Shown here piece by piece: positions 1 through 64,000 of a stretch of 64,000 bases of DNA. This DNA comes from Shewanella polaris. Its GTDB lineage: Bacteria > Pseudomonadota > Gammaproteobacteria > Enterobacterales > Shewanellaceae. The notes under the pieces are model-generated. The model was not told where the DNA came from and ran no database searches. It was given only the letters and a program-made list of their open reading frames with translations. The stretch spans positions 248,001-312,000 of the forward strand of contig NZ_CP041036.1 of the NCBI RefSeq assembly GCF_006385555.1. The letters run 5' to 3'. How positions within the stretch are numbered: the stretch's first letter is position 1; each line of letters opens with the position of its first letter. Made by a program: the position numbers and the translations under genes.

Positions 1-99
1 GCGTGTTAATTACTATCGATTTTAATGCTTTACCGCTGCCAACAATATCATCAAGTTCATTAGCACATTGACTGGAATCATCAAACCAGGAGATTTAAA

Positions 100-606
100 A
101 TGAAAAATGCAGGAATCATCACTTTTGACACACATACTGAAGCTGAAGAAGCAGTAAAAGAGTTGCAAAAATCAGGTTTCGATATGAAAAAACTATCTAT
201 TATTGGTAAAGATTATCACACAGAAGAAGATGTCGTTGGTTATTACAACACTGGTGACCGTGTGATGAAATGGGGTAAATTCGGGGCTTTTTGGGGAGGG
301 TTATTCGGTTTGCTTTTTGGTTCAGCCTTTTTCTTTATTCCCGGACTTGGTCCCATTATGATTGCTGGTCCGTTTGTTTCAACGATCATTGGCGGTCTCG
401 AAGGTGCTGTTATAGTGGGTGGGCTAGATGCATTGGGCGCAGCCCTTTATAGCATCGGCATACCAAAGGACAGTATCATCAAATATGAAACCGCGATAAA
501 GAGTGATAAATTTCTTCTTGTCGTTCATGGTTCTATGGATGAAATAACAAATGCAAAAAGTATTCTAAAGAATATTGGTCATGACTTAGAGGTACATTCC
601 GCATAA
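100..606 (+). CDS. GSP17M/DUF1269-type general stress protein
   Basis: A 168-residue protein. The N-terminal part (about residues 1-60) has the alternating pattern of the general stress protein 17M-like domain, with a start like ITFDTHTEAEEAVKEL. A glycine-rich hydrophobic middle (about 70-118, repeated GG and FGSAFFFIPGLG-like segments) could insert in or lie on the membrane. A basic-acidic C-terminal part follows. AGGAG lies just upstream of the ATG. No neighbour suggests a pathway: the gene stands alone ahead of a 370-base gap. Proteins of this family are stress-induced in several bacteria, but the biochemical role is unknown. Confidence 0.75.
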   Translation: MKNAGIITFDTHTEAEEAVKELQKSGFDMKKLSIIGKDYHTEEDVVGYYNTGDRVMKWGKFGAFWGGLFGLLFGSAFFFIPGLGPIMIAGPFVSTIIGGLEGAVIVGGLDALGAALYSIGIPKDSIIKYETAIKSDKFLLVVHGSMDEITNAKSILKNIGHDLEVHSA

Positions 607-975
607 ACACGCCGGCTATAACTGACAACATTACCTAACAATCGCATACATTTAGGCAGGGAAAAAGTTCGTTACTGGCTTTGTATTTCTGCCTATTCTT
701 TGGATCATTAGGGTTAATGCTGAATATCTCTCATTATTATCGTTTAAAAGGCGGTCTCGTTAAGGTTTAATATTAACTTAGTATTGATGAGCTCCTGCCA
801 GTCAATTGGCGAGCTTAATGTATTTATCTGCTTACAAGCTAACATCAAACGAATAATATTTTTACCTTGTGACTGTTCACCCAGTAAAGTGAGCTTTCAA
901 ACAGTGCAAAGTGCAAAGTGCAAAGTGCAAAAACGAAAACGTTAGACATAACTAAATGATGAGAATGAGGTAATA
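607..975. other. Intergenic region, no gene seen
   Basis: About 370 bases without a supportable gene. A short open stretch near 656-760 encodes hydrophobic residues but has no start codon. The one clear structure is a 7-base tandem repeat at 904-931, about 45 bases before the TauE-type gene, described separately. Confidence 0.6.
904..931. repeat. Four tandem copies of GTGCAAA
   Basis: Four perfect head-to-tail copies of the heptamer GTGCAAA end about 45 bases before the ATG of the TauE/SafE-type gene. Short perfect repeats of this kind can change copy number by slipped-strand replication. Here a change would alter promoter or leader spacing, not a reading frame. No function is proven. Confidence 0.9.
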
Positions 976-1779
976 ATGTTACAACCGGAATGGATAGTAC
1001 TGTTTTTATTATTAGGCTCTTTTGTCGGTTTCATGGCGGGGCTATTGGGTATCGGTGGTGGTGGCATTTTGGTGCCGATATTAACATCGATATTTCTATT
1101 AAATGGCATTGCTATTGATCATGTTGTGCATTTAGCTTTAGGCACATCAATGGCTTGTATGGTAATCACTACTTTTTCAAGTTTCCGTTCTCACAATGCA
1201 AAAGGTGCAGTGGTATGGTTGGCTGTTAAAGGGATGGTTTTAGGTATTATTTTAGGGACATTTTCAGCAACGTTTTTAGCCTCATATTTAAGCTCATTAT
1301 TTCTGGGGATCTTTTTTGCGCTGTTTATGGCATTTGTATCGAGCCAAATGTTTTTAAATAAAAAACCAAAGCCATCAAGAGAACTATCAGGAACCCCAGG
1401 CTTGTTTGCAGCGGGTTTTGGCATTGGATCAATATCTGCGTTGGTGTCAATTGGCGGTGGCTCTTTAACGGTTCCTTACCTAACATGGCAGAATATTGAA
1501 ATTAAGAAAGCAATCGGTACTTCTGCCGCTATTGGGCTGCCTATCTCTGTTGCTGGAACGGTTGGTTATTTAATTAATGGTTGGCACTATTCTTCACCTA
1601 ATGATTACATTTTTGGTTATGTGTATTTACCCGCAGTATTATTAATTTCTATTACCAGTTTTATCACCGCCCCTTACGGCGCACAGTTGGCACATAAATT
1701 ACCCGTATCAATATTAAAGAAAATATTTGCTGTTCTACTCATTACGCTGAGTATTAAAATGTTGATTTCAATAACATGA
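976..1779 (+). CDS. TauE/SafE family permease
   Basis: A 267-residue integral membrane protein of the TauE/SafE (DUF81) family, which exports sulfite, sulfoacetate or related organosulfur anions in characterised cases. About eight hydrophobic segments are visible. The family's two glycine-rich half-repeats are clear: GLLGIGGGGILVPIL near residues 22-37 and VSIGGGSLTVPYL near 157-169. GAGG precedes the ATG by five bases. The substrate cannot be read from sequence, and no sulfur-metabolism gene is adjacent. The start lies just beyond a heptamer tandem repeat that may affect expression. Confidence 0.88.
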   Translation: MLQPEWIVLFLLLGSFVGFMAGLLGIGGGGILVPILTSIFLLNGIAIDHVVHLALGTSMACMVITTFSSFRSHNAKGAVVWLAVKGMVLGIILGTFSATFLASYLSSLFLGIFFALFMAFVSSQMFLNKKPKPSRELSGTPGLFAAGFGIGSISALVSIGGGSLTVPYLTWQNIEIKKAIGTSAAIGLPISVAGTVGYLINGWHYSSPNDYIFGYVYLPAVLLISITSFITAPYGAQLAHKLPVSILKKIFAVLLITLSIKMLISIT

Positions 1780-2052
1780 TTTAGCATTAATAACTTTTGC
1801 AGAGATATAACCGGATCGCTGAAAAAATCTAGCTTTTTACAAGGTATTATTTTTAAGGAAATTAATCGTGTATTGTGAAATGCTTACACAAACGGCTGTA
1901 TGTTAACGGTAAATAATTGGAGTAATATTCAGAGGCTTATTGCATATTTGAGGCGATAATCTCGCAATATTTACGCATCAATATAATCCTAGTAGCAAGT
2001 TAGTTAAGGGATGTCCAAATCAGAAAGCGATTCACCTCAAGCTCAAGCCAAA

Positions 2053-2937
2053 CTATGTTCCATCTTTGATGGTAGTTACCGTTAACATTTTACGCGTTTG
2101 GGTGAGGGTGTAGCCACCACTTAATACCACTAGTAGGCTACCAAGTAAGGTCATTAAATCGGGCGACTCTCCAAATATAAATATTCCCAAGGCTAACGCA
2201 AACAGTAAGCGGGTATAACGAAACGGTGCGATTACCGATACATCGCCCGCGCGCATAGCAATAGTGAGTGCGTTATAAGCTGCAACGCCAAAAATGATAG
2301 CGCCGATGATTTGTATTGACGCGGTTGTATTAAGTTGGGCTGGTTCATTTTGATAGATTTGTATTGCTACACCCGCAGGGATGAGGACAAAAAAACCATA
2401 CACACCAAGCTGCATGTTAGACAATACAGGTGGTGCCGCTCGGGTGGCTAAATCGCGACCCGCAAAACCTAGGGTTGCGATAACCGCTAATAAAGAAGTG
2501 GCTTCAAAGCCTTCAAGTCCGGGACGAATGATCATCAGTACGCCGATAAAGCCAACCAATACAGCAAGCCATCTTTTCACCCCTACTTGTTCACCGAACA
2601 ATAATGCTGCGCCTATCATGGCAATTAATGGTGTTGCCTGCAAAATAGCTGATGCACTTGATAATGGGGTTAAAGTAATCGCCAACGCAAAGGTAAATCG
2701 ACCCACCACTTCGCAAGTTGCACGAATTAATATAGGAGTAGATAAAATTGCCGGATGGAAAATCTTTTCGCCTTTACGCCAAGTGAGGAGCATAAAAATA
2801 AGCATTCCACCTAGGCCAAATAGCGCGAGAATTTGACCCAAAGATGTCGTTTCTGCCGCTGATTTAATGAGCATATCTTCAATGGCAAAGGCTGCCATTG
2901 CAGCAACCATATAAAGACTTCCTTTGGTATTTGTCAA
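2053..2937 (-). CDS. EamA/DMT-family transporter
   Basis: A drug/metabolite-transporter superfamily permease with ten predicted membrane segments in two EamA repeats, each about 140 residues. The frame is open further upstream to an ATG at 3054, but that extra sequence is polar and unlike the family. A TTG at 2937 has GGAG five bases before it and gives a 294-residue protein starting directly before the first membrane helix, the usual family length. I therefore chose TTG. The substrate is unknown. It lies on the same strand as greB with about 130 bases between them, so co-transcription is possible. Confidence 0.85.
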   Translation of the reverse strand: MTNTKGSLYMVAAMAAFAIEDMLIKSAAETTSLGQILALFGLGGMLIFMLLTWRKGEKIFHPAILSTPILIRATCEVVGRFTFALAITLTPLSSASAILQATPLIAMIGAALLFGEQVGVKRWLAVLVGFIGVLMIIRPGLEGFEATSLLAVIATLGFAGRDLATRAAPPVLSNMQLGVYGFFVLIPAGVAIQIYQNEPAQLNTTASIQIIGAIIFGVAAYNALTIAMRAGDVSVIAPFRYTRLLFALALGIFIFGESPDLMTLLGSLLVVLSGGYTLTQTRKMLTVTTIKDGT

Positions 2938-3068
2938 AATAACTCCAATAATAGGATGGATTGTTTTTGGCCGATAAGGCTTGTATATAACGGTTGTGAT
3001 GCTTGAATCGACAAAGTGCATAAAACGAATTTTAGACCTGATTTTATCGTTCAACCATCTGATTACTT

Positions 3069-3548
3069 CTATTTTTTTATATAAGTAATTTTATTGATAT
3101 ACCAAGTTTTGTCGCCTTGTGGAGTACTGACCACGGCTTCGTCATCGACTTGTTTTTTGAGTAAAGCGCGAGCCATGGGTGAGTCAATTGAGATGTAATC
3201 TTTACGTTCGTCGTAAATTTCTTCAGGGCCGACAATTTTAAAGGTTTTTATGTCACCGGCGTCGTTTTCGATTTCAACCGTGGCACCAAAAAACACTTTG
3301 CCTTCTTGTTCTGGAGCGTAATAGACTATCTTGAGTTCGGGCAACAGCTTGCGTAGATAGCGTACACGGCGATCAATTTGCCTTAATAAACGCTTGTTGA
3401 ACTGATAATCGGCATTTTCAGAACGATCACCTAAACCTGCCGCCCAAGTGACAATTTTAGTCACTTCAGGACGCTGTTCTTTCCACAAGTAGTCGTGCTC
3501 AATTCTGAGCTTATTGTAGCCTTCTAAAGTGATTAACTTAGTTTTCAC
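3069..3548 (-). CDS. greB: Transcription elongation factor GreB
   Basis: GreB inserts a coiled coil into the RNA polymerase secondary channel and stimulates cleavage of backtracked RNA. The coiled-coil tip with its acidic residues (GDRSENADYQ) and the motif YISIDSPMARALLKK match GreB rather than GreA. The frame is open to an ATG at 3611, but homology begins at a GTG at 3548 preceded by AAGAG. That start gives 159 residues, the normal GreB length. The gene is divergent from tex, a pairing also seen as neighbours in enterobacteria. Confidence 0.95.
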   Translation of the reverse strand: MKTKLITLEGYNKLRIEHDYLWKEQRPEVTKIVTWAAGLGDRSENADYQFNKRLLRQIDRRVRYLRKLLPELKIVYYAPEQEGKVFFGATVEIENDAGDIKTFKIVGPEEIYDERKDYISIDSPMARALLKKQVDDEAVVSTPQGDKTWYINKITYIKK

Positions 3549-3762
3549 GCGGTTTACTCTTAATGTGGTCAAAGAACAGTGAGGTTTTATATTAAGCTGT
3601 AATATTAACATCTGTGTTTTAGCACTTCATGCCCGATGATGCATTCTTTTTATCGATTATCTATAAAGACATCATAAAGCCTTTCGTACTAGCAGCGAAC
3701 TGGTGGTCTTTATGGTATCTTTGGCATAATTTTATTTTAAACCATGTCGAATTCGATTGATT

Positions 3763-6135
3763 ATGCATAATATTGCCCAGATTATCGCTCAAGAACTGAA
3801 TGTTCGTGAACAACAGGTCACTGCGACCATCGCGCTTTTAGATGATGGTGCAACAGTACCGTTTGTGGCGCGCTACCGTAAAGAAGCCACTGGTGGCTTA
3901 GATGATACTCAATTACGTAACTTGTTTTCTCGCTTAGGCTATTTACGAGAGTTACATGATCGTCGCCAAGTGATTTTGTCGAGTATTGAGGCGCAAGGTA
4001 AGTTAACGCCTGTGTTATCCCAAGCGATTAATGATGCCGACAGCAAGACCCGCCTTGAAGATTTATACCTGCCATACAAACCAAAGCGTCGTACTAAAGG
4101 CCAAATAGCTATCGAAGCCGGTATTGAGCCGCTAGTCGATGCTGTGTTAGCCGATCGCCAAGTCGATATAGATGCTAAGGCTGCTGAGTTTCTTAATCCA
4201 CAAGCAGGATTTGCTGATGCTAAAGCGGTACTTGATGGAGCTCGTTATATCTTAATGGAACGCTTTGCCGAAGATGCAGAGTTGCTACGTAAAGTACGCC
4301 AGCATTTATTACAGCAAGCGGTGCTTGAAAGCCGCATGGTGAAAGGTAAAGAGAAAGAAGGCGCTAAATTCCGCGACTATTTTGAACACAATGAGCTGAT
4401 GAGCAAAATCCCATCACATCGTGCTTTAGCCATGCTGCGCGGTCGTAACGAAGGCGTATTAAGCCTGTCAATGAACGCTGATCCCGATACTCAAGCAACA
4501 GAAGGCAGTTATTGTGAAGTGATTATTAGCGATCACTTTGCGTTAGCATTAACGAATAGTAGCGTTGATGAATGGTTGAAAACCGTAGTGACCTCGACTT
4601 GGCGGATTAAAGTCGCTTTGCAAATGGAAACCGAGTTTATTGCTAAGATGCGTGAACGAGCGGAAGAAGAAGCCATTAGAGTGTTTGCCCGTAATCTGGG
4701 TGATTTATTAATGGCGGCTCCTGCTGGTGCTAAAGCGACTATGGGGCTTGATCCTGGTATTCGTACTGGTGTGAAAGTAGCGATTGTAGATAACACTGGC
4801 AAACTTGTCGCACACACCACTATTTTCCCCCATGCACCGCAAAACTTGTGGGATAAATCAATCCGCACCTTGAGTAACTTAGTGACGATGCACAAGGTTG
4901 AAATTATTGCGATAGGTAATGGTACAGGCTCTCGTGAAACCGACAAACTGACTGGCGAATTAATTGCAGCAGTAAAAGAAACCAACCCGACATTGACTAA
5001 AGTGATTGTGAGTGAAGCGGGTGCATCTGTGTATTCTGCCTCTGAGTTTGCTGCTAATGAATTTCCTAACCTTGATGTGTCAATTCGTGGTGCGGTATCG
5101 ATAGCGCGTCGTTTACAAGACCCGCTGGCAGAGCTGGTAAAAATTGAACCCAAAGCGATTGGCGTAGGCCAATATCAGCATGATGTAAGCCAAAGCCAGT
5201 TATCACAGTCGCTCGATGCCGTCGTTGAAGATTGTGTTAATGCTGTCGGTGTTGATTTAAACATGGCATCGGCACCGTTATTAACGCAAGTGGCAGGGTT
5301 AACCAAAACCTTAGCTAAAAATGTAGTTGATTTCCGTGATACCAATGGTCAATTTACTAACCGCAAACAACTATTAAATGTGGCACGTTTAGGGCCTAAA
5401 GCTTATGAACAAGCGGCGGGTTTCTTACGTATTCGCAATGGTGATAATCCTTTAGATTCGTCATCTGTTCATCCTGAAGCATATAGTTTAGTTGAGTCGA
5501 TTGCTGGCGCTAAGCAATTAGCATTAACTGAACTGATTGGTAATAGTGATTTGTTAAAACAGATAAATGCTGCCGATTTTGTTACCGACTCATTTGGTGT
5601 ACCGACTATTAATGATATTTTGGCCGAGTTAGATAAGCCTGGGCGCGATCCGCGTGGTGAGTTTAAAACGGCGAGTTTTAAAGACGGTATAGAAGAGTTG
5701 AAGCACCTTAAAGTCGAGATGATTTTGGAAGGTGTGGTAACCAACGTGACTAATTTTGGAGCCTTTGTTGATGTGGGTGTGCATCAAGATGGTTTAGTGC
5801 ATATTTCATCGTTAACCGACAAATTTGTCAGCGACCCTCATACAGTGGTAAAAGCGGGCGATGTGGTTAAAGTGAAAGTGATGGAAGTGGATATTGAGCG
5901 TCGTCGTATTGCATTAAGCATGCGTCTTGATGAAAAAATAGATACTGAAAAAGCGACCAGACAGTCACAAGGTAAACCACAAAATAGTTACCAGAAAAAG
6001 CCTACTGCAGGTAAATCTTCAGCCAATACCAAAAGTGTGGCTCATAATAAACCAGCCAATAAGCCTGTTAAAGCACCACAAAATGCCGCAATGGGTAATG
6101 CGTTTGCTGATGCTTTTGCTAAGTTCAAAAAATAA
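3763..6135 (+). CDS. tex: Tex-family RNA-binding protein
   Basis: A Tex/YhgF protein of about 790 residues. In order it shows the N-terminal helical Tex region, a YqgF-like RNase H fold ([16 protein letters not shown], near 330), helix-hairpin-helix segments near 500-560, and an S1 RNA-binding domain near 650-725 ([20 protein letters not shown]). A lysine/asparagine-rich tail follows. Tex proteins are implicated in transcription and RNA processing, and the S1 domain binds nucleic acid. A TTG at 3757 is in frame, but the ATG at 3763 is preferred. A strong terminator follows. Confidence 0.95.
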
Positions 6136-6181
6136 TAAAAATTAGAGTGTGGTAAAACACATGTTCTAATTTGTTGATTAA

Positions 6182-6217
6182 AAGGCCCTTACACTAATAT
6201 GTGAGGGCCTTTTTTGT
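6182..6217 (+). terminator. Rho-independent terminator after tex
   Basis: An inverted repeat with arms AAGGCCCTTACA and TGTGAGGGCCTT, followed by a run of T residues, lies about 45 bases after the tex stop codon. Confidence 0.9.
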
Positions 6218-6294
6218 AGTTAACTTTTATATTTTGAAACTTAATAAAGCCTCACAGTAATAATTCAGTTTTTATTCAGTAAATCTTCAGTGTT

Positions 6295-8007
6295 TTGGTT
6301 GAATATCAGCGCCAGTCGAGTTTATTGCGAGTGGCAAAATTGAAATTACTACCGAAAACATTATCCAGTTTCACCCCCAAAAGCATCAGTTACGAGGCAA
6401 TGACCTGCATTATCGCTGTCTATTTTGGCTTGGTATTAAATTTTCCGTTAATCCGTAAAATCTATCAATTATCAGCAGACGGTCATGTGTTATTTTCTTT
6501 GTCACCAGCCCTATTGCTGAGTGGTTGCTTTATGGTGATATTCAGTTTATTTGCTTTTCGTTTCGTATTTAAGCCATTGATGATTCTATTGCTACTGACA
6601 TCGTCAGCGGCAATGTATGCCATGTTGAAATATAATGTCATGTTCGATTACGGCATGATTGAGAATATATTTGAGACAAATTCTGGAGAAGCTATTTCAT
6701 ACATAAGCTTGTCTTCAATTGGTTATATTTTCATTTTTGGCGTATTGCCTTCTGTATGGTTGTATCGCACCAAATTAACGAGTTCTCCTTCGTTCACTAA
6801 AGCGCTGTTTCGTCGTGTTGGCTTTGTGCTTGTTGGTTTAGCGATTGTGGGTGCAATGGTGCTGTTTTTTTACAAGGACTATGCATCAGTGGGTCGCAAC
6901 AATAAGTACCTAAATAAGATGATTATTCCTGCACACATTTACAATACGGTTAAATACTTAAATCGACGTTACTTTACTGAAAAATTAACCTTTAATCCTA
7001 TTGGTCAAGATGCACAGTTGACCGTAAATATGAATGACAAGCCAACATTAATGGTAGTTGTTGTAGGCGAAACGGCTCGAGCACAAGATATGGCTTATAA
7101 CGGTTATCAACGTAATACCAACCCCTATACAGAAAACCTAGGCATGATTGCCTTACAAAATGTGTCGTCTTGTGGCACCGCTACAGCACATTCGTTACCG
7201 TGTATGTTCTCAAGTTTAACTCATGATAATTACAATCGTGAAGCTGCCGATGCACAAAATAACGTACTTGATGTGATTAAAGCAGCTGGTGTAGATGTGA
7301 CATGGTTTGAAAATGATGGTGGTGATAAAGACGTTGGATCCCGCATTAATAAGATTGATATTTCGCCGAGTGAGCCAAATCCATTGTGTGATGGCTTAAG
7401 TTGTTACGACGAGATTTTAGTCGAAAAGCTCAGCCAAAAATTACAACAAGTAAGTGAAGCAAGTGCACTGTCGGGAAAAAGTTTAGAAAATGAATTTATC
7501 GCTTTACATACTATTGGTAGCCACGGACCGACTTATTGGCAACGTTATCCCGCAGATAAAGCGCTGTTTGGCCCAGCTTGTCGTCGCAGTGACATTGAAA
7601 ATTGTAGCGACCAAGAAATTGTCAATGTATACGACAATACTATTGCCTATACCGACTTTGTATTAGCCAAAACCATCAATGTGCTTAAGGAGTATCAAGA
7701 CAAGTATAACGTCGCGCTGGTGTATTTATCTGACCATGGTGAATCGTTGGGTGAAAGTGGAATGTATTTACACGGCACCCCTTATAGCATTGCGCCGAGC
7801 CAACAAACTCATGTGCCATGGTTGATGTGGTTACCGCAAGATTTTACAGAAGCAAAAGCGGTTGATCGTAAATGTATTGTGGATCATGCAATGAATGGTG
7901 AATATTCCCATGACAACTTGTTCCATACATTGCTAGGGCTTTACGGTGTGAGCACTTCGGTGCGCGACCCTAAGTTAGATATCACCACCGATTGTAAAAT
8001 TAGCTAG
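6295..8007 (+). CDS. eptA: EptA-type phosphoethanolamine transferase
   Basis: An inner-membrane enzyme that moves phosphoethanolamine from phosphatidylethanolamine to lipid A, reducing binding of polymyxin-type peptides. Five hydrophobic segments fill about residues 35-195, followed by a periplasmic alkaline-phosphatase-fold domain. The nucleophile motif VVGETARA places the catalytic threonine near residue 260. HTIGSHGPTYWQRYP and LSDHGESLGE supply zinc ligands, and paired cysteines are conserved. The start is uncertain: TTG at 6295 is the longest, and downstream GTG/TTG codons up to 6340 leave a more typical short N-terminus. It is followed after 10 bases by dgkA, then a two-component system. 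Confidence 0.92.
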   Translation: MVEYQRQSSLLRVAKLKLLPKTLSSFTPKSISYEAMTCIIAVYFGLVLNFPLIRKIYQLSADGHVLFSLSPALLLSGCFMVIFSLFAFRFVFKPLMILLLLTSSAAMYAMLKYNVMFDYGMIENIFETNSGEAISYISLSSIGYIFIFGVLPSVWLYRTKLTSSPSFTKALFRRVGFVLVGLAIVGAMVLFFYKDYASVGRNNKYLNKMIIPAHIYNTVKYLNRRYFTEKLTFNPIGQDAQLTVNMNDKPTLMVVVVGETARAQDMAYNGYQRNTNPYTENLGMIALQNVSSCGTATAHSLPCMFSSLTHDNYNREAADAQNNVLDVIKAAGVDVTWFENDGGDKDVGSRINKIDISPSEPNPLCDGLSCYDEILVEKLSQKLQQVSEASALSGKSLENEFIALHTIGSHGPTYWQRYPADKALFGPACRRSDIENCSDQEIVNVYDNTIAYTDFVLAKTINVLKEYQDKYNVALVYLSDHGESLGESGMYLHGTPYSIAPSQQTHVPWLMWLPQDFTEAKAVDRKCIVDHAMNGEYSHDNLFHTLLGLYGVSTSVRDPKLDITTDCKIS

Positions 8008-8017
8008 GGACATTCAC

Positions 8018-8452
8018 ATGACACCATCTTTTTCATCATCATCAACATCTGATAATAGTGCAACACATAATGCCACTACAAAGCAGCCTAAGATTGTGGT
8101 TAAACGCCATGGAGTTATGCGGTTATTGTATACCTGTAAACATTCCTTTAATGGGCTAAAGTGGATGTGCAGTAATGAAGCAGCGTTTCAACAAGAGTTA
8201 TTGTTGTTTATACCGTTAACGGTATTTGCCTGTATGGCAAATATTAGCGCGCCGCAATCGGCTCTGTTAGTACTGGCATTACTATTTGTATTGTTTGCCG
8301 AACTGGTTAACACTGCAATTGAGGTGGTAGTTGACCGTATTGGTCTTGAGTTTCATACCATGTCTGGTTTAGCCAAAGATATAGCTTCGGCGTTTGTGTT
8401 TGTCAGTATGTTGATGGCAGCGATTGTTTGGTGGGTTATTTTGTGGGCATAA
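8018..8452 (+). CDS. dgkA: Diacylglycerol kinase DgkA
   Basis: A small inner-membrane kinase that phosphorylates diacylglycerol to phosphatidic acid. The signature NTAIEVVVDRIG and the NEAAFQQE motif are present, with three membrane helices in the C-terminal 100 residues. The protein has 144 residues. A polar serine/threonine-rich N-terminal extension of about 30 residues exceeds the usual length of about 120. AGGGA precedes the ATG. Placement directly after eptA makes sense because EptA turnover of phosphatidylethanolamine leaves diacylglycerol, which this enzyme can recycle. That link is inferred from context. Confidence 0.93.
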   Translation: MTPSFSSSSTSDNSATHNATTKQPKIVVKRHGVMRLLYTCKHSFNGLKWMCSNEAAFQQELLLFIPLTVFACMANISAPQSALLVLALLFVLFAELVNTAIEVVVDRIGLEFHTMSGLAKDIASAFVFVSMLMAAIVWWVILWA

Positions 8453-8549
8453 TCTATGTGCTCACATCATAGGGAATAACATTAAGTTCTCTCCATTTAG
8501 GCGGCAATTGTGATATGGATATAGGCATCATTATGATAAAGGACACTCA

Positions 8550-9224
8550 ATGAAAGTGTTGTTAATTGAAGACTCTGAAGCACTGCGTCGCGGCATTAGA
8601 GTGGGGTTAGATCATTTAGGTTATACCGTTGATGAAACTGGCGATGGTTCTGAAGGGTTAAGCATGGCGCTAACTAATCAGTATGACTTTATTATTTTAG
8701 ATTTAATGCTGCCTAATGTTGATGGGATCAGTTTGCTTAAGAGTATTCGTAAGCTAGGCAATCAAGCTAAAGTCATTATTTTGTCCGCTAAATCTCAAGC
8801 AGAAGATCGGGTTAATGGCTTGTTATCGGGTGCTGATGATTATTTGTGCAAACCATTTTCATTTGATGAGTTACAAGCAAGGTTAATTACCCTTGGCCGT
8901 CGTGGCGGCTTGAATCAACACGTTAAATCGATTTGTATTGCTGACTTTGTCCTCGATACCAGTAATAAGTCACTTCATGCTAATGGCCATAATATCGATT
9001 TGACTAAAAACGAATTTAAAATCGTCGAATATTTATTTAATAATCCTAAGCAAATACTCAACCCTGAGCAAATTAGTGAAGCGGTAGTGGGGTCATTTAA
9101 CCATTTATCGAAAAATACCATCGAGGCTCATTTATCGTCAGTACGTAAAAAAGCCAAAGCGGTTGGCGCGACGTTACCGATTAAAAATAAACGTGGTTTT
9201 GGCTATTTTGTGGGTGAACATTAA
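8550..9224 (+). CDS. OmpR/PmrA-type response regulator
   Basis: A 224-residue two-component response regulator. The receiver domain (1-115) has the acidic pair IEDSE, the phospho-acceptor Asp51 in IILDLMLPNVDG and the conserved lysine in CKPFSF. A winged-helix DNA-binding domain follows (about 130-222, LTKNEFKIVEYLF and KRGFGYFV). Its stop overlaps the kinase start (TAATG), which indicates translational coupling. The position downstream of eptA-dgkA suggests it controls lipid A modification, as PmrA or Vibrio CarR/VprA do. The exact orthology is not certain. Confidence 0.93.
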   Translation: MKVLLIEDSEALRRGIRVGLDHLGYTVDETGDGSEGLSMALTNQYDFIILDLMLPNVDGISLLKSIRKLGNQAKVIILSAKSQAEDRVNGLLSGADDYLCKPFSFDELQARLITLGRRGGLNQHVKSICIADFVLDTSNKSLHANGHNIDLTKNEFKIVEYLFNNPKQILNPEQISEAVVGSFNHLSKNTIEAHLSSVRKKAKAVGATLPIKNKRGFGYFVGEH

Positions 9225-10654
9225 TGAGGTCGTTAACAACTAATTTAGTCAATACTATGACCTATGTGGTATCAGCTATTTTAATTATAGTTTTTCTTGC
9301 TATTGATATCAGCATTGATAACTGGGTTGATGCTGAATTTGATAGCGCATTAACTGATAAGTCTAACTATCTTAAAACATTGGTTAAAGTAACACCGCAA
9401 GGCACCGAGTTTGATTTTTCTGGCGAATTTATGCCTGAATTTGGTATTTCAACCAAAGCGAGTTTTTTCCAGTTATGGCAAGGCTCGAACGTGTTTGAAC
9501 GCTCCGAATCGTTACGTGCTTTTGCGGGGGTAGATTTACTTAAAAAAGACATACCAGTTAATAGTACCTTTTTTGCCGATGTGGTGTTACCCGATGGGCG
9601 AGATGGTCGGGCGATGGTGTCGTATTTTGAGCCGCAAGTACCGAAAGTTAATCGTTCAATAATGGGTAAAGTTGAACCCATGTGGTTAACAATAGCCATT
9701 ACTACTGAAGATTTGTCGCAAATATTAGTGATCATTGATTCTAGTCTAGCCATTGGTTTACTGCTGGTGATTGTGTTGATCCGTTGGGCTGTAGTGAAGG
9801 TTATTCATCGTGGTTTGACGCCATTAAACGACCTTAATATGTCGCTAAAAAATGTCGATGTCACCCAAAAACACATCCCTTTGTCTACCGATTCAGAACG
9901 TTACCTTGAAATAGAACCTATTCGTAATGAGCTCAATAAGTTTGTCAAAATTAGCCAGCAATACTTACAAACAGAAAAACGTATTACTGCCGATATTGCT
10001 CATGAGCTGAAAACACCTATCAGTGAGTTGATTAGTTTGAGTGAAATTTATATTCGATATCCGGATGATCAGCGTATTGGTGCAAGTTATAAACAAGATG
10101 TATTGAGTATTAGTTTACGGATGAAGACCATTGTCAATAATCTATTATTATTGCAGCAAGCCTCGTCTGAAAATATTAGCCTGCATCGTCAACATATCAA
10201 TATTAATACCTTAGTGAATCAAGTTATTGAAGAGTTAGCATTTAAGTATTCGACTATTCATTCTCGTTTGAATATCAATAACCAAGCATCGGATCTTAGT
10301 TGTATTGCTGATGAGTTTTCTTTGCACCTTATTTTAAGCAATTTATTCGACAATGCACTGTATTACAGTCCACCACAATCTGTGATTCAAATACGATTAG
10401 CCACAGATTATCAAGGGTTAAAGATCAGTGTTGAAAACCAATTAGTGACCAGCATAAACGTTAATGATCTAGAAAAACTCACGTTACCGTTATTTCAAGC
10501 TGAACAGTCGCGCTCAAATAGTGATCGCCATGGATTGGGATTAGCCATTGTTGAAAATATTGCCAAAGTAAATGGTTTTGAATTTGGCTTTGAGTTGGTA
10601 CCTACAGATAAAATAATGTTTAGTCTGCATATTCCTGCAGTAGCAGACAGTTAG
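9224..10654 (+). CDS. Membrane sensor histidine kinase
   Basis: A 476-residue sensor kinase paired with the preceding regulator. Two membrane helices (about 10-30 and 170-192) flank a periplasmic sensing domain of about 140 residues. A HAMP-like linker, a dimerisation/H-box (TADIAHELKTPISELI, phosphorylated His near 263), an N-box (NLFDNALYYSPP) and a G-box (RHGLGLAIVENIAK) follow. In PmrB/CarS-type systems the periplasmic domain senses metals or cationic peptides. No clear ExxE iron motif could be assigned here, so the signal is unknown. Confidence 0.92.
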   Translation: MRSLTTNLVNTMTYVVSAILIIVFLAIDISIDNWVDAEFDSALTDKSNYLKTLVKVTPQGTEFDFSGEFMPEFGISTKASFFQLWQGSNVFERSESLRAFAGVDLLKKDIPVNSTFFADVVLPDGRDGRAMVSYFEPQVPKVNRSIMGKVEPMWLTIAITTEDLSQILVIIDSSLAIGLLLVIVLIRWAVVKVIHRGLTPLNDLNMSLKNVDVTQKHIPLSTDSERYLEIEPIRNELNKFVKISQQYLQTEKRITADIAHELKTPISELISLSEIYIRYPDDQRIGASYKQDVLSISLRMKTIVNNLLLLQQASSENISLHRQHININTLVNQVIEELAFKYSTIHSRLNINNQASDLSCIADEFSLHLILSNLFDNALYYSPPQSVIQIRLATDYQGLKISVENQLVTSINVNDLEKLTLPLFQAEQSRSNSDRHGLGLAIVENIAKVNGFEFGFELVPTDKIMFSLHIPAVADS

Positions 10655-11017
10655 ATTTAATTATTTGAATGCCGATCACATAGGAGTCATAAACCATTGA
10701 CGTAAATTGTTAGTAAAACGTTAATATAAGTCTGTTGTTGCTGAACTTTGATCATTAATCAGGGTCTTATGCTCGGATAGTATTTAGTGTACAAGGTCTT
10801 ACTTATTATGAGTGCTATCTAATTTGTTGATAAATATATGAATATACATTTTAGTTTGATTGGCTTGATCAAATAGTAAAGACAATATTTATTAACGTAA
10901 CTGGACCTTAAGATATGAGCATTAATCTGTTGTAAATAATAAAAATATTACGTTTGGCATAACTTGTTGAATATATGTTAGTTCATAGTAAAAATAATAA
11001 TAATATTGGAGCAGTAA
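10655..11017. other. AT-rich intergenic region
   Basis: About 360 AT-rich bases between the sensor kinase and the sulfatase-type gene. No open frame of useful size and no hairpin with a T-run was found. It presumably carries the promoter of the downstream gene, but no convincing -35/-10 pair with proper spacing was identified. Confidence 0.5.
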
Positions 11018-13054
11018 ATGGCTGTAAATTCCTTTAGGCATAACGTAGGTTCTTCGTTGCCATCAAGAGCACACCCTTCACGAAGTTTACTCCAAGTCAT
11101 CATTATATTCAGTGTTATATCATTGATTATATTGACTGTGAGCCGTTTAGGTTTGTCCTTATGGCAGGCAGATCGTGTTAGTGATGCTCAAGGTTGGGGT
11201 TATATATTCCTGCAAGGATTACGCGTTGATTTTGCTTCAGTATGTTGGTTATGGGGCATTGCAGCGTTAGGTACTGTAGTATTTTCGGGCGAGCATTTAG
11301 TGGGCCGTGCTTGGCTAATAATATTGCGAGTATGGTTAACTCTGGGGTTGTGGGTGATTATTTTCCTTGAGGCATCATCTCCCTCATTTATAGCCGAATA
11401 TGGTTTTAGGCCTAACCGTTTATATGTTGAATATTTAGTTTATCCCAAAGAAGTACTGTCGATGCTATGGGCTGGGCGCAAAGCCGAGCTTATCCTTTCT
11501 GCGTTTATCACTATTGGTAGTTTATGGGGTGGCTGGTGGCTTAGCGGTAAGCTTACTCAGAATATTCGTTATCCAAAATGGTATTGGCGTCCTGTACTGG
11601 GTGTTATCGTCATTGCTATTACCATTTTGGGTGCACGTTCATCGTTAGGACATAGACCACTGAACCCTTCACTGGTGGCATTTTCTGATGATCCTTTAAT
11701 TAATTCTTTAGTGCTTAACTCCTCATTTTCATTGATTTTTGCGATTAAACAGATGGGAAATGAAGAAGATGCATCGAAAGTGTATGGCAAGCTTGCCGAT
11801 GATAATGTTATTGATATTGTTCGCCGTGAAAGCGGTCGGCCACTGAGTGCATTTACCTCATCGACCATACCGACACTGTCATTTAATCAAGCCAGTTATA
11901 CTGGTAAACCAAAGAACCTTGTCATTATTTTACAAGAAAGCTTAGGTGCGCGTTTTGTCGGGAGTTTAGGTGGTTTACCATTAACACCCAATATTGATGA
12001 GTTATCTAAACAAGGATGGTTTTTTGAAAATTTATACGCTACTGGTACGCGTTCTGTAAGAGGTATTGAGGCGGTGACAACGGGTTTTACGCCTACGCCA
12101 GCACGTGCCGTAGTGAAACTAGGTAAGAGCCAAACAGGTTTCTTTACCATTGCTGATTTATTAAAACAACATGGTTATACCACGCAGTTTATTTATGGTG
12201 GTGAAAGTCATTTTGATAATATGCGCAGCTTCTTTTTAGGCAATGGATTTACCGATATTGTTGATCAAGGCGACTACAAAGACCCCGCGTTTGTGGCGTC
12301 TTGGGGTGTGTCTGATGAGGATTTATTGTTTAGAGCAGATGAAGAATTTTCGCGGATGCACAAAGAAGGTAAACCATTCTTTAGTTTAGTGTTTAGCTCA
12401 AGTAACCATGATCCATATGAGTTTCCTGATGACCGTATTGAGCTGTATGAGCAGCCACAATATACCATGCATAATGCAGTAAAATATGCCGACTATGCCG
12501 TTGGTGAGTTTTTCAAGAAAGCCAAAAAATCAGACTATTGGAAAGATACTCTATTTTTGATTGTTGCCGATCATGACAGCCGTGTTGGTGGTGCTGCGCT
12601 AGTTCCTGTATCTCGTTTCCGTATCCCTGGGCTTATTTTAGGTGATGGGATTGATGCGAAGCGTGACCCACGTGTTGTCAGCCAAATTGATATGTCCCCG
12701 ACGTTAATTTCGTTATTGGGTATTTCGGATAGCTATCCAATGTTAGGTCGTGATTTAACCAAAATGCCAGATTCTTGGCCTGGTAGAGCGATGATGCAAT
12801 ACGATAAAAACTTTGGTTTGCTAGAAGGAAATAAGATGACTATTTTGCAGCCTGAATTACCTGCCGAAAGTTGCAATTATGACTTTGCTACCGAGAAATT
12901 AACACCGACGACATTGGATGAAACACAAGCGGAAACGGCCTTAGGTTGGGCGTTGTGGGGTAGCTTAGCTTACAATAAAATGTTGTATCGCTCGGCTAAT
13001 ACAGTGGTTAAACCGACCATTGCTGATATTACTGCAATCGAAACATCACGCTAG
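11018..13054 (+). CDS. LTA-synthase-like sulfatase-fold phosphotransferase
   Basis: A 678-residue membrane protein of the alkaline-phosphatase superfamily, LtaS/MdoB branch. Five hydrophobic segments occupy about residues 25-215. An extracytoplasmic sulfatase-fold domain follows, with the metal/nucleophile motifs ILQESLGARFVG and TGTRSVRGIEA, then FSSSNHDPYEFP and VADHDSRVG. Relatives move phosphoglycerol or similar groups onto glycans. The acceptor in Shewanella is not known. GGAG lies nine bases before the ATG. Following an eptA operon, it adds a second enzyme of the same superfamily that may decorate the envelope. The 3' end overlaps the convergent gene by nine bases. Confidence 0.88.
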   Translation: MAVNSFRHNVGSSLPSRAHPSRSLLQVIIIFSVISLIILTVSRLGLSLWQADRVSDAQGWGYIFLQGLRVDFASVCWLWGIAALGTVVFSGEHLVGRAWLIILRVWLTLGLWVIIFLEASSPSFIAEYGFRPNRLYVEYLVYPKEVLSMLWAGRKAELILSAFITIGSLWGGWWLSGKLTQNIRYPKWYWRPVLGVIVIAITILGARSSLGHRPLNPSLVAFSDDPLINSLVLNSSFSLIFAIKQMGNEEDASKVYGKLADDNVIDIVRRESGRPLSAFTSSTIPTLSFNQASYTGKPKNLVIILQESLGARFVGSLGGLPLTPNIDELSKQGWFFENLYATGTRSVRGIEAVTTGFTPTPARAVVKLGKSQTGFFTIADLLKQHGYTTQFIYGGESHFDNMRSFFLGNGFTDIVDQGDYKDPAFVASWGVSDEDLLFRADEEFSRMHKEGKPFFSLVFSSSNHDPYEFPDDRIELYEQPQYTMHNAVKYADYAVGEFFKKAKKSDYWKDTLFLIVADHDSRVGGAALVPVSRFRIPGLILGDGIDAKRDPRVVSQIDMSPTLISLLGISDSYPMLGRDLTKMPDSWPGRAMMQYDKNFGLLEGNKMTILQPELPAESCNYDFATEKLTPTTLDETQAETALGWALWGSLAYNKMLYRSANTVVKPTIADITAIETSR

Positions 13055-13552
13055 TATTTTTAGTTGCGATTGATTGTCGGGAACGGATTGTTGTTGATAA
13101 AATTGACCAATTCGTTGGCCAAATTGTTGATAAATAGCAATTGGTTCGCTTGCGTCTAATGATTGGCGTTGACGAGGCTCTGGTGTCGTTTTAGCGGTGG
13201 CTACTTGGGTTTTTAGTTGAATATCTTTACGTTGCAGTGCGGGTGTCTGGCTGGCCAAGATTTTTATCACTTGAGGCCGAATTGCAGGCGAGGCAATGAC
13301 TTTAGATTCTAACGATTGTTGAGTGGTACTTTGCTGTTGTCGTTTAGCTTGTTCTTGCTGCTGCTTTTTTTCTGCAACGATATAAGTCGAAGCGCGTTCA
13401 TTTTGTGGATTTAATGAACGTTCTTGATGACCTTTTGCGGGTTCTTGTGGCGGAATAATCGGTGGTTTTTGTTGGTTGTCCACTCGAGCAAGATCCGTCG
13501 CAACATTTGAAGTTGCTAGCGGTATTTGCGGATAATGAGTGGTAATTATCAT
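13046..13552 (-). CDS. Glutamine-rich hypothetical protein
   Basis: A 168-residue protein of low complexity, rich in glutamine, alanine and proline, with a KKQQQEQAKRQQQ-type segment near 62-80. It has no signal peptide, membrane helix or recognised domain. Composition suggests a mostly disordered protein. It overlaps the end of the convergent sulfatase-type gene by nine bases and lies upstream of bioH on the same strand. I do not recognise a family. It is kept because the frame fills the space between its neighbours, has no better competitor and starts with ATG. Confidence 0.55.
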   Translation of the reverse strand: MIITTHYPQIPLATSNVATDLARVDNQQKPPIIPPQEPAKGHQERSLNPQNERASTYIVAEKKQQQEQAKRQQQSTTQQSLESKVIASPAIRPQVIKILASQTPALQRKDIQLKTQVATAKTTPEPRQRQSLDASEPIAIYQQFGQRIGQFYQQQSVPDNQSQLKILA

Positions 13553-13629
13553 GTGGACTCTGCCAATTCCAAGCCTTGGCTAAATTATAGTCAATATCTA
13601 TCCAAGTCTAAAGTCTTATTCAGTTATTT

Positions 13630-14436
13630 TTAGCAGTATTTTATGATCCAAGGTAACAAACGATCTAAAAACTCCTCTGGATGCGAAATAAACGGTGCAT
13701 GTGATGCTTTATTTATCACCATATCTTCAATGTTGTCGCGGCTAGGTAATGACGTGATAATTTTTCTTGGAACCAATCCATCTAATTTCCCCCAAATTCG
13801 TAACCATGGCTGCTGTATTTGAGTGACCGAGGCGCGTAAATCAACCTGCGCTAACATGTCTAACCCTTGGGCTAGCCCTTGTTGTGTCGGTAATGGTTTG
13901 CTTAACACTAAGCTTTTTATGTGTTGAATATCAGATTTGGCATTATCACTGCCCATAGCTTGAATGGCTAAAAAACGTTCAACAGTTCGAGATAAATCAC
14001 GACTTAATTGGCTGGAAAATTGTGCTAGCACCTCAGGCTGGATACCTGGCCAAGATGGTGTTGAGTAGTCTTTTTCGTGAGTCATAACACTTTCGCGGGC
14101 CATAAAACAAGGTGATGAGGCAATAGTGACTAATGCAGCCACAGACTCAGGGTAATCGATGGCCACTTGGCTCGCTATTAATCCTCCCAACGACCAACCA
14201 ACCCAAATAGCCTGCTGTGGAAGTTGTGTAGCAAGTGCCTGTGTCCACTGTTTAATATCACCATCGATATTGGGACTTAAACCAAAACCCGGCAAATCAA
14301 CATAATGCACTCTATACTGGTGCAATGCGTTTTGTAATGGACTGAATACTTGGTTATTCACCCCCCAACCGTGTAATAACACTATATCTTGGCCTTGTGA
14401 GCCTACGGTATCAATATGCAATGCAGGAAAACTCAC
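13630..14436 (-). CDS. bioH: Pimeloyl-ACP methyl ester esterase BioH
   Basis: An alpha/beta hydrolase of about 268 residues. It frees pimeloyl-ACP from its methyl ester, which ends the disguised fatty-acid route to biotin. The oxyanion motif VLLHGWGVNNQVF, nucleophile elbow GWSLGGLIAS, acid WGKLDGLVP and catalytic histidine NKASHAPFISHP are all present. Two GTG codons compete. The one at 14436 has AGAGGT at proper spacing and starts the protein just before homology, so it is preferred to 14445. The divergent ComF-type gene beside it repeats the bioH/gntX arrangement common in gammaproteobacteria. Confidence 0.92.
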   Translation of the reverse strand: MSFPALHIDTVGSQGQDIVLLHGWGVNNQVFSPLQNALHQYRVHYVDLPGFGLSPNIDGDIKQWTQALATQLPQQAIWVGWSLGGLIASQVAIDYPESVAALVTIASSPCFMARESVMTHEKDYSTPSWPGIQPEVLAQFSSQLSRDLSRTVERFLAIQAMGSDNAKSDIQHIKSLVLSKPLPTQQGLAQGLDMLAQVDLRASVTQIQQPWLRIWGKLDGLVPRKIITSLPSRDNIEDMVINKASHAPFISHPEEFLDRLLPWIIKYC

Positions 14437-14479
14437 AGTTAACACCTCTTTTGAGTCTATTTAATGGAATGAATAGCCA

Positions 14480-15286
14480 ATGCCGTTAATCAATATTTCA
14501 ATCGACATTACCCATATATTAGCGTTATGCGTTAAACGCGTTCAGCGTGTCAGGGTAATTTTACTAGGCAGTTTACCCAACCGTTGCCTGCTGTGCCAGC
14601 AAAGGATAGATCAAACGGGTTATCAACAATTGTTTCCTAATCAAGTGCTCACAGGTGTTTGCCAAGTGTGTTTAGCGACGAGTTTGTATCAGCACGAAGT
14701 GTGCTTAGGTTGTGGTCGCGAAATAGCTCTGCTGCAGGCTTATTGTGGAAAGTGTTTGAAACAAGAGCCCAATTGGGTGGTTGCACCTTGTAGCTATCAC
14801 CAAGGATTAGGGCCTCTTATTGCCGCGATTAAATACCAGCAACAATGCGCACCGCTCAAAGCAATAGCTCAACAATTAGCTTGCCGAATAGCATTATTAG
14901 TTAAACATGGCATTATTAAACGGCCACAAGTGTTAATTCCAGTACCTTTGCATCCAAACCGTTTACGGCAACGAGGTTTTAACCAAGCTTGGTTAATTGC
15001 AAAGGAACTCAGTTTATTAATGGATATTCCTGTAGACGACACTTGTTTAATCCGAGTGATTGATACAGCACCACAAACAGGATTAGCGGGTAAACGGAGA
15101 CGCAAAAACTGTCATGATGCATTCAAATTACAACAAAAAACGGCATATCAGCGTATTGCTCTGATTGATGATGTCGTTACTACTGGGACGACTGTAAATG
15201 AAATTGCTCAATTATTTAAGCCACAATTTGTCCATGTGCAAACTTGGTGCTTAGCTCGTGCAGAGGCGCCGGGATTGTTAGATTAA
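14480..15286 (+). CDS. ComF/GntX-family phosphoribosyltransferase-like protein
   Basis: A 268-residue ComF-family protein. The N-terminal third holds paired cysteines typical of a zinc-binding double motif (CLLCQQ, CQVC, CLGCGRE, CGKC). The C-terminal part is a type I phosphoribosyltransferase fold with the PRPP loop IALIDDVVTTGTTVNE near 225-240. ComF proteins take part in DNA uptake in competent bacteria; GntX/YhgH versions in gammaproteobacteria are linked to use of DNA as nutrient. Enzyme activity is not established. It is divergent from bioH. Confidence 0.88.
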   Translation: MPLINISIDITHILALCVKRVQRVRVILLGSLPNRCLLCQQRIDQTGYQQLFPNQVLTGVCQVCLATSLYQHEVCLGCGREIALLQAYCGKCLKQEPNWVVAPCSYHQGLGPLIAAIKYQQQCAPLKAIAQQLACRIALLVKHGIIKRPQVLIPVPLHPNRLRQRGFNQAWLIAKELSLLMDIPVDDTCLIRVIDTAPQTGLAGKRRRKNCHDAFKLQQKTAYQRIALIDDVVTTGTTVNEIAQLFKPQFVHVQTWCLARAEAPGLLD

Positions 15287-15557
15287 AGCAATTTGAGTAT
15301 AGATTGACCTAGGTTGCGGTTAGATTAATTTAATTTGAGTAATAACAAGTTTTTTTATAAATAAAAACAATTAATTAATATGTCTTGTAACTCTTGGTAT
15401 ATGGCGTATTGCGGTTTCTTTATGGTTAAAAAAAGTTGAACTAGATCATTTTTTCGAAATCTAGGCTTCCCTAGACTACAAAGCAAATGCAACACAGAGT
15501 ATCATAGGCCTAATTCTTACTAAATTACTCAGGTATACCCTGACGGAGCAGGTTTTT

Positions 15558-16136
15558 ATGATCACCATTACCGATACAGCTCAGGCCCATTTCGTCAAAT
15601 TATTGGCCGACCAACCTGAAGGCACTCACATTCGTGTTTTTGTTATCAGCCCTGGTACAGCGCAAGCAGAATGCGGTGTGTCTTATTGTCCACCTGATGC
15701 GGTTGAAGCTGATGATACTGAATTACCTTTTAATGGTTTCAGTGCCATGGTTGATGAAAAAAGCGCACCTTTTTTAGATGACGCCAGCATTGATTTTGTT
15801 ACCGATCAGCTTGGTTCGCAGTTAACCTTAAAAGCACCAAATGCAAAAATGCGTAAAGTTGGTGCTGATGCTCCATTAGTTGAACGCATTGAGTATGTTA
15901 TTCAGTCTGAAATTAATCCACAACTTGCCAGCCATGGCGGTAATATTATGTTGGTAGAAATTACCGAAGATGGTGTTGCGGTATTGCAGTTTGGTGGTGG
16001 TTGTAACGGTTGCTCTCAAGTTGATATCACCTTAAAAGATGGTATCGAAAAACAACTATTAGATATGTTCCCTACGGAATTAACTGGCGTTCGTGATGTA
16101 ACAGAACATCAGCATGGCGAACATTCTTACGCTTAA
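15558..16136 (+). CDS. nfuA: Fe/S biogenesis protein NfuA
   Basis: A 192-residue iron-sulfur carrier that receives and hands on 4Fe-4S clusters, mainly under oxidative stress or iron shortage. The N-terminal half is a degenerate A-type carrier domain. The C-terminal half is a NifU-like domain with the cluster-binding motif [10 protein letters not shown] near residue 150. The length equals that of E. coli NfuA. GGAG precedes the ATG and a strong terminator follows, so it is likely monocistronic. It stands next to bioH and comF, as in enterobacteria. Confidence 0.96.
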
Positions 16137-16162
16137 TCGCGTGATGAATTACTGCTAATAAA

Positions 16163-16199
16163 CGAAAACGCGACCTTATTATGGGGTCGCGTTTTTTTG
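16163..16199 (+). terminator. Rho-independent terminator after nfuA
   Basis: Arms AAAACGCGACC and GGGTCGCGTTTT with a short AT-rich loop, followed by a T-run, lie about 30 bases after the nfuA stop. Confidence 0.92.
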
Positions 16200-16307
16200 T
16201 TGGTATCGATTAGATATTAACCGACTAACTTATTGCAAGTTCATTTTACACCGCTAGCAAGGTAGAGTGCTGTTTGAGCGGCGTTTGTTATACCGAGTTG
16301 AGGTTAT

Positions 16308-16637
16308 TTAGTCGTCCCGTGTCAGAACTTCAAGTAATTCAATATCAAAAAACAAATCTGAGTTTGCCGGGATACGATCGCCAATCTGGCGCTCTCCATA
16401 GGCTAGATGAGCTGGAACAGATAGCTTTCGCTTACCACCTACATTCATACCGATAATACCTTGATCCCAGCCTTTAATGACTCTGCCAGTACCGATGACA
16501 CACTGAAATGCATCTGAAGCATCAAACTGGCTTCCGTCGGCTAATCGGCCGCTATAACGAGTAGTAATTAATGCGCCTTTAACGGCCGCTTTCCCGCTGC
16601 CAACTTCAATATCTGTGATAATCAATTCTTGGGTCAT
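16308..16637 (-). CDS. FKBP-type peptidyl-prolyl isomerase
   Basis: A 109-residue single-domain FKBP that catalyses proline cis-trans isomerisation. Conserved features are YSGRLADGSQFDAS, the active-site stretch GRVIKGWDQGIIGMNVGGKRKL and the C-terminal LFFDIELLEV. There is no signal peptide, so it is probably cytoplasmic. It is a stand-alone gene with its own leader. The length is normal for minimal FKBP12-like bacterial proteins. Confidence 0.93.
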   Translation of the reverse strand: MTQELIITDIEVGSGKAAVKGALITTRYSGRLADGSQFDASDAFQCVIGTGRVIKGWDQGIIGMNVGGKRKLSVPAHLAYGERQIGDRIPANSDLFFDIELLEVLTRDD

Positions 16638-16845
16638 GGTACTCTCGTTTGTAATAATATGGACTAGTTGGGTTATGCAATATTACCATTTTAATTTTTT
16701 ACAGTTTACTGGTGTGCCGAGTCTTTCGAAACTACGTATGTTTGCTTATAAGGTTGAATTTCAATGAAACATAATTGAAATTCTCATCAGCCTTAAAGCG
16801 AAAAGGGCGATCATTTAGTGAAGCAATTGTGATCCACAAATACTA

Positions 16846-18189
16846 TTACGTGGTCAACAGTTGAAACCTGAGCCTATAGTAATAATGCCAGCCAAGGGTA
16901 AGGCTGCGGCATAACATAAATACCGACATTGCCGCCCAAAGACTATCGTTACCCCATCCTTGCAATAAGTACCAGCATGGAAAGTAAATTCCAAATGTAG
17001 CTATTATCATACTATTACGCATAATATTTCCGCGAGCAGCGCCAATATATACGCCATCAAACAAGTAGCAACCAAATGCCAAGATAGGCATAAAAATCAG
17101 CCATATTAAATCATTGTTTGCGGCATCTTGTACCGCCTCTATATTGGTTAATAACTGAATAATCCACGGCCCTGTTAGCCAAAATAGCAGGCTAAATAAA
17201 ACAGCTACCATTGCAGACCAGCAAAAAGCTAACACTACGCTTTCATGAAGCAATTTGGGGTCTTTTTTACCAAATGCCCGTCCCACTTCAGCTTCGGCAT
17301 AATAGGCTATGCCATCGAGCGCATACGATATCAACATCAATAAATTAAGCAGTACCGCGTTGGCGGCAATAATGTTGTCGCCTAAGCCTGCACCATAAAA
17401 AGTCATAAAGCTAAAGGCAGCTTGCAAACACAGACTACGGATAAAAATGTCGCGGTTTAAGGTGAGTAAACGAGCATATCCACGCCATGTTAATTGAGAA
17501 ATCATGTGGCTTAGATTCAGCTCGCCTGTGAGTTTCAGTTGGCGCTTTACCATGACTAATCCAACTGAAAATGCACTGATATCAGCAATAACTGATGCTA
17601 ATGCCGCCCCTTGCACATTCCATTTAAATACCATGACAAACACAATATCGAGAATAATATTAGCGCTATTAGCGATAATCAGCTGCCACATGGCTGCTTT
17701 TGGTGCTTGGCGTCCGAGCAGCCAACCTAGCAATACTAAATTGACAAGAGCAAACGGTAGTGACCAAATTCGAATATTGACATATTGGCGGCAATAGAAC
17801 ATCACTTGTTCGCTGGCATCGCTCAAGCTGAGCGCAAAATTAAGTAGTGGAGATTGTAGGATCACGCAAGCTAAGCCTAAGATTAATGCTAGGCTACAGC
17901 CTTGTATCAGTAATTGATGTTGAGTTGAGGTATCATTAGCACCATAGGCTTGAGCAACTAACCCTGTAGTAGACATTCGTAAGAAACCGAGTAGCCATAC
18001 TATCAATGTAATGATGGTACTTCCTAAGGCCACGCCACCCAAGTAGTAAGCTTGCCCTAGATGTCCAATTACAGCTGTATCAACTAATCCTAAAAGTGGG
18101 ATGGTGATATTAGACAGTATCATTGGTGTTGCTAATGCCAATAATTGACGATTTTTTTGGCGGTTTAACAGTAGTGAGCTAACAGACAT
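16846..18189 (-). CDS. dinF: MATE-family efflux transporter, DinF type
   Basis: A 447-residue multidrug and toxin extrusion protein with twelve hydrophobic segments in two MatE repeats. The N-terminal start LALATPMILSNITIPLLGLVDTAVIGHLG is typical of the DinF branch. In E. coli dinF follows lexA in an SOS operon. Here lexA lies about 11 kb away, and no CTGT-N8-ACAG box is visible in the 14 bases separating this gene from the divergent deacetylase or just beyond. SOS control therefore looks lost or never present. The substrate is unknown. Confidence 0.88.
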   Translation of the reverse strand: MSVSSLLLNRQKNRQLLALATPMILSNITIPLLGLVDTAVIGHLGQAYYLGGVALGSTIITLIVWLLGFLRMSTTGLVAQAYGANDTSTQHQLLIQGCSLALILGLACVILQSPLLNFALSLSDASEQVMFYCRQYVNIRIWSLPFALVNLVLLGWLLGRQAPKAAMWQLIIANSANIILDIVFVMVFKWNVQGAALASVIADISAFSVGLVMVKRQLKLTGELNLSHMISQLTWRGYARLLTLNRDIFIRSLCLQAAFSFMTFYGAGLGDNIIAANAVLLNLLMLISYALDGIAYYAEAEVGRAFGKKDPKLLHESVVLAFCWSAMVAVLFSLLFWLTGPWIIQLLTNIEAVQDAANNDLIWLIFMPILAFGCYLFDGVYIGAARGNIMRNSMIIATFGIYFPCWYLLQGWGNDSLWAAMSVFMLCRSLTLGWHYYYRLRFQLLTT

Positions 18190-18203
18190 AGGTATGAATA
18201 TTC

Positions 18204-19262
18204 ATGGTTAAGAAAATAGCGTTATTGTTGGCAGTGTTCAGTTTGAGTCTATTGCATTATGATGCAAATGCGGTGGTTATTTTACAATATCATCACGTAT
18301 CTGAGAACACGCCTAAAAGTACTAGTGTCACGCCTAGTCAGTTCACCGAACAGATGCAGTACTTGGCCGATAATGATTTTACCGTGATGTCATTAACTGA
18401 AGCTGTTAATTCAATAAAGCATAACACGCCTATTGCAGATAAACGTATCGTGATTACCTTCGATGACGGATATGACAGCATTATTAACAATGCAGCGCCT
18501 ATTTTGGCTTCGCATCAATTTCCATATACGGTGTTTATTTCTGTAGCGCCCATTGAGGCGGGTTACAAAGGCATGATGAGTTGGCAAGATATTAATACTC
18601 TGTCGGAGCAAGGTGTGACGATTGCAAACCATAGCTGGGGACATGAACACTTAATTCGTCGTCAAGGCAAAGAATCCCAAGACCAATGGCAGGCGCGAGT
18701 TGAAGATAATATTCTATCGACTGAGGCAGAGATCTTAAAGCATACTGGCCAAAGCGTAAAAATGTTTGCCTACCCTTATGGTGAATACACTAATAAGTTG
18801 GAAGCTATTTTGGCTAAACATGGTTTTGTTGGTTTTGGTCAACAATCTGGTGCGGCGGGAGAATATTCATCATTAACGGCGTTGCCACGTTTCCCAGTAG
18901 CTAATGCTTATGCTGATTTAGCGAGTTTAATGGTAAAGTTTTCCAGCTTACCGATGCCGGTTATTAAGCAAAATATAAGCGATCCATTATTGGTATCAGG
19001 TAAATGGCGGCCTAAGTTGATATTAACCCTCGATATTCAGGATATTTATCCCCATCAAGTAATGTGCTTTATTCAAGGGCAAGGTTCTAAAAAGCCTACT
19101 TGGTTGAGTGAGAATCGCTTATCTATTCAGGCATCATCAGACTTAGCTCCCGGACGGTCACGTTATAATTGCACCGCACCGAGTAAAACCAAATCAGGCT
19201 ATTATTGGTTCTCGCAAGCGTGGATCCGCCCGCAAGATAATGGTCAGTGGCTTGAAGAGTAA
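18204..19262 (+). CDS. Secreted polysaccharide deacetylase
   Basis: A 352-residue protein with a cleavable signal peptide (about 1-24) and a NodB-type deacetylase domain. Motif 1 is ITFDDGYDS (catalytic and metal aspartates). Motif 2 is NHSWGHEHL (HxxxH metal ligands). Motif 3 is FAYPYGEY. The C-terminal 100 residues form a separate beta-rich region with two cysteines of unknown function. Such enzymes remove N-acetyl groups from poly-N-acetylglucosamine or peptidoglycan, and the substrate cannot be told. The start lies only 14 bases from the divergent MATE gene, so the two promoters must overlap coding DNA. Confidence 0.85.
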   Translation: MVKKIALLLAVFSLSLLHYDANAVVILQYHHVSENTPKSTSVTPSQFTEQMQYLADNDFTVMSLTEAVNSIKHNTPIADKRIVITFDDGYDSIINNAAPILASHQFPYTVFISVAPIEAGYKGMMSWQDINTLSEQGVTIANHSWGHEHLIRRQGKESQDQWQARVEDNILSTEAEILKHTGQSVKMFAYPYGEYTNKLEAILAKHGFVGFGQQSGAAGEYSSLTALPRFPVANAYADLASLMVKFSSLPMPVIKQNISDPLLVSGKWRPKLILTLDIQDIYPHQVMCFIQGQGSKKPTWLSENRLSIQASSDLAPGRSRYNCTAPSKTKSGYYWFSQAWIRPQDNGQWLEE

Positions 19263-19279
19263 CGGCATAATATGGATGG

Positions 19280-19903
19280 CTAGTGCCAAGATTGAACGAT
19301 TTGGCCAAAGTCAGCGATCAGCTCAGCATTAAGAATTTGTGCTAGTTGACCAGGCTGTGGTTTGGGTTTAAATACTGCTATTTTTTCTCCTCGAGGTGAA
19401 ACCAACACATACGATGCACTATGGTCTACTTGGTAATCGTTGTTGTCTCCAACCATGGCATACACAAAGCCTAAGTCACGACTAAACGGAAATAAGTCGG
19501 TGTGTTCTGCACTGACGGCTTTAAAGTCTTTATTAAAAAAGTTTATGTAATCTAATCGTTTAGCTTGAGTGTCACGTTTGGGGTCAGCTGACACAAACAC
19601 CACTTGTACATTGCTGGCTATTTTTTGCAGTTGTGGATAAGCCGCTGCGAGTTTATTCAACGTGGTAGGGCATACATCAGGGCAAGCAGTATAACCAATA
19701 AAAAATAAGCTCCATTTGTCTTGCAACGTTTGGTTAGTAAACGCATTGCCGTATTGGTCTGCTAATGTAAACGGTGCTAAAGCGCGCTGTTGTTCAAATA
19801 CATAACTGGTTGCCAGTGGCATAGGTTCTGTTTGCGTCTGTTGATAAACAACGCCCCCCGCCAAGGCTAATAATATTAGCCCCACCGCTATTATTATTTT
19901 CAA
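19280..19903 (-). CDS. SCO1/SenC copper chaperone
   Basis: A 207-residue membrane-anchored thioredoxin-fold protein that helps load copper into the CuA site of cytochrome oxidase. One N-terminal helix anchors it. The copper motif is CxxxC in YTACPDVCPTT, and the ligand histidine sits in VDHSASYVL. The start is TTG, with AAAGGA seven bases upstream, and the next residues are the hydrophobic anchor. It is the last gene of the oxidase assembly cluster on this strand and ends 17 bases from the convergent deacetylase. Confidence 0.92.
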   Translation of the reverse strand: MKIIIAVGLILLALAGGVVYQQTQTEPMPLATSYVFEQQRALAPFTLADQYGNAFTNQTLQDKWSLFFIGYTACPDVCPTTLNKLAAAYPQLQKIASNVQVVFVSADPKRDTQAKRLDYINFFNKDFKAVSAEHTDLFPFSRDLGFVYAMVGDNNDYQVDHSASYVLVSPRGEKIAVFKPKPQPGQLAQILNAELIADFGQIVQSWH

Positions 19904-19921
19904 TATCTTTTCCTTTCTAAT

Positions 19922-20833
19922 TTAAGCATTTACCCAAAAGTAATGATCTACTAATAAGACAATAAACAACACCATTAAATGATAAATGGAGAATTTAAAA
20001 ACTTGCATGGACAGTTCTGGATAGTCATGAAACTTTAACTGCCACGCCTTATAGATAAAACCACAACTCAGTAACGTTGAACCCACCAAATATATTGGAC
20101 CACACATACCGACCAAAACGGGTAGCAGGCAGGCAATAGCTAATAAAATGGTGTAAAGCAAAATACAGGTTTTGGTAAACTCGACTCCATGAGTAACCGG
20201 TAACATTGGAATATCGACCTTGGCATACTCTTTACGGCGATGAATGGCTAATGCCCAAAAATGTGGTGGGGTCCAAGTGAAGATAATAATAACCAGTAAC
20301 AAGGCGTAACCATGCAGTTCATTGGTTATTGCTGTCCAGCCTAATAATGGCGGCATAGCGCCGGCTAATCCACCAATGACAATGTTTTGTGAGGTCGCTC
20401 GTTTAAGGTAGGCGGTATACACCAAGGCATAACCAATTAAACTGGCAAAGGTCAGCCAAGCCGTAAGGGGATTAACTAAGGTATATAACACCACAAAGCC
20501 GAGCGTTCCGAGTGACACCGCAAATGTGGCCGCTTTGGTGGTTGATATTTTGCCTTTAGGTAGTGGACGATTATACGTTCGAGCCATCAATCCATCGATT
20601 TTACGATCAATTAAGTGATTAAACGCTGCCGCGGCGCCTGCCATCATTGCAATGCCTGCCATCCCTGCAACTAGAGGTTTGAGTGGCACTATACCTGGGA
20701 CGGCTAAACACATACCGACCAATACTGTCAGTAGCATAAGTGCTACAACTTTAGGTTTGGTCATTTCAAAATAAGCACGCCATTGCAGGGTTATTTTAGG
20801 TTGAACCTGACTCATTGTTAGAGGTTTTGTCAT
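19922..20833 (-). CDS. cyoE: Protoheme IX farnesyltransferase (heme O synthase)
   Basis: A 303-residue UbiA-superfamily prenyltransferase (CyoE/CtaB). It adds a farnesyl chain to heme b to make heme O, the precursor of heme A. The prenyl-diphosphate motif [21 protein letters not shown] and the second motif region with [14 protein letters not shown] are intact, with about nine membrane helices. GAGGATC precedes the ATG. It sits between ctaA and sco, so heme A synthesis and copper delivery are encoded together with the oxidase. Confidence 0.95.
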
Positions 20834-20846
20834 GGTCGATCCTCAC

Positions 20847-21827
20847 TCATGCTTTACGCCATAGGGCGTAATTAATAAAGACTAAGGTAAGCAGCAACAA
20901 GGCTGCGCCTCCATTGTGTGATACTGCTATGCCTAAAGGTAAATTCATCACTACATTGCTAATCCCCAATCCGACTTGAGCGATGACGAGAAACAGTAAT
21001 AAATAACCACTGTTGCGCATAATATGTGATTGTGCGAAGCGTAATTTTAGTGCAAGTAGAATTAAGGTTATGGCTGTTACAACCGCCCAAATTCGGTGGC
21101 TGACATGAATGGTCATTCGTGTGGCATAGTCCAAAACACCAAATTCAAAACTGGGGTGATCGCCTTGAAATGGTGAAAAAGCATCGGCAAAGCGTAAGTT
21201 ATCGACCCAATTACCTTCACAAATTGGCAAGGTGGTACAGGCCAATGCTGCGTAATTAGATGATGTCCAGCCACCCAGTATGATTTGAATGACTAATACG
21301 CCAAAACTGGCTAATGCTAATGGAATGAGCTTACGCGCATAGGTATCCCCTCCGGGGATCCTTAAAGGTTTAAGTCGTAGATATAACAGCAGTAACAAGG
21401 CAAATAAACTAAAACCGCCAATAAGATGCGCCATCACCACTATAGGCATTAATTTCATGGTAACAGTCCACATACCCAGTGCAGCTTGAAACAAAATCAG
21501 TGCCGCAATAAATACGGGCAGCTTTTTGGGTGCTTGAGGCTGTTTTAGGCATAAAATTAAAATCGCTAAAACCATTAGACCCAAAGTACCAGCGATATAA
21601 CGATGGATCATTTCCAGCCACGCTTTTTCTGGCTCAATTTGAGCATCAGGGAAACGAGTTTCAATGTTGGCTAAATCATGGCTTGCACTCGGCACCGCTA
21701 AATGGCCATAACAGCCCGGCCAGTCAGGACAACCTAACCCAGCATCAGACAGGCGTGTATAGGCACCCATTAGAATAACTGCCAAGGTAAACACTAAGGT
21801 GAATTTGATTAATCGCTGTATTGCCAT
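20847..21827 (-). CDS. ctaA: Heme A synthase CtaA/COX15
   Basis: A 326-residue membrane enzyme that converts heme O to heme A. Eight hydrophobic segments form two four-helix halves. Conserved features include RLSDAGLGCPDWPGCYG with a cysteine pair, EMIHRYIAGTLG, and the second-half histidines in HVSHRIWAV and VSHNGGAALL. Its ATG shares the final A of the upstream stop (TAATG), which implies coupled translation. Confidence 0.94.
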   Translation of the reverse strand: MAIQRLIKFTLVFTLAVILMGAYTRLSDAGLGCPDWPGCYGHLAVPSASHDLANIETRFPDAQIEPEKAWLEMIHRYIAGTLGLMVLAILILCLKQPQAPKKLPVFIAALILFQAALGMWTVTMKLMPIVVMAHLIGGFSLFALLLLLYLRLKPLRIPGGDTYARKLIPLALASFGVLVIQIILGGWTSSNYAALACTTLPICEGNWVDNLRFADAFSPFQGDHPSFEFGVLDYATRMTIHVSHRIWAVVTAITLILLALKLRFAQSHIMRNSGYLLLFLVIAQVGLGISNVVMNLPLGIAVSHNGGAALLLLTLVFINYALWRKA

Positions 21828-22378
21828 TAGCCCACCCTTGACAACTTAAGCATTTTACGTAAGTCAGCAATCATGGCTTTGCCCTGAGCAATATTAGCGT
21901 CGTGGCCTATCACGTTGTCATATTGCATCACTAAGCTTCCGAGAGGGTCGACAATGATAAGTTGTTGATTGGTTAATAGTGCAGCAAGTGCGTCATTGGC
22001 GTTTGCTTGGTCAAAGGAGATATTTAATTGCTTGAGTATTTGGGTGTCACTGTGGCTATTTACTACAATGATTGGGGTAACACGATCCCTATCTTTGCCG
22101 AGGGCAATATAGCTCTGGTGTAAAATATACAGCCTTTCTTGGCACTGCTCATTGCAGGTTTCGGGTAAAAAAAACAGTACTTGCCATGCATGAGGTTTTG
22201 GATTTTCCATGGCTAAGTTTGCGTAGTTTATGTCGGGAGCTATTAACGCTCCTTTGTTGGTTGCCGCTCCGTTATACAGCTCTAGGCTTAACACTAATTT
22301 GGCTAAGGCAACCGGTAAAATAAATACCAGCAGTAAGACCATTAGTGCTTTATTACTTTTTTTCGGTAGGGAGTTCAT
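21827..22378 (-). CDS. Oxidase-cluster hypothetical membrane-anchored protein
   Basis: A 183-residue protein with one N-terminal membrane helix (about 12-30) and a periplasmic domain. The region FFLPETCNEQCQERLYILHQSY with a CxxxC pair, followed by IIVDPLGSLVMQYDN, resembles a thioredoxin/SCO-like fold. Genes of this kind sit between surf1 and ctaA in many gammaproteobacterial oxidase clusters, but no function is established. The CxxxC pair would suit copper or thiol handling during CuA assembly, which is an inference. It is coupled to ctaA by a TAATG overlap. Confidence 0.75.
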   Translation of the reverse strand: MNSLPKKSNKALMVLLLVFILPVALAKLVLSLELYNGAATNKGALIAPDINYANLAMENPKPHAWQVLFFLPETCNEQCQERLYILHQSYIALGKDRDRVTPIIVVNSHSDTQILKQLNISFDQANANDALAALLTNQQLIIVDPLGSLVMQYDNVIGHDANIAQGKAMIADLRKMLKLSRVG

Positions 22379-22435
22379 TCTATCTCCTCTTTAACATTTT
22401 GATATTATTGTTAAGTTAATTATGAACGACGGTGC

Positions 22436-23263
22436 TTAGCGTCGAAATTGTCGAAATGCTATCCAACTCATTAGTCCTAAAAATACTGTTGCCATGGTGA
22501 ACCATTGCAAGGCATACCCTTGATGTTTTTGTGCCGACAATGGAATGGGTATCCAAGGTTGAGGCAGATGATAATTTGGAACATTGTCGGGTTGCAGCAC
22601 CACAGGCGTCAGTGTATGGCCAAGCATGTCAGTGAGTGCGGGTATATTGATATTTTGAAAACGTACTGGAGCATGAGTATTGGCTAATTGCTCTGCATCT
22701 AGCCTGTCACTTAATGGGTTAGGTTGTTTTTGATAAACTCGGCCAACCATTGTGTAGTAATTTGTTTTTAAAGGGGTTAGTTCAGGTAAAATTCGGCGAT
22801 CCTTGTTTGCAGGCACAAATCCTAGCTCAACCAGTATCCAAGGCTGTTCAGGGGTTATCTCAAAAATTTGATACGCTAAATATCCCACCTGACCTTGATA
22901 CACTTGATTGTCTAATAACAACATCATGTTATTTGCCGGTTTGGCTGAAATAGATAGACGGTAACCCGTGAGTAATTTCGTCTCCGGTTGAGAGCTTGCT
23001 GATGCTTCTGACAATTCAACTTTTGCCAACATTTCTTCATAAGTGAGCGCTTGTTGCTGTTGGCGCTGAAGTAGTGAGCTTTGCCACTCTTGTTTAAAGG
23101 TCGCTCGTGATAACTGCCATAATCCTAACTTGACCAACAAGCTAAACACGACCAAAGTAATGATTACGAATAACACCCGAGACACACCCACACTTTTAAA
23201 AGGATTGCCTGTGACAACACCTTTCATCGTTAAGTTAGTTTTAGTCTCGTTGCTTGTATTCAT
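22436..23263 (-). CDS. SURF1-family oxidase assembly protein
   Basis: A SURF1-type protein with an N-terminal helix (VLFVIITLVVFSLLVKLGLWQLSRA), a large periplasmic domain and a C-terminal helix ending near WFTMATVFLGLMSWIAFRQ. SURF1 proteins assist insertion of heme a into subunit I. GLWQLSRA and YALQWFTMA are family hallmarks. The start is unclear: ATG at 23263, ATG at 23227 and GTG codons nearer the first helix are all in frame, and none has a strong ribosome site. The 5' part overlaps the divergent DUF2909 gene. Confidence 0.88.
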   Translation of the reverse strand: MNTSNETKTNLTMKGVVTGNPFKSVGVSRVLFVIITLVVFSLLVKLGLWQLSRATFKQEWQSSLLQRQQQQALTYEEMLAKVELSEASASSQPETKLLTGYRLSISAKPANNMMLLLDNQVYQGQVGYLAYQIFEITPEQPWILVELGFVPANKDRRILPELTPLKTNYYTMVGRVYQKQPNPLSDRLDAEQLANTHAPVRFQNINIPALTDMLGHTLTPVVLQPDNVPNYHLPQPWIPIPLSAQKHQGYALQWFTMATVFLGLMSWIAFRQFRR

Positions 23264-23429
23264 ATTATTTAACTTAGGTAGGGCCTTATTTATTATGGTT
23301 AAGGGCGAGCATCAACAATCAATGAGTCGTTTTCTTGGCCGGCGCGTGTTGTTTTCTGTTGTCGTAATAATGGTATTACTGGTGGCCTTGGGGCTTGGCT
23401 ACATTCAGCCAAATCCCAGACCTTATTAG
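23211..23429 (+). CDS. DUF2909 small twin-helix membrane protein
   Basis: A 72-residue protein with two membrane helices (about 5-24 and 43-64), separated by a basic loop containing KGEHQQSMSRFLGRRVLFS, which is the DUF2909 pattern. The frame is open upstream to 23130, but GTG at 23211 has AAAGGA at good spacing and begins just before the first helix. It is the only plus-strand gene in the oxidase cluster. It overlaps the 5' end of the divergent SURF1 gene and ends eight bases from the coxC stop. DUF2909 genes recur beside surf1 and cox genes, so an assembly role is likely but unproven. Confidence 0.75.
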   Translation: MTTPFIVKLVLVSLLVFILFNLGRALFIMVKGEHQQSMSRFLGRRVLFSVVVIMVLLVALGLGYIQPNPRPY

Positions 23430-23436
23430 TGTTGAT

Positions 23437-24312
23437 TTACAACACATACACAAAGATGAATAAGCATAACCACACCACATCAACGAAGTGCCAATACCAA
23501 CTCCCTGCCTGAAAAGCGAAATGCTTATCGGGCGTAAAGTGACCCTTCACAATTCTGAGCCATAAAATAATCAAGAACAGGGTACCAATTGTTACGTGCA
23601 TGCCGTGAAAACCAGTTAACAAAAAGAAGGTGTTGCCGTAGACACCAGAAGAGAGCGTAAGCCCCATTTCTTGGTAGGCATGGCTATATTCTTCAACTTG
23701 TAAACTGAGAAACGCAATACCCAGGATGACCGTCAACGCTAACCAGATTATCAAAGGTTTACGATTGGCTTTTTCAAGGTTGGTATGAGCAAAGTGCAAG
23801 GTAACCGACGAGGTTAGCAGGATAATAGTGTTAATTAACGGCAAACCCGTCCATGGCATGGCTTCGGTTGCGGTACCATCGGGTGTTTTCACCAATGGCC
23901 ACATGGCCTCAAATGCAGGCCACAAGACTTCATGGGTCATGGCATTGTTAGATGCGCCACCAAGCCAAGGTACTGAAATCATTCTGGCATAAAATAAAGC
24001 GCCGAAAAATGCTCCAAAAAACATAATCTCTGAAAAAATAAACCAGCTCATTCCCTGTCTAAATGAACGATCCATTTGCGGTGAATACAGTCCAGACATG
24101 GATTCATCAATAACGGTCTTAAACCAGCCGAAAATCATAAAGATAATCACGGCCAAGCCGGTTATTAAAATATAGCCGCCAGAGGTTTTTTCAGTGGCTA
24201 ATTGTTGTACGTAGTTGCCTGCTCCGAACGCAATTAAAAATAAACCTATAGCACCGATTATCGGCCAGGCACTTTGGGCTGGCACATAATAAGTTTGATA
24301 CTTTGTCGTCAT
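23437..24312 (-). CDS. coxC: Cytochrome c oxidase subunit III
   Basis: A 291-residue subunit III of a heme-copper oxidase with seven membrane helices. Typical segments are QGMSWFIFSEIMFFGAFFGALFY, SSVTLHFAHTNLEK and LTGFHGMHVTIGTLFL, ending in WYWHFVDVVWLCLFIFVYVL. It has no metal centre; the subunit stabilises subunit I and proton uptake. The start overlaps the ctaG stop by four bases (ATGA). Confidence 0.96.
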   Translation of the reverse strand: MTTKYQTYYVPAQSAWPIIGAIGLFLIAFGAGNYVQQLATEKTSGGYILITGLAVIIFMIFGWFKTVIDESMSGLYSPQMDRSFRQGMSWFIFSEIMFFGAFFGALFYARMISVPWLGGASNNAMTHEVLWPAFEAMWPLVKTPDGTATEAMPWTGLPLINTIILLTSSVTLHFAHTNLEKANRKPLIIWLALTVILGIAFLSLQVEEYSHAYQEMGLTLSSGVYGNTFFLLTGFHGMHVTIGTLFLIILWLRIVKGHFTPDKHFAFQAGSWYWHFVDVVWLCLFIFVYVL

Positions 24313-24872
24313 TTTGCTGCTCCTTGCTCTATGGCGGTCGCCTGTCTGTCGGTGATGTCATAAAGGGTATAAGAGAGAGTCAATGTGTTAATGGACGCTG
24401 GTAAGTCAGGATCCACGTAAAAAATCAATGGTAGTTCTGCTGTTGCTGCTGCAGCCAAAGGTTGTTGATTAAAGCAAAAACATTCCGTTTTATTGAAGTA
24501 TGCCGCCCCTTGCCCTGGCGATACCGAAGGGATTGCTTGGCCTACGGTGTCACGTGTCGACAGATTTTTAACCAAAAATTGTGCATGAGTTAGCTCACCA
24601 GGATGCACACTTATTTTGTTCACTTTAGGGCTAAATTCCCATGGCATACCAGACTGAACTTGAGTGACAAATTCAATGGTTACGGTTCGGTTTTTATCAA
24701 CCACCACCGCTTCATAACTACTGGCGCTATTTTGGGTTTTGCCATTAATTCCCAATGTATCGCAAAGCACGTCATAAAGTGGTACAAGCGCAAAACCAAA
24801 TCCAAACATACCTATTGACCCAGCAATCAGGATGATTAATAGCTTACGATTTGATTTTGTTGGCTGTGTCAT
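24309..24872 (-). CDS. ctaG: Cytochrome c oxidase assembly protein CtaG (Cox11)
   Basis: Cox11/CtaG inserts CuB into subunit I. The 187-residue protein has one N-terminal helix (about 10-32) and a periplasmic beta domain with the copper motif ECFCFNQQPL. The frame is open to 25004, but that portion lies inside coxA and is non-homologous. The ATG at 24872, two bases beyond the coxA stop, starts directly before the helix. Confidence 0.95.
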   Translation of the reverse strand: MTQPTKSNRKLLIILIAGSIGMFGFGFALVPLYDVLCDTLGINGKTQNSASSYEAVVVDKNRTVTIEFVTQVQSGMPWEFSPKVNKISVHPGELTHAQFLVKNLSTRDTVGQAIPSVSPGQGAAYFNKTECFCFNQQPLAAAATAELPLIFYVDPDLPASINTLTLSYTLYDITDRQATAIEQGAAK

Positions 24873-24873
24873 C

Positions 24874-26466
24874 TCATTTAATCTCCGGTGGAGTGGTAAA
24901 CGAGTGATATGGTGCAGGGCTGGCAATCGACCATTCCAAGCCTTCGGCTGCTCCCCAGGGGTTATCTCCAGCAGGTTTTCCACCTTTAATGCATTTGAGC
25001 ACAACGGCGAGGAATATCAGCTGAGACAAACCAAATGCAAAACCTCCAATAGACACTATTTGGTTCACATCGGCAAACTGTACCGCGTAGTCAGGGATCC
25101 TACGTGGCATACCCGCTAAACCTAAAAAGTGCATGGGGAAAAACAATACATTGACGGATATTACCGAGCACCAAAAGTGCCATTTCCCCAACGTTTCGTC
25201 ATACATATGGCCAGTCCATTTAGGCAACCAATAATAAGCGGCTGCCATAATGGAAAATATTGCCCCAGTGACGAGCACATAATGGAAATGAGCCACTACA
25301 AAATAGGTGTCGTGGTATTGGAAATCAGCAGGCGTAATTGCCAGCATCAGGCCAGAAAAACCACCTATGGTAAACAGAATAATAAACGCTACAGCAAACA
25401 GCATTGGTGTTTCAAATGTCATTGAACCGCGCCACATGGTTGCCACCCAATTAAATACTTTTACCCCCGTGGGTACGGCAATTAACATGGTGCAATACAT
25501 GAAGAATAGTTCGGCGAACACCGGCATCCCAGTCGTGAACATGTGATGCGCCCACACTAAGAATGACAACACGGCAATACTGGCAGTGGCGTAAACCATT
25601 GAAGAGTAACCAAACAGCTTTTTACGGCTAAAGGTTGGCACTATTGCGGAGATAATACCAAATGACGGTAAAATCATAATGTAAACTTCAGGATGACCGA
25701 AGAACCAGAAGATATGCTGGAACATTACCGGATCACCGCCTCCAGCAGCATCAAAAAAGCTGGTACCAAAAAACTTATCGGTTAATACCATGGTGACCGC
25801 ACCCGCGAGTACCGGCATCACTGCTATCAGTAAGAAAGCGGTAATTAACCAAGTCCACACAAACAAGGGTAACTTCATCCACGTCATGCCTGGAGCACGT
25901 AAGTTTACAATGGTGACAATGACATTAATTGCACCCATTATTGAACTTATGCCCATGATATGAATGGAAAATACAAATAATGCGGTACTGTCAGGGCTGT
26001 AAGTGGTTGAGAGCGGGGCATAGAATGTCCAACCAAAGTTAGGTCCACCGCCTTCCATAAATAACGAACCCAGTAACATGGCAAAGGCAAAAGGTAAAAT
26101 CCAAAAACTCCAGTTGTTCATTCGTGGTAATGCCATGTCTGGTGCCCCAATCATCATAGGTATTAGCCAGTTAGCTAAGCCCGTAAAAGCGGGCATTACT
26201 GCACCAAATACCATAATGAGACCATGAACAGTGGTCATTTGATTAAAAAAGTTAGGTTCTACTAGCTGTAATCCAGGCTGAAATAACTCAGCTCGAATGA
26301 CCATTGCCATTGCGCCGCCAGTGAGAAACATAATGAAACTAAACCATAAATACAGAGATCCGATATCTTTATGGTTAGTGGTGAGTAGCCAGCGCATTAG
26401 CCCCTTTGGAGCGCCGTGATGATCATCATGGGCGGTTGCAATTGTATCGTGCGTTGTTGTGCTCAT
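24874..26466 (-). CDS. coxA: Cytochrome c oxidase subunit I
   Basis: The 530-residue catalytic subunit of an aa3-type oxidase with twelve membrane helices. Heme and copper ligands are visible: the low-spin heme histidine in TTVHGLIMVF, HPEVYI with the Tyr-His cross-link residues, the CuB pair WAHHMF, and HDTYFVVAHFHYVL with the high-spin and low-spin heme ligands. HPEVYI and the K/D-pathway residues place it in the A-type family. It is flanked by subunit II and CtaG in one operon. Confidence 0.97.
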   Translation of the reverse strand: MSTTTHDTIATAHDDHHGAPKGLMRWLLTTNHKDIGSLYLWFSFIMFLTGGAMAMVIRAELFQPGLQLVEPNFFNQMTTVHGLIMVFGAVMPAFTGLANWLIPMMIGAPDMALPRMNNWSFWILPFAFAMLLGSLFMEGGGPNFGWTFYAPLSTTYSPDSTALFVFSIHIMGISSIMGAINVIVTIVNLRAPGMTWMKLPLFVWTWLITAFLLIAVMPVLAGAVTMVLTDKFFGTSFFDAAGGGDPVMFQHIFWFFGHPEVYIMILPSFGIISAIVPTFSRKKLFGYSSMVYATASIAVLSFLVWAHHMFTTGMPVFAELFFMYCTMLIAVPTGVKVFNWVATMWRGSMTFETPMLFAVAFIILFTIGGFSGLMLAITPADFQYHDTYFVVAHFHYVLVTGAIFSIMAAAYYWLPKWTGHMYDETLGKWHFWCSVISVNVLFFPMHFLGLAGMPRRIPDYAVQFADVNQIVSIGGFAFGLSQLIFLAVVLKCIKGGKPAGDNPWGAAEGLEWSIASPAPYHSFTTPPEIK

Positions 26467-26475
26467 TGTTTTCCC

Positions 26476-28062
26476 TTACTGTCCATGGCTAGCGACATCG
26501 GCAGGTTGCACCGCCTCGCCAGAATTATTGCCCCACGCATTGCGCTCATATGTAATCACTGCCGCCATCTTTCGAGGGCTTAATTGACTACTAAATGCCT
26601 GCATTGCAGTACCTGGTTTTCCGTGCATAACGATATCGATATGTCCGCTAACCGGTCCGCTAACAACAGGGCTACCAATAAGTGAAGGGAAAGCGCCAGG
26701 TAAACCTGCGCCAGTGGCTTGGTGACATGCAGCACAAGTCGTGGCATAAACCTGCTCACCTTCGGTCATTAATTGCTCCATGGTTAACGTGGGCAGATCT
26801 TCTGCTGGAGCAACTTTTGCTACGGTTTCGACAGCTTGAGTGGCTTTCTCGGTAACCGCATCGGTAATGTCAGTTGTCGTGGCTGCAATAGTGCTTGTGA
26901 CATCAGCAACTGCTTTGTTTGCTTCTGTTTTTGCCTCGTTACTGCCTAAAAATTTCCCTATATCAGCAGCTTGTACAAGATCTCCGCTATTATTGCCCCA
27001 AGCATTACGTTCAAAGGTAATCACTGCTGCAATTTCTTGGGCGCTAAGTTGTTTTGCAAAGGCCTGCATTGCGGTACCTGGTTTACCGTTTATGACGATA
27101 TTTAGATGGCCTTCAACAGGGCCTTTTATGATAGGGCTGCCAATTAATGATGGGAATACACCAGGAAGACCCGCACCATTAGGTTGGTGACAAGCAGCAC
27201 ACCTAGCAATATAGATTTGTTCACCTTGTGAGGTTAGATCTCCGAGTGACAGGGTTTGGGTCATTGATGCCGCCGCCGCAGCAGCGGCATTGCTTGCTAG
27301 TTGTTTTTGTTCAACTAACCAATTATCAAAATCGTCCTCCGACAATGCTTGCACTACAATCGGCATAAAGCCATGGTCTTTACCGCATAATTCGGCACAT
27401 TGGCCGCGATAAATACCGGGCTTATCAATACGAGTCCAAGTTTCATTAATAAAGCCTGGATTAGCATCTTTTTTAACGGCAAAAGCGGGCACCCACCATG
27501 AGTGGATAACATCATCAGAAGTCATCAAAAAACGTACTTTTTGGTTAATGGGGAGTACTAGTGGTTTATCAACTTCAAGGAGGTAATGTTCTCCTTTAGC
27601 CTCACTACCGTCAATTTGTTCTCTGGGGGTAGATAATGAGCTGTAAAATTCGATGTCTTTATCAAAATAGCTGTAATGCCATTTCCACTGCGACCCGGTA
27701 ATTTTAATGGTGAGATCAGCATCGCTGGGATCTTCCATAGCAATTAAGGTTTTGGTGGCTGGAATAGCCATGGCGATTAAGATGATAAAAGGAATGACGG
27801 TCCAAGCAATTTCCACTTTGGTACTTTCATGAAAATTGGCCGCGACTGCGCCTTTTGATTTGCGGTGGTAAATCATTGAATAGATCATGATCCCAAACAC
27901 CACTAACCCAATGGCACAACAGATATAAAGAATCGTCATGTGGAGGTGATAAACCTGACCACTGATATCTGTCACGCCTTGAGTCATGTTGAGGGGCATT
28001 GCTGTTGCCCCAAGCGGAAGTGCTACACACACAACCAGTAAACAATACAACCATTGCTTCAC
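26476..28062 (-). CDS. coxB: Cytochrome c oxidase subunit II with two cytochrome c domains
   Basis: A 528-residue caa3-type subunit II. It has a signal peptide (about 1-21), two membrane helices (about 40-62 and 84-106), and a cupredoxin domain with the CuA motif QCAELCGKDHGFM (221-233) and its upstream histidine near 187. Two class I cytochrome c domains follow. Heme motifs CAACH lie at 288-292 and 443-447, with axial-Met segments GKPGTAM ending at 332 and 487. The two domains are strikingly alike, and a threonine/alanine-rich linker (about 370-425) separates them. The start is GTG with GAGGAG upstream. Most relatives carry no or one heme domain. The extra domain should give direct electron entry. 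Confidence 0.95.
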   Translation of the reverse strand: MKQWLYCLLVVCVALPLGATAMPLNMTQGVTDISGQVYHLHMTILYICCAIGLVVFGIMIYSMIYHRKSKGAVAANFHESTKVEIAWTVIPFIILIAMAIPATKTLIAMEDPSDADLTIKITGSQWKWHYSYFDKDIEFYSSLSTPREQIDGSEAKGEHYLLEVDKPLVLPINQKVRFLMTSDDVIHSWWVPAFAVKKDANPGFINETWTRIDKPGIYRGQCAELCGKDHGFMPIVVQALSEDDFDNWLVEQKQLASNAAAAAAASMTQTLSLGDLTSQGEQIYIARCAACHQPNGAGLPGVFPSLIGSPIIKGPVEGHLNIVINGKPGTAMQAFAKQLSAQEIAAVITFERNAWGNNSGDLVQAADIGKFLGSNEAKTEANKAVADVTSTIAATTTDITDAVTEKATQAVETVAKVAPAEDLPTLTMEQLMTEGEQVYATTCAACHQATGAGLPGAFPSLIGSPVVSGPVSGHIDIVMHGKPGTAMQAFSSQLSPRKMAAVITYERNAWGNNSGEAVQPADVASHGQ

Positions 28063-28078
28063 AAGACTGCTCCTCTGT

Positions 28079-28097
28079 TAATTGCAAATTGCAATTA
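28079..28097. promoter_or_regulatory. 19-base perfect dyad upstream of coxB
   Basis: An inverted repeat with nine-base arms around a single central base (TAATTGCAA-A-TTGCAATTA) sits four bases beyond the coxB ribosome-binding site. A one-base loop cannot form a hairpin, so a protein operator is more likely than an RNA structure. No regulator was identified. Confidence 0.5.
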
Positions 28098-28404
28098 CAA
28101 AGAAAAGTCACACAGTAATTCTCTGCTCTATGCAAACTCTTCGGTTCCCGAAAAAAGTTTGATGACCTCAAAGTACCTTGGTGGTTGTAAACAGACGGTC
28201 TACGGTTTTATTGTTAGCTGTGCACCACGCTTGTACCTACGACTGAACTTATCAATTTGTGTTGACGTTTTCCCATCGATGACTATTAAATCTGCCATTT
28301 ACGTCAAATTAAAGATAAAAAATTGTTTCATCCTTGTTAATTACATTACTTGTAGATTAAGGATTGATCAAGATCACTTTTTTTCTTAATCGCCTGAAAA
28401 AGGT
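28098..28404. other. coxB upstream region
   Basis: About 300 bases between the coxB leader and the lexA-sulA terminator. No supportable open frame was found. It should hold the promoter for the whole oxidase operon, which reads leftwards. No clear core promoter could be assigned. Confidence 0.5.
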
Positions 28405-28436
28405 GAAAAAAAAGCCCTGAATTCAATACAGGGCTT
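28405..28436 (-). terminator. Rho-independent terminator after sulA
   Basis: Read on the minus strand, arms AAGCCCTG and CAGGGCTT are followed by a run of T. The structure lies 20 bases beyond the sulA stop and ends the lexA-sulA unit. Confidence 0.88.
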
Positions 28437-28455
28437 GGTAATTAAGGGTTTGTGC

Positions 28456-28968
28456 TTAGTGAAACGAGCAAAAATTACTTGTTCCATTTGCTAAGGTAGG
28501 GCTAACAAGTTGATGTTTGTGAGGTAAGTGAGTATTCACATCTTCAATTATGATCCCTAATGCACGTGCGCTTTTGGCTACTATTTCCAAACGGCGACTA
28601 TCGCGAGCATCAAGTGAGCTTGTCCAAGTTACTACTGCACTAGATGTACCACTAGTGAGTGCTTTTTCCATGGCCCATAATGTCTCGACTTCATCTTTGG
28701 TGTGAACTAGTAAAATGCGATCCATTCTCACTCCGGCACTTGCCAGCATATGTTTATAACCAATGTGAGGTGGGCTAATGAGTACAATCCAGCGGCCTTG
28801 TTGGCTTAACGTTGCTAATTGACTACACAATTGACTCAGCTCTGCTTCACCTTGGGTAACCGTTTGCAATGTTTGAATGGTTTGGTTGCCCTGAAGTTCT
28901 GTGTCTGATAAATCTACCCATAAGCCAGGGTGGCGTGGGGCGATGCCCATTAGTTTGTTCATAACCAA
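28456..28968 (-). CDS. sulA: SOS cell-division inhibitor SulA
   Basis: A 170-residue RecA-fold-like inhibitor of FtsZ polymerisation, made when DNA is damaged. The central region [32 protein letters not shown] and the [21 protein letters not shown] stretch are typical of SulA. It overlaps the lexA 3' end by ten bases, forming a lexA-sulA operon as in pseudomonads, unlike the separate sulA of E. coli. The two LexA boxes before lexA control both genes. The C-terminal tail differs from the E. coli protein, so Lon recognition may differ. Confidence 0.88.
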
Positions 28969-29573
28969 TCTCCATTACGGATAACACCAACGGCAAGCCC
29001 TTCGATAGTTAGGCTTTGGCAACTTAAATCTACTTTTATCGGGTTGTAATCTTCATTTTCTGCATGCAGATAAATGACGTTACCTTTTTGTTCAAATCGT
29101 TTTACGGTGACGTCATCGTCTATTCGTGCCACCACAACTTGGCCATTACGTGCTTGCTGCATTTTATGTACCGCGAGGAGGTCGCCTTCTAAAATGCCGA
29201 TATTTTTCATGCTGTCACCACGAACCCGCAATAAAAAATCCGCGGCAGGTTTAAACATATTGGGGTCAACTTGATAATAGTTTTCCACATGTTCTTGGGC
29301 CAAGATAGGCTCTCCAGCAGCAACTTGCCCAATGAGTGGTAGACCGGTTTCAATCTGTTCTTCATGAGGTAATCGTATACCTCTAGAGGTACCAGGAATG
29401 ATCTCGATAAAGCCTTTTTTGGCTAATGCTTTTAAATGCTCTTCGGCGGCATTAGCACTTTTAAAGCCAAGACGATTCGCAATTTCAGCTCGAGTGGGTG
29501 GCATACCTGTTTCGGCGATATTGTTTTTAATTAAGTCTAATATTTCAGCTTGGCGCGGCGTTAACGGTCTCAT
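28959..29573 (-). CDS. lexA: LexA repressor
   Basis: The 204-residue SOS repressor. The N-terminal winged helix (1-70) has [26 protein letters not shown]. The self-cleavage site is the Ala-Gly bond in QVAAGEP. The catalytic serine lies in [14 protein letters not shown] and the lysine in [14 protein letters not shown]. All required residues are present. Two LexA boxes directly upstream show autoregulation. Confidence 0.98.
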
Positions 29574-29581
29574 GACAATTC

Positions 29582-29597
29582 CTGTCTTTTTATACAG
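29582..29597 (-). promoter_or_regulatory. LexA (SOS) box 1
   Basis: CTGT-N8-ACAG, nine bases before the lexA start codon. It matches the gammaproteobacterial LexA consensus and lies downstream of the predicted -10, where bound LexA blocks elongation or initiation. Confidence 0.9.
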
Positions 29598-29600
29598 TGA

Positions 29601-29616
29601 CTGTCATTATATACAG
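29601..29616 (-). promoter_or_regulatory. LexA (SOS) box 2, overlapping the -10
   Basis: A second CTGT-N8-ACAG, 19 bases from the first in centre-to-centre distance (about two helical turns). It covers the perfect -10 hexamer of the lexA promoter. Two boxes in this spacing are also found at E. coli lexA. Confidence 0.92.
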
Positions 29617-29633
29617 TGATTCTGTTCGCGCAA
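29606..29633 (-). promoter_or_regulatory. lexA core promoter
   Basis: On the minus strand, TTGCGC (-35, at 29628-29633) and TATAAT (-10, at 29606-29611) are spaced by 16 bases. The -10 sits inside LexA box 2. Confidence 0.7.
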
Positions 29634-29836
29634 GTATTAACCAACTGTTTTTTGTTATTTGTTTGTACAAATTGATTTAATTTACTGTTATAAAGCATTA
29701 TTTTATATTTTAACTTTGGGGTGTGACTTCTAAAGAAATCCAAAATGTAAAGATAAATAAGCCAGATAGTGTAAGCGGGGTTGTTTCTGGTATCCTATGC
29801 AACAATATTATAGTGGCTTATGTTGCGAAAATAACC

Positions 29837-32257
29837 ATGTCAAAACCTGATTCAATATTTTTACGAACATTAAAGTGGATTCAAAAATGGATGGTGCAAA
29901 CGATTGTTGTACCACATGATCCTTTTGATGACCTCAATATAGATCCGACTAAACCTTTAGTTTATTTGATGAAAACGGAATCTATTAGTGATATTGCCGC
30001 CTTGAGCGAAATCACAGAGGGCTTTGGTATGCCTAGTCCTTATGAACCATTAAAGCTTGATGGCTTGCAAGTGCCTCGTGTTGTTTGTTTAGAGGGGCGC
30101 AAACCATTATTTGGTAAACGCGAAAGTGGTGAAAAATTCATTAATTATTTTACCAGTCTATTATCTCTTCATCGTGAGAACTCTGAATTAGATATTCAGT
30201 TGGTTCCTGTTTGTCTTTATTGGGGACGTACCCCAGGGAAAGAAGATGACAGCATGAAAGCGGCTGTATTTGAAAGAGAAAATCCAACATGGCTACGTAA
30301 ATGGTTAATGATTTTATTTTTAGGACGACATAATTTTGTCCAGTTCTCTAATGCATTATCGCTTCGTTATATGGCCGATGAACACGGTACAGATAAAAGA
30401 ATTGCTCACAAGTTAACCCGTGTTGCACGAGTGCATTTTCGCCGTCAACGCAAGGTAATGACAGGACCACAGTTACCTAATCGAAACGTATTGTTTGCTT
30501 CTTTACTAAAATCTGAGTCTATCAAGAAGGCGATAGAAGAAGAATCGACAAGCAAAAAAGTCTCGGTGGAGAAAGCTCGCGAAACTGCTATTGAATATCT
30601 TGACGAAATTGCTGCTCATTATTCCGATAGCTTAGTGCGCATAGCTGAACGCTTTCTGACTTGGTTATGGAATAAATTATACAGTGGCATTAATATTAAA
30701 GGTGCCGAACAGGTAAGACAGTTACATCATGATGGCCATGAGATTGTTTATGTGCCTTGTCATCGCAGTCATATGGATTACTTATTACTGTCGTATATTT
30801 TGTATTACCAGGGCATGGTTCCTCCACATATTGCCGCGGGTATTAACCTTAATTTCTGGCCTGCAGGACCGATGTTCCGTCGTGGTGGGGCATTCTTTAT
30901 CCGCCGTAGTTTTAATGGCAATAAACTGTATACAGCAGTCTTTCGTGAATATTTAGATCAGTTGTTTGCTAAGGGTTATTCCGTCGAATATTTCACTGAA
31001 GGTGGTCGTTCGCGTACCGGACGCTTGCTGGCGCCTAAAACGGGTATGTTGGCCATGACTATTAACAGTGTGTTACGTGGGATAGAGCGTCCAGTGACTT
31101 TAGTACCTGTGTATTTAGGGTATGACCATGTTATGGAAGTGGCTACTTATCATAAAGAATTAAGTGGTAAGAAAAAGAAAAAAGAATCTGTGTGGCAGGT
31201 ATTTGGGGCAATTAGTCGATTAGGTAATTTTGGCCGAGGTTATGTCAATTTTGGTGAACCCATTAATCTACAGCACTTCTTAAATCAGCAGGCACCGGAA
31301 TGGCGTGCTGAGCTTGCAAAAGATCCCGATCAAAAACCGTCGTGGTTTACGCCATCGGTTAATTCATTAGCTAACCGCGTGATGACTAATATTAATGGTG
31401 CAGCCGCCGCCAGTTCGGTGGCATTGACCAGTTTGGTGTTATTGGCATCAGAGCAAAATGCGTTGGAAAGAGGCCAGTTAGAACGTCAGCTTGATTTGTA
31501 TTTAGCCTTACTTAACACCGTGCCATATACCGATTTCACATCTGTAGCAGAAGGTAATGGTAAATCGATTGTTGATCATTGCTTGTCGTTAGATAAGTTT
31601 GTTAGTAGCAAAGATCCTATTGGCGAAATTATTTCGGTCGATGAGAAAATTGCTATTACTATGAGTTACTACCGTAATAACATTATTCACCTTATGGCGC
31701 TTCCTTCATTAATTGCCAGCTGTTTGGCTCACTATGATGTATGCGATCGTAAACGCATCCATGCGGTTGTTATGGATTTATATCCGTTACTTAAAGCCGA
31801 GCTTTTTATGGGCATTGATGATGTACCTGCGCATATAGATAGCATTTTAGAATTTATGGTTGAACAAGGTTTATTGAGTGGTGAAGATGATTTTGTCATC
31901 ACACCTCGTCATATCACGCAAGTGTTGCTTCTTGCTGAAACCATAAATGAAACCTTGCAGCGATATGCCATTATCTTCAATTTACTGGCGATCAAGCCTG
32001 ATCTGGAACGTTCAGAACTTGAAACCGATAGTCATTTATTAGCCAAGAGATTAGGCGCATTACATGGCATTACTGCTCCAGAGTTTTATGATAAAAAGCT
32101 GTATAACACCTTGAGTGTGAAACTGAAGGAATTGGGTTATTTAAGCAGTGACGAACATCGTTCTGAAGTAATCAGAATAAGAGATAATGTTAATAAATTA
32201 CTAGGATCTTCAGTAAGGCAAACCATTGTTGATAGTGTGCAAACGGAGCACGGATAA
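29837..32257 (+). CDS. plsB: Glycerol-3-phosphate 1-O-acyltransferase PlsB
   Basis: The inner-membrane enzyme that acylates glycerol-3-phosphate at position 1, the first step of phospholipid synthesis. It uses acyl-CoA or acyl-ACP. The acyltransferase motifs are [11 protein letters not shown] (HX4D), [21 protein letters not shown] and [12 protein letters not shown]. The frame is open to 29723, but the ATG at 29837 gives 806 residues and an N-terminus matching E. coli PlsB in length and pattern. It is divergent from lexA. A permease gene follows after two bases. Confidence 0.96.
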
Positions 32258-32259
32258 TA

Positions 32260-33516
32260 ATGGCTAACCATATGAATGGAGCTAAGCATCGTGTCGGCGG
32301 TAAATCTGTACTGGGCGGGGCGATGATTATTGCCGGAACAACGGTTGGTGCGGGAATGTTTTCGTTACCCGTAGTTGGAGCCGGGATGTGGTTTGGTTAT
32401 TCAATAGCGATGTTACTAGGCGTATGGTTTTGCATGTTGATGTCGGGATTGCTGTTACTAGAAGCCAATCTGCATTTTGAACCGGGCGACAGTTTTGACA
32501 CCTTAACTAGAGTGACTCTAGGGCAGTTTTGGCGAGTGGTTAACGGCTTATCAATTGCCTTTGTGTTGTATATTTTAACTTATGCATATATTAGTGGTGG
32601 TGGGTCGATTGTTAATCACAGTTTATCTGCTCTTGGCGTAAGTTTACCCCAGAGTGTGGCTGGTTTGGTATTTGCAGTCGTCTTGGCTCTTGTGGTGTTT
32701 ATCAGCACCAAAGCGGTCGATCGGATCACCACGATTATGCTCGGTGGTATGGTCATTACTTTCTTTTTGGCTATCGGTAATTTATTAATCGACATCGATC
32801 CGATAAAGCTAACATCTCCCGATGGCGAGTCGCGGTATTTACCTTATTTACTTGCCGCAATTCCGTTTGGCTTAGCGAGTTTTGGTTATCACGGTAACGT
32901 ACCTAGCCTAGTAAAGTATTACGGTAAAGATGCCCGAACTATCGTGAAGGCTATTATTGTTGGCACCAGTATCGCATTGGTTATTTATGTGTGTTGGTTA
33001 GTGGCTACAATGGGGAATATTCCTCGGAGCCAGTTTACTAATATCATTGAACAAGGCGGTAATATTGGTGTGTTAGTCGCTGCGTTGTCGGGAGTGATTA
33101 CCAGTCACTGGCTTGATAACATGTTATCCCTATTTGCCAATCTTGCTGTGGCATCATCATTTTTAGGTGTGACATTGGGTTTATTCGATTACCTTGCTGA
33201 TTTATTTGGTTTTGATGACTCACGTAAGGGGCGTTTTAAAACTGCAGCGGTTACTTTTATACCACCGACTATTTTGGGATTATTATTTCCTAATGGTTTT
33301 ATTATTGCTATTGGTTTTGCTGCATTAGCTGCAACCGTGTGGGCGGTGATTGTGCCTGCATTATTAGCTTACAAAATTCGGCAGCAACACCCAAATTCAA
33401 AAGGCTTTAAAGTACCAGGTGGAACACCTCTTATTGTTGTTGTGATATTATTTGGTGTTATTACAGCAACTTGTCACTTATTGGCTATGGCGGATATTTT
33501 ACCGGTATTTAAGTAG
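32260..33516 (+). CDS. Aromatic amino-acid permease (HAAAP, TyrP type)
   Basis: A 418-residue permease of the hydroxy/aromatic amino acid family with eleven membrane helices. The N-terminal GGAMIIAGTTVGAGMFSLPVVGAGMWFGYS is the family signature of TyrP, Mtr and TnaB. It most resembles TyrP by pattern, but tyrosine versus tryptophan specificity cannot be set from sequence. It starts two bases after plsB and so is probably cotranscribed with it, which is a functionally unrelated pairing. Confidence 0.88.
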   Translation: MANHMNGAKHRVGGKSVLGGAMIIAGTTVGAGMFSLPVVGAGMWFGYSIAMLLGVWFCMLMSGLLLLEANLHFEPGDSFDTLTRVTLGQFWRVVNGLSIAFVLYILTYAYISGGGSIVNHSLSALGVSLPQSVAGLVFAVVLALVVFISTKAVDRITTIMLGGMVITFFLAIGNLLIDIDPIKLTSPDGESRYLPYLLAAIPFGLASFGYHGNVPSLVKYYGKDARTIVKAIIVGTSIALVIYVCWLVATMGNIPRSQFTNIIEQGGNIGVLVAALSGVITSHWLDNMLSLFANLAVASSFLGVTLGLFDYLADLFGFDDSRKGRFKTAAVTFIPPTILGLLFPNGFIIAIGFAALAATVWAVIVPALLAYKIRQQHPNSKGFKVPGGTPLIVVVILFGVITATCHLLAMADILPVFK

Positions 33517-33549
33517 TCGCTAATTACGATAATAAACTAACAGATGATT

Positions 33550-33577
33550 AAAAAGCCTTCGTATGAAGGCTTTTTGC
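33550..33577 (+). terminator. Rho-independent terminator after the aromatic permease
   Basis: Arms AAAAAGCCTTC and GAAGGCTTTTT around a GTAT loop form a strong, bidirectional-looking hairpin about 33 bases after the stop. Confidence 0.92.
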
Positions 33578-33677
33578 TTTTTAGTGAATATCGACTTAAC
33601 TTAGCGCAAATCATTATTCACTTTCCATTTTATTTTGGCCTGCATTTTAGGTTGTCATTTTTATAAGGATTAACACA

Positions 33678-34457
33678 ATGAAAGTACAACAATATCAACA
33701 AGGACAACCATGTTGGCTTGAACTAGCAACCCACGATTGGGCAGCGGGTAAAGCATTTTACCAAGGATTATTTGGCTGGGGGGCCGATGATACGCCTATG
33801 CCAGAAGGGCATTACACCATGTTGCAAATTAACGGTGATGATATTGGTGCAATGTACCCCATGCCAGAGAATATGCAGGATTTACCGACCCACTGGACAA
33901 TCTATTTTGCTGTCGACGATGTCAATGTGTCAGCTGAGTTAGTTAAGCAAGGTGGCGGTGAAGTATTAGCTGGCCCTCATTCTGTTGGTGATGCGGGTCT
34001 TATGGCATTGTGCAGCGATCCAGAAGGCTGCCGTTTTGCATTGTGGCAAGGACAAGATCACATTGGTATCAAGCGGGCACAAGAGGCCAATACATTATGT
34101 TGGGTTGAGTTAGCATGTCGAAATACCGCTGCAGCGAAACAGTTTTATAGCCATGTATTAGGCTACCAAACCAAGCTAGCTGACATGGCTGAGTTTGAAT
34201 ACACACAATGGTATGTCGGCGAGCAAGCTATTGGTGGCATGTTAGAGATGACCGACGAATGGGGCGATGCTCCTGCGCATTGGATGAATTATTTTGCTGT
34301 CGACGATTGCGATGCTTCAGTTGCAAAAGCCCAAAGTCTAGGGGCTACTGTCTGTGTGCCTGCGACCGATATTCCTGATGTAGGTCGTTTCTCTGTTCTT
34401 AATGATCCACAAGGCGGTTTTTTCTCAATTATTACGTTATTGGATCCGACAACATAA
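33678..34457 (+). CDS. Two-domain VOC (glyoxalase/dioxygenase-fold) protein
   Basis: A 259-residue protein made of two vicinal-oxygen-chelate domains (about 1-125 and 135-255). The halves align with each other: each begins CWxELA and passes through HWxxYFAVDD and a DPxG motif near its end. Relatives include glyoxalase-like and fosfomycin-resistance-like proteins; many act on or bind small metabolites through a metal. The substrate is unknown. AAGGA precedes the ATG, and the gene is monocistronic. Confidence 0.85.
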   Translation: MKVQQYQQGQPCWLELATHDWAAGKAFYQGLFGWGADDTPMPEGHYTMLQINGDDIGAMYPMPENMQDLPTHWTIYFAVDDVNVSAELVKQGGGEVLAGPHSVGDAGLMALCSDPEGCRFALWQGQDHIGIKRAQEANTLCWVELACRNTAAAKQFYSHVLGYQTKLADMAEFEYTQWYVGEQAIGGMLEMTDEWGDAPAHWMNYFAVDDCDASVAKAQSLGATVCVPATDIPDVGRFSVLNDPQGGFFSIITLLDPTT

Positions 34458-34462
34458 TCACG

Positions 34463-34606
34463 GGTAATAATGTCTCTCGAGCAATTTTAACCAGCGATCC
34501 ATGCAAATATGGGCATCCTGACGATATTGTGGCGTGTCGTGAAAAGAAACAAGATGAAGTGGATCGACTTAATGAGTCAATTAGCAACAAGACTAAATAT
34601 AATTAA
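34463..34606 (+). pseudogene. Possible orphan coding remnant without a start codon
   Basis: Directly after the VOC gene, in the third codon position frame, lies an open stretch of about 47 codons with protein-like content (ILTSDPCKYGHPDDIVACRE, then a charged helix-like tail). It ends with TAA at 34604-34606. No ATG, GTG or TTG opens it, and the frame continues back only into the VOC coding sequence. It may be the 3' remnant of a lost gene or chance. I recognise no family. Confidence 0.25.
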
Positions 34607-34649
34607 TTTCCTGTCCCGAGTTCAGATTAAGTAATCCTGTCCACCCCGA

Positions 34650-34692
34650 CAACAAACATCCCTAACCTATTAAATAGCTTAGGGATGTTGTC
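34650..34692 (-). terminator. Rho-independent terminator of the metal-efflux operon
   Basis: On the minus strand, CATCCCTAA and TTAGGGATG arms are followed by TTTGTTGT, beginning about 18 bases after the cusA-type stop. Confidence 0.75.
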
Positions 34693-34704
34693 ATTCGTAA
34701 TGTC

Positions 34705-37700
34705 TTAATTTTTAGGCAGTTTACGACCATATATCAGTAAATATATCGCTGGAATTACAAATAGCGATAATAGTGGCGCAGTCACCATACCGCCCACCAT
34801 AGGTGCAGCAATTTTTTGCATCACCTCATTACCCGTACCACTGCCCCACATGATAGGCAGTAAACCAAAAAATATGGTCGCGACTGTCATGGCTTTAGGG
34901 CGAATTCGCATTACAGCTCCTTCAATTAATGCTGCTGTTAAATCCGCTTTACTGTGGTAGTTATCGGCTTGTTTATAGGCCTTAATACTATTATTAAGGT
35001 ACACTTGCATCACCACGCCAAACTCAGCCGCGACCCCTGCTAATGCAATCATGCCGACCGATACCGCAACTGAAAAATTAAAGTCCAGCCCGTAAAGCAA
35101 CCACGCACTACCAACCAATGAAAAGGGCAAACTTAACATGATCACAGATGCTTGGGTTACTGAGCTAAATGTCATCATCAGCAGCATAAAAATTACTGCA
35201 AGCATTAATGGGATCACCATTTCCATTTTTGCATCAACTCGTTGCATGTACTCATACTGTCCAGCAAAACTATAGCTATAGCGTGGCGGAAGGGAAATCT
35301 GTTGCTTGAGAGCCTTTTCTGCTGTGACGATGTATTCACCAATTGAAATATCTTTCAGATCGACAAACACCCACGAGATAAGGCGACCATTTTCACTGGC
35401 CAGCATAGGGGCGCCATCACTAATGTTTAAGTCTGCTAAATAACTTAAGGGTAAGTACTTGCCCGTTTTGGTCATCACAGGTAAATTTCTGAGTTTCTCA
35501 ATGTTGTCACGTAGCTCTCGCGGGTAACGTATATTGATTGGATAGCGTTCTTGACCTTGAATCGACTCACCAATAGTCATGCCGCCAATCGCCATTTTGA
35601 CTACATCTTGGATGTCTTTTAAGGTCATGCCATAACGTGCGGCATTTTTAAGATCGGGTGTTATATCAATATACCGTCCGCCGCTACTGCGCTGTGAAAA
35701 CGCTGAGGCCGTGCCGGGTAATTGGCTCACAACCGCTTCTATTTCAGCACCGATGCGTTGTAGTTCCTCAACATTTGAACCCGATATCTTTATGCCAACA
35801 GGCGTTCTAACACCTGTGGATAGCATATCGATGCGGGTTTTAATCGGTTGCACCCAGGCATTGGTCATTCCTGGAATACGCACGGTTTTTTGCAGTTCTG
35901 CAATAATGCTTTCTAAGGTTACGCCTTCACGCCATTCAGTATTCGGTTTGAGCATAATGGTAGTTTCGAGCATCGTTAGCGGTGCAGGGTCTGTAGCGGT
36001 AATTGCGCGACCGACCTTACCAAATACCCGCTTAACTTCTGGAACGGTTTTTATCAAACGGTCTGTTTGTTGCAATATCTCCGCTGCTTTGCCAGCACTG
36101 ACGCTAGGTAACGTTGTCGGCATATAAAGCAGATCACCTTCTTCTAAGGTGGGCATAAATTCCGATCCCATTTGGCTTAATGGATAGTAAGCACTGAACA
36201 ACACAATGATGGCTAATCCAATGGTGATTTTAGGAAAATTAAGTACCCACTTTAGTGATGGCTGATACATTGCTATTAGTACTCGGCTGATGGGGTTTTT
36301 ACGTTCATCAGGGATTTTCCCGCGGACAAAATAACCCATTAATACCGGGATCAAGGTAATCGCTAAGATTGCCGATGCCGCCATGGTGAAGGTTTTGGTA
36401 AAGGCTAGCGGGTGGAACAAACGCCCTTCTTGTGCTTCAAGGGCAAATACCGGCGTAAAGCTCAAGGTAATGATCAATAAACTGAAGAATAATGCTGGGC
36501 CGACTTCAATAGAGGCTTCTTTTACAAGTTGCCAATGGTCTTCCCCCTCGGGAGCCTTACCGTGCTTGTGGCGATAATGTTCTAAATGCTTATGGGTATT
36601 TTCAACCATCACAATCGACGCATCAACCACTGCACCAATGGCAATGGCAATGCCCCCTAGGCTCATAATATTGGCATTGACACCAATGAGATTCATGGCG
36701 ATAAAACTGATCAAAATCGAAATAGGTAAAGTGATAATAGCAACTAATGTTGAGCGAGCATGCAGTAAAAATAATAAGCAAATGAGCCCGACAACCAGCA
36801 TTTCCTCTAGCACTTTATGGGTAAGATTATCGACTGAGCGTAAGATTAAGTCTGAACGGTCATAAGTGGTGACTAATTCAACTCCATCAGGCAGTCCATT
36901 ACTAATTTGCTTGAGTTTTTGCTTAACATTATTAATGGTTTCAAGTGCATTCTCGCCATAACGCATCACTACAATGCCGCCGACGACTTCACCTTCACCA
37001 TTCAGTTCGGCAATACCACGACGGGCCGCTGGTCCGGTTCTTAGTTGGGCTACATCTTTCATTAATACTGGGGTGCCAGTTTCAGATAAAATACCCAATG
37101 GAATTTCAGCAAAATCGGCAATGGTTTGACGATAACCACTTGAGGTGATCATATATTCAGCTTCGGCCATTTCAATGACTGAACCACCAGTCGAGCTATT
37201 GGAATTATCTAAAGCATTTTTAATGGTCATTAAATCTATTTGGTACAGAGCCAACTTATGCGGGTCGACAACCACTTGATATGTTTGTTCCATACCGCCA
37301 ACAGTGGCAACTTCTGATACACCAGCAACACTTTGTAATTCGAGCTTTAAAAACCAATCTTGTAACGAACGTAATTGGGCTAAATCATATTGACCATTGC
37401 GATCGACTAAGGCGTATTGAAAAATCCAACCCACACCAGATGCATCAGGGCCAATGCTTGGTGTGACACCTGCTGGTAGTTGATCTTGGGTTTGCGATAA
37501 ATATTCTAAAACCCGTGAGCGAGCCCAATAAATATCGGTGCCATCTTCAAAAATGACGTACACAAACGAATCACCAAACATCGAAAAGCCACGCACCGTT
37601 TTAGCACCTGGCACGGCAAGCATGGCAGAGGACAAAGGATAGGTAATTTGATCTTCAACCAATTGTGGTGCTTGACCTGGATATGACGTTTTAACAATGA

Positions 37701-37839
37701 CTTGCACATCTGATAAGTCAGGCAGCGCATCGAGCGGTGTCGTGCGCATGGCTTGATAACCCACTAACGCTATAACGACGGTGAATATTAACACCATCAC
37801 GCGTTGTTTTATCGAGGCACTAATTATTTTTGCTAACAT
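34705..37839 (-). CDS. Heavy-metal RND efflux pump, CusA/CzcA family
   Basis: A 1044-residue resistance-nodulation-division proton antiporter of the heavy-metal (HME) branch. Twelve membrane helices and two large periplasmic loops are visible. The start with TPLDALPDLSDVQVIVKTSYPGQAPQ and the helix-4 region with GAVVDASIVMVEN are HME signatures. The second loop has methionines fitting Cu/Ag export. Family context suggests a copper/silver pump of CusA type, but zinc or cobalt cannot be excluded. It is encoded after the adaptor gene with 11 bases between; no outer-membrane channel gene is present in the window. Confidence 0.92.
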   Translation of the reverse strand: MLAKIISASIKQRVMVLIFTVVIALVGYQAMRTTPLDALPDLSDVQVIVKTSYPGQAPQLVEDQITYPLSSAMLAVPGAKTVRGFSMFGDSFVYVIFEDGTDIYWARSRVLEYLSQTQDQLPAGVTPSIGPDASGVGWIFQYALVDRNGQYDLAQLRSLQDWFLKLELQSVAGVSEVATVGGMEQTYQVVVDPHKLALYQIDLMTIKNALDNSNSSTGGSVIEMAEAEYMITSSGYRQTIADFAEIPLGILSETGTPVLMKDVAQLRTGPAARRGIAELNGEGEVVGGIVVMRYGENALETINNVKQKLKQISNGLPDGVELVTTYDRSDLILRSVDNLTHKVLEEMLVVGLICLLFLLHARSTLVAIITLPISILISFIAMNLIGVNANIMSLGGIAIAIGAVVDASIVMVENTHKHLEHYRHKHGKAPEGEDHWQLVKEASIEVGPALFFSLLIITLSFTPVFALEAQEGRLFHPLAFTKTFTMAASAILAITLIPVLMGYFVRGKIPDERKNPISRVLIAMYQPSLKWVLNFPKITIGLAIIVLFSAYYPLSQMGSEFMPTLEEGDLLYMPTTLPSVSAGKAAEILQQTDRLIKTVPEVKRVFGKVGRAITATDPAPLTMLETTIMLKPNTEWREGVTLESIIAELQKTVRIPGMTNAWVQPIKTRIDMLSTGVRTPVGIKISGSNVEELQRIGAEIEAVVSQLPGTASAFSQRSSGGRYIDITPDLKNAARYGMTLKDIQDVVKMAIGGMTIGESIQGQERYPINIRYPRELRDNIEKLRNLPVMTKTGKYLPLSYLADLNISDGAPMLASENGRLISWVFVDLKDISIGEYIVTAEKALKQQISLPPRYSYSFAGQYEYMQRVDAKMEMVIPLMLAVIFMLLMMTFSSVTQASVIMLSLPFSLVGSAWLLYGLDFNFSVAVSVGMIALAGVAAEFGVVMQVYLNNSIKAYKQADNYHSKADLTAALIEGAVMRIRPKAMTVATIFFGLLPIMWGSGTGNEVMQKIAAPMVGGMVTAPLLSLFVIPAIYLLIYGRKLPKN

Positions 37840-37850
37840 GACAGTGCTCC

Positions 37851-39359
37851 TTAGTGCTGGTGAGCATCGGTTGTGGCATTTTCACTGGTCGAAGTGTTAT
37901 TGCTTAACCTTTGTAAACTACCTTGAATGCTGGCTTCAGAGTCCAGTAAAAACTGCCCAGATATGACGACTTTGTCATGTTCATTGAGCCCCTCTAAAAT
38001 CTCAGCCTTACCGCCCGACATGATACCAATTTTTACTGGTACGGAAGCAAAGCTAGTATCACTACGCTGTACTACAACACGATTCTCGCGACCGGTGAGA
38101 ATAAGCGCTTCGGTCGGTACCGTAAGCACGTTATTCTTAGGCAGTCCAAATAAGGTTACATCAACCAAGCTACCCGGTTTGAGTTTGTCATTAAGATTAT
38201 TAAGCTTAATCCGTACTCGCATTGCTCGGGTAACGGGGTCTAATTCGGGGTAGATATAGTCAATCGTTGAATCAATATCAAACAGCCCTTGAGCCGCCGC
38301 ACTCACAGTGACTTTACGACCTTGTTGCAGCCAACTTTGCTCGTTTTCAAATACATCAGCAATAACCCAAATGCTGTCTAAATTAACGATTTCAAATAGG
38401 GTATCCCCTGGCTGAATATACATACCAGGACGAATTGTAAGCTTACTGATAAAACCATCTTGCGGAGCATAAAAAGGCACTTTAAAAATGGTTTCACCGG
38501 TTTTTTCTAAACGGTTAATCACCTTACTATCAACACCCAGTAATGCTAAGCGCTTGCGTGCTTTAAGTAATAAACTACTGCCTCGTTTTTTATCTTGTTT
38601 AAGGTAGTCTTGTGCTTGAGAGTAATCGTCTTGGGCATTGACCAATTCAGGCGAGTAAAGCTCATATAACAATTGGCCCTTTTTTATCTTTTGACCAACA
38701 TTATGCACCATGAGCGTTTCTATCCATCCGGTTGCACGGGTATGCACATGGCCAATAGTATCTTCGTTATATTGCACTGTGCCTATGGTGTTCACTTGGC
38801 GGGATAAGTTTGATTTTTCAACAATATGACTGCGCATGCCTAATGCTTGTTGCATACCGCCAGAAACGCCAACAACAATTTCTTGGCTTGCATCAACAAC
38901 GGTGACTTTCTCAAGGTTCATGCCACAGATTGGGCATGTGCCAGGGACATCGGACACCACATGAGGATGCATTGGACAGACATATTTTACATTGGTGCTA
39001 TCGTCCTGATTTGCCGTAGGCAGCAATGCCGGTTTAGATTGACTAAATACCTTATCGGCTTGGCTTTTTTCTACAGGGGTCGTATTTTGCATGTTTGGCA
39101 TTTGATGTTGAGTGTCGTCAACGGTGGACTCTTCTTCCTCCTCTTTGACGACGAGAAACATATTACAGATGGGACAGGTTCCCTCTTTATCACTGATAAC
39201 TTCAGGGTGCATTGGGCAAGTATAGGTTTTACTGGCTTGTGACAGATGCTGGGCATGGTCGTGTTCAGCAGCATAAACGGCAGGTGATGTCAGAGCAACT
39301 GGGATGGTTATCCCAACAAATGCGCCCAGTAGCATGCTAGAGAGTGGAAATTTTTTCAT
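37851..39359 (-). CDS. RND adaptor (CusB type) with two N-terminal metal-binding domains
   Basis: A 502-residue periplasmic adaptor. After a signal peptide (about 1-31) come two heavy-metal-binding domains, each with CPMHPxV and a later CPICxM (about 48-67 and 128-147). These are followed by the membrane-fusion-protein hairpin and beta-barrel (YSPELVNAQDDYSQAQDYL, then PQDGFISKLTIRPGMYIQPGDTLF). The start MKKF at 39359 has CGAGGG upstream and is preferred to the longer frame to 39401. The N-terminal ~100 residues are duplicated upstream as a separate small gene. The two domains could shuttle Cu(I)/Ag(I) as CusF does. Confidence 0.9.
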   Translation of the reverse strand: MKKFPLSSMLLGAFVGITIPVALTSPAVYAAEHDHAQHLSQASKTYTCPMHPEVISDKEGTCPICNMFLVVKEEEEESTVDDTQHQMPNMQNTTPVEKSQADKVFSQSKPALLPTANQDDSTNVKYVCPMHPHVVSDVPGTCPICGMNLEKVTVVDASQEIVVGVSGGMQQALGMRSHIVEKSNLSRQVNTIGTVQYNEDTIGHVHTRATGWIETLMVHNVGQKIKKGQLLYELYSPELVNAQDDYSQAQDYLKQDKKRGSSLLLKARKRLALLGVDSKVINRLEKTGETIFKVPFYAPQDGFISKLTIRPGMYIQPGDTLFEIVNLDSIWVIADVFENEQSWLQQGRKVTVSAAAQGLFDIDSTIDYIYPELDPVTRAMRVRIKLNNLNDKLKPGSLVDVTLFGLPKNNVLTVPTEALILTGRENRVVVQRSDTSFASVPVKIGIMSGGKAEILEGLNEHDKVVISGQFLLDSEASIQGSLQRLSNNTSTSENATTDAHQH

Positions 39360-39469
39360 AAAACCCTCGATATTCATCATGACAATACTGACGATCGTCA
39401 TGATGAATAAACGCTAAAAAATAATAATATTGGATATGTTCAACACGCAATAGCGATCAATTGAACTTA
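39054..39469 (-). repeat. Tandem duplication, copy A (inside the adaptor gene)
   Basis: This segment and 39470-39870 are adjacent direct copies, diverged but alignable over leader, signal peptide and first metal-binding domain. Shared marks include the leader GATCAATTGAA, the CGATATTCATCATGACAAT block before the start codon, and the protein sequence AEHDHAQHLSQASKTYTCPM against VEHDHAQHQSQASKTYTCPM. Confidence 0.8.
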
Positions 39470-39775
39470 ATCTGCTAGGTTTTTTTCTACTGGAATATAA
39501 CTTTGCATGTTAACCATTGGATGCATAGTGTCTTTAGTGGCGGACTCTTGTTGCTCATCTTTGACAACCAAAAACATATTACAGATGGGGCAACGGCCCT
39601 CTTTATCACTAATCACTTCAGGATGCATTGGACAAGTGTAGGTTTTACTGGCTTGTGACTGATGTTGGGCATGGTCGTGCTCGACGGCATAAGCGATTGG
39701 TGATGATAGAACCAATGGGAGAAAAACGCCGACAAACGCGCCTAAGATTACACTAGAGAATGTAATTTTTTTCAT
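39467..39775 (-). CDS. Free-standing heavy-metal-binding domain protein
   Basis: A 102-residue protein with a signal peptide (about 1-31) and one heavy-metal-binding domain (CPMHPEV then CPICNM), nearly the same as the first 102 residues of the adjacent adaptor. It stops exactly where the duplicated unit ends. CGAGG precedes the ATG at 39775; the frame is open to 39826 but that part is leader. It may act as a small periplasmic metal chaperone like CusF by analogy, or be a truncated by-product that is still translated. The signal peptide and all four motif cysteines and histidine are intact, which favours function. Confidence 0.72.
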   Translation of the reverse strand: MKKITFSSVILGAFVGVFLPLVLSSPIAYAVEHDHAQHQSQASKTYTCPMHPEVISDKEGRCPICNMFLVVKDEQQESATKDTMHPMVNMQSYIPVEKNLAD

Positions 39776-39870
39776 AATAACCTCGATATTCATCATGACA
39801 ATCATGATGATAAACGCTAAAAACAATAATGTTGAATGTGCTCAAGGCACAAGGATGATCAATTGAATTA
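39470..39870 (-). repeat. Tandem duplication, copy B (free-standing metal-binding gene)
   Basis: This is the second copy of the unit at 39054-39469. It runs from the stop region of the upstream CopL-like gene to the codon matching adaptor residue 102. At the junction the reading frame meets a TAA in the context TTAAgTTCAATTGATC. The same sequence surrounds the stop of the CopL-like gene, which is what a simple tandem duplication would produce. Confidence 0.8.
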
Positions 39871-40317
39871 AGCGATAGGAGGGCGAAAAGCTGGTGGGAA
39901 GGCGATTGATACTCGATTAACAACCATAGTAATGGGGGCCGAAAAAAGCGGGATGTTGGTTATCGGCAATTGAATATCGATAAGGTTAGCTACCAGAGAA
40001 ATGGTCAAACAGTGATTACAATCAATACTGCAAAAGCCTGAACCATTACAACAACTGGCTTTGGGAAGTGATGAGGTCACTGATTCATCAATATTATTAA
40101 CAATATTCGAGACATTATCGTGGCAATTTATCATCGCCTTGTGTGACATTGATACCGTGGTGTCAGTTGCGTCATCTGTTTGAGTAGACATTGTTAGTTG
40201 GGTCATTTGGGCATTGGCCATCGGTACCATTAAACTGTCATTAGTCAATAACCCCTGTCCGACAAGTGCGAACAAAGTGATAGTGATGATCCAATAATTT
40301 GACAGTTTTGCTTTCAT
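39868..40317 (-). CDS. CopL/CzcI-like small secreted Cys/His-rich protein
   Basis: A 149-residue protein with an N-terminal signal sequence or anchor (about 8-28), then a cysteine/histidine-rich stretch (CHD, CCNGSGFCSIDCNHC, about 65-108) and a C-terminal hydrophobic segment ending in PPAFRPPIA. This layout is seen in small proteins at the head of copper or zinc RND operons (CopL, CzcI and DUF2946-like). It is first in the operon reading to the metal-binding protein, adaptor and pump. The cysteines suggest metal binding in the periplasm. Assignment rests on layout and context. Confidence 0.6.
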   Translation of the reverse strand: MKAKLSNYWIITITLFALVGQGLLTNDSLMVPMANAQMTQLTMSTQTDDATDTTVSMSHKAMINCHDNVSNIVNNIDESVTSSLPKASCCNGSGFCSIDCNHCLTISLVANLIDIQLPITNIPLFSAPITMVVNRVSIAFPPAFRPPIA

Positions 40318-41029
40318 TTAACCTTAACTAATTTGTGGTGTGTAGATAGCTTAACAGACCTTTACATCAGTAAACATCTTTCAAATAATTTTGTTAACCC
40401 AGATGATAATAACTTTTTTATGTTATCAATCGTGTGATGCACATTCCATTTCATTAATGTAGATAAGTCTAACACCAAAGCCAGTGAGTTTTTGCTGGAC
40501 CTTGGTTGATATTATTTATATTTCAACAAATCGTTTAAACAAAGAACGCCTACTCTATTTAAAAATGCTACCCATCCGAATTCGTTAACGTTAAAGGTCA
40601 TCATAAAGTGAGAATGCTCCCATTAATGTAGACAGTATTAAAAGAGCGACTTATTGAGTGCAGTATAAGCAACTCTATGAGCCTTGGTGGTAAAAAGATG
40701 GCAAGTAAGATGTCGGAGATGTTAAACCGTATATTTTTGTATTTGAACAGACATTTATCAATCAATTCTGCATGTCTTTATACCAAAAAACAGCTTGGTC
40801 CATCTTCTCTTTTGATCAGATAAGTAGGGTTCAAATAAATCTTCTAGAAATTAATCGGTCCTTTTCTTTTTGTAATATCAGTAAAATAGCGATCCACCTC
40901 TCATTTTCAATAATTTTTTGACAAGCAATTATCAGAATAGCGACTAGAATCAATTTTCTAACTATAAAAAATCTTAAACTAACAATATAAATATTAAGAA
41001 TTCCATTTTGCTATTACGGAGATTGAACA
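40318..41029. other. 712-base noncoding region between the metal operon and cymA
   Basis: It must contain divergent promoters for the metal-efflux operon (leftwards) and cymA (rightwards). The 12-mer CATTAATGTAGA occurs twice (40452-40463 and 40621-40632). A short ATG frame at 40677-40823 has no ribosome site and no recognised content. No insertion-sequence ends were found. Confidence 0.5.
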
Positions 41030-41593
41030 ATGAACTGGCGTGCACTATTTAAACCAAGCGCGAAGTACTCAATTATTGCACTTATTGTTGTGGGTGTAGT
41101 TGTGGGTGTCGTAGGTTATTTCGCAACTCAACAAACTTTGCATGCAACAAGTAGTGATGCTTTTTGTATGACATGTCACCGTGACCATTCGTTAAGAAAA
41201 GAAGTCATGGAATCAGCTCATGGCGGTGGTAGAGCTGGTGTTACAGTGCAATGTCAAGATTGTCACTTACCACATGGCCCATTTGCATATCTAATGAAGA
41301 AAATCATTGTTTCTAAAGATATTATTGGTTTGATGACCATTGATGGCTTTATGACTCAAGAATGGTTAGATGAAAATCGTAAAGAACAAGCGGATTTAGC
41401 GTTAAAATATTTCCGCAGCAATGATTCAGCTAACTGTCAGCATTGTCATACTCGTATTTATGAAGATCAACCTGATACGATGAAGAAAATGGCTGTAAGA
41501 ATGCACACCATGAATTTCAAGAAAGCACCAGAAAAGAGAAAGACTTGTGTCGATTGTCATAAAGGTGTCGCGCATCCTTACCCTAAAAAGTAA
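41030..41593 (+). CDS. cymA: Tetraheme menaquinol dehydrogenase CymA
   Basis: A 187-residue NapC/NirT-family cytochrome. It is anchored by one N-terminal helix (about 13-33) with a periplasmic tetraheme head. Heme motifs are CMTCH (46-50), CQDCH (75-79), CQHCH (136-140) and CVDCH (173-177). In Shewanella CymA oxidises menaquinol and feeds electrons to fumarate, nitrate, nitrite, DMSO and metal-oxide reductases. The length and overall sequence match recalled S. oneidensis CymA closely. GGAG precedes the ATG and a strong terminator follows, so it is monocistronic. It depends on menaquinone, and menDHCE lies 6 kb away. Confidence 0.95.
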   Translation: MNWRALFKPSAKYSIIALIVVGVVVGVVGYFATQQTLHATSSDAFCMTCHRDHSLRKEVMESAHGGGRAGVTVQCQDCHLPHGPFAYLMKKIIVSKDIIGLMTIDGFMTQEWLDENRKEQADLALKYFRSNDSANCQHCHTRIYEDQPDTMKKMAVRMHTMNFKKAPEKRKTCVDCHKGVAHPYPKK

Positions 41594-41611
41594 TGCGTTA
41601 ATTAGATAAAT

Positions 41612-41643
41612 AAAAACCTCGTTATATTAACGAGGTTTTTTTA
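41612..41643 (+). terminator. Rho-independent terminator after cymA
   Basis: Arms AAAAACCTCGTTA and TAACGAGGTTTTT with a three-base loop and a T-run, 19 bases after the stop. Confidence 0.93.
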
Positions 41644-41725
41644 TGCCAATTTCTCAAGTAATAAGTGCCTACTAATTTAGAGGGAAGATCGGATCATAGA
41701 TTTATTGTAGGCGTTGTAGATTCTT

Positions 41726-42001
41726 TTAATCAGCATTCTGGCTATGGTATTGATCTAGTATCGCAAAGAGCCCAAATAATAAAATTGCACCGTAATCTGT
41801 GATTTTTTTATTTTTATGGGACAAGAAGATACCTGTCAGTAATGCCATTAAAATATGCATAACCGCAGTAATACTAGCAAGCAAATTGAGGGTTTCAGAC
41901 ACTTCTGGACTAAAGACACATAAACCATAAGCCACTACACACCACATTGATAATGTGGCCGCTTTTCCCATTAGGGTAATATCATTGATAGACATGGGCA
42001 T
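41726..42001 (-). CDS. DUF1145 (YhhL-like) small membrane protein
   Basis: A 91-residue protein with three hydrophobic segments and no polar domain. It resembles E. coli YhhL (DUF1145), which also follows rsmD. It begins directly after the rsmD stop, so the two are translated from one message. Function is unknown. Confidence 0.75.
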   Translation of the reverse strand: MPMSINDITLMGKAATLSMWCVVAYGLCVFSPEVSETLNLLASITAVMHILMALLTGIFLSHKNKKITDYGAILLFGLFAILDQYHSQNAD

Positions 42002-42616
42002 TTATTCGTCTACAGATTCGTCTGCAGATTGTCCAAGGATGTCTGGTTGGTATTGATAGAGTCGATAACAGACTTGTCCTGCTTGTTTTTCTTTTAGTGC
42101 AATCCAAGTAGCGGGTACTTGGAATGAGGCTAATGTTGACTCGGTTTCAACATAAATAAGAGCATCATTGTTTAACCACTGATGAGTCATTAATAATTCA
42201 ACCGTTTTACCTGCCAAGTCTTTATGAAAGGGAGGATCGATAAACACAATATCAAAACCTGTAGCTGTGCCTTTAGCAAGCATTTGCAAACTATCTGCAT
42301 TTACAACCTCTGCATTTTGGCATTGCAGTGTGGCGAGATTTTGTTTTAGCTGATTAGCCGCGTTTTTTTGCAGCTCAATCATGGTGGCAAAATTAGCATA
42401 ACGAGATAATGCTTCGAGGCCTAATGCACCACTGCCAGCATAGCAATCGAGTACTCTGGCACCACGAATATCGTTAGCAAGCCAATTAAATAAGGTCTCG
42501 CGAACGCGATCGGTGGTTGGTCGCAGGCCTTCGAGATCATGGATTGGCAGTTTACGAGAACGCCATTGACCTGAAATAATTCGCACCTGACCACTACTGG
42601 TGTTTTTTTTAGCCAT
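42002..42616 (-). CDS. rsmD: 16S rRNA m2G966 methyltransferase RsmD
   Basis: A 204-residue Rossmann-fold methyltransferase that modifies G966 of 16S rRNA with S-adenosylmethionine. The SAM motif VLDCYAGSGALGLEALSR and the catalytic VFIDPPFH are intact. The N-terminal RIISGQWRSRKL is typical. ATG at 42616 has GAGGG upstream and is preferred to the longer start at 42643. It is divergent from ftsY, the common gammaproteobacterial arrangement. Confidence 0.95.
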   Translation of the reverse strand: MAKKNTSSGQVRIISGQWRSRKLPIHDLEGLRPTTDRVRETLFNWLANDIRGARVLDCYAGSGALGLEALSRYANFATMIELQKNAANQLKQNLATLQCQNAEVVNADSLQMLAKGTATGFDIVFIDPPFHKDLAGKTVELLMTHQWLNNDALIYVETESTLASFQVPATWIALKEKQAGQVCYRLYQYQPDILGQSADESVDE

Positions 42617-42796
42617 CTTGCCCTCGTCATTTTGCCTGAACAAAGAAAAAAGAAAGTGGTAGACTATGCCACAATCTGAACTGTCGTTATTTTATATCAA
42701 ACTTGTGATTAAATGTGAGTATTCATCATTTTACTGGTTAGAGATGCAACAAACGGCGTCATCTGAATTTTAAGCATATAAATACTGGTAACAAAT

Positions 42797-44386
42797 ATGG
42801 CAAAGAAAGGTTTTTTCTCTTGGTTTCGTAAAGATAAGCCCGTCCCTGAAGTTGAAGAACAACTCCATGATGTTGATGTCACCACAGAGCATGTAGCTGA
42901 AAATTCGCAAGCAGAGCAAGTTGCAGCCGAACAAGTCAATACTGACAAGCTAGCGGCTGAACAATTAGCGCAGACACAAGCAGAAGAAGTGGCTCGTCTA
43001 GATGCTGTTCGTATTGAACAAGAGCGTATTGATACAGAACGCGCGCAGCAAGCTCGTATTGATGCAGAAAAATTAGCTGCAGAAGTATTAGCCGTTAAAA
43101 AGCTGGCAGCAGAGCAGTTAGCAGCAGAACAGTTAGCAATAGAGCAACAAACTAAAATTGCTGAATTAGCACGCCTTGAAGCCGAACGTATCGCAGCCGA
43201 ACAAGCGGAGCAACAAAAGCAAGCTGCCCGCTTAGAGGCTGAACGATTAGAGCATGAACGTAAAGAACAAGCTCGTTTAGAAGCGGAGCGTATTGCTGCA
43301 GAGCAATTAGTACTAGACGCATTAGCTGCAGAAAAGCTGGTGTCAGAACAACTAGCCGCGCAGGAATTAGCTGCACAAGAATTAGCCAAGCAACAAACAC
43401 CAATAGAGTCTGTTGACTTAGAGTTGCAAGATGAACCTCAAGCTAAGCCACACAAAGAAGGCATGTTCACTCGGTTAAAGCGCGGTTTAATGCGTACCAG
43501 TGAAAATATTGGTTCAGGTTTTATTGGTTTATTCAGTGGTAAAAAAATTGATGATGAGTTATTTGAAGAACTCGAAGAACAATTATTGATTGCCGATGTG
43601 GGCGTAGAAACCACCACTAAACTGATTAAAAGCCTCACTGAACATGCATCACGTAAACAACTTAAGAATGCTGAAGCCTTGTATGACTTAATGCGTGAAG
43701 AAATGCAAAAAATGCTCGACCCCGTTGCTGTACCTTTGATTCCCGATAATGCAAATGGCCCATTTGTCATTTTAATGGTTGGTGTCAATGGTGTGGGTAA
43801 AACGACGACCATTGGTAAGCTGGCTAAACAGTATCAAAGCCAAGGGAAATCTGTCATGTTAGCCGCTGGAGATACGTTCCGCGCGGCAGCTGTAGAACAG
43901 TTACAAGTATGGGGCCAACGCAATAATATTCCAGTCGTCGCGCAGCATACTGGCGCAGACAGTGCTTCAGTTATATTCGATGCCTTGCAAGCGGCTAAAG
44001 CACGCAAGGTCGACGTATTAATTGCTGATACGGCGGGACGTTTACAAAACAAAAGCCACTTAATGGAAGAGTTGAAGAAAGTCGTGCGAGTGATGAAAAA
44101 GCTCGACCCAGATTCCCCCCATGAAGTCATGCTAACCTTAGATGCCAGCACGGGTCAGAATGCTATTAGCCAAGCTCAACTATTCCAAGAGGCTGTAGGT
44201 GTCACAGGTATTACCATTAGTAAGTTAGACGGTACCGCTAAAGGTGGAGTGATTTTTGCGATTGCCGACAAGTTTACTATTCCTATTCGTCATATCGGTG
44301 TTGGGGAGCAAATTGATGATTTGCGTACTTTTAACGCTAATGACTTTATTGAAGCATTATTTAGCCAGGATAAAACGGACCAATAA
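42797..44386 (+). CDS. ftsY: Signal recognition particle receptor FtsY
   Basis: A 529-residue SRP receptor GTPase that docks ribosome-SRP complexes at the membrane. The acidic A domain (about 1-215) is made of alanine/glutamate-rich, coiled-coil-like repeats (LAAEQLA, RLEAERI). The NG domain follows, with P-loop GVNGVGKTTTIGK, GDTFRAAAVEQL, DTAGR and ISKLDGTAKGG. The A domain is long and repetitive, which accounts for the large antisense open frames. It is followed by ftsE after three bases. Confidence 0.96.
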   Translation: MAKKGFFSWFRKDKPVPEVEEQLHDVDVTTEHVAENSQAEQVAAEQVNTDKLAAEQLAQTQAEEVARLDAVRIEQERIDTERAQQARIDAEKLAAEVLAVKKLAAEQLAAEQLAIEQQTKIAELARLEAERIAAEQAEQQKQAARLEAERLEHERKEQARLEAERIAAEQLVLDALAAEKLVSEQLAAQELAAQELAKQQTPIESVDLELQDEPQAKPHKEGMFTRLKRGLMRTSENIGSGFIGLFSGKKIDDELFEELEEQLLIADVGVETTTKLIKSLTEHASRKQLKNAEALYDLMREEMQKMLDPVAVPLIPDNANGPFVILMVGVNGVGKTTTIGKLAKQYQSQGKSVMLAAGDTFRAAAVEQLQVWGQRNNIPVVAQHTGADSASVIFDALQAAKARKVDVLIADTAGRLQNKSHLMEELKKVVRVMKKLDPDSPHEVMLTLDASTGQNAISQAQLFQEAVGVTGITISKLDGTAKGGVIFAIADKFTIPIRHIGVGEQIDDLRTFNANDFIEALFSQDKTDQ

Positions 44387-44389
44387 TTT

Positions 44390-45079
44390 ATGATCCAATT
44401 TGAGCAGGTCAGTAAAATCTATGCAGGAGGCCAAAAGGCCCTCATGGATGTCAATTTTCACCTCCGACAAGGTGAAATGGCCTTTTTAACCGGCCATTCT
44501 GGTGCGGGTAAAAGTACCTTGCTCAAACTCATTACTGTGATTGAACGTGCCACGGCAGGTAAGGTTTCCATTAATGGACATAACCTTGCCAACGTAGGCC
44601 GAAAACATGTGCCTTATTTGCGTCGCAATATTGGAGTGATCTTCCAAAACCACCATTTGCTGATGGATAAAACAGTATTCGACAATGTAGCCCTACCGTT
44701 AGTGATTGAAGGGTTCACCCATGGCGAAATTCGTAAACGGGTGGCGGGTGCGCTTGATATGGTGGGTTTATATGGCAAAGAGCGTCATTTGCCAATAATG
44801 CTATCTGGTGGAGAGCAACAGCGAGTCGGGATTGCCCGTGCCATTGTGAATAAACCACCGCTATTACTGGCTGATGAACCAACAGGTAACTTAGACCCTA
44901 AATTATCGATGGATATTTTACGTTTATTTGAAGCCTTTAATGACTCAGGTACCAGCGTGCTTATTGCCACCCATGATTTAGGCCTAATTGCACGAATGAA
45001 ATATCGCACTTTTACCCTTCGTCAAGGACGTATGCTCGGCAGCGAAAGCACTGCGCCTGCAGGGGAGAATATACGATGA
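44390..45079 (+). CDS. ftsE: Cell-division ATP-binding protein FtsE
   Basis: A 229-residue ABC ATPase. With FtsX it regulates septal peptidoglycan hydrolases through EnvC-type partners. Walker A is GHSGAGKSTLL, the signature LSGGEQQRVGIARA, Walker B LLLADEPTGNLD, and the switch histidine lies in ATHDLGL. Its stop overlaps the ftsX start (ATGA). The ftsY-ftsE-ftsX operon order is conserved. Confidence 0.96.
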   Translation: MIQFEQVSKIYAGGQKALMDVNFHLRQGEMAFLTGHSGAGKSTLLKLITVIERATAGKVSINGHNLANVGRKHVPYLRRNIGVIFQNHHLLMDKTVFDNVALPLVIEGFTHGEIRKRVAGALDMVGLYGKERHLPIMLSGGEQQRVGIARAIVNKPPLLLADEPTGNLDPKLSMDILRLFEAFNDSGTSVLIATHDLGLIARMKYRTFTLRQGRMLGSESTAPAGENIR

Positions 45080-46041
45080 GTAAAAAACCGAATATTACTC
45101 AAAGTAAATTACCGTTAAGTGGCCGCATTGTGATGTTTTTTATTCGTCATGTGCAGCAAGGCATGTCAAGTATGGGCGAACTTTGGCGTAGTCCCGTTTC
45201 ATCGGTCATGACCATGGCTGTTTTAGGGGTGAGTTTAAGTTTACCGGCTGCATTGCAGGTGCTTGTTAAAAATGCCGAAAATATTACTCAATCTTGGAAC
45301 AGTGCCGCTGAAATTTCATTATTTATTAATAAAGGTCGCAGTGAACAATCTATCCAAAGTTTATTGTCGCGTATTAAAACATTTCGTGAAGTTGAATCGG
45401 TCACTTACATCAGTCGCGATCAAGCATTAGAGGAGTTTCAGCGCTTATCTGGTTTTGGTGAGGCGCTGTCATACTTAGATGAGAACCCATTACCTGCAGT
45501 GGTTACCGTAACCCCTTCGGTTAAATATTCGAGTCCAACTGGTGCTCGTGAATTATTAGTAAAGTTAGAACGCGAACCCGAAGTCAACTTTGGCCGTTTA
45601 GATATTGAATGGTTAGAACGTCTGCAAGCATTACTTAAATTACTTGAAAAAACCGTACTCGCGATTGCTGCTTTGCTAGTTCTAGCTGTGGTGTTAGTCA
45701 TTGGCAATACTATTCGCTTAGCGATTATGAACCGCCGAACAGAAATTGAAGTCATGAAGTTGGTCGGTGCGACAGAAGCATTTATTCAGCGGCCGTTTTT
45801 GTACACCGGGATTTGGTACGGTGTCATTGGCGGTATTTTGGCTTGGCTTATTATTAATATCTTAGTCTGGTATCTCGACAGTGCCTTAGCTGAGTTGTTG
45901 GGGTTATACGGCAGTGAATTGACCATAAAGGGTTTATCATTTTCGGAGCTGATTAAATTAGTAATGCTGGCATCATTTTTAGGTTGGTTTGGCTCATATT
46001 TATCTGTGCGCCAGCACTTGCGTAACATTGAACCGTCATAA
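45076..46041 (+). CDS. ftsX: Cell-division protein FtsX
   Basis: A 321-residue membrane partner of FtsE. It has a cytoplasmic N-terminus, a first helix near 45-65, a periplasmic loop (about 70-190) that recruits hydrolase activators, and three further helices. The segment IRLAIMNRRTEIEVMKLVGAT is the family hallmark. Start codon overlap with ftsE indicates coupling. Confidence 0.95.
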   Translation: MSKKPNITQSKLPLSGRIVMFFIRHVQQGMSSMGELWRSPVSSVMTMAVLGVSLSLPAALQVLVKNAENITQSWNSAAEISLFINKGRSEQSIQSLLSRIKTFREVESVTYISRDQALEEFQRLSGFGEALSYLDENPLPAVVTVTPSVKYSSPTGARELLVKLEREPEVNFGRLDIEWLERLQALLKLLEKTVLAIAALLVLAVVLVIGNTIRLAIMNRRTEIEVMKLVGATEAFIQRPFLYTGIWYGVIGGILAWLIINILVWYLDSALAELLGLYGSELTIKGLSFSELIKLVMLASFLGWFGSYLSVRQHLRNIEPS

Positions 46042-46138
46042 TTGCAGGTGTATAATTAACGGGTCATACAAAATGAACGTTTGTTCACTTGCTTTGTTGT
46101 TTGTATGCGGTAAAAATGTTAGTTAAATAGAACCTTAT

Positions 46139-46167
46139 TTGACATATGATGTCATATAGTTGATAGT
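46139..46167 (+). promoter_or_regulatory. Candidate rpoH promoter with inverted repeat
   Basis: TTGACA (46139-46144) and GATAGT (46162-46167) are separated by 17 bases. The dyad TGACAT-ATG-ATGTCA (46140-46154) overlaps the -35, so a regulator could compete with polymerase here. The -10 matches the consensus in only four positions. Confidence 0.5.
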
Positions 46168-46271
46168 TCTTCAGCTAATTCAAGTGAACCTTGTAGTGTT
46201 GTGAACCTAACAAGGTTACTTATCGTACTGAGTTAACTGAAATAATTTTTTTGAATGTAGTAGGAGAGCGA

Positions 46272-47129
46272 ATGACTTATCAAACGCAATCAATGGCTCT
46301 AGCTGTTCCGCATAATGCAAGCAGTTTAGAAGCGTATATCCAGTCAGTGACCAGCATCAATATGTTGGACGCCGATACTGAGTATGACATCGCCAAGCGT
46401 TTACAAGAAAATGGTGATCTACAAGCTGCAAAGCAATTAATTATGTCGCATCTTCGTTTTGTTGTACATGTGGCGAAAGGTTATTCTGGATACGGTTTAC
46501 CGCAGGCAGATCTTATTCAAGAAGGTAACATTGGTTTGATGAAAGCGGTTAAACGCTTTGATCCTAATGTCGGTGTTCGTCTTGTGTCTTTTGCAGTGCA
46601 TTGGATTAAGGCAGAAATTCATGAATACGTGTTGAAAAACTGGCGTATCGTGAAAGTGGCTACCACCAAAGCACAGCGTAAATTATTTTTTAATATCCGT
46701 AAGTCTAAAAAGCGTTTAGGTTGGTTCAGCGACGCTGAAGTGACCATGGTGGCTGAAAACCTAGGGGTATCGAAAGCAGATGTAACCGAAATGGAATCTC
46801 GAATGGCAGCCCAAGATCCTGCTTTCGATTTAACCAATGACAGCGACGATGATCACCATGATTTTGCCCCAGCATTATATTTAGAAGATCATTCTTCTGA
46901 TGTGGCAGATCAAGTTGAACACGCCGATTGGGAAGCCGATTCTCAAACACGTTTATTATCAGCAATCAAAACGTTAGACGAACGTAGCCAGCATATATTA
47001 CGTGCGCGTTGGTTAGATGATACTAAAGTGACTTTGCAGGAGCTCGCATCGACTTATGAAGTCTCTGCTGAGCGAATTAGACAGCTAGAAAAGAATGCCA
47101 TGAACAAGCTTAAATCTTGTATGGAGTAA
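46272..47129 (+). CDS. rpoH: RNA polymerase heat-shock sigma factor RpoH
   Basis: A 285-residue sigma-32 factor that directs heat-shock transcription. Region 2 ([38 protein letters not shown]), the RpoH box ([15 protein letters not shown]) and region 4 ([26 protein letters not shown]) are intact. ATG at 46272 follows AGGAGAG and is preferred to TTG at 46251. The gene follows ftsYEX, as in E. coli, and has its own leader and candidate promoter. Confidence 0.97.
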
Positions 47130-47158
47130 CACTCTAGCGTATTCGATTTAGAGAGATT

Positions 47159-47183
47159 AAAACCTGCTACGGCAGGTTTTTTT
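47159..47183 (+). terminator. Rho-independent terminator after rpoH
   Basis: Arms AACCTGC and GCAGGTT around TACG, followed by a T-run, 30 bases after the stop. Confidence 0.92.
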
Positions 47184-47284
47184 ATAACTAATATTCGAGA
47201 TAAATCCAATCTAAACTGCTTCATTATAATCCAACTCAAACTAGCCTAAATCGTAGAAGATAATAACCCAATTTATTGTACTGT

Positions 47285-48757
47285 TTATGAGGTACTTATT
47301 TGGGCTTGAATCGATGCAATAATGCTTTTTCTTGGGACTTTTAAGCCACTATAGGCAACATTTTTTGGCCAAGTAAAAAACTGTCTTGGTCGTTTAAAGC
47401 GTGCCAGAGTCGATTCTACCAACTTACATAGCTGACCATTAATTTTTTCAATATCCAAAGTTTCAGTAGAATTTACACCATAATCAATAATAGCAGCGGG
47501 TAAGTAACCAAATATAGGATCGGCTACTGCAAACACAATGGCTTGGGTGACATTAGGGTGGGTTAGTAAAACGGCTTCAAGTTGTTCAGGGTGAATGTTT
47601 TCACCGCCACAAATAAACATGTTATCCATGCGGCCTAAAATACTGAGCTGGCCATCTGTATCTAACTTTCCTTTATCATTCGTGCAAAACCACCCATGTT
47701 CATCTAACGGTAATGTTAATCCTTGCTCGGTTAAATAACCTAAAAATAAGCAATCTCCTTTTACCCAAATAGCACCTTCTTTCAAGGTCAGTTGTCTTGA
47801 AGGTAAAGGTTTACCATGATGGCCTGATAAATTGGCCTTTGCTGTGGTAATTTGCGAGCTCATTTCTGTCATACCATAGCTGGTAAAAGCATTAATATGT
47901 TGGCGTTGTAATGTCTCAATAAGTGCCGGTTCTATCACTCCGCCACCGAGTAATAACGCGCTTATATTGGCTAAGGCAGCTGGGTACTGTTGCAGTATCT
48001 GTATTGCTTGGGTTGGCACTAATGATACGTGGGTAATGTGACTGTTAGTGAGCTGCTCTGCCAAAGATTGTTGCGGATTTCGCAGTACAATACATGCACC
48101 CGCGAGTGTACAACGATGAATAATGGCTAGACCACCAATATGAAACAGTGGCAATGATAATAGCCAAGCGTCAGATGCTGCTAAAGCAATAAAGGTTGCA
48201 GATCCTTTGGCACTGTTCACATGGTTCATTAAACAATGTACCGCAGCTTTAGGCGTGCCACTTGAACCAGAAGTGAGAATAATATTTGAAGCTTGATAGG
48301 GTGATATCTCAACACTATGGCTACTTGGTTGAGGCACATTTTTAGCTAGATCAATATCTAGCCAATTTACATGGTCAATTGTCGCTTTGCGCTTTGGTGT
48401 ATCGGTCCAGAGCCATTGTAGTGAAAATCGTTCGATAAGCTGATTAATCTGTAAATCGGCAAATCGCGGTGATAAAGGTAAAAATATCCAGCCTGCATCT
48501 ATGCATGCCCAATAAAGGCAAATCATTTCAATATTATTGTGTGATACACACGCGACAATATCACCCTGTTTAACGCCTTGAGCTTGCAATTGTTGTACTA
48601 GATGATGGACTAAACCACTTAGGCGGGCGTAATTTATTTGAGTACAGTTAACAGGGCGTTTTAGCGAACTGACACCCGTTGTGGTGTCGTTGGTGGCGAC
48701 TTGAATCGCAATCGCATCTGGATAAGTTATCGCAGCTTGATGCAAAGGAGACATCAT
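47285..48757 (-). CDS. menE: o-Succinylbenzoate-CoA ligase MenE
   Basis: A 490-residue acyl-CoA synthetase that activates o-succinylbenzoate in menaquinone synthesis. The AMP-binding P-loop is LTSGSSGTPKAAVH, then SYGMTEMSS and GRMDNMFICGGENIHPEQLE. It is the last gene of menD-menH-menC-menE; its ATG overlaps the menC stop (ATGA). Confidence 0.92.
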   Translation of the reverse strand: MMSPLHQAAITYPDAIAIQVATNDTTTGVSSLKRPVNCTQINYARLSGLVHHLVQQLQAQGVKQGDIVACVSHNNIEMICLYWACIDAGWIFLPLSPRFADLQINQLIERFSLQWLWTDTPKRKATIDHVNWLDIDLAKNVPQPSSHSVEISPYQASNIILTSGSSGTPKAAVHCLMNHVNSAKGSATFIALAASDAWLLSLPLFHIGGLAIIHRCTLAGACIVLRNPQQSLAEQLTNSHITHVSLVPTQAIQILQQYPAALANISALLLGGGVIEPALIETLQRQHINAFTSYGMTEMSSQITTAKANLSGHHGKPLPSRQLTLKEGAIWVKGDCLFLGYLTEQGLTLPLDEHGWFCTNDKGKLDTDGQLSILGRMDNMFICGGENIHPEQLEAVLLTHPNVTQAIVFAVADPIFGYLPAAIIDYGVNSTETLDIEKINGQLCKLVESTLARFKRPRQFFTWPKNVAYSGLKVPRKSIIASIQAQISTS

Positions 48758-49854
48758 TGTTCATCTACCTTGTTTGAATCACGTATTTGACCGATATGGA
48801 CCAGTTGACGTAATGCTTTATGGTTTAATTGCGGCGTTAATCCGCAGCTTGCTGACAGCAATGATTGACTAAAGGCGCTTAAGGTATCAAGGCCTGGTGA
48901 TTCATCTGGAGTTAATGCTTGGCTAACTAAGCGTAAGTCGTTTATGCCCATATCAGCTTCTAAGCTTGAGCTTAATATACAGCGGACACCTTCAAGATGA
49001 GCCTGGTTAATCATATGTTGTAATTTTTCTAGCGAACCCAATAACATTGGCTTGATGATTAATGCCCCTAATCCGGGTTGCAGTAAGGCTAAGCTAAGAT
49101 CAAATTTTGGTGAGTTTAAGGATTCATCTAAGGCGAACTTAATCCCTAGTTGGCGAAATATTTGGGGGTTATCGCTAGGGTTAATACAAGGCTCTTCAAT
49201 GTATTCAATTTTGTTTTTTGGTAAACAGGCTAAAAAGTCGATGGCCTGCTCAAGACTAAAACCACGATTGGCATCTAAACGTAATGTGACGTGTGGAGAG
49301 ATAGCTAGTACCTGATAAATAAATTGGATCTCGCTTGCTATGCTGGTCTGTGCCACTTTTATTTTAACGCTGTTGATGCTGCTCTGTGTCAGTAGTTTTT
49401 GGTTGACGACTTGTGTTGACATACCATCGTAAAGCAACGGCACCACAGCAGATTGAATCCGCGGATTTTCAATCCGAACTGGCAATGTTTGGGTCAATTT
49501 TGCATCTAATAAGCTTAAGGAAAATGCTAGCGAGGGTAACTGCGTTTGTTTCGCAATGTCATTTAATATCGCCAAGGGTTGATCGATAAAAGAGGCTAAT
49601 AATTGTTGCAGTTGTGATTGCACCTCATCAAGGGATTCTTGGCTAAACCCGGTTATTGCTTGGTTATCAATATCTAAGCCTGACAGTGGCGCGATTTCAG
49701 CCCAAGCTGTTTGATGGTTATTGAGTTGGATGTAGAGCACTAAACCTTTTCGAGAATCAATCCGTTGTATCCCCACAGGTAAGCTAGGATTGAGATCAAT
49801 GTGATATTGATAAATCGTACAACTTGTTATTGTTAACTCGTCTGAAGGTGGCAT
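48754..49854 (-). CDS. menC: o-Succinylbenzoate synthase MenC
   Basis: A 366-residue enolase-superfamily dehydratase that converts SHCHC to o-succinylbenzoate. Acid-base lysines lie in VKIKVA and in LIIKPML. Metal ligands lie in LRLDANRG, YIEEP and FALDES. ATG at 49854 with GGAG upstream is preferred to 49890, which would run into menH. The protein has a polar N-terminal extension compared with E. coli MenC. Confidence 0.93.
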   Translation of the reverse strand: MPPSDELTITSCTIYQYHIDLNPSLPVGIQRIDSRKGLVLYIQLNNHQTAWAEIAPLSGLDIDNQAITGFSQESLDEVQSQLQQLLASFIDQPLAILNDIAKQTQLPSLAFSLSLLDAKLTQTLPVRIENPRIQSAVVPLLYDGMSTQVVNQKLLTQSSINSVKIKVAQTSIASEIQFIYQVLAISPHVTLRLDANRGFSLEQAIDFLACLPKNKIEYIEEPCINPSDNPQIFRQLGIKFALDESLNSPKFDLSLALLQPGLGALIIKPMLLGSLEKLQHMINQAHLEGVRCILSSSLEADMGINDLRLVSQALTPDESPGLDTLSAFSQSLLSASCGLTPQLNHKALRQLVHIGQIRDSNKVDEQ

Positions 49855-49856
49855 CG

Positions 49857-50675
49857 TTACTCCTTTAGAGTCGCTATTGGATCTAAGCACAATAATGTCA
49901 GTAAGGTGTCGGTAAATAATTGCGGATGTAAGCTATGAATATTGTGTCCAGCAGCATGCAATGGGTGTAACTGTAAGTTTGCTGAACTAGAACTAGTATC
50001 GGCGAGTGTCGCCTGCCAATCAGTCGCGACTTGGGCGAATTTTTTATCATCAACACCATAAATAAAGTGACATGGACAGCTCAGCTTTTCCAGCACATTG
50101 CGACAATCTTGTTGCAAGCTCAGTGAGGTTGTTAGGTAACAATTTGCTAAACGAAGTGGATCATTTATTTGACGTAAAGTAATAAGTTGCTGTTTTTGAT
50201 GTTCAGTTAAGTCTCTGAAAACTGCCTGCTGATACCAAAGGCCGAGAAAGTCTGTTAGTGGTAAATGTTGGAGTTTGTTAGCCCAAAGATTATCGCTTTG
50301 GGCTCGAGCTGCTATCTGCTTGGCATCTTGCAAGCCTGGATGAGCTGATTCTAGTGTGATGCTCAGTAGCGAGTCTGCAAAGTCATTTGCTATATGCAGC
50401 GCTATACGACCGCCTAGTGAGTAGCCCAATAAATGGAATTGTTGATAGCCCATGTGGTGCATTTTATTAACTATTAGCTCAGCTGCTTGGTGCAAACCAG
50501 GCGAGTCGAGGGTGTCAACATTGCCACCATGACCAGGTAAATCAATACAAATACAATGAAAGTATTGGCTTAACTGTGGCATCAAAATAGACCAGTCGTC
50601 TTTGCTGCCTAGAAAACCATGCAACATCAACAATGCCGGTAATTGTGGTTGGCCAAAACGACGAATTTTCACCAT
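49857..50675 (-). CDS. menH: SHCHC synthase MenH
   Basis: A 272-residue alpha/beta hydrolase-fold lyase that eliminates pyruvate to form 2-succinyl-6-hydroxy-2,4-cyclohexadiene-1-carboxylate. The oxyanion region is LHGFLGSKDDW, the catalytic serine GYSLGGRIALH and the histidine AAGHNIHSLHP. ATG at 50675 overlaps the menD stop (TAATG), which suits coupling better than the GTG at 50693. Confidence 0.92.
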   Translation of the reverse strand: MVKIRRFGQPQLPALLMLHGFLGSKDDWSILMPQLSQYFHCICIDLPGHGGNVDTLDSPGLHQAAELIVNKMHHMGYQQFHLLGYSLGGRIALHIANDFADSLLSITLESAHPGLQDAKQIAARAQSDNLWANKLQHLPLTDFLGLWYQQAVFRDLTEHQKQQLITLRQINDPLRLANCYLTTSLSLQQDCRNVLEKLSCPCHFIYGVDDKKFAQVATDWQATLADTSSSSANLQLHPLHAAGHNIHSLHPQLFTDTLLTLLCLDPIATLKE

Positions 50676-52414
50676 TAGTGCTGTTTCACCCACTGGTTAA
50701 TTTGAGCTATTTGATCGCTTGCTTGTGTCGGGCTGACATTGACCTCAATCACTGAGGCATAATTAAATTCAAAAGCTTCCTGATAAGCTTCATTAAACGA
50801 TTCAATGTCATCGACTTGGCGATAGGCTAAACCAAACATGGCGGCACCATAACCAAATTCTAAACCGTGGCTTAAGCGATAAAAGTCGCTACGAAGTTCT
50901 TCATTCGGTACTGGCAATAAATTAAATATGTTACCGCCGTCATTGTTGAGAATAACCAGCACAAATGGCTGGGTCATTTGTTTTAACAGTGCCAATGAAT
51001 TGAAATCATGTAAACAGGATATGTCACCAATAACAAGAGTGGTGGGTGCTTTTTTGCCTGCCGCAACACCACATGCCGTTGCAATTAAACCGTCGATACC
51101 TGATGCACCCCTATTGGTATAAATTGCCGGAGTATTGGTGGCAATTGGCGCATACATATCATAAAGCCGAATAGGTAAACTATTACCAATAAACAGTATG
51201 TTGTTATCTGTTTGAGCCAAAGCAATAGTGCGCACGACTTGAGCTTCACCGAAAGTGGTGTGGTCGATTTGTTGTTTAAACAGCGACTCCAGTGATTCAT
51301 TTATTGGTAATAATTGCAGTGCCCAGTTGGCTTGTGATGAGCGCGACCAAGGTAATTGGCAAACTGCCTGCACACTGGCTTGAAATAATGATTTAGGTTG
51401 GTGGCTCTGATCTAAGCGATCGCCATGCTTAACCACTTGCCAGTAGCTATGCCAAGATTGTTGGGCCAAAAATTGAATTAAACGTTTGGAAATAAAACGC
51501 CCACCAAACACTAACACCCGTTCGGCTTGTTCAAGCTGTTTGTTGGCTTTAGGGTTTAACAGTAGCTGGTCTACGTGGCCGATGACACCAGGATGCTGGC
51601 GTAACTGCGACTGCGCGTCGACTAATACTGGCCAGCCTAGTTTTTGGGCTAATGTGATAATTTGCTGAGGATTATCTTCAGGGGCTAAGGTGCCAACTAC
51701 TATCACGCCTTTACCATGAACAAAACGCATTAAAGCGTCTGTAGTCGGTAACTCGGCTCTATTAAGGCCCGCATAATGAGTCAATGGTTTAGTATTTTCA
51801 AACCACTGATTCAACGGTGCAAGATAGGTTGCTGTGGTAACGCTAGCCGTTTTTTTAACATGGGCTAATGTCATCAATTCTGTTGGATATAACGGCTCAC
51901 GGTACATACAGTTTATGTGTACTGGCTGATGTTGATTGGCTACCGCATGATCGATGGTACTTAATAATGCATTGGCGGGATAACCGAGATCTGGCGTTGG
52001 TAAGTTAATTTGCTTAGCATATTGAGCAAAAATGGCTGGCTGAATTATCGCTTGATTAGCACCACAATCAATCAGTTCTGGCGGTCTATCGCCAGATAAA
52101 ACAATCAAGGGCACATGAGTTAACCACGCTTCGACAATAGCCGGATACAGATTTGCTACCGCGGTGCCTGACGTTGTAATAATGGCCACTGGCGCATTGC
52201 TGGCTTTTGCCAATCCAAGGGCCATAAACCCTAAACCACGTTCGTCAAAATGAATATGACGTGTGAGTTGGGTTTGGCTAGCCGCTGCCAGTGTTAACGG
52301 AGTAGAGCGAGAACCTGGCGCCATGCATACATGCTTAACGCCTAAGCGTGCAAGTTCTTCGAGGATCAATTGACCCCATAACAAATTCATATCGGCGCTG
52401 GTCTGTTGTTGCAT
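50675..52414 (-). CDS. menD: SEPHCHC synthase MenD
   Basis: A 579-residue thiamine-diphosphate enzyme that joins isochorismate and 2-oxoglutarate. The N-terminal motif [17 protein letters not shown] and the TPP/Mg site [12 protein letters not shown] with NNDGGNIF are typical. It is the first gene of menDHCE. The isochorismate synthase (menF) and menB/menA genes are not in the window, so the pathway is completed elsewhere. Menaquinone made here serves CymA-dependent anaerobic respiration. Confidence 0.95.
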
Positions 52415-52520
52415 AATGGCTCATACCTATATAAATAACGAATATTAGTGTAACGCCAAGTTAGCGTTATATCTAAGATTTAGCGCAGATTTTTATTGTA
52501 AAGCTGCAAATAAACGGTGG

Positions 52521-52994
52521 TTATGGTTGATTGTTAATCCACTCACTTAATACGACATGGGTTTTAATTTTGATGATGTCAGCTTGAGCATCAATATACT
52601 CTCGTATTTCATGCAGTCGCTGCATTGAATTGGCATGCACATAAACCAATAAATCCATGTCACCAGTAATGCCTTGGCAGGTAATGATTTCTGGTATTGT
52701 GGTAAAAATATGAATAACTTCAGCGCACCGAGCACAACGATGTTGAATTTCAAAATAGGCAGATACGCTTTGTTTTTGCGATTCGCTCAGTAATACCTGA
52801 TAACCGCGGATAATGCCTGTTTGTTCGAGTTTTTTAATCCGTTCGGTGACTGCACTGCGTGATAAATTTACTTGTTGGGCAATAAACGAAATACTCTGTC
52901 GAGCATTTAGGCGTAATTCGCTTATAATCGCTTTATCAAATTTATCCAATGAATCATTTCCTGTTATTTGAGTACTAACACTACGCGCAGTCAT
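52521..52994 (-). CDS. Lrp/AsnC-family regulator
   Basis: A 157-residue regulator with an N-terminal helix-turn-helix (about 18-65, LDKFDKAIISELRLNARQSI then LSRSAVTERIKKLEQTGII) and a C-terminal ligand-binding RAM domain (about 80-150). A CARC pair is present. ATG at 52994 is used; the frame is open to 53144 but would overlap the divergent gene. The divergent exporter is its likely target, as for amino-acid exporters controlled by Lrp-type sensors. The ligand is unknown. Confidence 0.9.
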   Translation of the reverse strand: MTARSVSTQITGNDSLDKFDKAIISELRLNARQSISFIAQQVNLSRSAVTERIKKLEQTGIIRGYQVLLSESQKQSVSAYFEIQHRCARCAEVIHIFTTIPEIITCQGITGDMDLLVYVHANSMQRLHEIREYIDAQADIIKIKTHVVLSEWINNQP

Positions 52995-53122
52995 TTTGTC
53001 GGTAATTTGCTTTCTTTCCGTCAATTTGTCGGTTTTGCAAAGCAAGTTGCACGAATTAACCCGCAGAATGTTTGCTTGTTTAGCTTTATAATATCGCAAT
53101 ATATCACAGTAAGAATAAGATA

Positions 53123-54406
53123 ATGAATCAAATGACAGCAACAATAGGGCGTTGGCAAGGTGCTGGTTTAATGGCCACCACTTTGTTAGGAACCGGGGTG
53201 TTTATTTTACCGCAAATGACCATTGAAGTAGCGGGTTCAGCCTCGTTATTGGCGTGGCTATTACTCACGGTTGCGATTATCCCCGTTGCATTAGTATTTG
53301 GTTTACTTGCGAGTCGGTTCCCACACGCAGCAGGCCCCGCTTACTTTATTGAAAAAGCATTTGGTGCTACGGCGGGAAGAACCATTGGGTTAATCTTTTT
53401 ATTGGTTATTCCTATTGGTGCGCCAGCAGCCATTTTAATGACTTTTCAATTTTTAGATGCGCTGGTGTCGATTTCTGGGATTGGCCAATTAGTTGCAGAG
53501 TTAGTTATTGTCGCGGTACTACTGCTGTTGAATATCAAAGGTATTCAAGTGTCGGCAAAATTACAGTTTGCACTCACTTTGCTGATTGTTGCTGTCGTGG
53601 CCATATTGTTCGGTGCCAGTGGATTAAATGTGGATCAGCTAGAAAACTTTGCTCATAGTAGTCACCCACAATTTAGTGGGGTAATGCTGGCAATGGGGAT
53701 TGGTTTTTGGAGCTTTCTAGGTATAGAGGCCATGACCCATCTTGCCAGTGACTTCCGCCAACCTCAAAAAGACTTGTTACCAGCGATGATGATGGGCACT
53801 GTGCTAGTGGGCGTTATTTATTTAGCCTGTACCTTTCTATTACTTATGGTGCCTATTGAAGGTGAAGGCTTAGCGATGATATTGGCATTTGATTATTTCT
53901 TATCAAATACTTTTTTAAGCGGGTATGGCGCTAATATTATTGGAATACTGGGCATAGCCAGCGGTTTAGCCACGGTGAACGTGTATGCCGCCAGTGCAGC
54001 TCGTTTGTTATGGAGTTTTAGTAAAGAAGGTATTTTGCCACGCTATTTTGATAAGTTAAATCCACACGGTGTACCTTTTAGAGCTTTGTTTGCCATTTTA
54101 GGCGCGATGGCAATTGTCATTGTAGTGACCTTTTATAGCAAACATGAATTAGAAGACTTAATCGCGTGGAGTAATGGTGTGTTTGTGATTATTTATTTAT
54201 TGGCCATGTTGTCAGCAGCTAAGTTACTCAGCAAGCGATATTTACCATTAGTTATTGCAGGTTGTTTGTTTTGCATTGGATTGGGTATCGCACTGGGTAC
54301 TAATATGATTTATGCACTGGTATTGGTGCTGGTTATTGCCCCTTTTATGTGGTGGCAAAAAGCACATCTCACTCGAAAATATTTGCTGCATAATAACGAG
54401 GGTTAA
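53123..54406 (+). CDS. APC-family amino-acid exporter, YjeH type
   Basis: A 427-residue permease with twelve membrane helices. The N-terminal GAGLMATTLLGTGVFILPQM matches the YjeH branch of the amino acid-polyamine-organocation family, whose E. coli member exports methionine and branched-chain amino acids. The divergent Lrp-type regulator supports an amino-acid substrate. A second ATG at 53132 is also possible. Substrate assignment is by analogy. Confidence 0.85.
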   Translation: MNQMTATIGRWQGAGLMATTLLGTGVFILPQMTIEVAGSASLLAWLLLTVAIIPVALVFGLLASRFPHAAGPAYFIEKAFGATAGRTIGLIFLLVIPIGAPAAILMTFQFLDALVSISGIGQLVAELVIVAVLLLLNIKGIQVSAKLQFALTLLIVAVVAILFGASGLNVDQLENFAHSSHPQFSGVMLAMGIGFWSFLGIEAMTHLASDFRQPQKDLLPAMMMGTVLVGVIYLACTFLLLMVPIEGEGLAMILAFDYFLSNTFLSGYGANIIGILGIASGLATVNVYAASAARLLWSFSKEGILPRYFDKLNPHGVPFRALFAILGAMAIVIVVTFYSKHELEDLIAWSNGVFVIIYLLAMLSAAKLLSKRYLPLVIAGCLFCIGLGIALGTNMIYALVLVLVIAPFMWWQKAHLTRKYLLHNNEG

Positions 54407-54418
54407 TTCAGCAAATAT

Positions 54419-54871
54419 TTAATCGTTGGATTCAATCGCAATATTGCGCATTTGAATGAGCTCACTGTGCTTTAAGTGGAGTAAATCAGCTGTGCGACGA
54501 ATAATTTGGTCTTCATATTGCGACAATTCACCATCGGAATACGCTAGTTGCCACATTGAAAGTAGTAATTTTTGTTTATCATCAATGCTAAATTGAGCAT
54601 TAATCTCGGCGGTAAACTCAAATAGAGATGTGGCATTTTTACGGCTTTGTTTTGCCTCTTCTATAAGGGTTATCGCTTCTTCTGAGTTAATGCCTAACGT
54701 GTTTATGAGCATTTCAGGCAGTAAAGCAGCTTCAGCAGCAGCCAAATTTTCGTCGGCATACACAACCTCTTGCAATAGGGTTGCGGCAGCAAGGTTGAGG
54801 TTTTTCTGTTTATCTTCTGGGCTACTTTCTTGAGTATGAGATTGGAGAAATTGCTTTAGTTTGGCGATCAT
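54419..54871 (-). CDS. TerB-family protein
   Basis: A 150-residue helical protein of the TerB/tellurite-resistance fold. Acidic helix-loop motifs VVYADENLAAAE and LAYSDGELSQYED are the family's metal-binding-like D-x-x-x/E positions. TerB domains bind calcium in some proteins, and their role in stress resistance is unclear. It is not near other ter genes. It is convergent with the exporter. ATG at 54871 is preferred to 54886. Confidence 0.8.
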   Translation of the reverse strand: MIAKLKQFLQSHTQESSPEDKQKNLNLAAATLLQEVVYADENLAAAEAALLPEMLINTLGINSEEAITLIEEAKQSRKNATSLFEFTAEINAQFSIDDKQKLLLSMWQLAYSDGELSQYEDQIIRRTADLLHLKHSELIQMRNIAIESND

Positions 54872-54910
54872 AATTATTCTGTCCAATGTTACTATTCATT
54901 TTTTATGCTA

Positions 54911-54947
54911 GCAAAAATGCTAATCCCAAGCGAATGGCTTGGGATTA
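54911..54947 (-). terminator. Rho-independent terminator after the DUF2780 gene
   Basis: The arms TAATCCCAAGC and GCTTGGGATTA enclose a five-base loop; on the minus strand GCATTTTTG follows. It lies about 67 bases beyond the stop of the DUF2780 gene. Confidence 0.75.
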
Positions 54948-55013
54948 AATAATGTTAACGCAATATTTGTTGGCTACTGGTGAGCCACTTATGATTAGCC
55001 ATCTTAATGAAGA

Positions 55014-55559
55014 TTATAAGACTGAACCTAAACCTTTCATTAATAAGTCAACAGTGCCATCACCACCACTTTGTTGTAGATAGTTTTTAGCAATATCAAC
55101 CATAGGGGTAATATATTCTTTTGAAATACCGAGGGTTTCAAAAGCATCATATACCATGGCGCTGCCTTGTAATGCTGAGCCTAAATCACCCGCTTGTGAT
55201 AATAATCCTGACATTCCACTATCTGATGATAATGCCGGTACCGCAGCCAGTAAGCTGTCTGCATTAGGAATACTGCTGGTTAATTGGCTGAAATCGTTAT
55301 CACCTAAATTGGTTTGGGCTAAACTCAATAACGACCCCAATCCACCTTCTGCTTGGTTTTGAGACAAACCAAGTTGTGACATGACGCTGCCTACTAAGGC
55401 ACTTGATTGCTCGGTGGTTTCAGATTGCACTATTGTTTGAGCTTGTTCTGTTACTGGTTTTTTAGTCATTTCAGTCACGCTGTCTAACCAACCCGCTGAG
55501 GCTGGTGTAGAAAATACCAAGACGGTAACAAGTACCGGTAATGCGGATGCTAATTTCAT
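55014..55559 (-). CDS. DUF2780 (VcgC/VcgE-like) exported protein
   Basis: A 181-residue protein with a signal peptide cleaved near ASAGW (about residue 23). A DUF2780 region follows: LVGSVMSQLGLSQNQAEGGLGSLLSLAQ and a serine/leucine-rich helical part ending in LLMKGLGSVL. It has no catalytic motif. The function of the family is unknown. Single gene with its own terminator. Confidence 0.78.
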   Translation of the reverse strand: MKLASALPVLVTVLVFSTPASAGWLDSVTEMTKKPVTEQAQTIVQSETTEQSSALVGSVMSQLGLSQNQAEGGLGSLLSLAQTNLGDNDFSQLTSSIPNADSLLAAVPALSSDSGMSGLLSQAGDLGSALQGSAMVYDAFETLGISKEYITPMVDIAKNYLQQSGGDGTVDLLMKGLGSVL

Positions 55560-55729
55560 AATTCGTGCCCTGTAATGTGTTTTAATAGCTAAACTTAGGC
55601 GTCATTTTAACCTGATTTATATAAATACGACAACAGATCACACTTTTTACTCATTAGACTTGTGCAAAATAGATTTTTTTTGGGTATCCTAAGCGCCATA
55701 TTCACCGTTAATAGATTACTGGAACCCAA

Positions 55730-56452
55730 ATGTCATTGTTTGCCATTTTGACTGAAGCATTTAACTTTTTTCGAAACCATATCCGTCAGCTTGCCGTACT
55801 GACTTTGCCATTACTGTTAATCCAAGTCGCTATTCAACTTTGGCTTGGTAATGAAATGATCCAGGCTGATGTCGAAAATCCGCAATTTGGCGCGATACAT
55901 GCTGCTGCAATGATGGTGCTATTGTTGGTCTTTTCATTTTTAATTGCTGCTTTAACTCTGTATTTGGAATTACGCTCTCAAGGCCATGATCTTGCGCCAG
56001 GACAAATATTAAAAGCGAGCTTTCCGTTTGTACCACCGCTATTACTGGCAGGGGTATTTTCTGGCTTAGCTATTTTAGCGCCAGTAATGATTTCTGCTGC
56101 ATTTGGTCCATTGTGGTTGATTGGCTTAGTTGTAAGCTTGTACCTTTTCTCTCGCTTAGCTTATGTGAACTTTATGGTGGTGGTTGAGCGTTTAACGCCA
56201 TTTGAAGCGATTAAGAGTAGCTTTAAATTTAGTGGGCCAATTACCATTAAAACCATTGCGGTATTAATGTTATACGTACCATTGTCTCTATTGGCGGGTA
56301 TGTTTTCACAAGTTGCGGTGCAAGTTGGCTTTCCGCTGCAGCTAGTGGTTGAGGTGACTTTTTCGTTCTTAGGTTTGTTTGTTAATATAGCTTTGTTTAG
56401 ATTGTATATGGTTAATCGTAAAACACCGGATGTTGATAACGCTGAAGGATAA
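55730..56452 (+). CDS. YciC-like inner-membrane protein
   Basis: A 240-residue protein with about six membrane helices. The start SLFAILTEAFNFFRNHIRQLAVLTLPLLL and the central VERLTPFEAIKSSFKFS are typical of the YciC (UPF0259) family. Function is unknown. It is followed after 32 bases by the Sel1-repeat gene, probably in one transcript. Confidence 0.78.
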   Translation: MSLFAILTEAFNFFRNHIRQLAVLTLPLLLIQVAIQLWLGNEMIQADVENPQFGAIHAAAMMVLLLVFSFLIAALTLYLELRSQGHDLAPGQILKASFPFVPPLLLAGVFSGLAILAPVMISAAFGPLWLIGLVVSLYLFSRLAYVNFMVVVERLTPFEAIKSSFKFSGPITIKTIAVLMLYVPLSLLAGMFSQVAVQVGFPLQLVVEVTFSFLGLFVNIALFRLYMVNRKTPDVDNAEG

Positions 56453-56484
56453 GCATTCCATTAACGATCAAAAAGGAGAGGCCA

Positions 56485-57939
56485 TTGTTAAATGATATTG
56501 AGTTTATTGATGGTTTTTCTACTGAGTTGAGTGATGATTACCGTTTAGCTAAAAGCTATGTCCGCGATATTCCTACTCAAGCGCTCGTTTATATTAGGAG
56601 TTTTACCCATAAGCTGGCCGCTCAATTGGCTCAACTGCACGATATAACATTTACCTCTGCAAATTTATATGATCGTATCGAACAGCTAAATCAGCAGCGG
56701 GTGATTGATGTTGCAGCCGTGCGGGCGTTACACCGTCTCCGCACTGACGGTAATCGCGGCGCCCATCCTGAAAAATATCATTTAACTCAAGTTCAGCTTA
56801 TTAATATAGCTGAAAAGTCGATTCATCATATTTTGCAGTTAATTGAAAAACTGTATCAACCTTTACGTCATCGCACTGCACCCCATTATCAATTTGAAGC
56901 TTTCGACTCATATGCTGGTCGCGACTTATGCTATCGCGCAGTGATGCAGAATGACCCCGAAGCCCAGTATTTAGTTGGTATGTCACTTAAAGCCAAAGGG
57001 GTGATGCTGCAAGAGCAGGAACGCGCTTTGGCACAAACCATTGACGAAGCAAGTTCTACAATATCAAAAAACTCAACCTCAAACGCTTCAATGGCAAGCG
57101 AGCAAACATCAGCCGATGTATTTGCGCAAGCTGCTCACTGGTTTAGTCTTGCATCAGGGCAACATCAAACTGCATTATTTGAGCATGGTGTGAGCTTATT
57201 GCATGGTTATAGCGGTAAGGTCAATTCAGCTGAGGGTGAACAGTTTATTGCACAAGCCGCAGAGCAAGGCGTGGTTAATGCCCAAGCTTTATTGGGTTTC
57301 TTCTATCTGGTGGGAAGTGACCAATTCGAGGTTGATCTTAGTCAAGCCGAAACATTACTAACCTTGGCAGCGAACGCTGAAAATGCTGAAGCAATGTCAA
57401 ATCTTGGGGTATTGTTCTATCAAAACCAGCAATTCGAGCAGGCTTACTTATGGGTAAGCAAAGCAGCACAAACAGGTTATCCTCATGCACAATATCATTT
57501 GGCGTTAATGTTGGAGCAAGGTCAAGGTTGTAATGTTGATATAACTAAAAGTCAGCAATGGATGCAAGAAGCCGCAGAGCAAGGTCAATTAGATGCAATG
57601 TTACGCTGTGGTAGTGATATTTTGCATGATGACGCTGCCAGTCAGCAACAACTTGAAACGGCTGAACACTATTTACATCAAGTGATTAAGTATGGCCGTA
57701 ATGTCACCGCAATGATTGAATTGAGTGTGGCTTTAGCTGACGGAATTTTAGGTCGTATTGATGTGGTGCAAGCTGCGTATTTATTACAGCAAGCAAACTT
57801 GCATGCTGATGATATTCAACGACAAGTCATCGAACCATTATGGCAGTCGTTATTGATGCAAATTGAGAGTGTGATTGCGCTTAATCCAACAGAAGCGGAA
57901 TTGGCTGCTTTACAACAAGCTAAACGCTTTCTTGGATAA
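56485..57939 (+). CDS. DUF4145-like plus Sel1-repeat protein
   Basis: A 484-residue cytoplasmic protein. The N-terminal part (about 1-125) resembles DUF4145-like segments found at the start of some type I restriction subunits (LRTDGNRGAHPEKYHL). The C-terminal part (about 205-430) has Sel1/TPR-like repeats such as GEQFIAQAAEQGVVNAQALLGFFYLVGS and SKAAQTGYPHAQYHLALMLEQGQG. The start is TTG with AAAGGAGAG six bases before it; no ATG fits. Sel1 repeats mediate protein contacts, often in signalling. The partner is unknown. Confidence 0.75.
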   Translation: MLNDIEFIDGFSTELSDDYRLAKSYVRDIPTQALVYIRSFTHKLAAQLAQLHDITFTSANLYDRIEQLNQQRVIDVAAVRALHRLRTDGNRGAHPEKYHLTQVQLINIAEKSIHHILQLIEKLYQPLRHRTAPHYQFEAFDSYAGRDLCYRAVMQNDPEAQYLVGMSLKAKGVMLQEQERALAQTIDEASSTISKNSTSNASMASEQTSADVFAQAAHWFSLASGQHQTALFEHGVSLLHGYSGKVNSAEGEQFIAQAAEQGVVNAQALLGFFYLVGSDQFEVDLSQAETLLTLAANAENAEAMSNLGVLFYQNQQFEQAYLWVSKAAQTGYPHAQYHLALMLEQGQGCNVDITKSQQWMQEAAEQGQLDAMLRCGSDILHDDAASQQQLETAEHYLHQVIKYGRNVTAMIELSVALADGILGRIDVVQAAYLLQQANLHADDIQRQVIEPLWQSLLMQIESVIALNPTEAELAALQQAKRFLG

Positions 57940-58113
57940 GCCATGTTGTTGCCTCAACGATGGCATGTCCTCCTATTGTCTAGAAGTACATCACGCTTAG
58001 GGTGTTAATGCCATGCTCAATAATTTTCTGAACAATTAAGAGTGGTGCAAGCTTTTCAATTTAAGGCTCACTTCTAAATGGCCATTATTTAGGTTAAGGG
58101 CTACTCAGGTAAA

Positions 58114-60327
58114 TTATCCCTTTTCTAAGTTGTTATCAGGAAACAATGGGATCGGTCGACATACTCCGTACCCTTGTGCAAAATCAACTCCCATTTCATC
58201 TAGGATTTCTATAATGGATTGATTTTCGGCAAATTCGGCAATGGTAATTTTTCCCATGATATGACCGATTTGGTTAATAGTTTGAGTAATCGCACGGTCG
58301 ACCGCATCATTTTCTAAATTTTTGACAAAGCTACCATCGATTTTCAGATAATCAACGGGTAAATTTTTAAGGTATCCAAAAGAACTAGAGCCTGTACCGA
58401 AATCATCCAACGCAAATTTAACACCTATTTCTTTACATGCTGTGATGAACTCGATTGCAGAGTGCATGTCTTTCACCGCTGCTGTTTCTGTTATTTCAAA
58501 GCAAAGGCATTGTGGATCGATATTATATTCTATAATTTTCTGTTTGATATATTCAAATAGGTCCAATGAATTAATAGACAATCCTGACAGGTTGATGTTG
58601 ACTATCAATGTCTTGTTCTCATGAATTTGCTGCAAAAGGTGGAATCCAGACAACACCTTATTGATTACCCAACGATCAATTTCCCTGATTAGATTGTATC
58701 GTTCTGCAGCCGGAAGAAAATGACCAGGAAGAATGATTTCACCTTCATTCGATACCATCCTTAAAAGGACTTCAAGGTGTAAGCATGATTCGTCATCTGA
58801 AGTAAGGGAACGATAGACTTGATGGTATAGAACGAATCGATCATCTTTCAAGGCTGAATTAATACGTCCTACCCATCCAGTTTGGCTTCGTCTGTCGGCT
58901 AATTCTATATCGCTCTCTTTATATTGGCATACCTGATGGCGTCCTTGCTCTTTAGCCCAGTAACACGCGGAGTCAGCCTGACCTATAATTTCTTTGCAGC
59001 TAAAACTGTCATTTACTATTGCGGTAAAGCCTATACTTATTCCAACCGTATATATTTGCTTTTCCCAGACAATCTGGAATTCTTCAATCGCATTGAGTAA
59101 CGCTTGAGCTATTAATTTTCCTCTAGTTTCATCACAACACTCAAGAATTAAACCAAATTCATCACCACCAAGACGAGCTAGAGTATCGTTTGCACGTATT
59201 TGGGAGGACATGATGCGAGATAATTGTTGGAGCACATCATCTCCGGCACTATGCCCACATGAATCATTTATTATTTTGAAGCGGTCGAGATCCATGTAGC
59301 AAATGATATATATTTGACCATTGTCAATTGTATTATCTATGGCTTTTGTCACTCGGTTTTCAAATTCACGGCGATTGATTAATCCCGTTAACAAATCATG
59401 TGTAGCTTCCCAGGATTGTCTTTCAAGATGTTTTCGGGCGACAGTGACATCACGTAAACATAAAACACCACCAATAAGCTTCTTTCTCTGGTCAAATATG
59501 GGGGCTGATCGCTCTTCGACCGCGATTTTAAGGTCTCCTGATATTTCGAGCATACTACGTTGGTTGCAAGTTGCCACAGTTCCAGAATCTAATGTTTCTT
59601 GTAGGGCACTGTCTATTGCAAATCCAGTATGCATATCTGTGAGCTGAAGATGATCTGCTATGGACTCACCCTGTAACTCAGCTAATGATTTTCCCAGCAT
59701 TTTCTCTGCTGGCAAGTTTAAATAGATAAGATTACCATTAATATCAAATAGTAATATTGCATCGGCAATAGAATGCAATGTGGTTACTGCCCGTTCTTTT
59801 TCGGTATATAATTCGTCTGAAATTCGTTGAAGCGCCCTTATCGGTAGTAAACGTAGAACAAGTAAAATGAGTAAGGCTAAGACGAAACCAAGTACAAAGG
59901 CCAAAAGTATATTTTTATATAGCGTCGAAAGTGATGCACTAACAACGATATTCCCAACAACTTTATCAATATCATAAAGTGGATAGCTGCGTTGCACCGT
60001 AAAACCAGTTAGAGCCTCTCCGGATGAAGTGATGACTTCTCCTTCTGAATCGAGTATCTGGATGTATTCGTTGTCTAATCGCACTGGCTCTCTACTGAGT
60101 ACACCTTGTAAGCGGTTCTCAGCATACATCCACGTATCGGGAAGAGTTGTGATTAAATCAGCCTGAGCATTGGCTTTAATCTTAGCTTTAAAGCTGAGTG
60201 ATTTTGTTAGGTCGTTATATGCCGTTAGTGTGTAACCTACAGGCAGGCTAATACCGACCAGTAAGGATATTAACAGTGCATAATGGGTTAACGTCTTCGC
60301 CAGTCGCGTATCTTGAGTAGATAACAT
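58114..60327 (-). CDS. Membrane PAS-GGDEF-EAL c-di-GMP enzyme
   Basis: A 737-residue inner-membrane protein. It has a first helix (about 14-34), a periplasmic domain of about 110 residues, a second helix (about 148-170), a PAS domain (about 190-300), a GGDEF domain and an EAL domain. The GGDEF site is intact (RLGGDEFGLIL), with an RxxD inhibitory site (RAND) five residues before it. The EAL core reads EVL, with FEITETAA, LDDFGTGSSSFGYL and YLKIDGSFVKN present, so phosphodiesterase activity is plausible. The gene lies ten bases after a PstS-like gene, suggesting that the periplasmic protein controls it. Confidence 0.93.
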   Translation of the reverse strand: MLSTQDTRLAKTLTHYALLISLLVGISLPVGYTLTAYNDLTKSLSFKAKIKANAQADLITTLPDTWMYAENRLQGVLSREPVRLDNEYIQILDSEGEVITSSGEALTGFTVQRSYPLYDIDKVVGNIVVSASLSTLYKNILLAFVLGFVLALLILLVLRLLPIRALQRISDELYTEKERAVTTLHSIADAILLFDINGNLIYLNLPAEKMLGKSLAELQGESIADHLQLTDMHTGFAIDSALQETLDSGTVATCNQRSMLEISGDLKIAVEERSAPIFDQRKKLIGGVLCLRDVTVARKHLERQSWEATHDLLTGLINRREFENRVTKAIDNTIDNGQIYIICYMDLDRFKIINDSCGHSAGDDVLQQLSRIMSSQIRANDTLARLGGDEFGLILECCDETRGKLIAQALLNAIEEFQIVWEKQIYTVGISIGFTAIVNDSFSCKEIIGQADSACYWAKEQGRHQVCQYKESDIELADRRSQTGWVGRINSALKDDRFVLYHQVYRSLTSDDESCLHLEVLLRMVSNEGEIILPGHFLPAAERYNLIREIDRWVINKVLSGFHLLQQIHENKTLIVNINLSGLSINSLDLFEYIKQKIIEYNIDPQCLCFEITETAAVKDMHSAIEFITACKEIGVKFALDDFGTGSSSFGYLKNLPVDYLKIDGSFVKNLENDAVDRAITQTINQIGHIMGKITIAEFAENQSIIEILDEMGVDFAQGYGVCRPIPLFPDNNLEKG

Positions 60328-60337
60328 CTAATTCAAC

Positions 60338-61168
60338 CTATTCAGGTATATAATTTCCATTGCTCTCCAAAATCTCTTTTCCTATTGTAGAGTTAACGAA
60401 ACTAATAAAGTCAGCAACATAAATCGGAATGTTTTTAGGAAGAATAAAGTAGAAATGTTTGATCATAGGGTAGCTACCTGCAATACAAGTCTCTGCTGTT
60501 GGCTTTACGCCATTTAACTTTAAGGCATGAATAGATCTTTTTTCAGAAAGGATTAGTGCCAAAGTAGTTACACCGAAACTACCAGGGGTTTGTTCAATTT
60601 TTTCGACGGTTTCTTGATCAGTAGATGCAAATAATAGCCCTGTGCGCTTTTCTGCGAATTGGATAGCATTTTTAAGTTCTGGGGAAAGTTTTTCCAGTTG
60701 TTTGGTATTGTCATCGTCATGCTGGCGGATGATTGGGCGAACTAAATCTCCATTCGGCCATATTGTTTGTTTACCGTTATAAATATCAACAAGCTCATCA
60801 ATAGAAATATCCGTAACATCTAAATTATTTGATACCGCAATTACTGTGGGGGTACGAGCATATTCTATTACGCTAGCTTCTGCTGTAAACTCCGTTTTTT
60901 TGAATCCGCGAGTACTTAACCCAATATCGATTTTACCACGAGGTACAGCTTTAATTGCACCGCTACTACCAATGCTGGGCAAAACAGTAATGTGTATGTC
61001 TGGATTACGTTCTTGGTATGCATTAGCCAGTATCTGCATTGTGCCTAGTGCGTTTCCTGTACCGCCAATGATAATATTTTCTGCCCATACAGATGAACAG
61101 AAAAATATTCCCAAACAGGCCAGCGATAAACAAGACTGTGTTATCCATTTTTGACATGCTACAAACAT
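60338..61168 (-). CDS. PstS-like periplasmic binding protein
   Basis: A 276-residue protein with a signal peptide (cleaved near VWAEN) and a PstS-type type II binding-protein fold. IIIGGTGNALGTMQILANAYQ matches the N-terminal anion-binding loop and PSIGSSGAIKAVPRGKIDIGLSTRG the second loop. No pstCAB genes are near. It is the first gene of a two-gene unit with the PAS-GGDEF-EAL gene, so a sensory role is more likely than transport. The ligand may be phosphate or another oxyanion, which is inference. Confidence 0.85.
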   Translation of the reverse strand: MFVACQKWITQSCLSLACLGIFFCSSVWAENIIIGGTGNALGTMQILANAYQERNPDIHITVLPSIGSSGAIKAVPRGKIDIGLSTRGFKKTEFTAEASVIEYARTPTVIAVSNNLDVTDISIDELVDIYNGKQTIWPNGDLVRPIIRQHDDDNTKQLEKLSPELKNAIQFAEKRTGLLFASTDQETVEKIEQTPGSFGVTTLALILSEKRSIHALKLNGVKPTAETCIAGSYPMIKHFYFILPKNIPIYVADFISFVNSTIGKEILESNGNYIPE

Positions 61169-62025
61169 ATTTACCCTCTTTTATCGTGTTAATGATTATA
61201 TTTATAATTTAATCAGTTAGTTAAAGATGCGGTAAGTGTTTAAATCCTGTCGTCTTTACCCGGAGTTATTATTTCATACAATGTGTATAACCACGTGATA
61301 CTAACGTGGTGTAACTACAATCATTTTAGTACTTTAAAATGCTATTCACTCTGTTATTGTAAAAACATGCTCTCTATAAAAATATTATGGTTAGTACAAT
61401 ATAGCCCGTAAAAATAAGGTTGGTACGAATAGTCCAATAAATAGATTATTGGTCGAAATCAATAATTCAATATCGCATGTTTAGTAATCGGCCAACAGTG
61501 ACTTTTCTTTATCAGTAACTTTCTTCATCAATAAATGTTAGCGCAATTTATAAAGGTAGATAAATTTCAAAACCTCTTATATAAAATGTAACCTCACCCA
61601 ACAATAACGGTTGTGAGTCACTCTATAGATAGCTAGTTTTTATGATGAATTCGGGCTAAACCTTGTATCTAATATTCACGAGAACAATGGGTTGTCAGAT
61701 ACCTAGTAGTTAAAAAACCTAATACGTTAATGAAAGGCGTATGTGATATCAAAAGTGCGACTACACCTTAATATCTCCAATAAAAAACTTACTTAAATCA
61801 GCGGAAACGAGTGATGAAAAGTGAACGTTCTCGGTTTAAACCTGTCTTGGTTGCTATGTCGAGAGTGGGGTAAAAAAACACGCTTTAGCGGAGGGTTGAA
61901 CTATATTATGTGGTCAAAACTGTATAAAAACAAAGAGCGGCACTTGGTTGCAAGTGTCGCCTATTTGGTTAATGTGAATTACTCATTCATCTTACACTAA
62001 GTGTATCCAGCGCTTAGTTTCATTG
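61169..62025. other. Long intergenic region, about 860 bases
   Basis: No supportable gene in either strand; the longest ATG frames are under 25 codons. It holds the promoter of the PstS-like/GGDEF-EAL unit at its left end and a hairpin at 61937-61960 at its right end. No conserved RNA element was recognised. Confidence 0.5.
61918..61962 (-). terminator. Candidate terminator of the 62.0-62.4 kb gene
   Basis: The inverted repeat GCGGCACTTG / CAAGTGTCGC with a GTTG loop (61937-61960) is followed on the minus strand by TCTTTGTTTTTATAC. One arm position is mismatched on that strand. Confidence 0.5.
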
Positions 62026-62403
62026 TTAATCCGCTTGGTGTTCAAAAGTACGGCCGGTGTGTTGAGACTGATTGGTTTTAGCTCGAGTAAACATCTCTGC
62101 GTAAGGCGCTGTTGTTTCGCGTTGCACATTGGCGTTACTTTGGGAAAAGTGACCTTGTTGAGTCTGTGATTCTCGATGAGTTGAATGGTTATTACCAGAT
62201 TGGGCAAAGGCTTTACTTCTCAAGATTTTGTTGCCGAAAAGTTGGAAGGTAATAAAACTTAATAAGCCCAACATCAATAAAAAGGGTAGTAGCACAATGC
62301 TGGTGAATGCGATGCTAAAGAGCATAAGTGATGCCAAAATTGGGTTCATAGTCGAGAACCGATTTTTTAAATTGGCAGTGTGGAATGATTGATTAAATTT
62401 CAT
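62026..62403 (-). CDS. Small membrane protein with polar tail
   Basis: A 125-residue protein. Residues 20-58 form hydrophobic segments (MLFSIAFTSIVLLPFLLMLGLLSFITFQLFG). The C-terminal half is polar, rich in glutamine, serine and histidine, and probably disordered. AGGAG precedes ATG at 62403. The layout (double helix then basic residue cluster then polar tail) is repeated in the gene at 62.8 kb. No family recognised. Confidence 0.6.
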   Translation of the reverse strand: MKFNQSFHTANLKNRFSTMNPILASLMLFSIAFTSIVLLPFLLMLGLLSFITFQLFGNKILRSKAFAQSGNNHSTHRESQTQQGHFSQSNANVQRETTAPYAEMFTRAKTNQSQHTGRTFEHQAD

Positions 62404-62817
62404 AGTAACTCCTGAATGCACTTAGCTTGAAAATGAGTGCCTGAAAAACGTTACCTATACATCAGTAACGATGATTTAAAGAACAGTTTGCAATGATTAG
62501 ACATAATATGTCATGTTAAACCTGGTTAATGTTTAAGCTGGGGGGGATAACAATTTATTTTGTTGAGTCTTAACTTTCACCCGTCAATACCTTGCTGATG
62601 TTGGCTAAAGTTTTATTTTTAAGAGGTTTATATACCGAGACTAAGTGATTTTTGTGGGTTAGCCATAGATACGGTAAAAAGGTAAATGTCATCTTTACGC
62701 TTTGAGGTATTACTTCTCATCCTTTGCTTTAAACGGTTATTCGCCTTTATGAACATCTTTCTATCACGGCAAGCGGCAGTAAGGATAACTAATCAATATA
62801 AACCAATAACAGCATTT
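62404..62817. other. Intergenic region
   Basis: About 410 bases between the two small membrane-protein genes. A run of seven G lies at 62540-62546. No gene or terminator hairpin was seen. Confidence 0.5.
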
Positions 62818-63129
62818 TTAATGATTAATTATTCTGCTGGCTTGGCATGAAGTAACTGGTTTATCTTGTTCAATGTAGGGGTGAGTGTGATACCTATCTT
62901 TATTTGAGTTAGCTGATAAATAGGGCTCAGTAGGTGCCGAACGATGGGACTTCATGTATTGGCGACTTAAGAGGGTCATGCCAATGAAACCAACCAAAAT
63001 AAACAAGAGTATTAACGGTAACAACAACAGAAAAGCTAATAGGATTGTGACCGCTGTGGTAAATGCAGCGAGTGGGCGCATCTTTCGCAGTCGTTGAATG
63101 AGTTTATGGGTGCTAATTAACCTCAACAT
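62818..63129 (-). CDS. Small membrane protein, possible paralogue of the 62.0 kb gene
   Basis: A 103-residue protein with hydrophobic residues about 22-55 (LLLLPLILLFILVGFIGMTLL), then SRQYMKSH and a polar tail. AGGGGAGAGG lies directly before the ATG. Its organisation mirrors the neighbouring small protein; sequence identity is weak outside the helices. No known domain. Confidence 0.6.
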   Translation of the reverse strand: MLRLISTHKLIQRLRKMRPLAAFTTAVTILLAFLLLLPLILLFILVGFIGMTLLSRQYMKSHRSAPTEPYLSANSNKDRYHTHPYIEQDKPVTSCQASRIINH

Positions 63130-63277
63130 CCTCTCCCCTTAAATGTGGCTAAGCTTACACATTGTCTTATGTGGTTGCTTAATTGCCTTTCAGCATTATT
63201 ATTAAACAGTTTTGAGTAATTAGTTGGCTAAAAGTTCATAAATAGTGAAATTAATCACTATTTATCCTCTAAAAATT

Positions 63278-64000
63278 TTAACGATCATTTTTAGTAATAC
63301 GATTATTGGCAATGGCTTTTTCGACACTACTGAAAATCATATTGCGAAACCATTTATGTCCTGGTTCTTGATTATTTCTCTCATGCCATAAAAATACATA
63401 AGCCATGGGCATAAACTCAAAAGGCAAAGGAATAGAAACCAGCGAATACAGTTTTTGAGCATGATGTGCAAAGCTCGATGGTAAGGTAAAGATTAAATTT
63501 GTATGGGCGCAAACACTTGCAGCACCATAAAAGTCTGGCACTGTAGTCGCTAAATTACGATGTAATCCTAAGTTTGCGAGGTGATAGTCTAATGCCCACC
63601 AATCATTACCTTCACATCTTACTTGTACATGGGACATATTAAGATAGTGAGTTTGATCCCAATGCCCAGCTTTTACTTTTTGTAAAATAGGGTGGTTTTT
63701 ACGCACCAAGCAAACTTGATGATCGTTAAATAGGACTTGAGATTCAATACCTTCTGGTACTTGGTCAATGTTGCTATCAGTTTGTGGGTGGATGTCCCGA
63801 CCTGCAATGCCAAAATCGATTTGTCCCTGTTGTAAATCTTGCATCGATTTTTCTGTCCAGACATAAGAGTCTAGTTTAATTTGCGGGGCTTGCTGTAACA
63901 AGGGACCGATAAAATAGGGTATTAGTGTTTCATAGGCACTCTCGACCATTGAGAAAGAAAAATGGCGGTTACTGTTTTCTGGATAGAAAATGGGAGGTTG
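63278..64000 (-). CDS. LysR-type regulator, N-terminus outside the window
   Basis: The effector-binding domain of a LysR-family regulator. The frame stays open to the window end, where PENSNRHFSFSMVESAY matches the linker to the substrate domain. The helix-turn-helix lies beyond base 64000. The effector is unknown. The internal ATG at 63949 is not the true start. Confidence 0.85.
   Translation of the reverse strand, partial: QPPIFYPENSNRHFSFSMVESAYETLIPYFIGPLLQQAPQIKLDSYVWTEKSMQDLQQGQIDFGIAGRDIHPQTDSNIDQVPEGIESQVLFNDHQVCLVRKNHPILQKVKAGHWDQTHYLNMSHVQVRCEGNDWWALDYHLANLGLHRNLATTVPDFYGAASVCAHTNLIFTLPSSFAHHAQKLYSLVSIPLPFEFMPMAYVFLWHERNNQEPGHKWFRNMIFSSVEKAIANNRITKNDR

Follow-up and report, generated by a model that had tools for sequence, protein, structure and literature searches.

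Can a binding protein of the phosphate-transport type serve a signalling receptor rather than a transporter, and what kind of ligand would it then detect? The question is raised by a stretch of 64,000 nucleotides from Shewanella polaris (contig NZ_CP041036.1, positions 248,001 to 312,000; hereafter the window), in which two genes on the minus strand (58114-61168), with ten bases between them and no pst genes beside them, encode a PstS-fold binding protein and a membrane-bound GGDEF-EAL protein (Table 1). An initial annotation of this DNA had described them as a two-gene unit with that spacing, and both genes were found at those positions. We propose that the two genes form one sensor, a portable two-protein receptor with swappable outputs that resembles NspS-MbaA and whose ligand is probably not phosphate, and we assign this reading a probability of roughly 0.7.

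Table 1. Coordinates and supporting evidence for the gene pair, its domains, its pocket residues and its chromosomal site (window coordinates unless a locus is given).
Feature	Position	Strand	Evidence or remark
PstS-fold binding protein, first gene of the pair	60338..61168	-	276 aa
Signal-peptide-like segment, residues 1-29	61082..61168	-	sequence; N-terminal helix 2-22 in model; cleavage after A29 by eye
Arg87, common to both groups	60908..60910	-	R in 55/56 sensor-linked proteins and 24/24 controls
Lobe-2 pocket motif R-Q-H-D-D-D-N-T, residues 148-155	60704..60727	-	column counts; helix begins at 153 in model
Asp184	60617..60619	-	D in 56/56 with a residue there; controls N 22/24, T 2/24
Intergenic ten-base spacer	60328..60337	-	same gene order and strand in 56/57 loci
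Receptor-enzyme: membrane receptor + PAS + GGDEF + EAL	58114..60327	-	737 aa; Pfam
Conserved receptor N-terminus (SENS), residues 1-178	59794..60327	-	AlphaFold2 mean pLDDT 93.5
Loop between two membrane helices, residues ~37-138	59914..60219	-	hydropathy and model; limits approximate
PAS domain, residues ~184-298	59434..59778	-	Pfam
GGDEF domain with RxxD site, residues 308-464	58936..59406	-	Pfam; motifs
EAL domain (EVL variant), residues 489-725	58153..58863	-	Pfam; motifs
Sel1-LysR variable interval	window 57940-63277; L145 6520-8355; L147 3332-8327		names by eye

The binding protein has a signal-peptide-like start and is probably secreted to the periplasm. PF12849 was its sole Pfam match at E <= 0.001 (88.6 bits), the NCBIfam PstS-family model TIGR02136 scored 81.6 bits, far under its cut-off of 206.6, and the sequences in the PDB that matched at E <= 0.001 were phosphate-type binding proteins. 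Its predicted structure has the PstS fold, and the 30 best matches in a VIA-align structure comparison were PstS or phosphate-binding-type chains; PhnD and AioX chains were absent among the 50 matches listed, an absence that excludes nothing. The partner protein contains two hydrophobic segments (best hydropathy windows 18-36 and 140-158), followed by the PAS, GGDEF and EAL domains. Read against motif definitions that we take to mark the GGDEF, I-site and EAL residues, it carries RAND-5-GGDEF, EVLLR, DDFGTG and AQGY, in agreement with the earlier impression that the GGDEF, RxxD I-site and EAL catalytic residues are intact, and both domains would be expected to be active enzymes.

Whether these two genes are more than accidental neighbours was assessed in 57 loci, namely the window's own, 32 of the 34 obtained by a pattern scan of GTDB species genomes, and 24 from class and phylum genome samples; the two scan loci left out were L062, in which there is no binding-protein frame, and L063, which holds a distant PstS (65 bits) and was kept as a control. 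A homologue of receptor residues 1-178 adjoins the binding-protein gene on the same strand in 56 of the 57, the exception (L054) ending at a contig edge; in L059 the partner consists of the 67 residues left before the contig ends. This adjacency excludes a chance neighbourhood of the two genes, and the conservation beyond a few strains that the initial annotation had put forward as a test extends across phyla. The genes are closely spaced, with 44 of 56 gaps falling within -4 to 42 bases (40 at 1-42, and four overlaps of four bases), while in the remaining 12 the genes overlap further, through a mechanical choice of the first start codon. A receptor profile built from the window and the genome contig loci only, and so free of circularity, matched beside every one of the 24 loci added later (L068-L091; 43-147 bits).

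The partners do not all carry the same output. By comparison of domain segments, 27 are histidine kinases, 23 are GGDEF-EAL proteins, four have GGDEF without EAL (one of these, L049, being cut by a contig end) and one, in L056, is unreadable. Pfam scans agree with these calls for 27 of the 54 fetched partners, for the window's own partner and for the orphan receptor in L154, and they also revealed kinases of hybrid type, bearing receiver and Hpt domains, as well as some partners that lack PAS. Among the NCBIfam matches listed for six kinase partners none reached its cut-off, save the general sensory_box domain model in one. The collected partners are thus split evenly between 27 kinases and 27 c-di-GMP enzymes; as a single small class (that of genome G679) supplies 17 of the 27 kinases, these proportions say little of nature at large. 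The initial annotation had met only the c-di-GMP version, and what is conserved is the binding protein together with the receptor N-terminus, the outputs being interchangeable.

Phylogenetic comparison places the binding proteins apart from PstS-like controls. In a tree of 54 binding proteins (L056, L061 and L123 being omitted as truncated or broken) and eight of our 24 PstS-like controls, which were named by similarity alone with gene partners checked for one only, the sensor-linked set is separated by a branch with 100% SH-aLRT support, although the software cautions that the join brings long branches together. The second of the earlier tests, whether the binding protein groups with PstS proteins of transporters, was thereby answered in the negative as far as these controls are concerned. 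Counting changes of output label on this tree gives seven for c-di-GMP and six for kinase, two of the latter being forced by starred branches.

The two sensor halves have also diverged together. Identity distances of the binding protein and of the receptor N-terminus correlate with r = 0.92 over 48 of 55 pairs (omitting L056, L061 and L123 and the very divergent L128-L131), a value reached in none of 2000 permutations, the best of which gave 0.17. Within the 26 c-di-GMP pairs the correlation of binding protein with receptor N-terminus was 0.91, that of binding protein with GGDEF domain 0.41, and that of receptor N-terminus with GGDEF domain 0.48. On these alignments, the binding protein and the receptor N-terminus are an evolutionary unit.

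Genes of a Pst permease are lacking near the sensor loci. When the PstB-, PstA- and PstC-type proteins from the window's own genome served as queries, no PstA/PstC-type match was obtained in the flanks of the 56 fetched sensor loci (about 6-7 kb per side, less at contig ends); such matches were found beside the control L063 only, and 10 of the sensor loci have flanking ABC ATPases that matched at a generic level (E no better than 1e-24). Inspection of the window's neighbouring frames by eye likewise gave no PstC or PstA, so that the description of a binding-protein/receptor unit without nearby ABC transporter genes is borne out. The 4.65-Mb contig does carry a pstC-type match above the family cut-off; it lies at 2.96 Mb, which puts it some 2.65 Mb away. 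Together with the tree and the pocket described below, these neighbours led us to reject the assignment of the protein as the PstS of a transporter. It could still feed an ABC permease encoded elsewhere, with the receptor link as a secondary part of a dual role, and indeed the genome has a pst locus elsewhere and solute-binding proteins that serve both transporters and receptors are described in the accessible text of PMC9602780; we nevertheless consider this highly improbable, since the family forms a clade separate from the PstS-like controls and adjoins a receptor in every readable locus and PstC/PstA in none.

The unit is rare, patchy and widespread, as judged from genus, class and phylum counts and from the species-genome scan. 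In a genus sample of 129 genomes the binding protein was found at E <= 1e-30 in the window's own genome only, and the protein database adds two Shewanella strains: in MEBiC00475 the binding protein is 92% identical and the receptor part of its partner 94%, and in A14 the binding protein is 72% and the partner 85% identical. It occurs in 6 of 369 genomes of the class sample (E <= 1e-40) and in 20 of 398 of the phylum sample (E <= 1e-35), the window's own included in both. A search of plasmid records returned matches below 60% identity only, with 22-28% among the matches listed. The 34 scan loci come from Marinomonas, Psychrosphaera, Alginatibacterium, Psychromonas, many Betaproteobacteria, Thermodesulfobacteriota, Nitrospirota and others, where the organism titles of single metagenome bins may be wrong, and the whole survey is bounded by public genomes and the thresholds given. 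The unit is commoner in the small class of G679 (17 of 48 genomes) than in the window's class (6 of 369).

The receptor follows the binding protein closely in these samples. It was detected in the same 20 of the 398 phylum genomes (E <= 1e-6) plus a marginal case (G473), in the same 6 of the 369 genomes of the window's class plus G473 and a strong case (G153), and, in G679's class, in the same 17 of 48 genomes, all 17 with kinase outputs; these co-occurrence counts are partly circular, in that 13 of the 42 rows of the receptor alignment came from loci found via the binding protein (10 from phylum-sample and three from class-sample loci), and as the 17 genomes of G679's class belong to the phylum 20 they are no independent test. 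The marginal receptor of G473 has no binding-protein partner. In G153 (L154, 1501-3444) a receptor with GGDEF-EAL output scored E 5.8e-34; the 1.5 kb upstream of it contain no binding-protein gene, the downstream side being hardly covered, and the genome has none at E <= 1e-40, which indicates that the receptor can occur by itself, perhaps sensing its ligand directly or sharing a partner encoded elsewhere. In the loci read, then, the binding protein goes with the receptor, and a receptor without it is rare.

What the receptor would present to the periplasm is a loop of about 100 residues. The model of SENS opens with two helices, one long (4-61) and one short (70-79), which are followed by four strands within residues 87-132 and a final helix (134-177). 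The predicted fold between the membrane helices is PDC/PAS-like, and in structure comparison PDC/Cache-type domains (CitA, WalK and LapD-type) were among the best rows. Identity in the ten best rows is 13-20%, and no Cache or CHASE profile in Pfam matched the N-termini of 42 receptor members better than E 0.015: sCache_3_2 (E 0.015) and dCache_3 (E 0.043) each matched a single member, and for the window's receptor the best match was CHASE5 at E 0.025, under its cut-off. LapA_dom (six members, best E 0.0034) and DUF5518 (three, best E 0.00031) were rejected as families for the loop, being taken for membrane-helix matches. A sequence search of the PDB with the loop gave nothing significant, 4zmm (called diguanylate cyclase) appearing at E 0.09. 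We describe the loop as PDC/Cache-like by prediction.

Domains that resemble the loop often bind ligands themselves. It is conceivable that the loop is the actual sensor and that the binding protein is a scaffold, a delivery factor or a constitutive inhibitor whose pocket is irrelevant to signalling, as the predicted fold, the CitA, WalK and LapD-type matches and the receptor of G153, with no adjoining binding protein, would allow. The pattern of conservation speaks against this, for pocket-side positions are among the most conserved of the binding-protein family while W66 is the sole invariant residue of the receptor alignment, and we regard the proposal as unlikely.

The pocket itself bears on the ligand. 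The seven phosphate ligands of PhoX, as given in the accessible text of PMC5439949, were mapped via alignments with other PstS proteins at about 20-28% identity, PhoX itself not being in the alignment; so mapped, two of the seven positions are kept in the binding-protein family, and acids are conserved in the second lobe. The Thr ligand position corresponds to Gly38 (55 of 55) and the Asn ligand position to Asp184 (56 of 56), while the position of PhoX Asp80 is not Asp in the 24 PstS-like controls either. At the lobe-2 motif site the controls have S-G-[TS] in 24 of 24. Among the 56 sensor-linked proteins with a residue there, position 152 is an acid in 55, the column count giving Ser in none, and position 154 is N or D in 52. 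A regular expression for the lobe-2 motif matched 48 of the 57 binding proteins, and one for S-G-T matched two of the 57 anywhere in the sequence. S68, R87 and R148 are retained.

The initial annotation had envisaged gating by a phosphate-like ligand, and this part of it was not supported, most of the PhoX phosphate positions being replaced and the second-lobe acids conserved. Because an anion site is partly preserved in lobe 1 (S68, R87) and lobe 2 bears acids, free phosphate is probably not the ligand, as judged from these residues; such a pocket would suit a ligand with one anionic and one basic end. The same two genes could nonetheless constitute a periplasmic sensor of phosphate, or of a close tetrahedral oxyanion, for c-di-GMP. 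The fold and the 30 best structure matches are those of PstS-type proteins, S68, R87 and R148 persist, and AioX and ArrX are oxyanion binders that act as dedicated sensors, for which the available portion of PMC5908839 indicates that binding residues alone did not fix specificity. However, the S-G-[TS] anion site has become [DE]-x-[ND] in most members, Thr and Asn have given way to Gly38 and Asp184 in every protein with a residue there, and acids in the site should repel phosphate, so we consider a phosphate or oxyanion ligand doubtful. Neighbouring genes did not help to name the ligand: clustering of 440 flanking frames produced, among the 14 largest clusters listed, no recurring gene that points to one. 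These clusters were signalling, ABC-ATPase, LysR or chemoreceptor-like proteins (by eye) or were confined to at most three loci.

The unit can be set beside several known systems. The likeness to NspS-MbaA with a different binding-protein family, proposed at the outset, was upheld, the upstream binding-protein gene and the two-helix GGDEF-EAL gene both being present. In Vibrio cholerae and Sinorhizobium meliloti too, according to the accessible parts of PMC8079147 and PMC9993111, the binding-protein gene lies immediately upstream of a two-helix GGDEF-EAL gene, the ligand is detected in the periplasm rather than imported, and MbaA has the same EVL variant. Membership in that system is ruled out, since the binding-protein family, the loop length and HAMP all differ. 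NspS is a homologue of PotD (polyamine) whereas the window's protein is PstS-type; S. meliloti MbaA has periplasmic residues 24-256 (about 230 aa) and a HAMP domain (PMC9993111, in the portion available), whereas here the loop has about 100 aa and Pfam gave no HAMP; and in the present unit, unlike NspS-MbaA, outputs are swapped with histidine kinases. AioX, ArxX and ArrX with their AioS-type histidine kinase, as presented in the text available from PMC5908839, resemble it in that a class II binding protein, from a branch of mostly oxyanion binders, acts as a sensor beside a membrane kinase. AioX and ArrX are PhnD-like, however, whereas the present protein is PstS-like (PF12849 being the one Pfam match), and unlike those systems it has no recurring neighbour cluster and is linked to a c-di-GMP output in roughly every second locus collected. 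With PstS and PhoX of the Pst transporter it shares the fold, but here there is no PstC/PstA alongside, the S-G-T, Thr and Asn ligand positions are replaced, and the proteins form a clade of their own.

The mechanism that we favour for the one-sensor reading is drawn from these comparisons. The secreted PstS-fold protein would bind a small solute in the periplasm and serve the receptor rather than a transporter, and in one of its two states it would dock on the short PDC-like loop of the membrane partner. Docking would shift the cytoplasmic balance between c-di-GMP synthesis by the GGDEF domain and breakdown by the EAL domain, as NspS does with MbaA; elsewhere the same binding protein and receptor N-terminus would drive histidine kinases or GGDEF-only cyclases. 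Both the docking and the class of ligand are what we infer. In the accessible text of PMC8079147 the cytoplasmic part of MbaA is a phosphodiesterase in vitro, and the proposal for NspS is that, once loaded with norspermidine, it docks on MbaA, suppresses the phosphodiesterase and lets the cyclase dominate. By analogy the loaded binding protein might favour synthesis here as well, a direction that we rate close to a coin toss.

The chromosomal site suggests how the pair came to this genome. On one side of it is a Sel1-repeat gene and on the other a LysR gene, homologues of which occur in the same order in four relatives that lack the pair; in the two of these four intervals that were read, by eye, one holds an EAL-only protein and the other two chemoreceptor-like proteins. 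As the contents of the interval differ among relatives, the pair was probably gained at a variable site. Elsewhere in the window (34705-39401) there is what looks by eye like a heavy-metal RND efflux pair (CusA/CusB-like). Locus L156 (1-1995 and 1992-3041; contig 33 of G493) contains a weakly similar second receptor (31 bits) with a seeming hybrid-kinase output that adjoins a family-3 solute-binding-like frame (by eye), possibly a similar arrangement built on a different binding-protein family.

A 2022 review (PMC8846402) states, in the part available, that c-di-GMP proteins include 27 families of the binding-protein clan, of which SBP_bac_3 alone had been studied in c-di-GMP networks. Among the papers listed by our searches of the open-access PMC literature, none reports in its title or listed abstract the pairing of a PstS-family protein with a GGDEF or kinase receptor. 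We put at even odds the fuller proposal of a previously undescribed system, in which a PstS-derived binding protein that no longer serves transport and is no longer specific for phosphate works with its own short PDC-like receptor domain, the two being coupled, in Proteobacteria and further afield, to either histidine kinases or c-di-GMP enzymes, with one conserved and probably zwitterionic or amine-bearing ligand. The unit thus provides a case, open to testing throughout a family, in which a transport-type binding protein would act purely as a receptor, and since the same receptor half is fused to different read-outs, screening once for the ligand could reveal what dozens of kinases and cyclases respond to.
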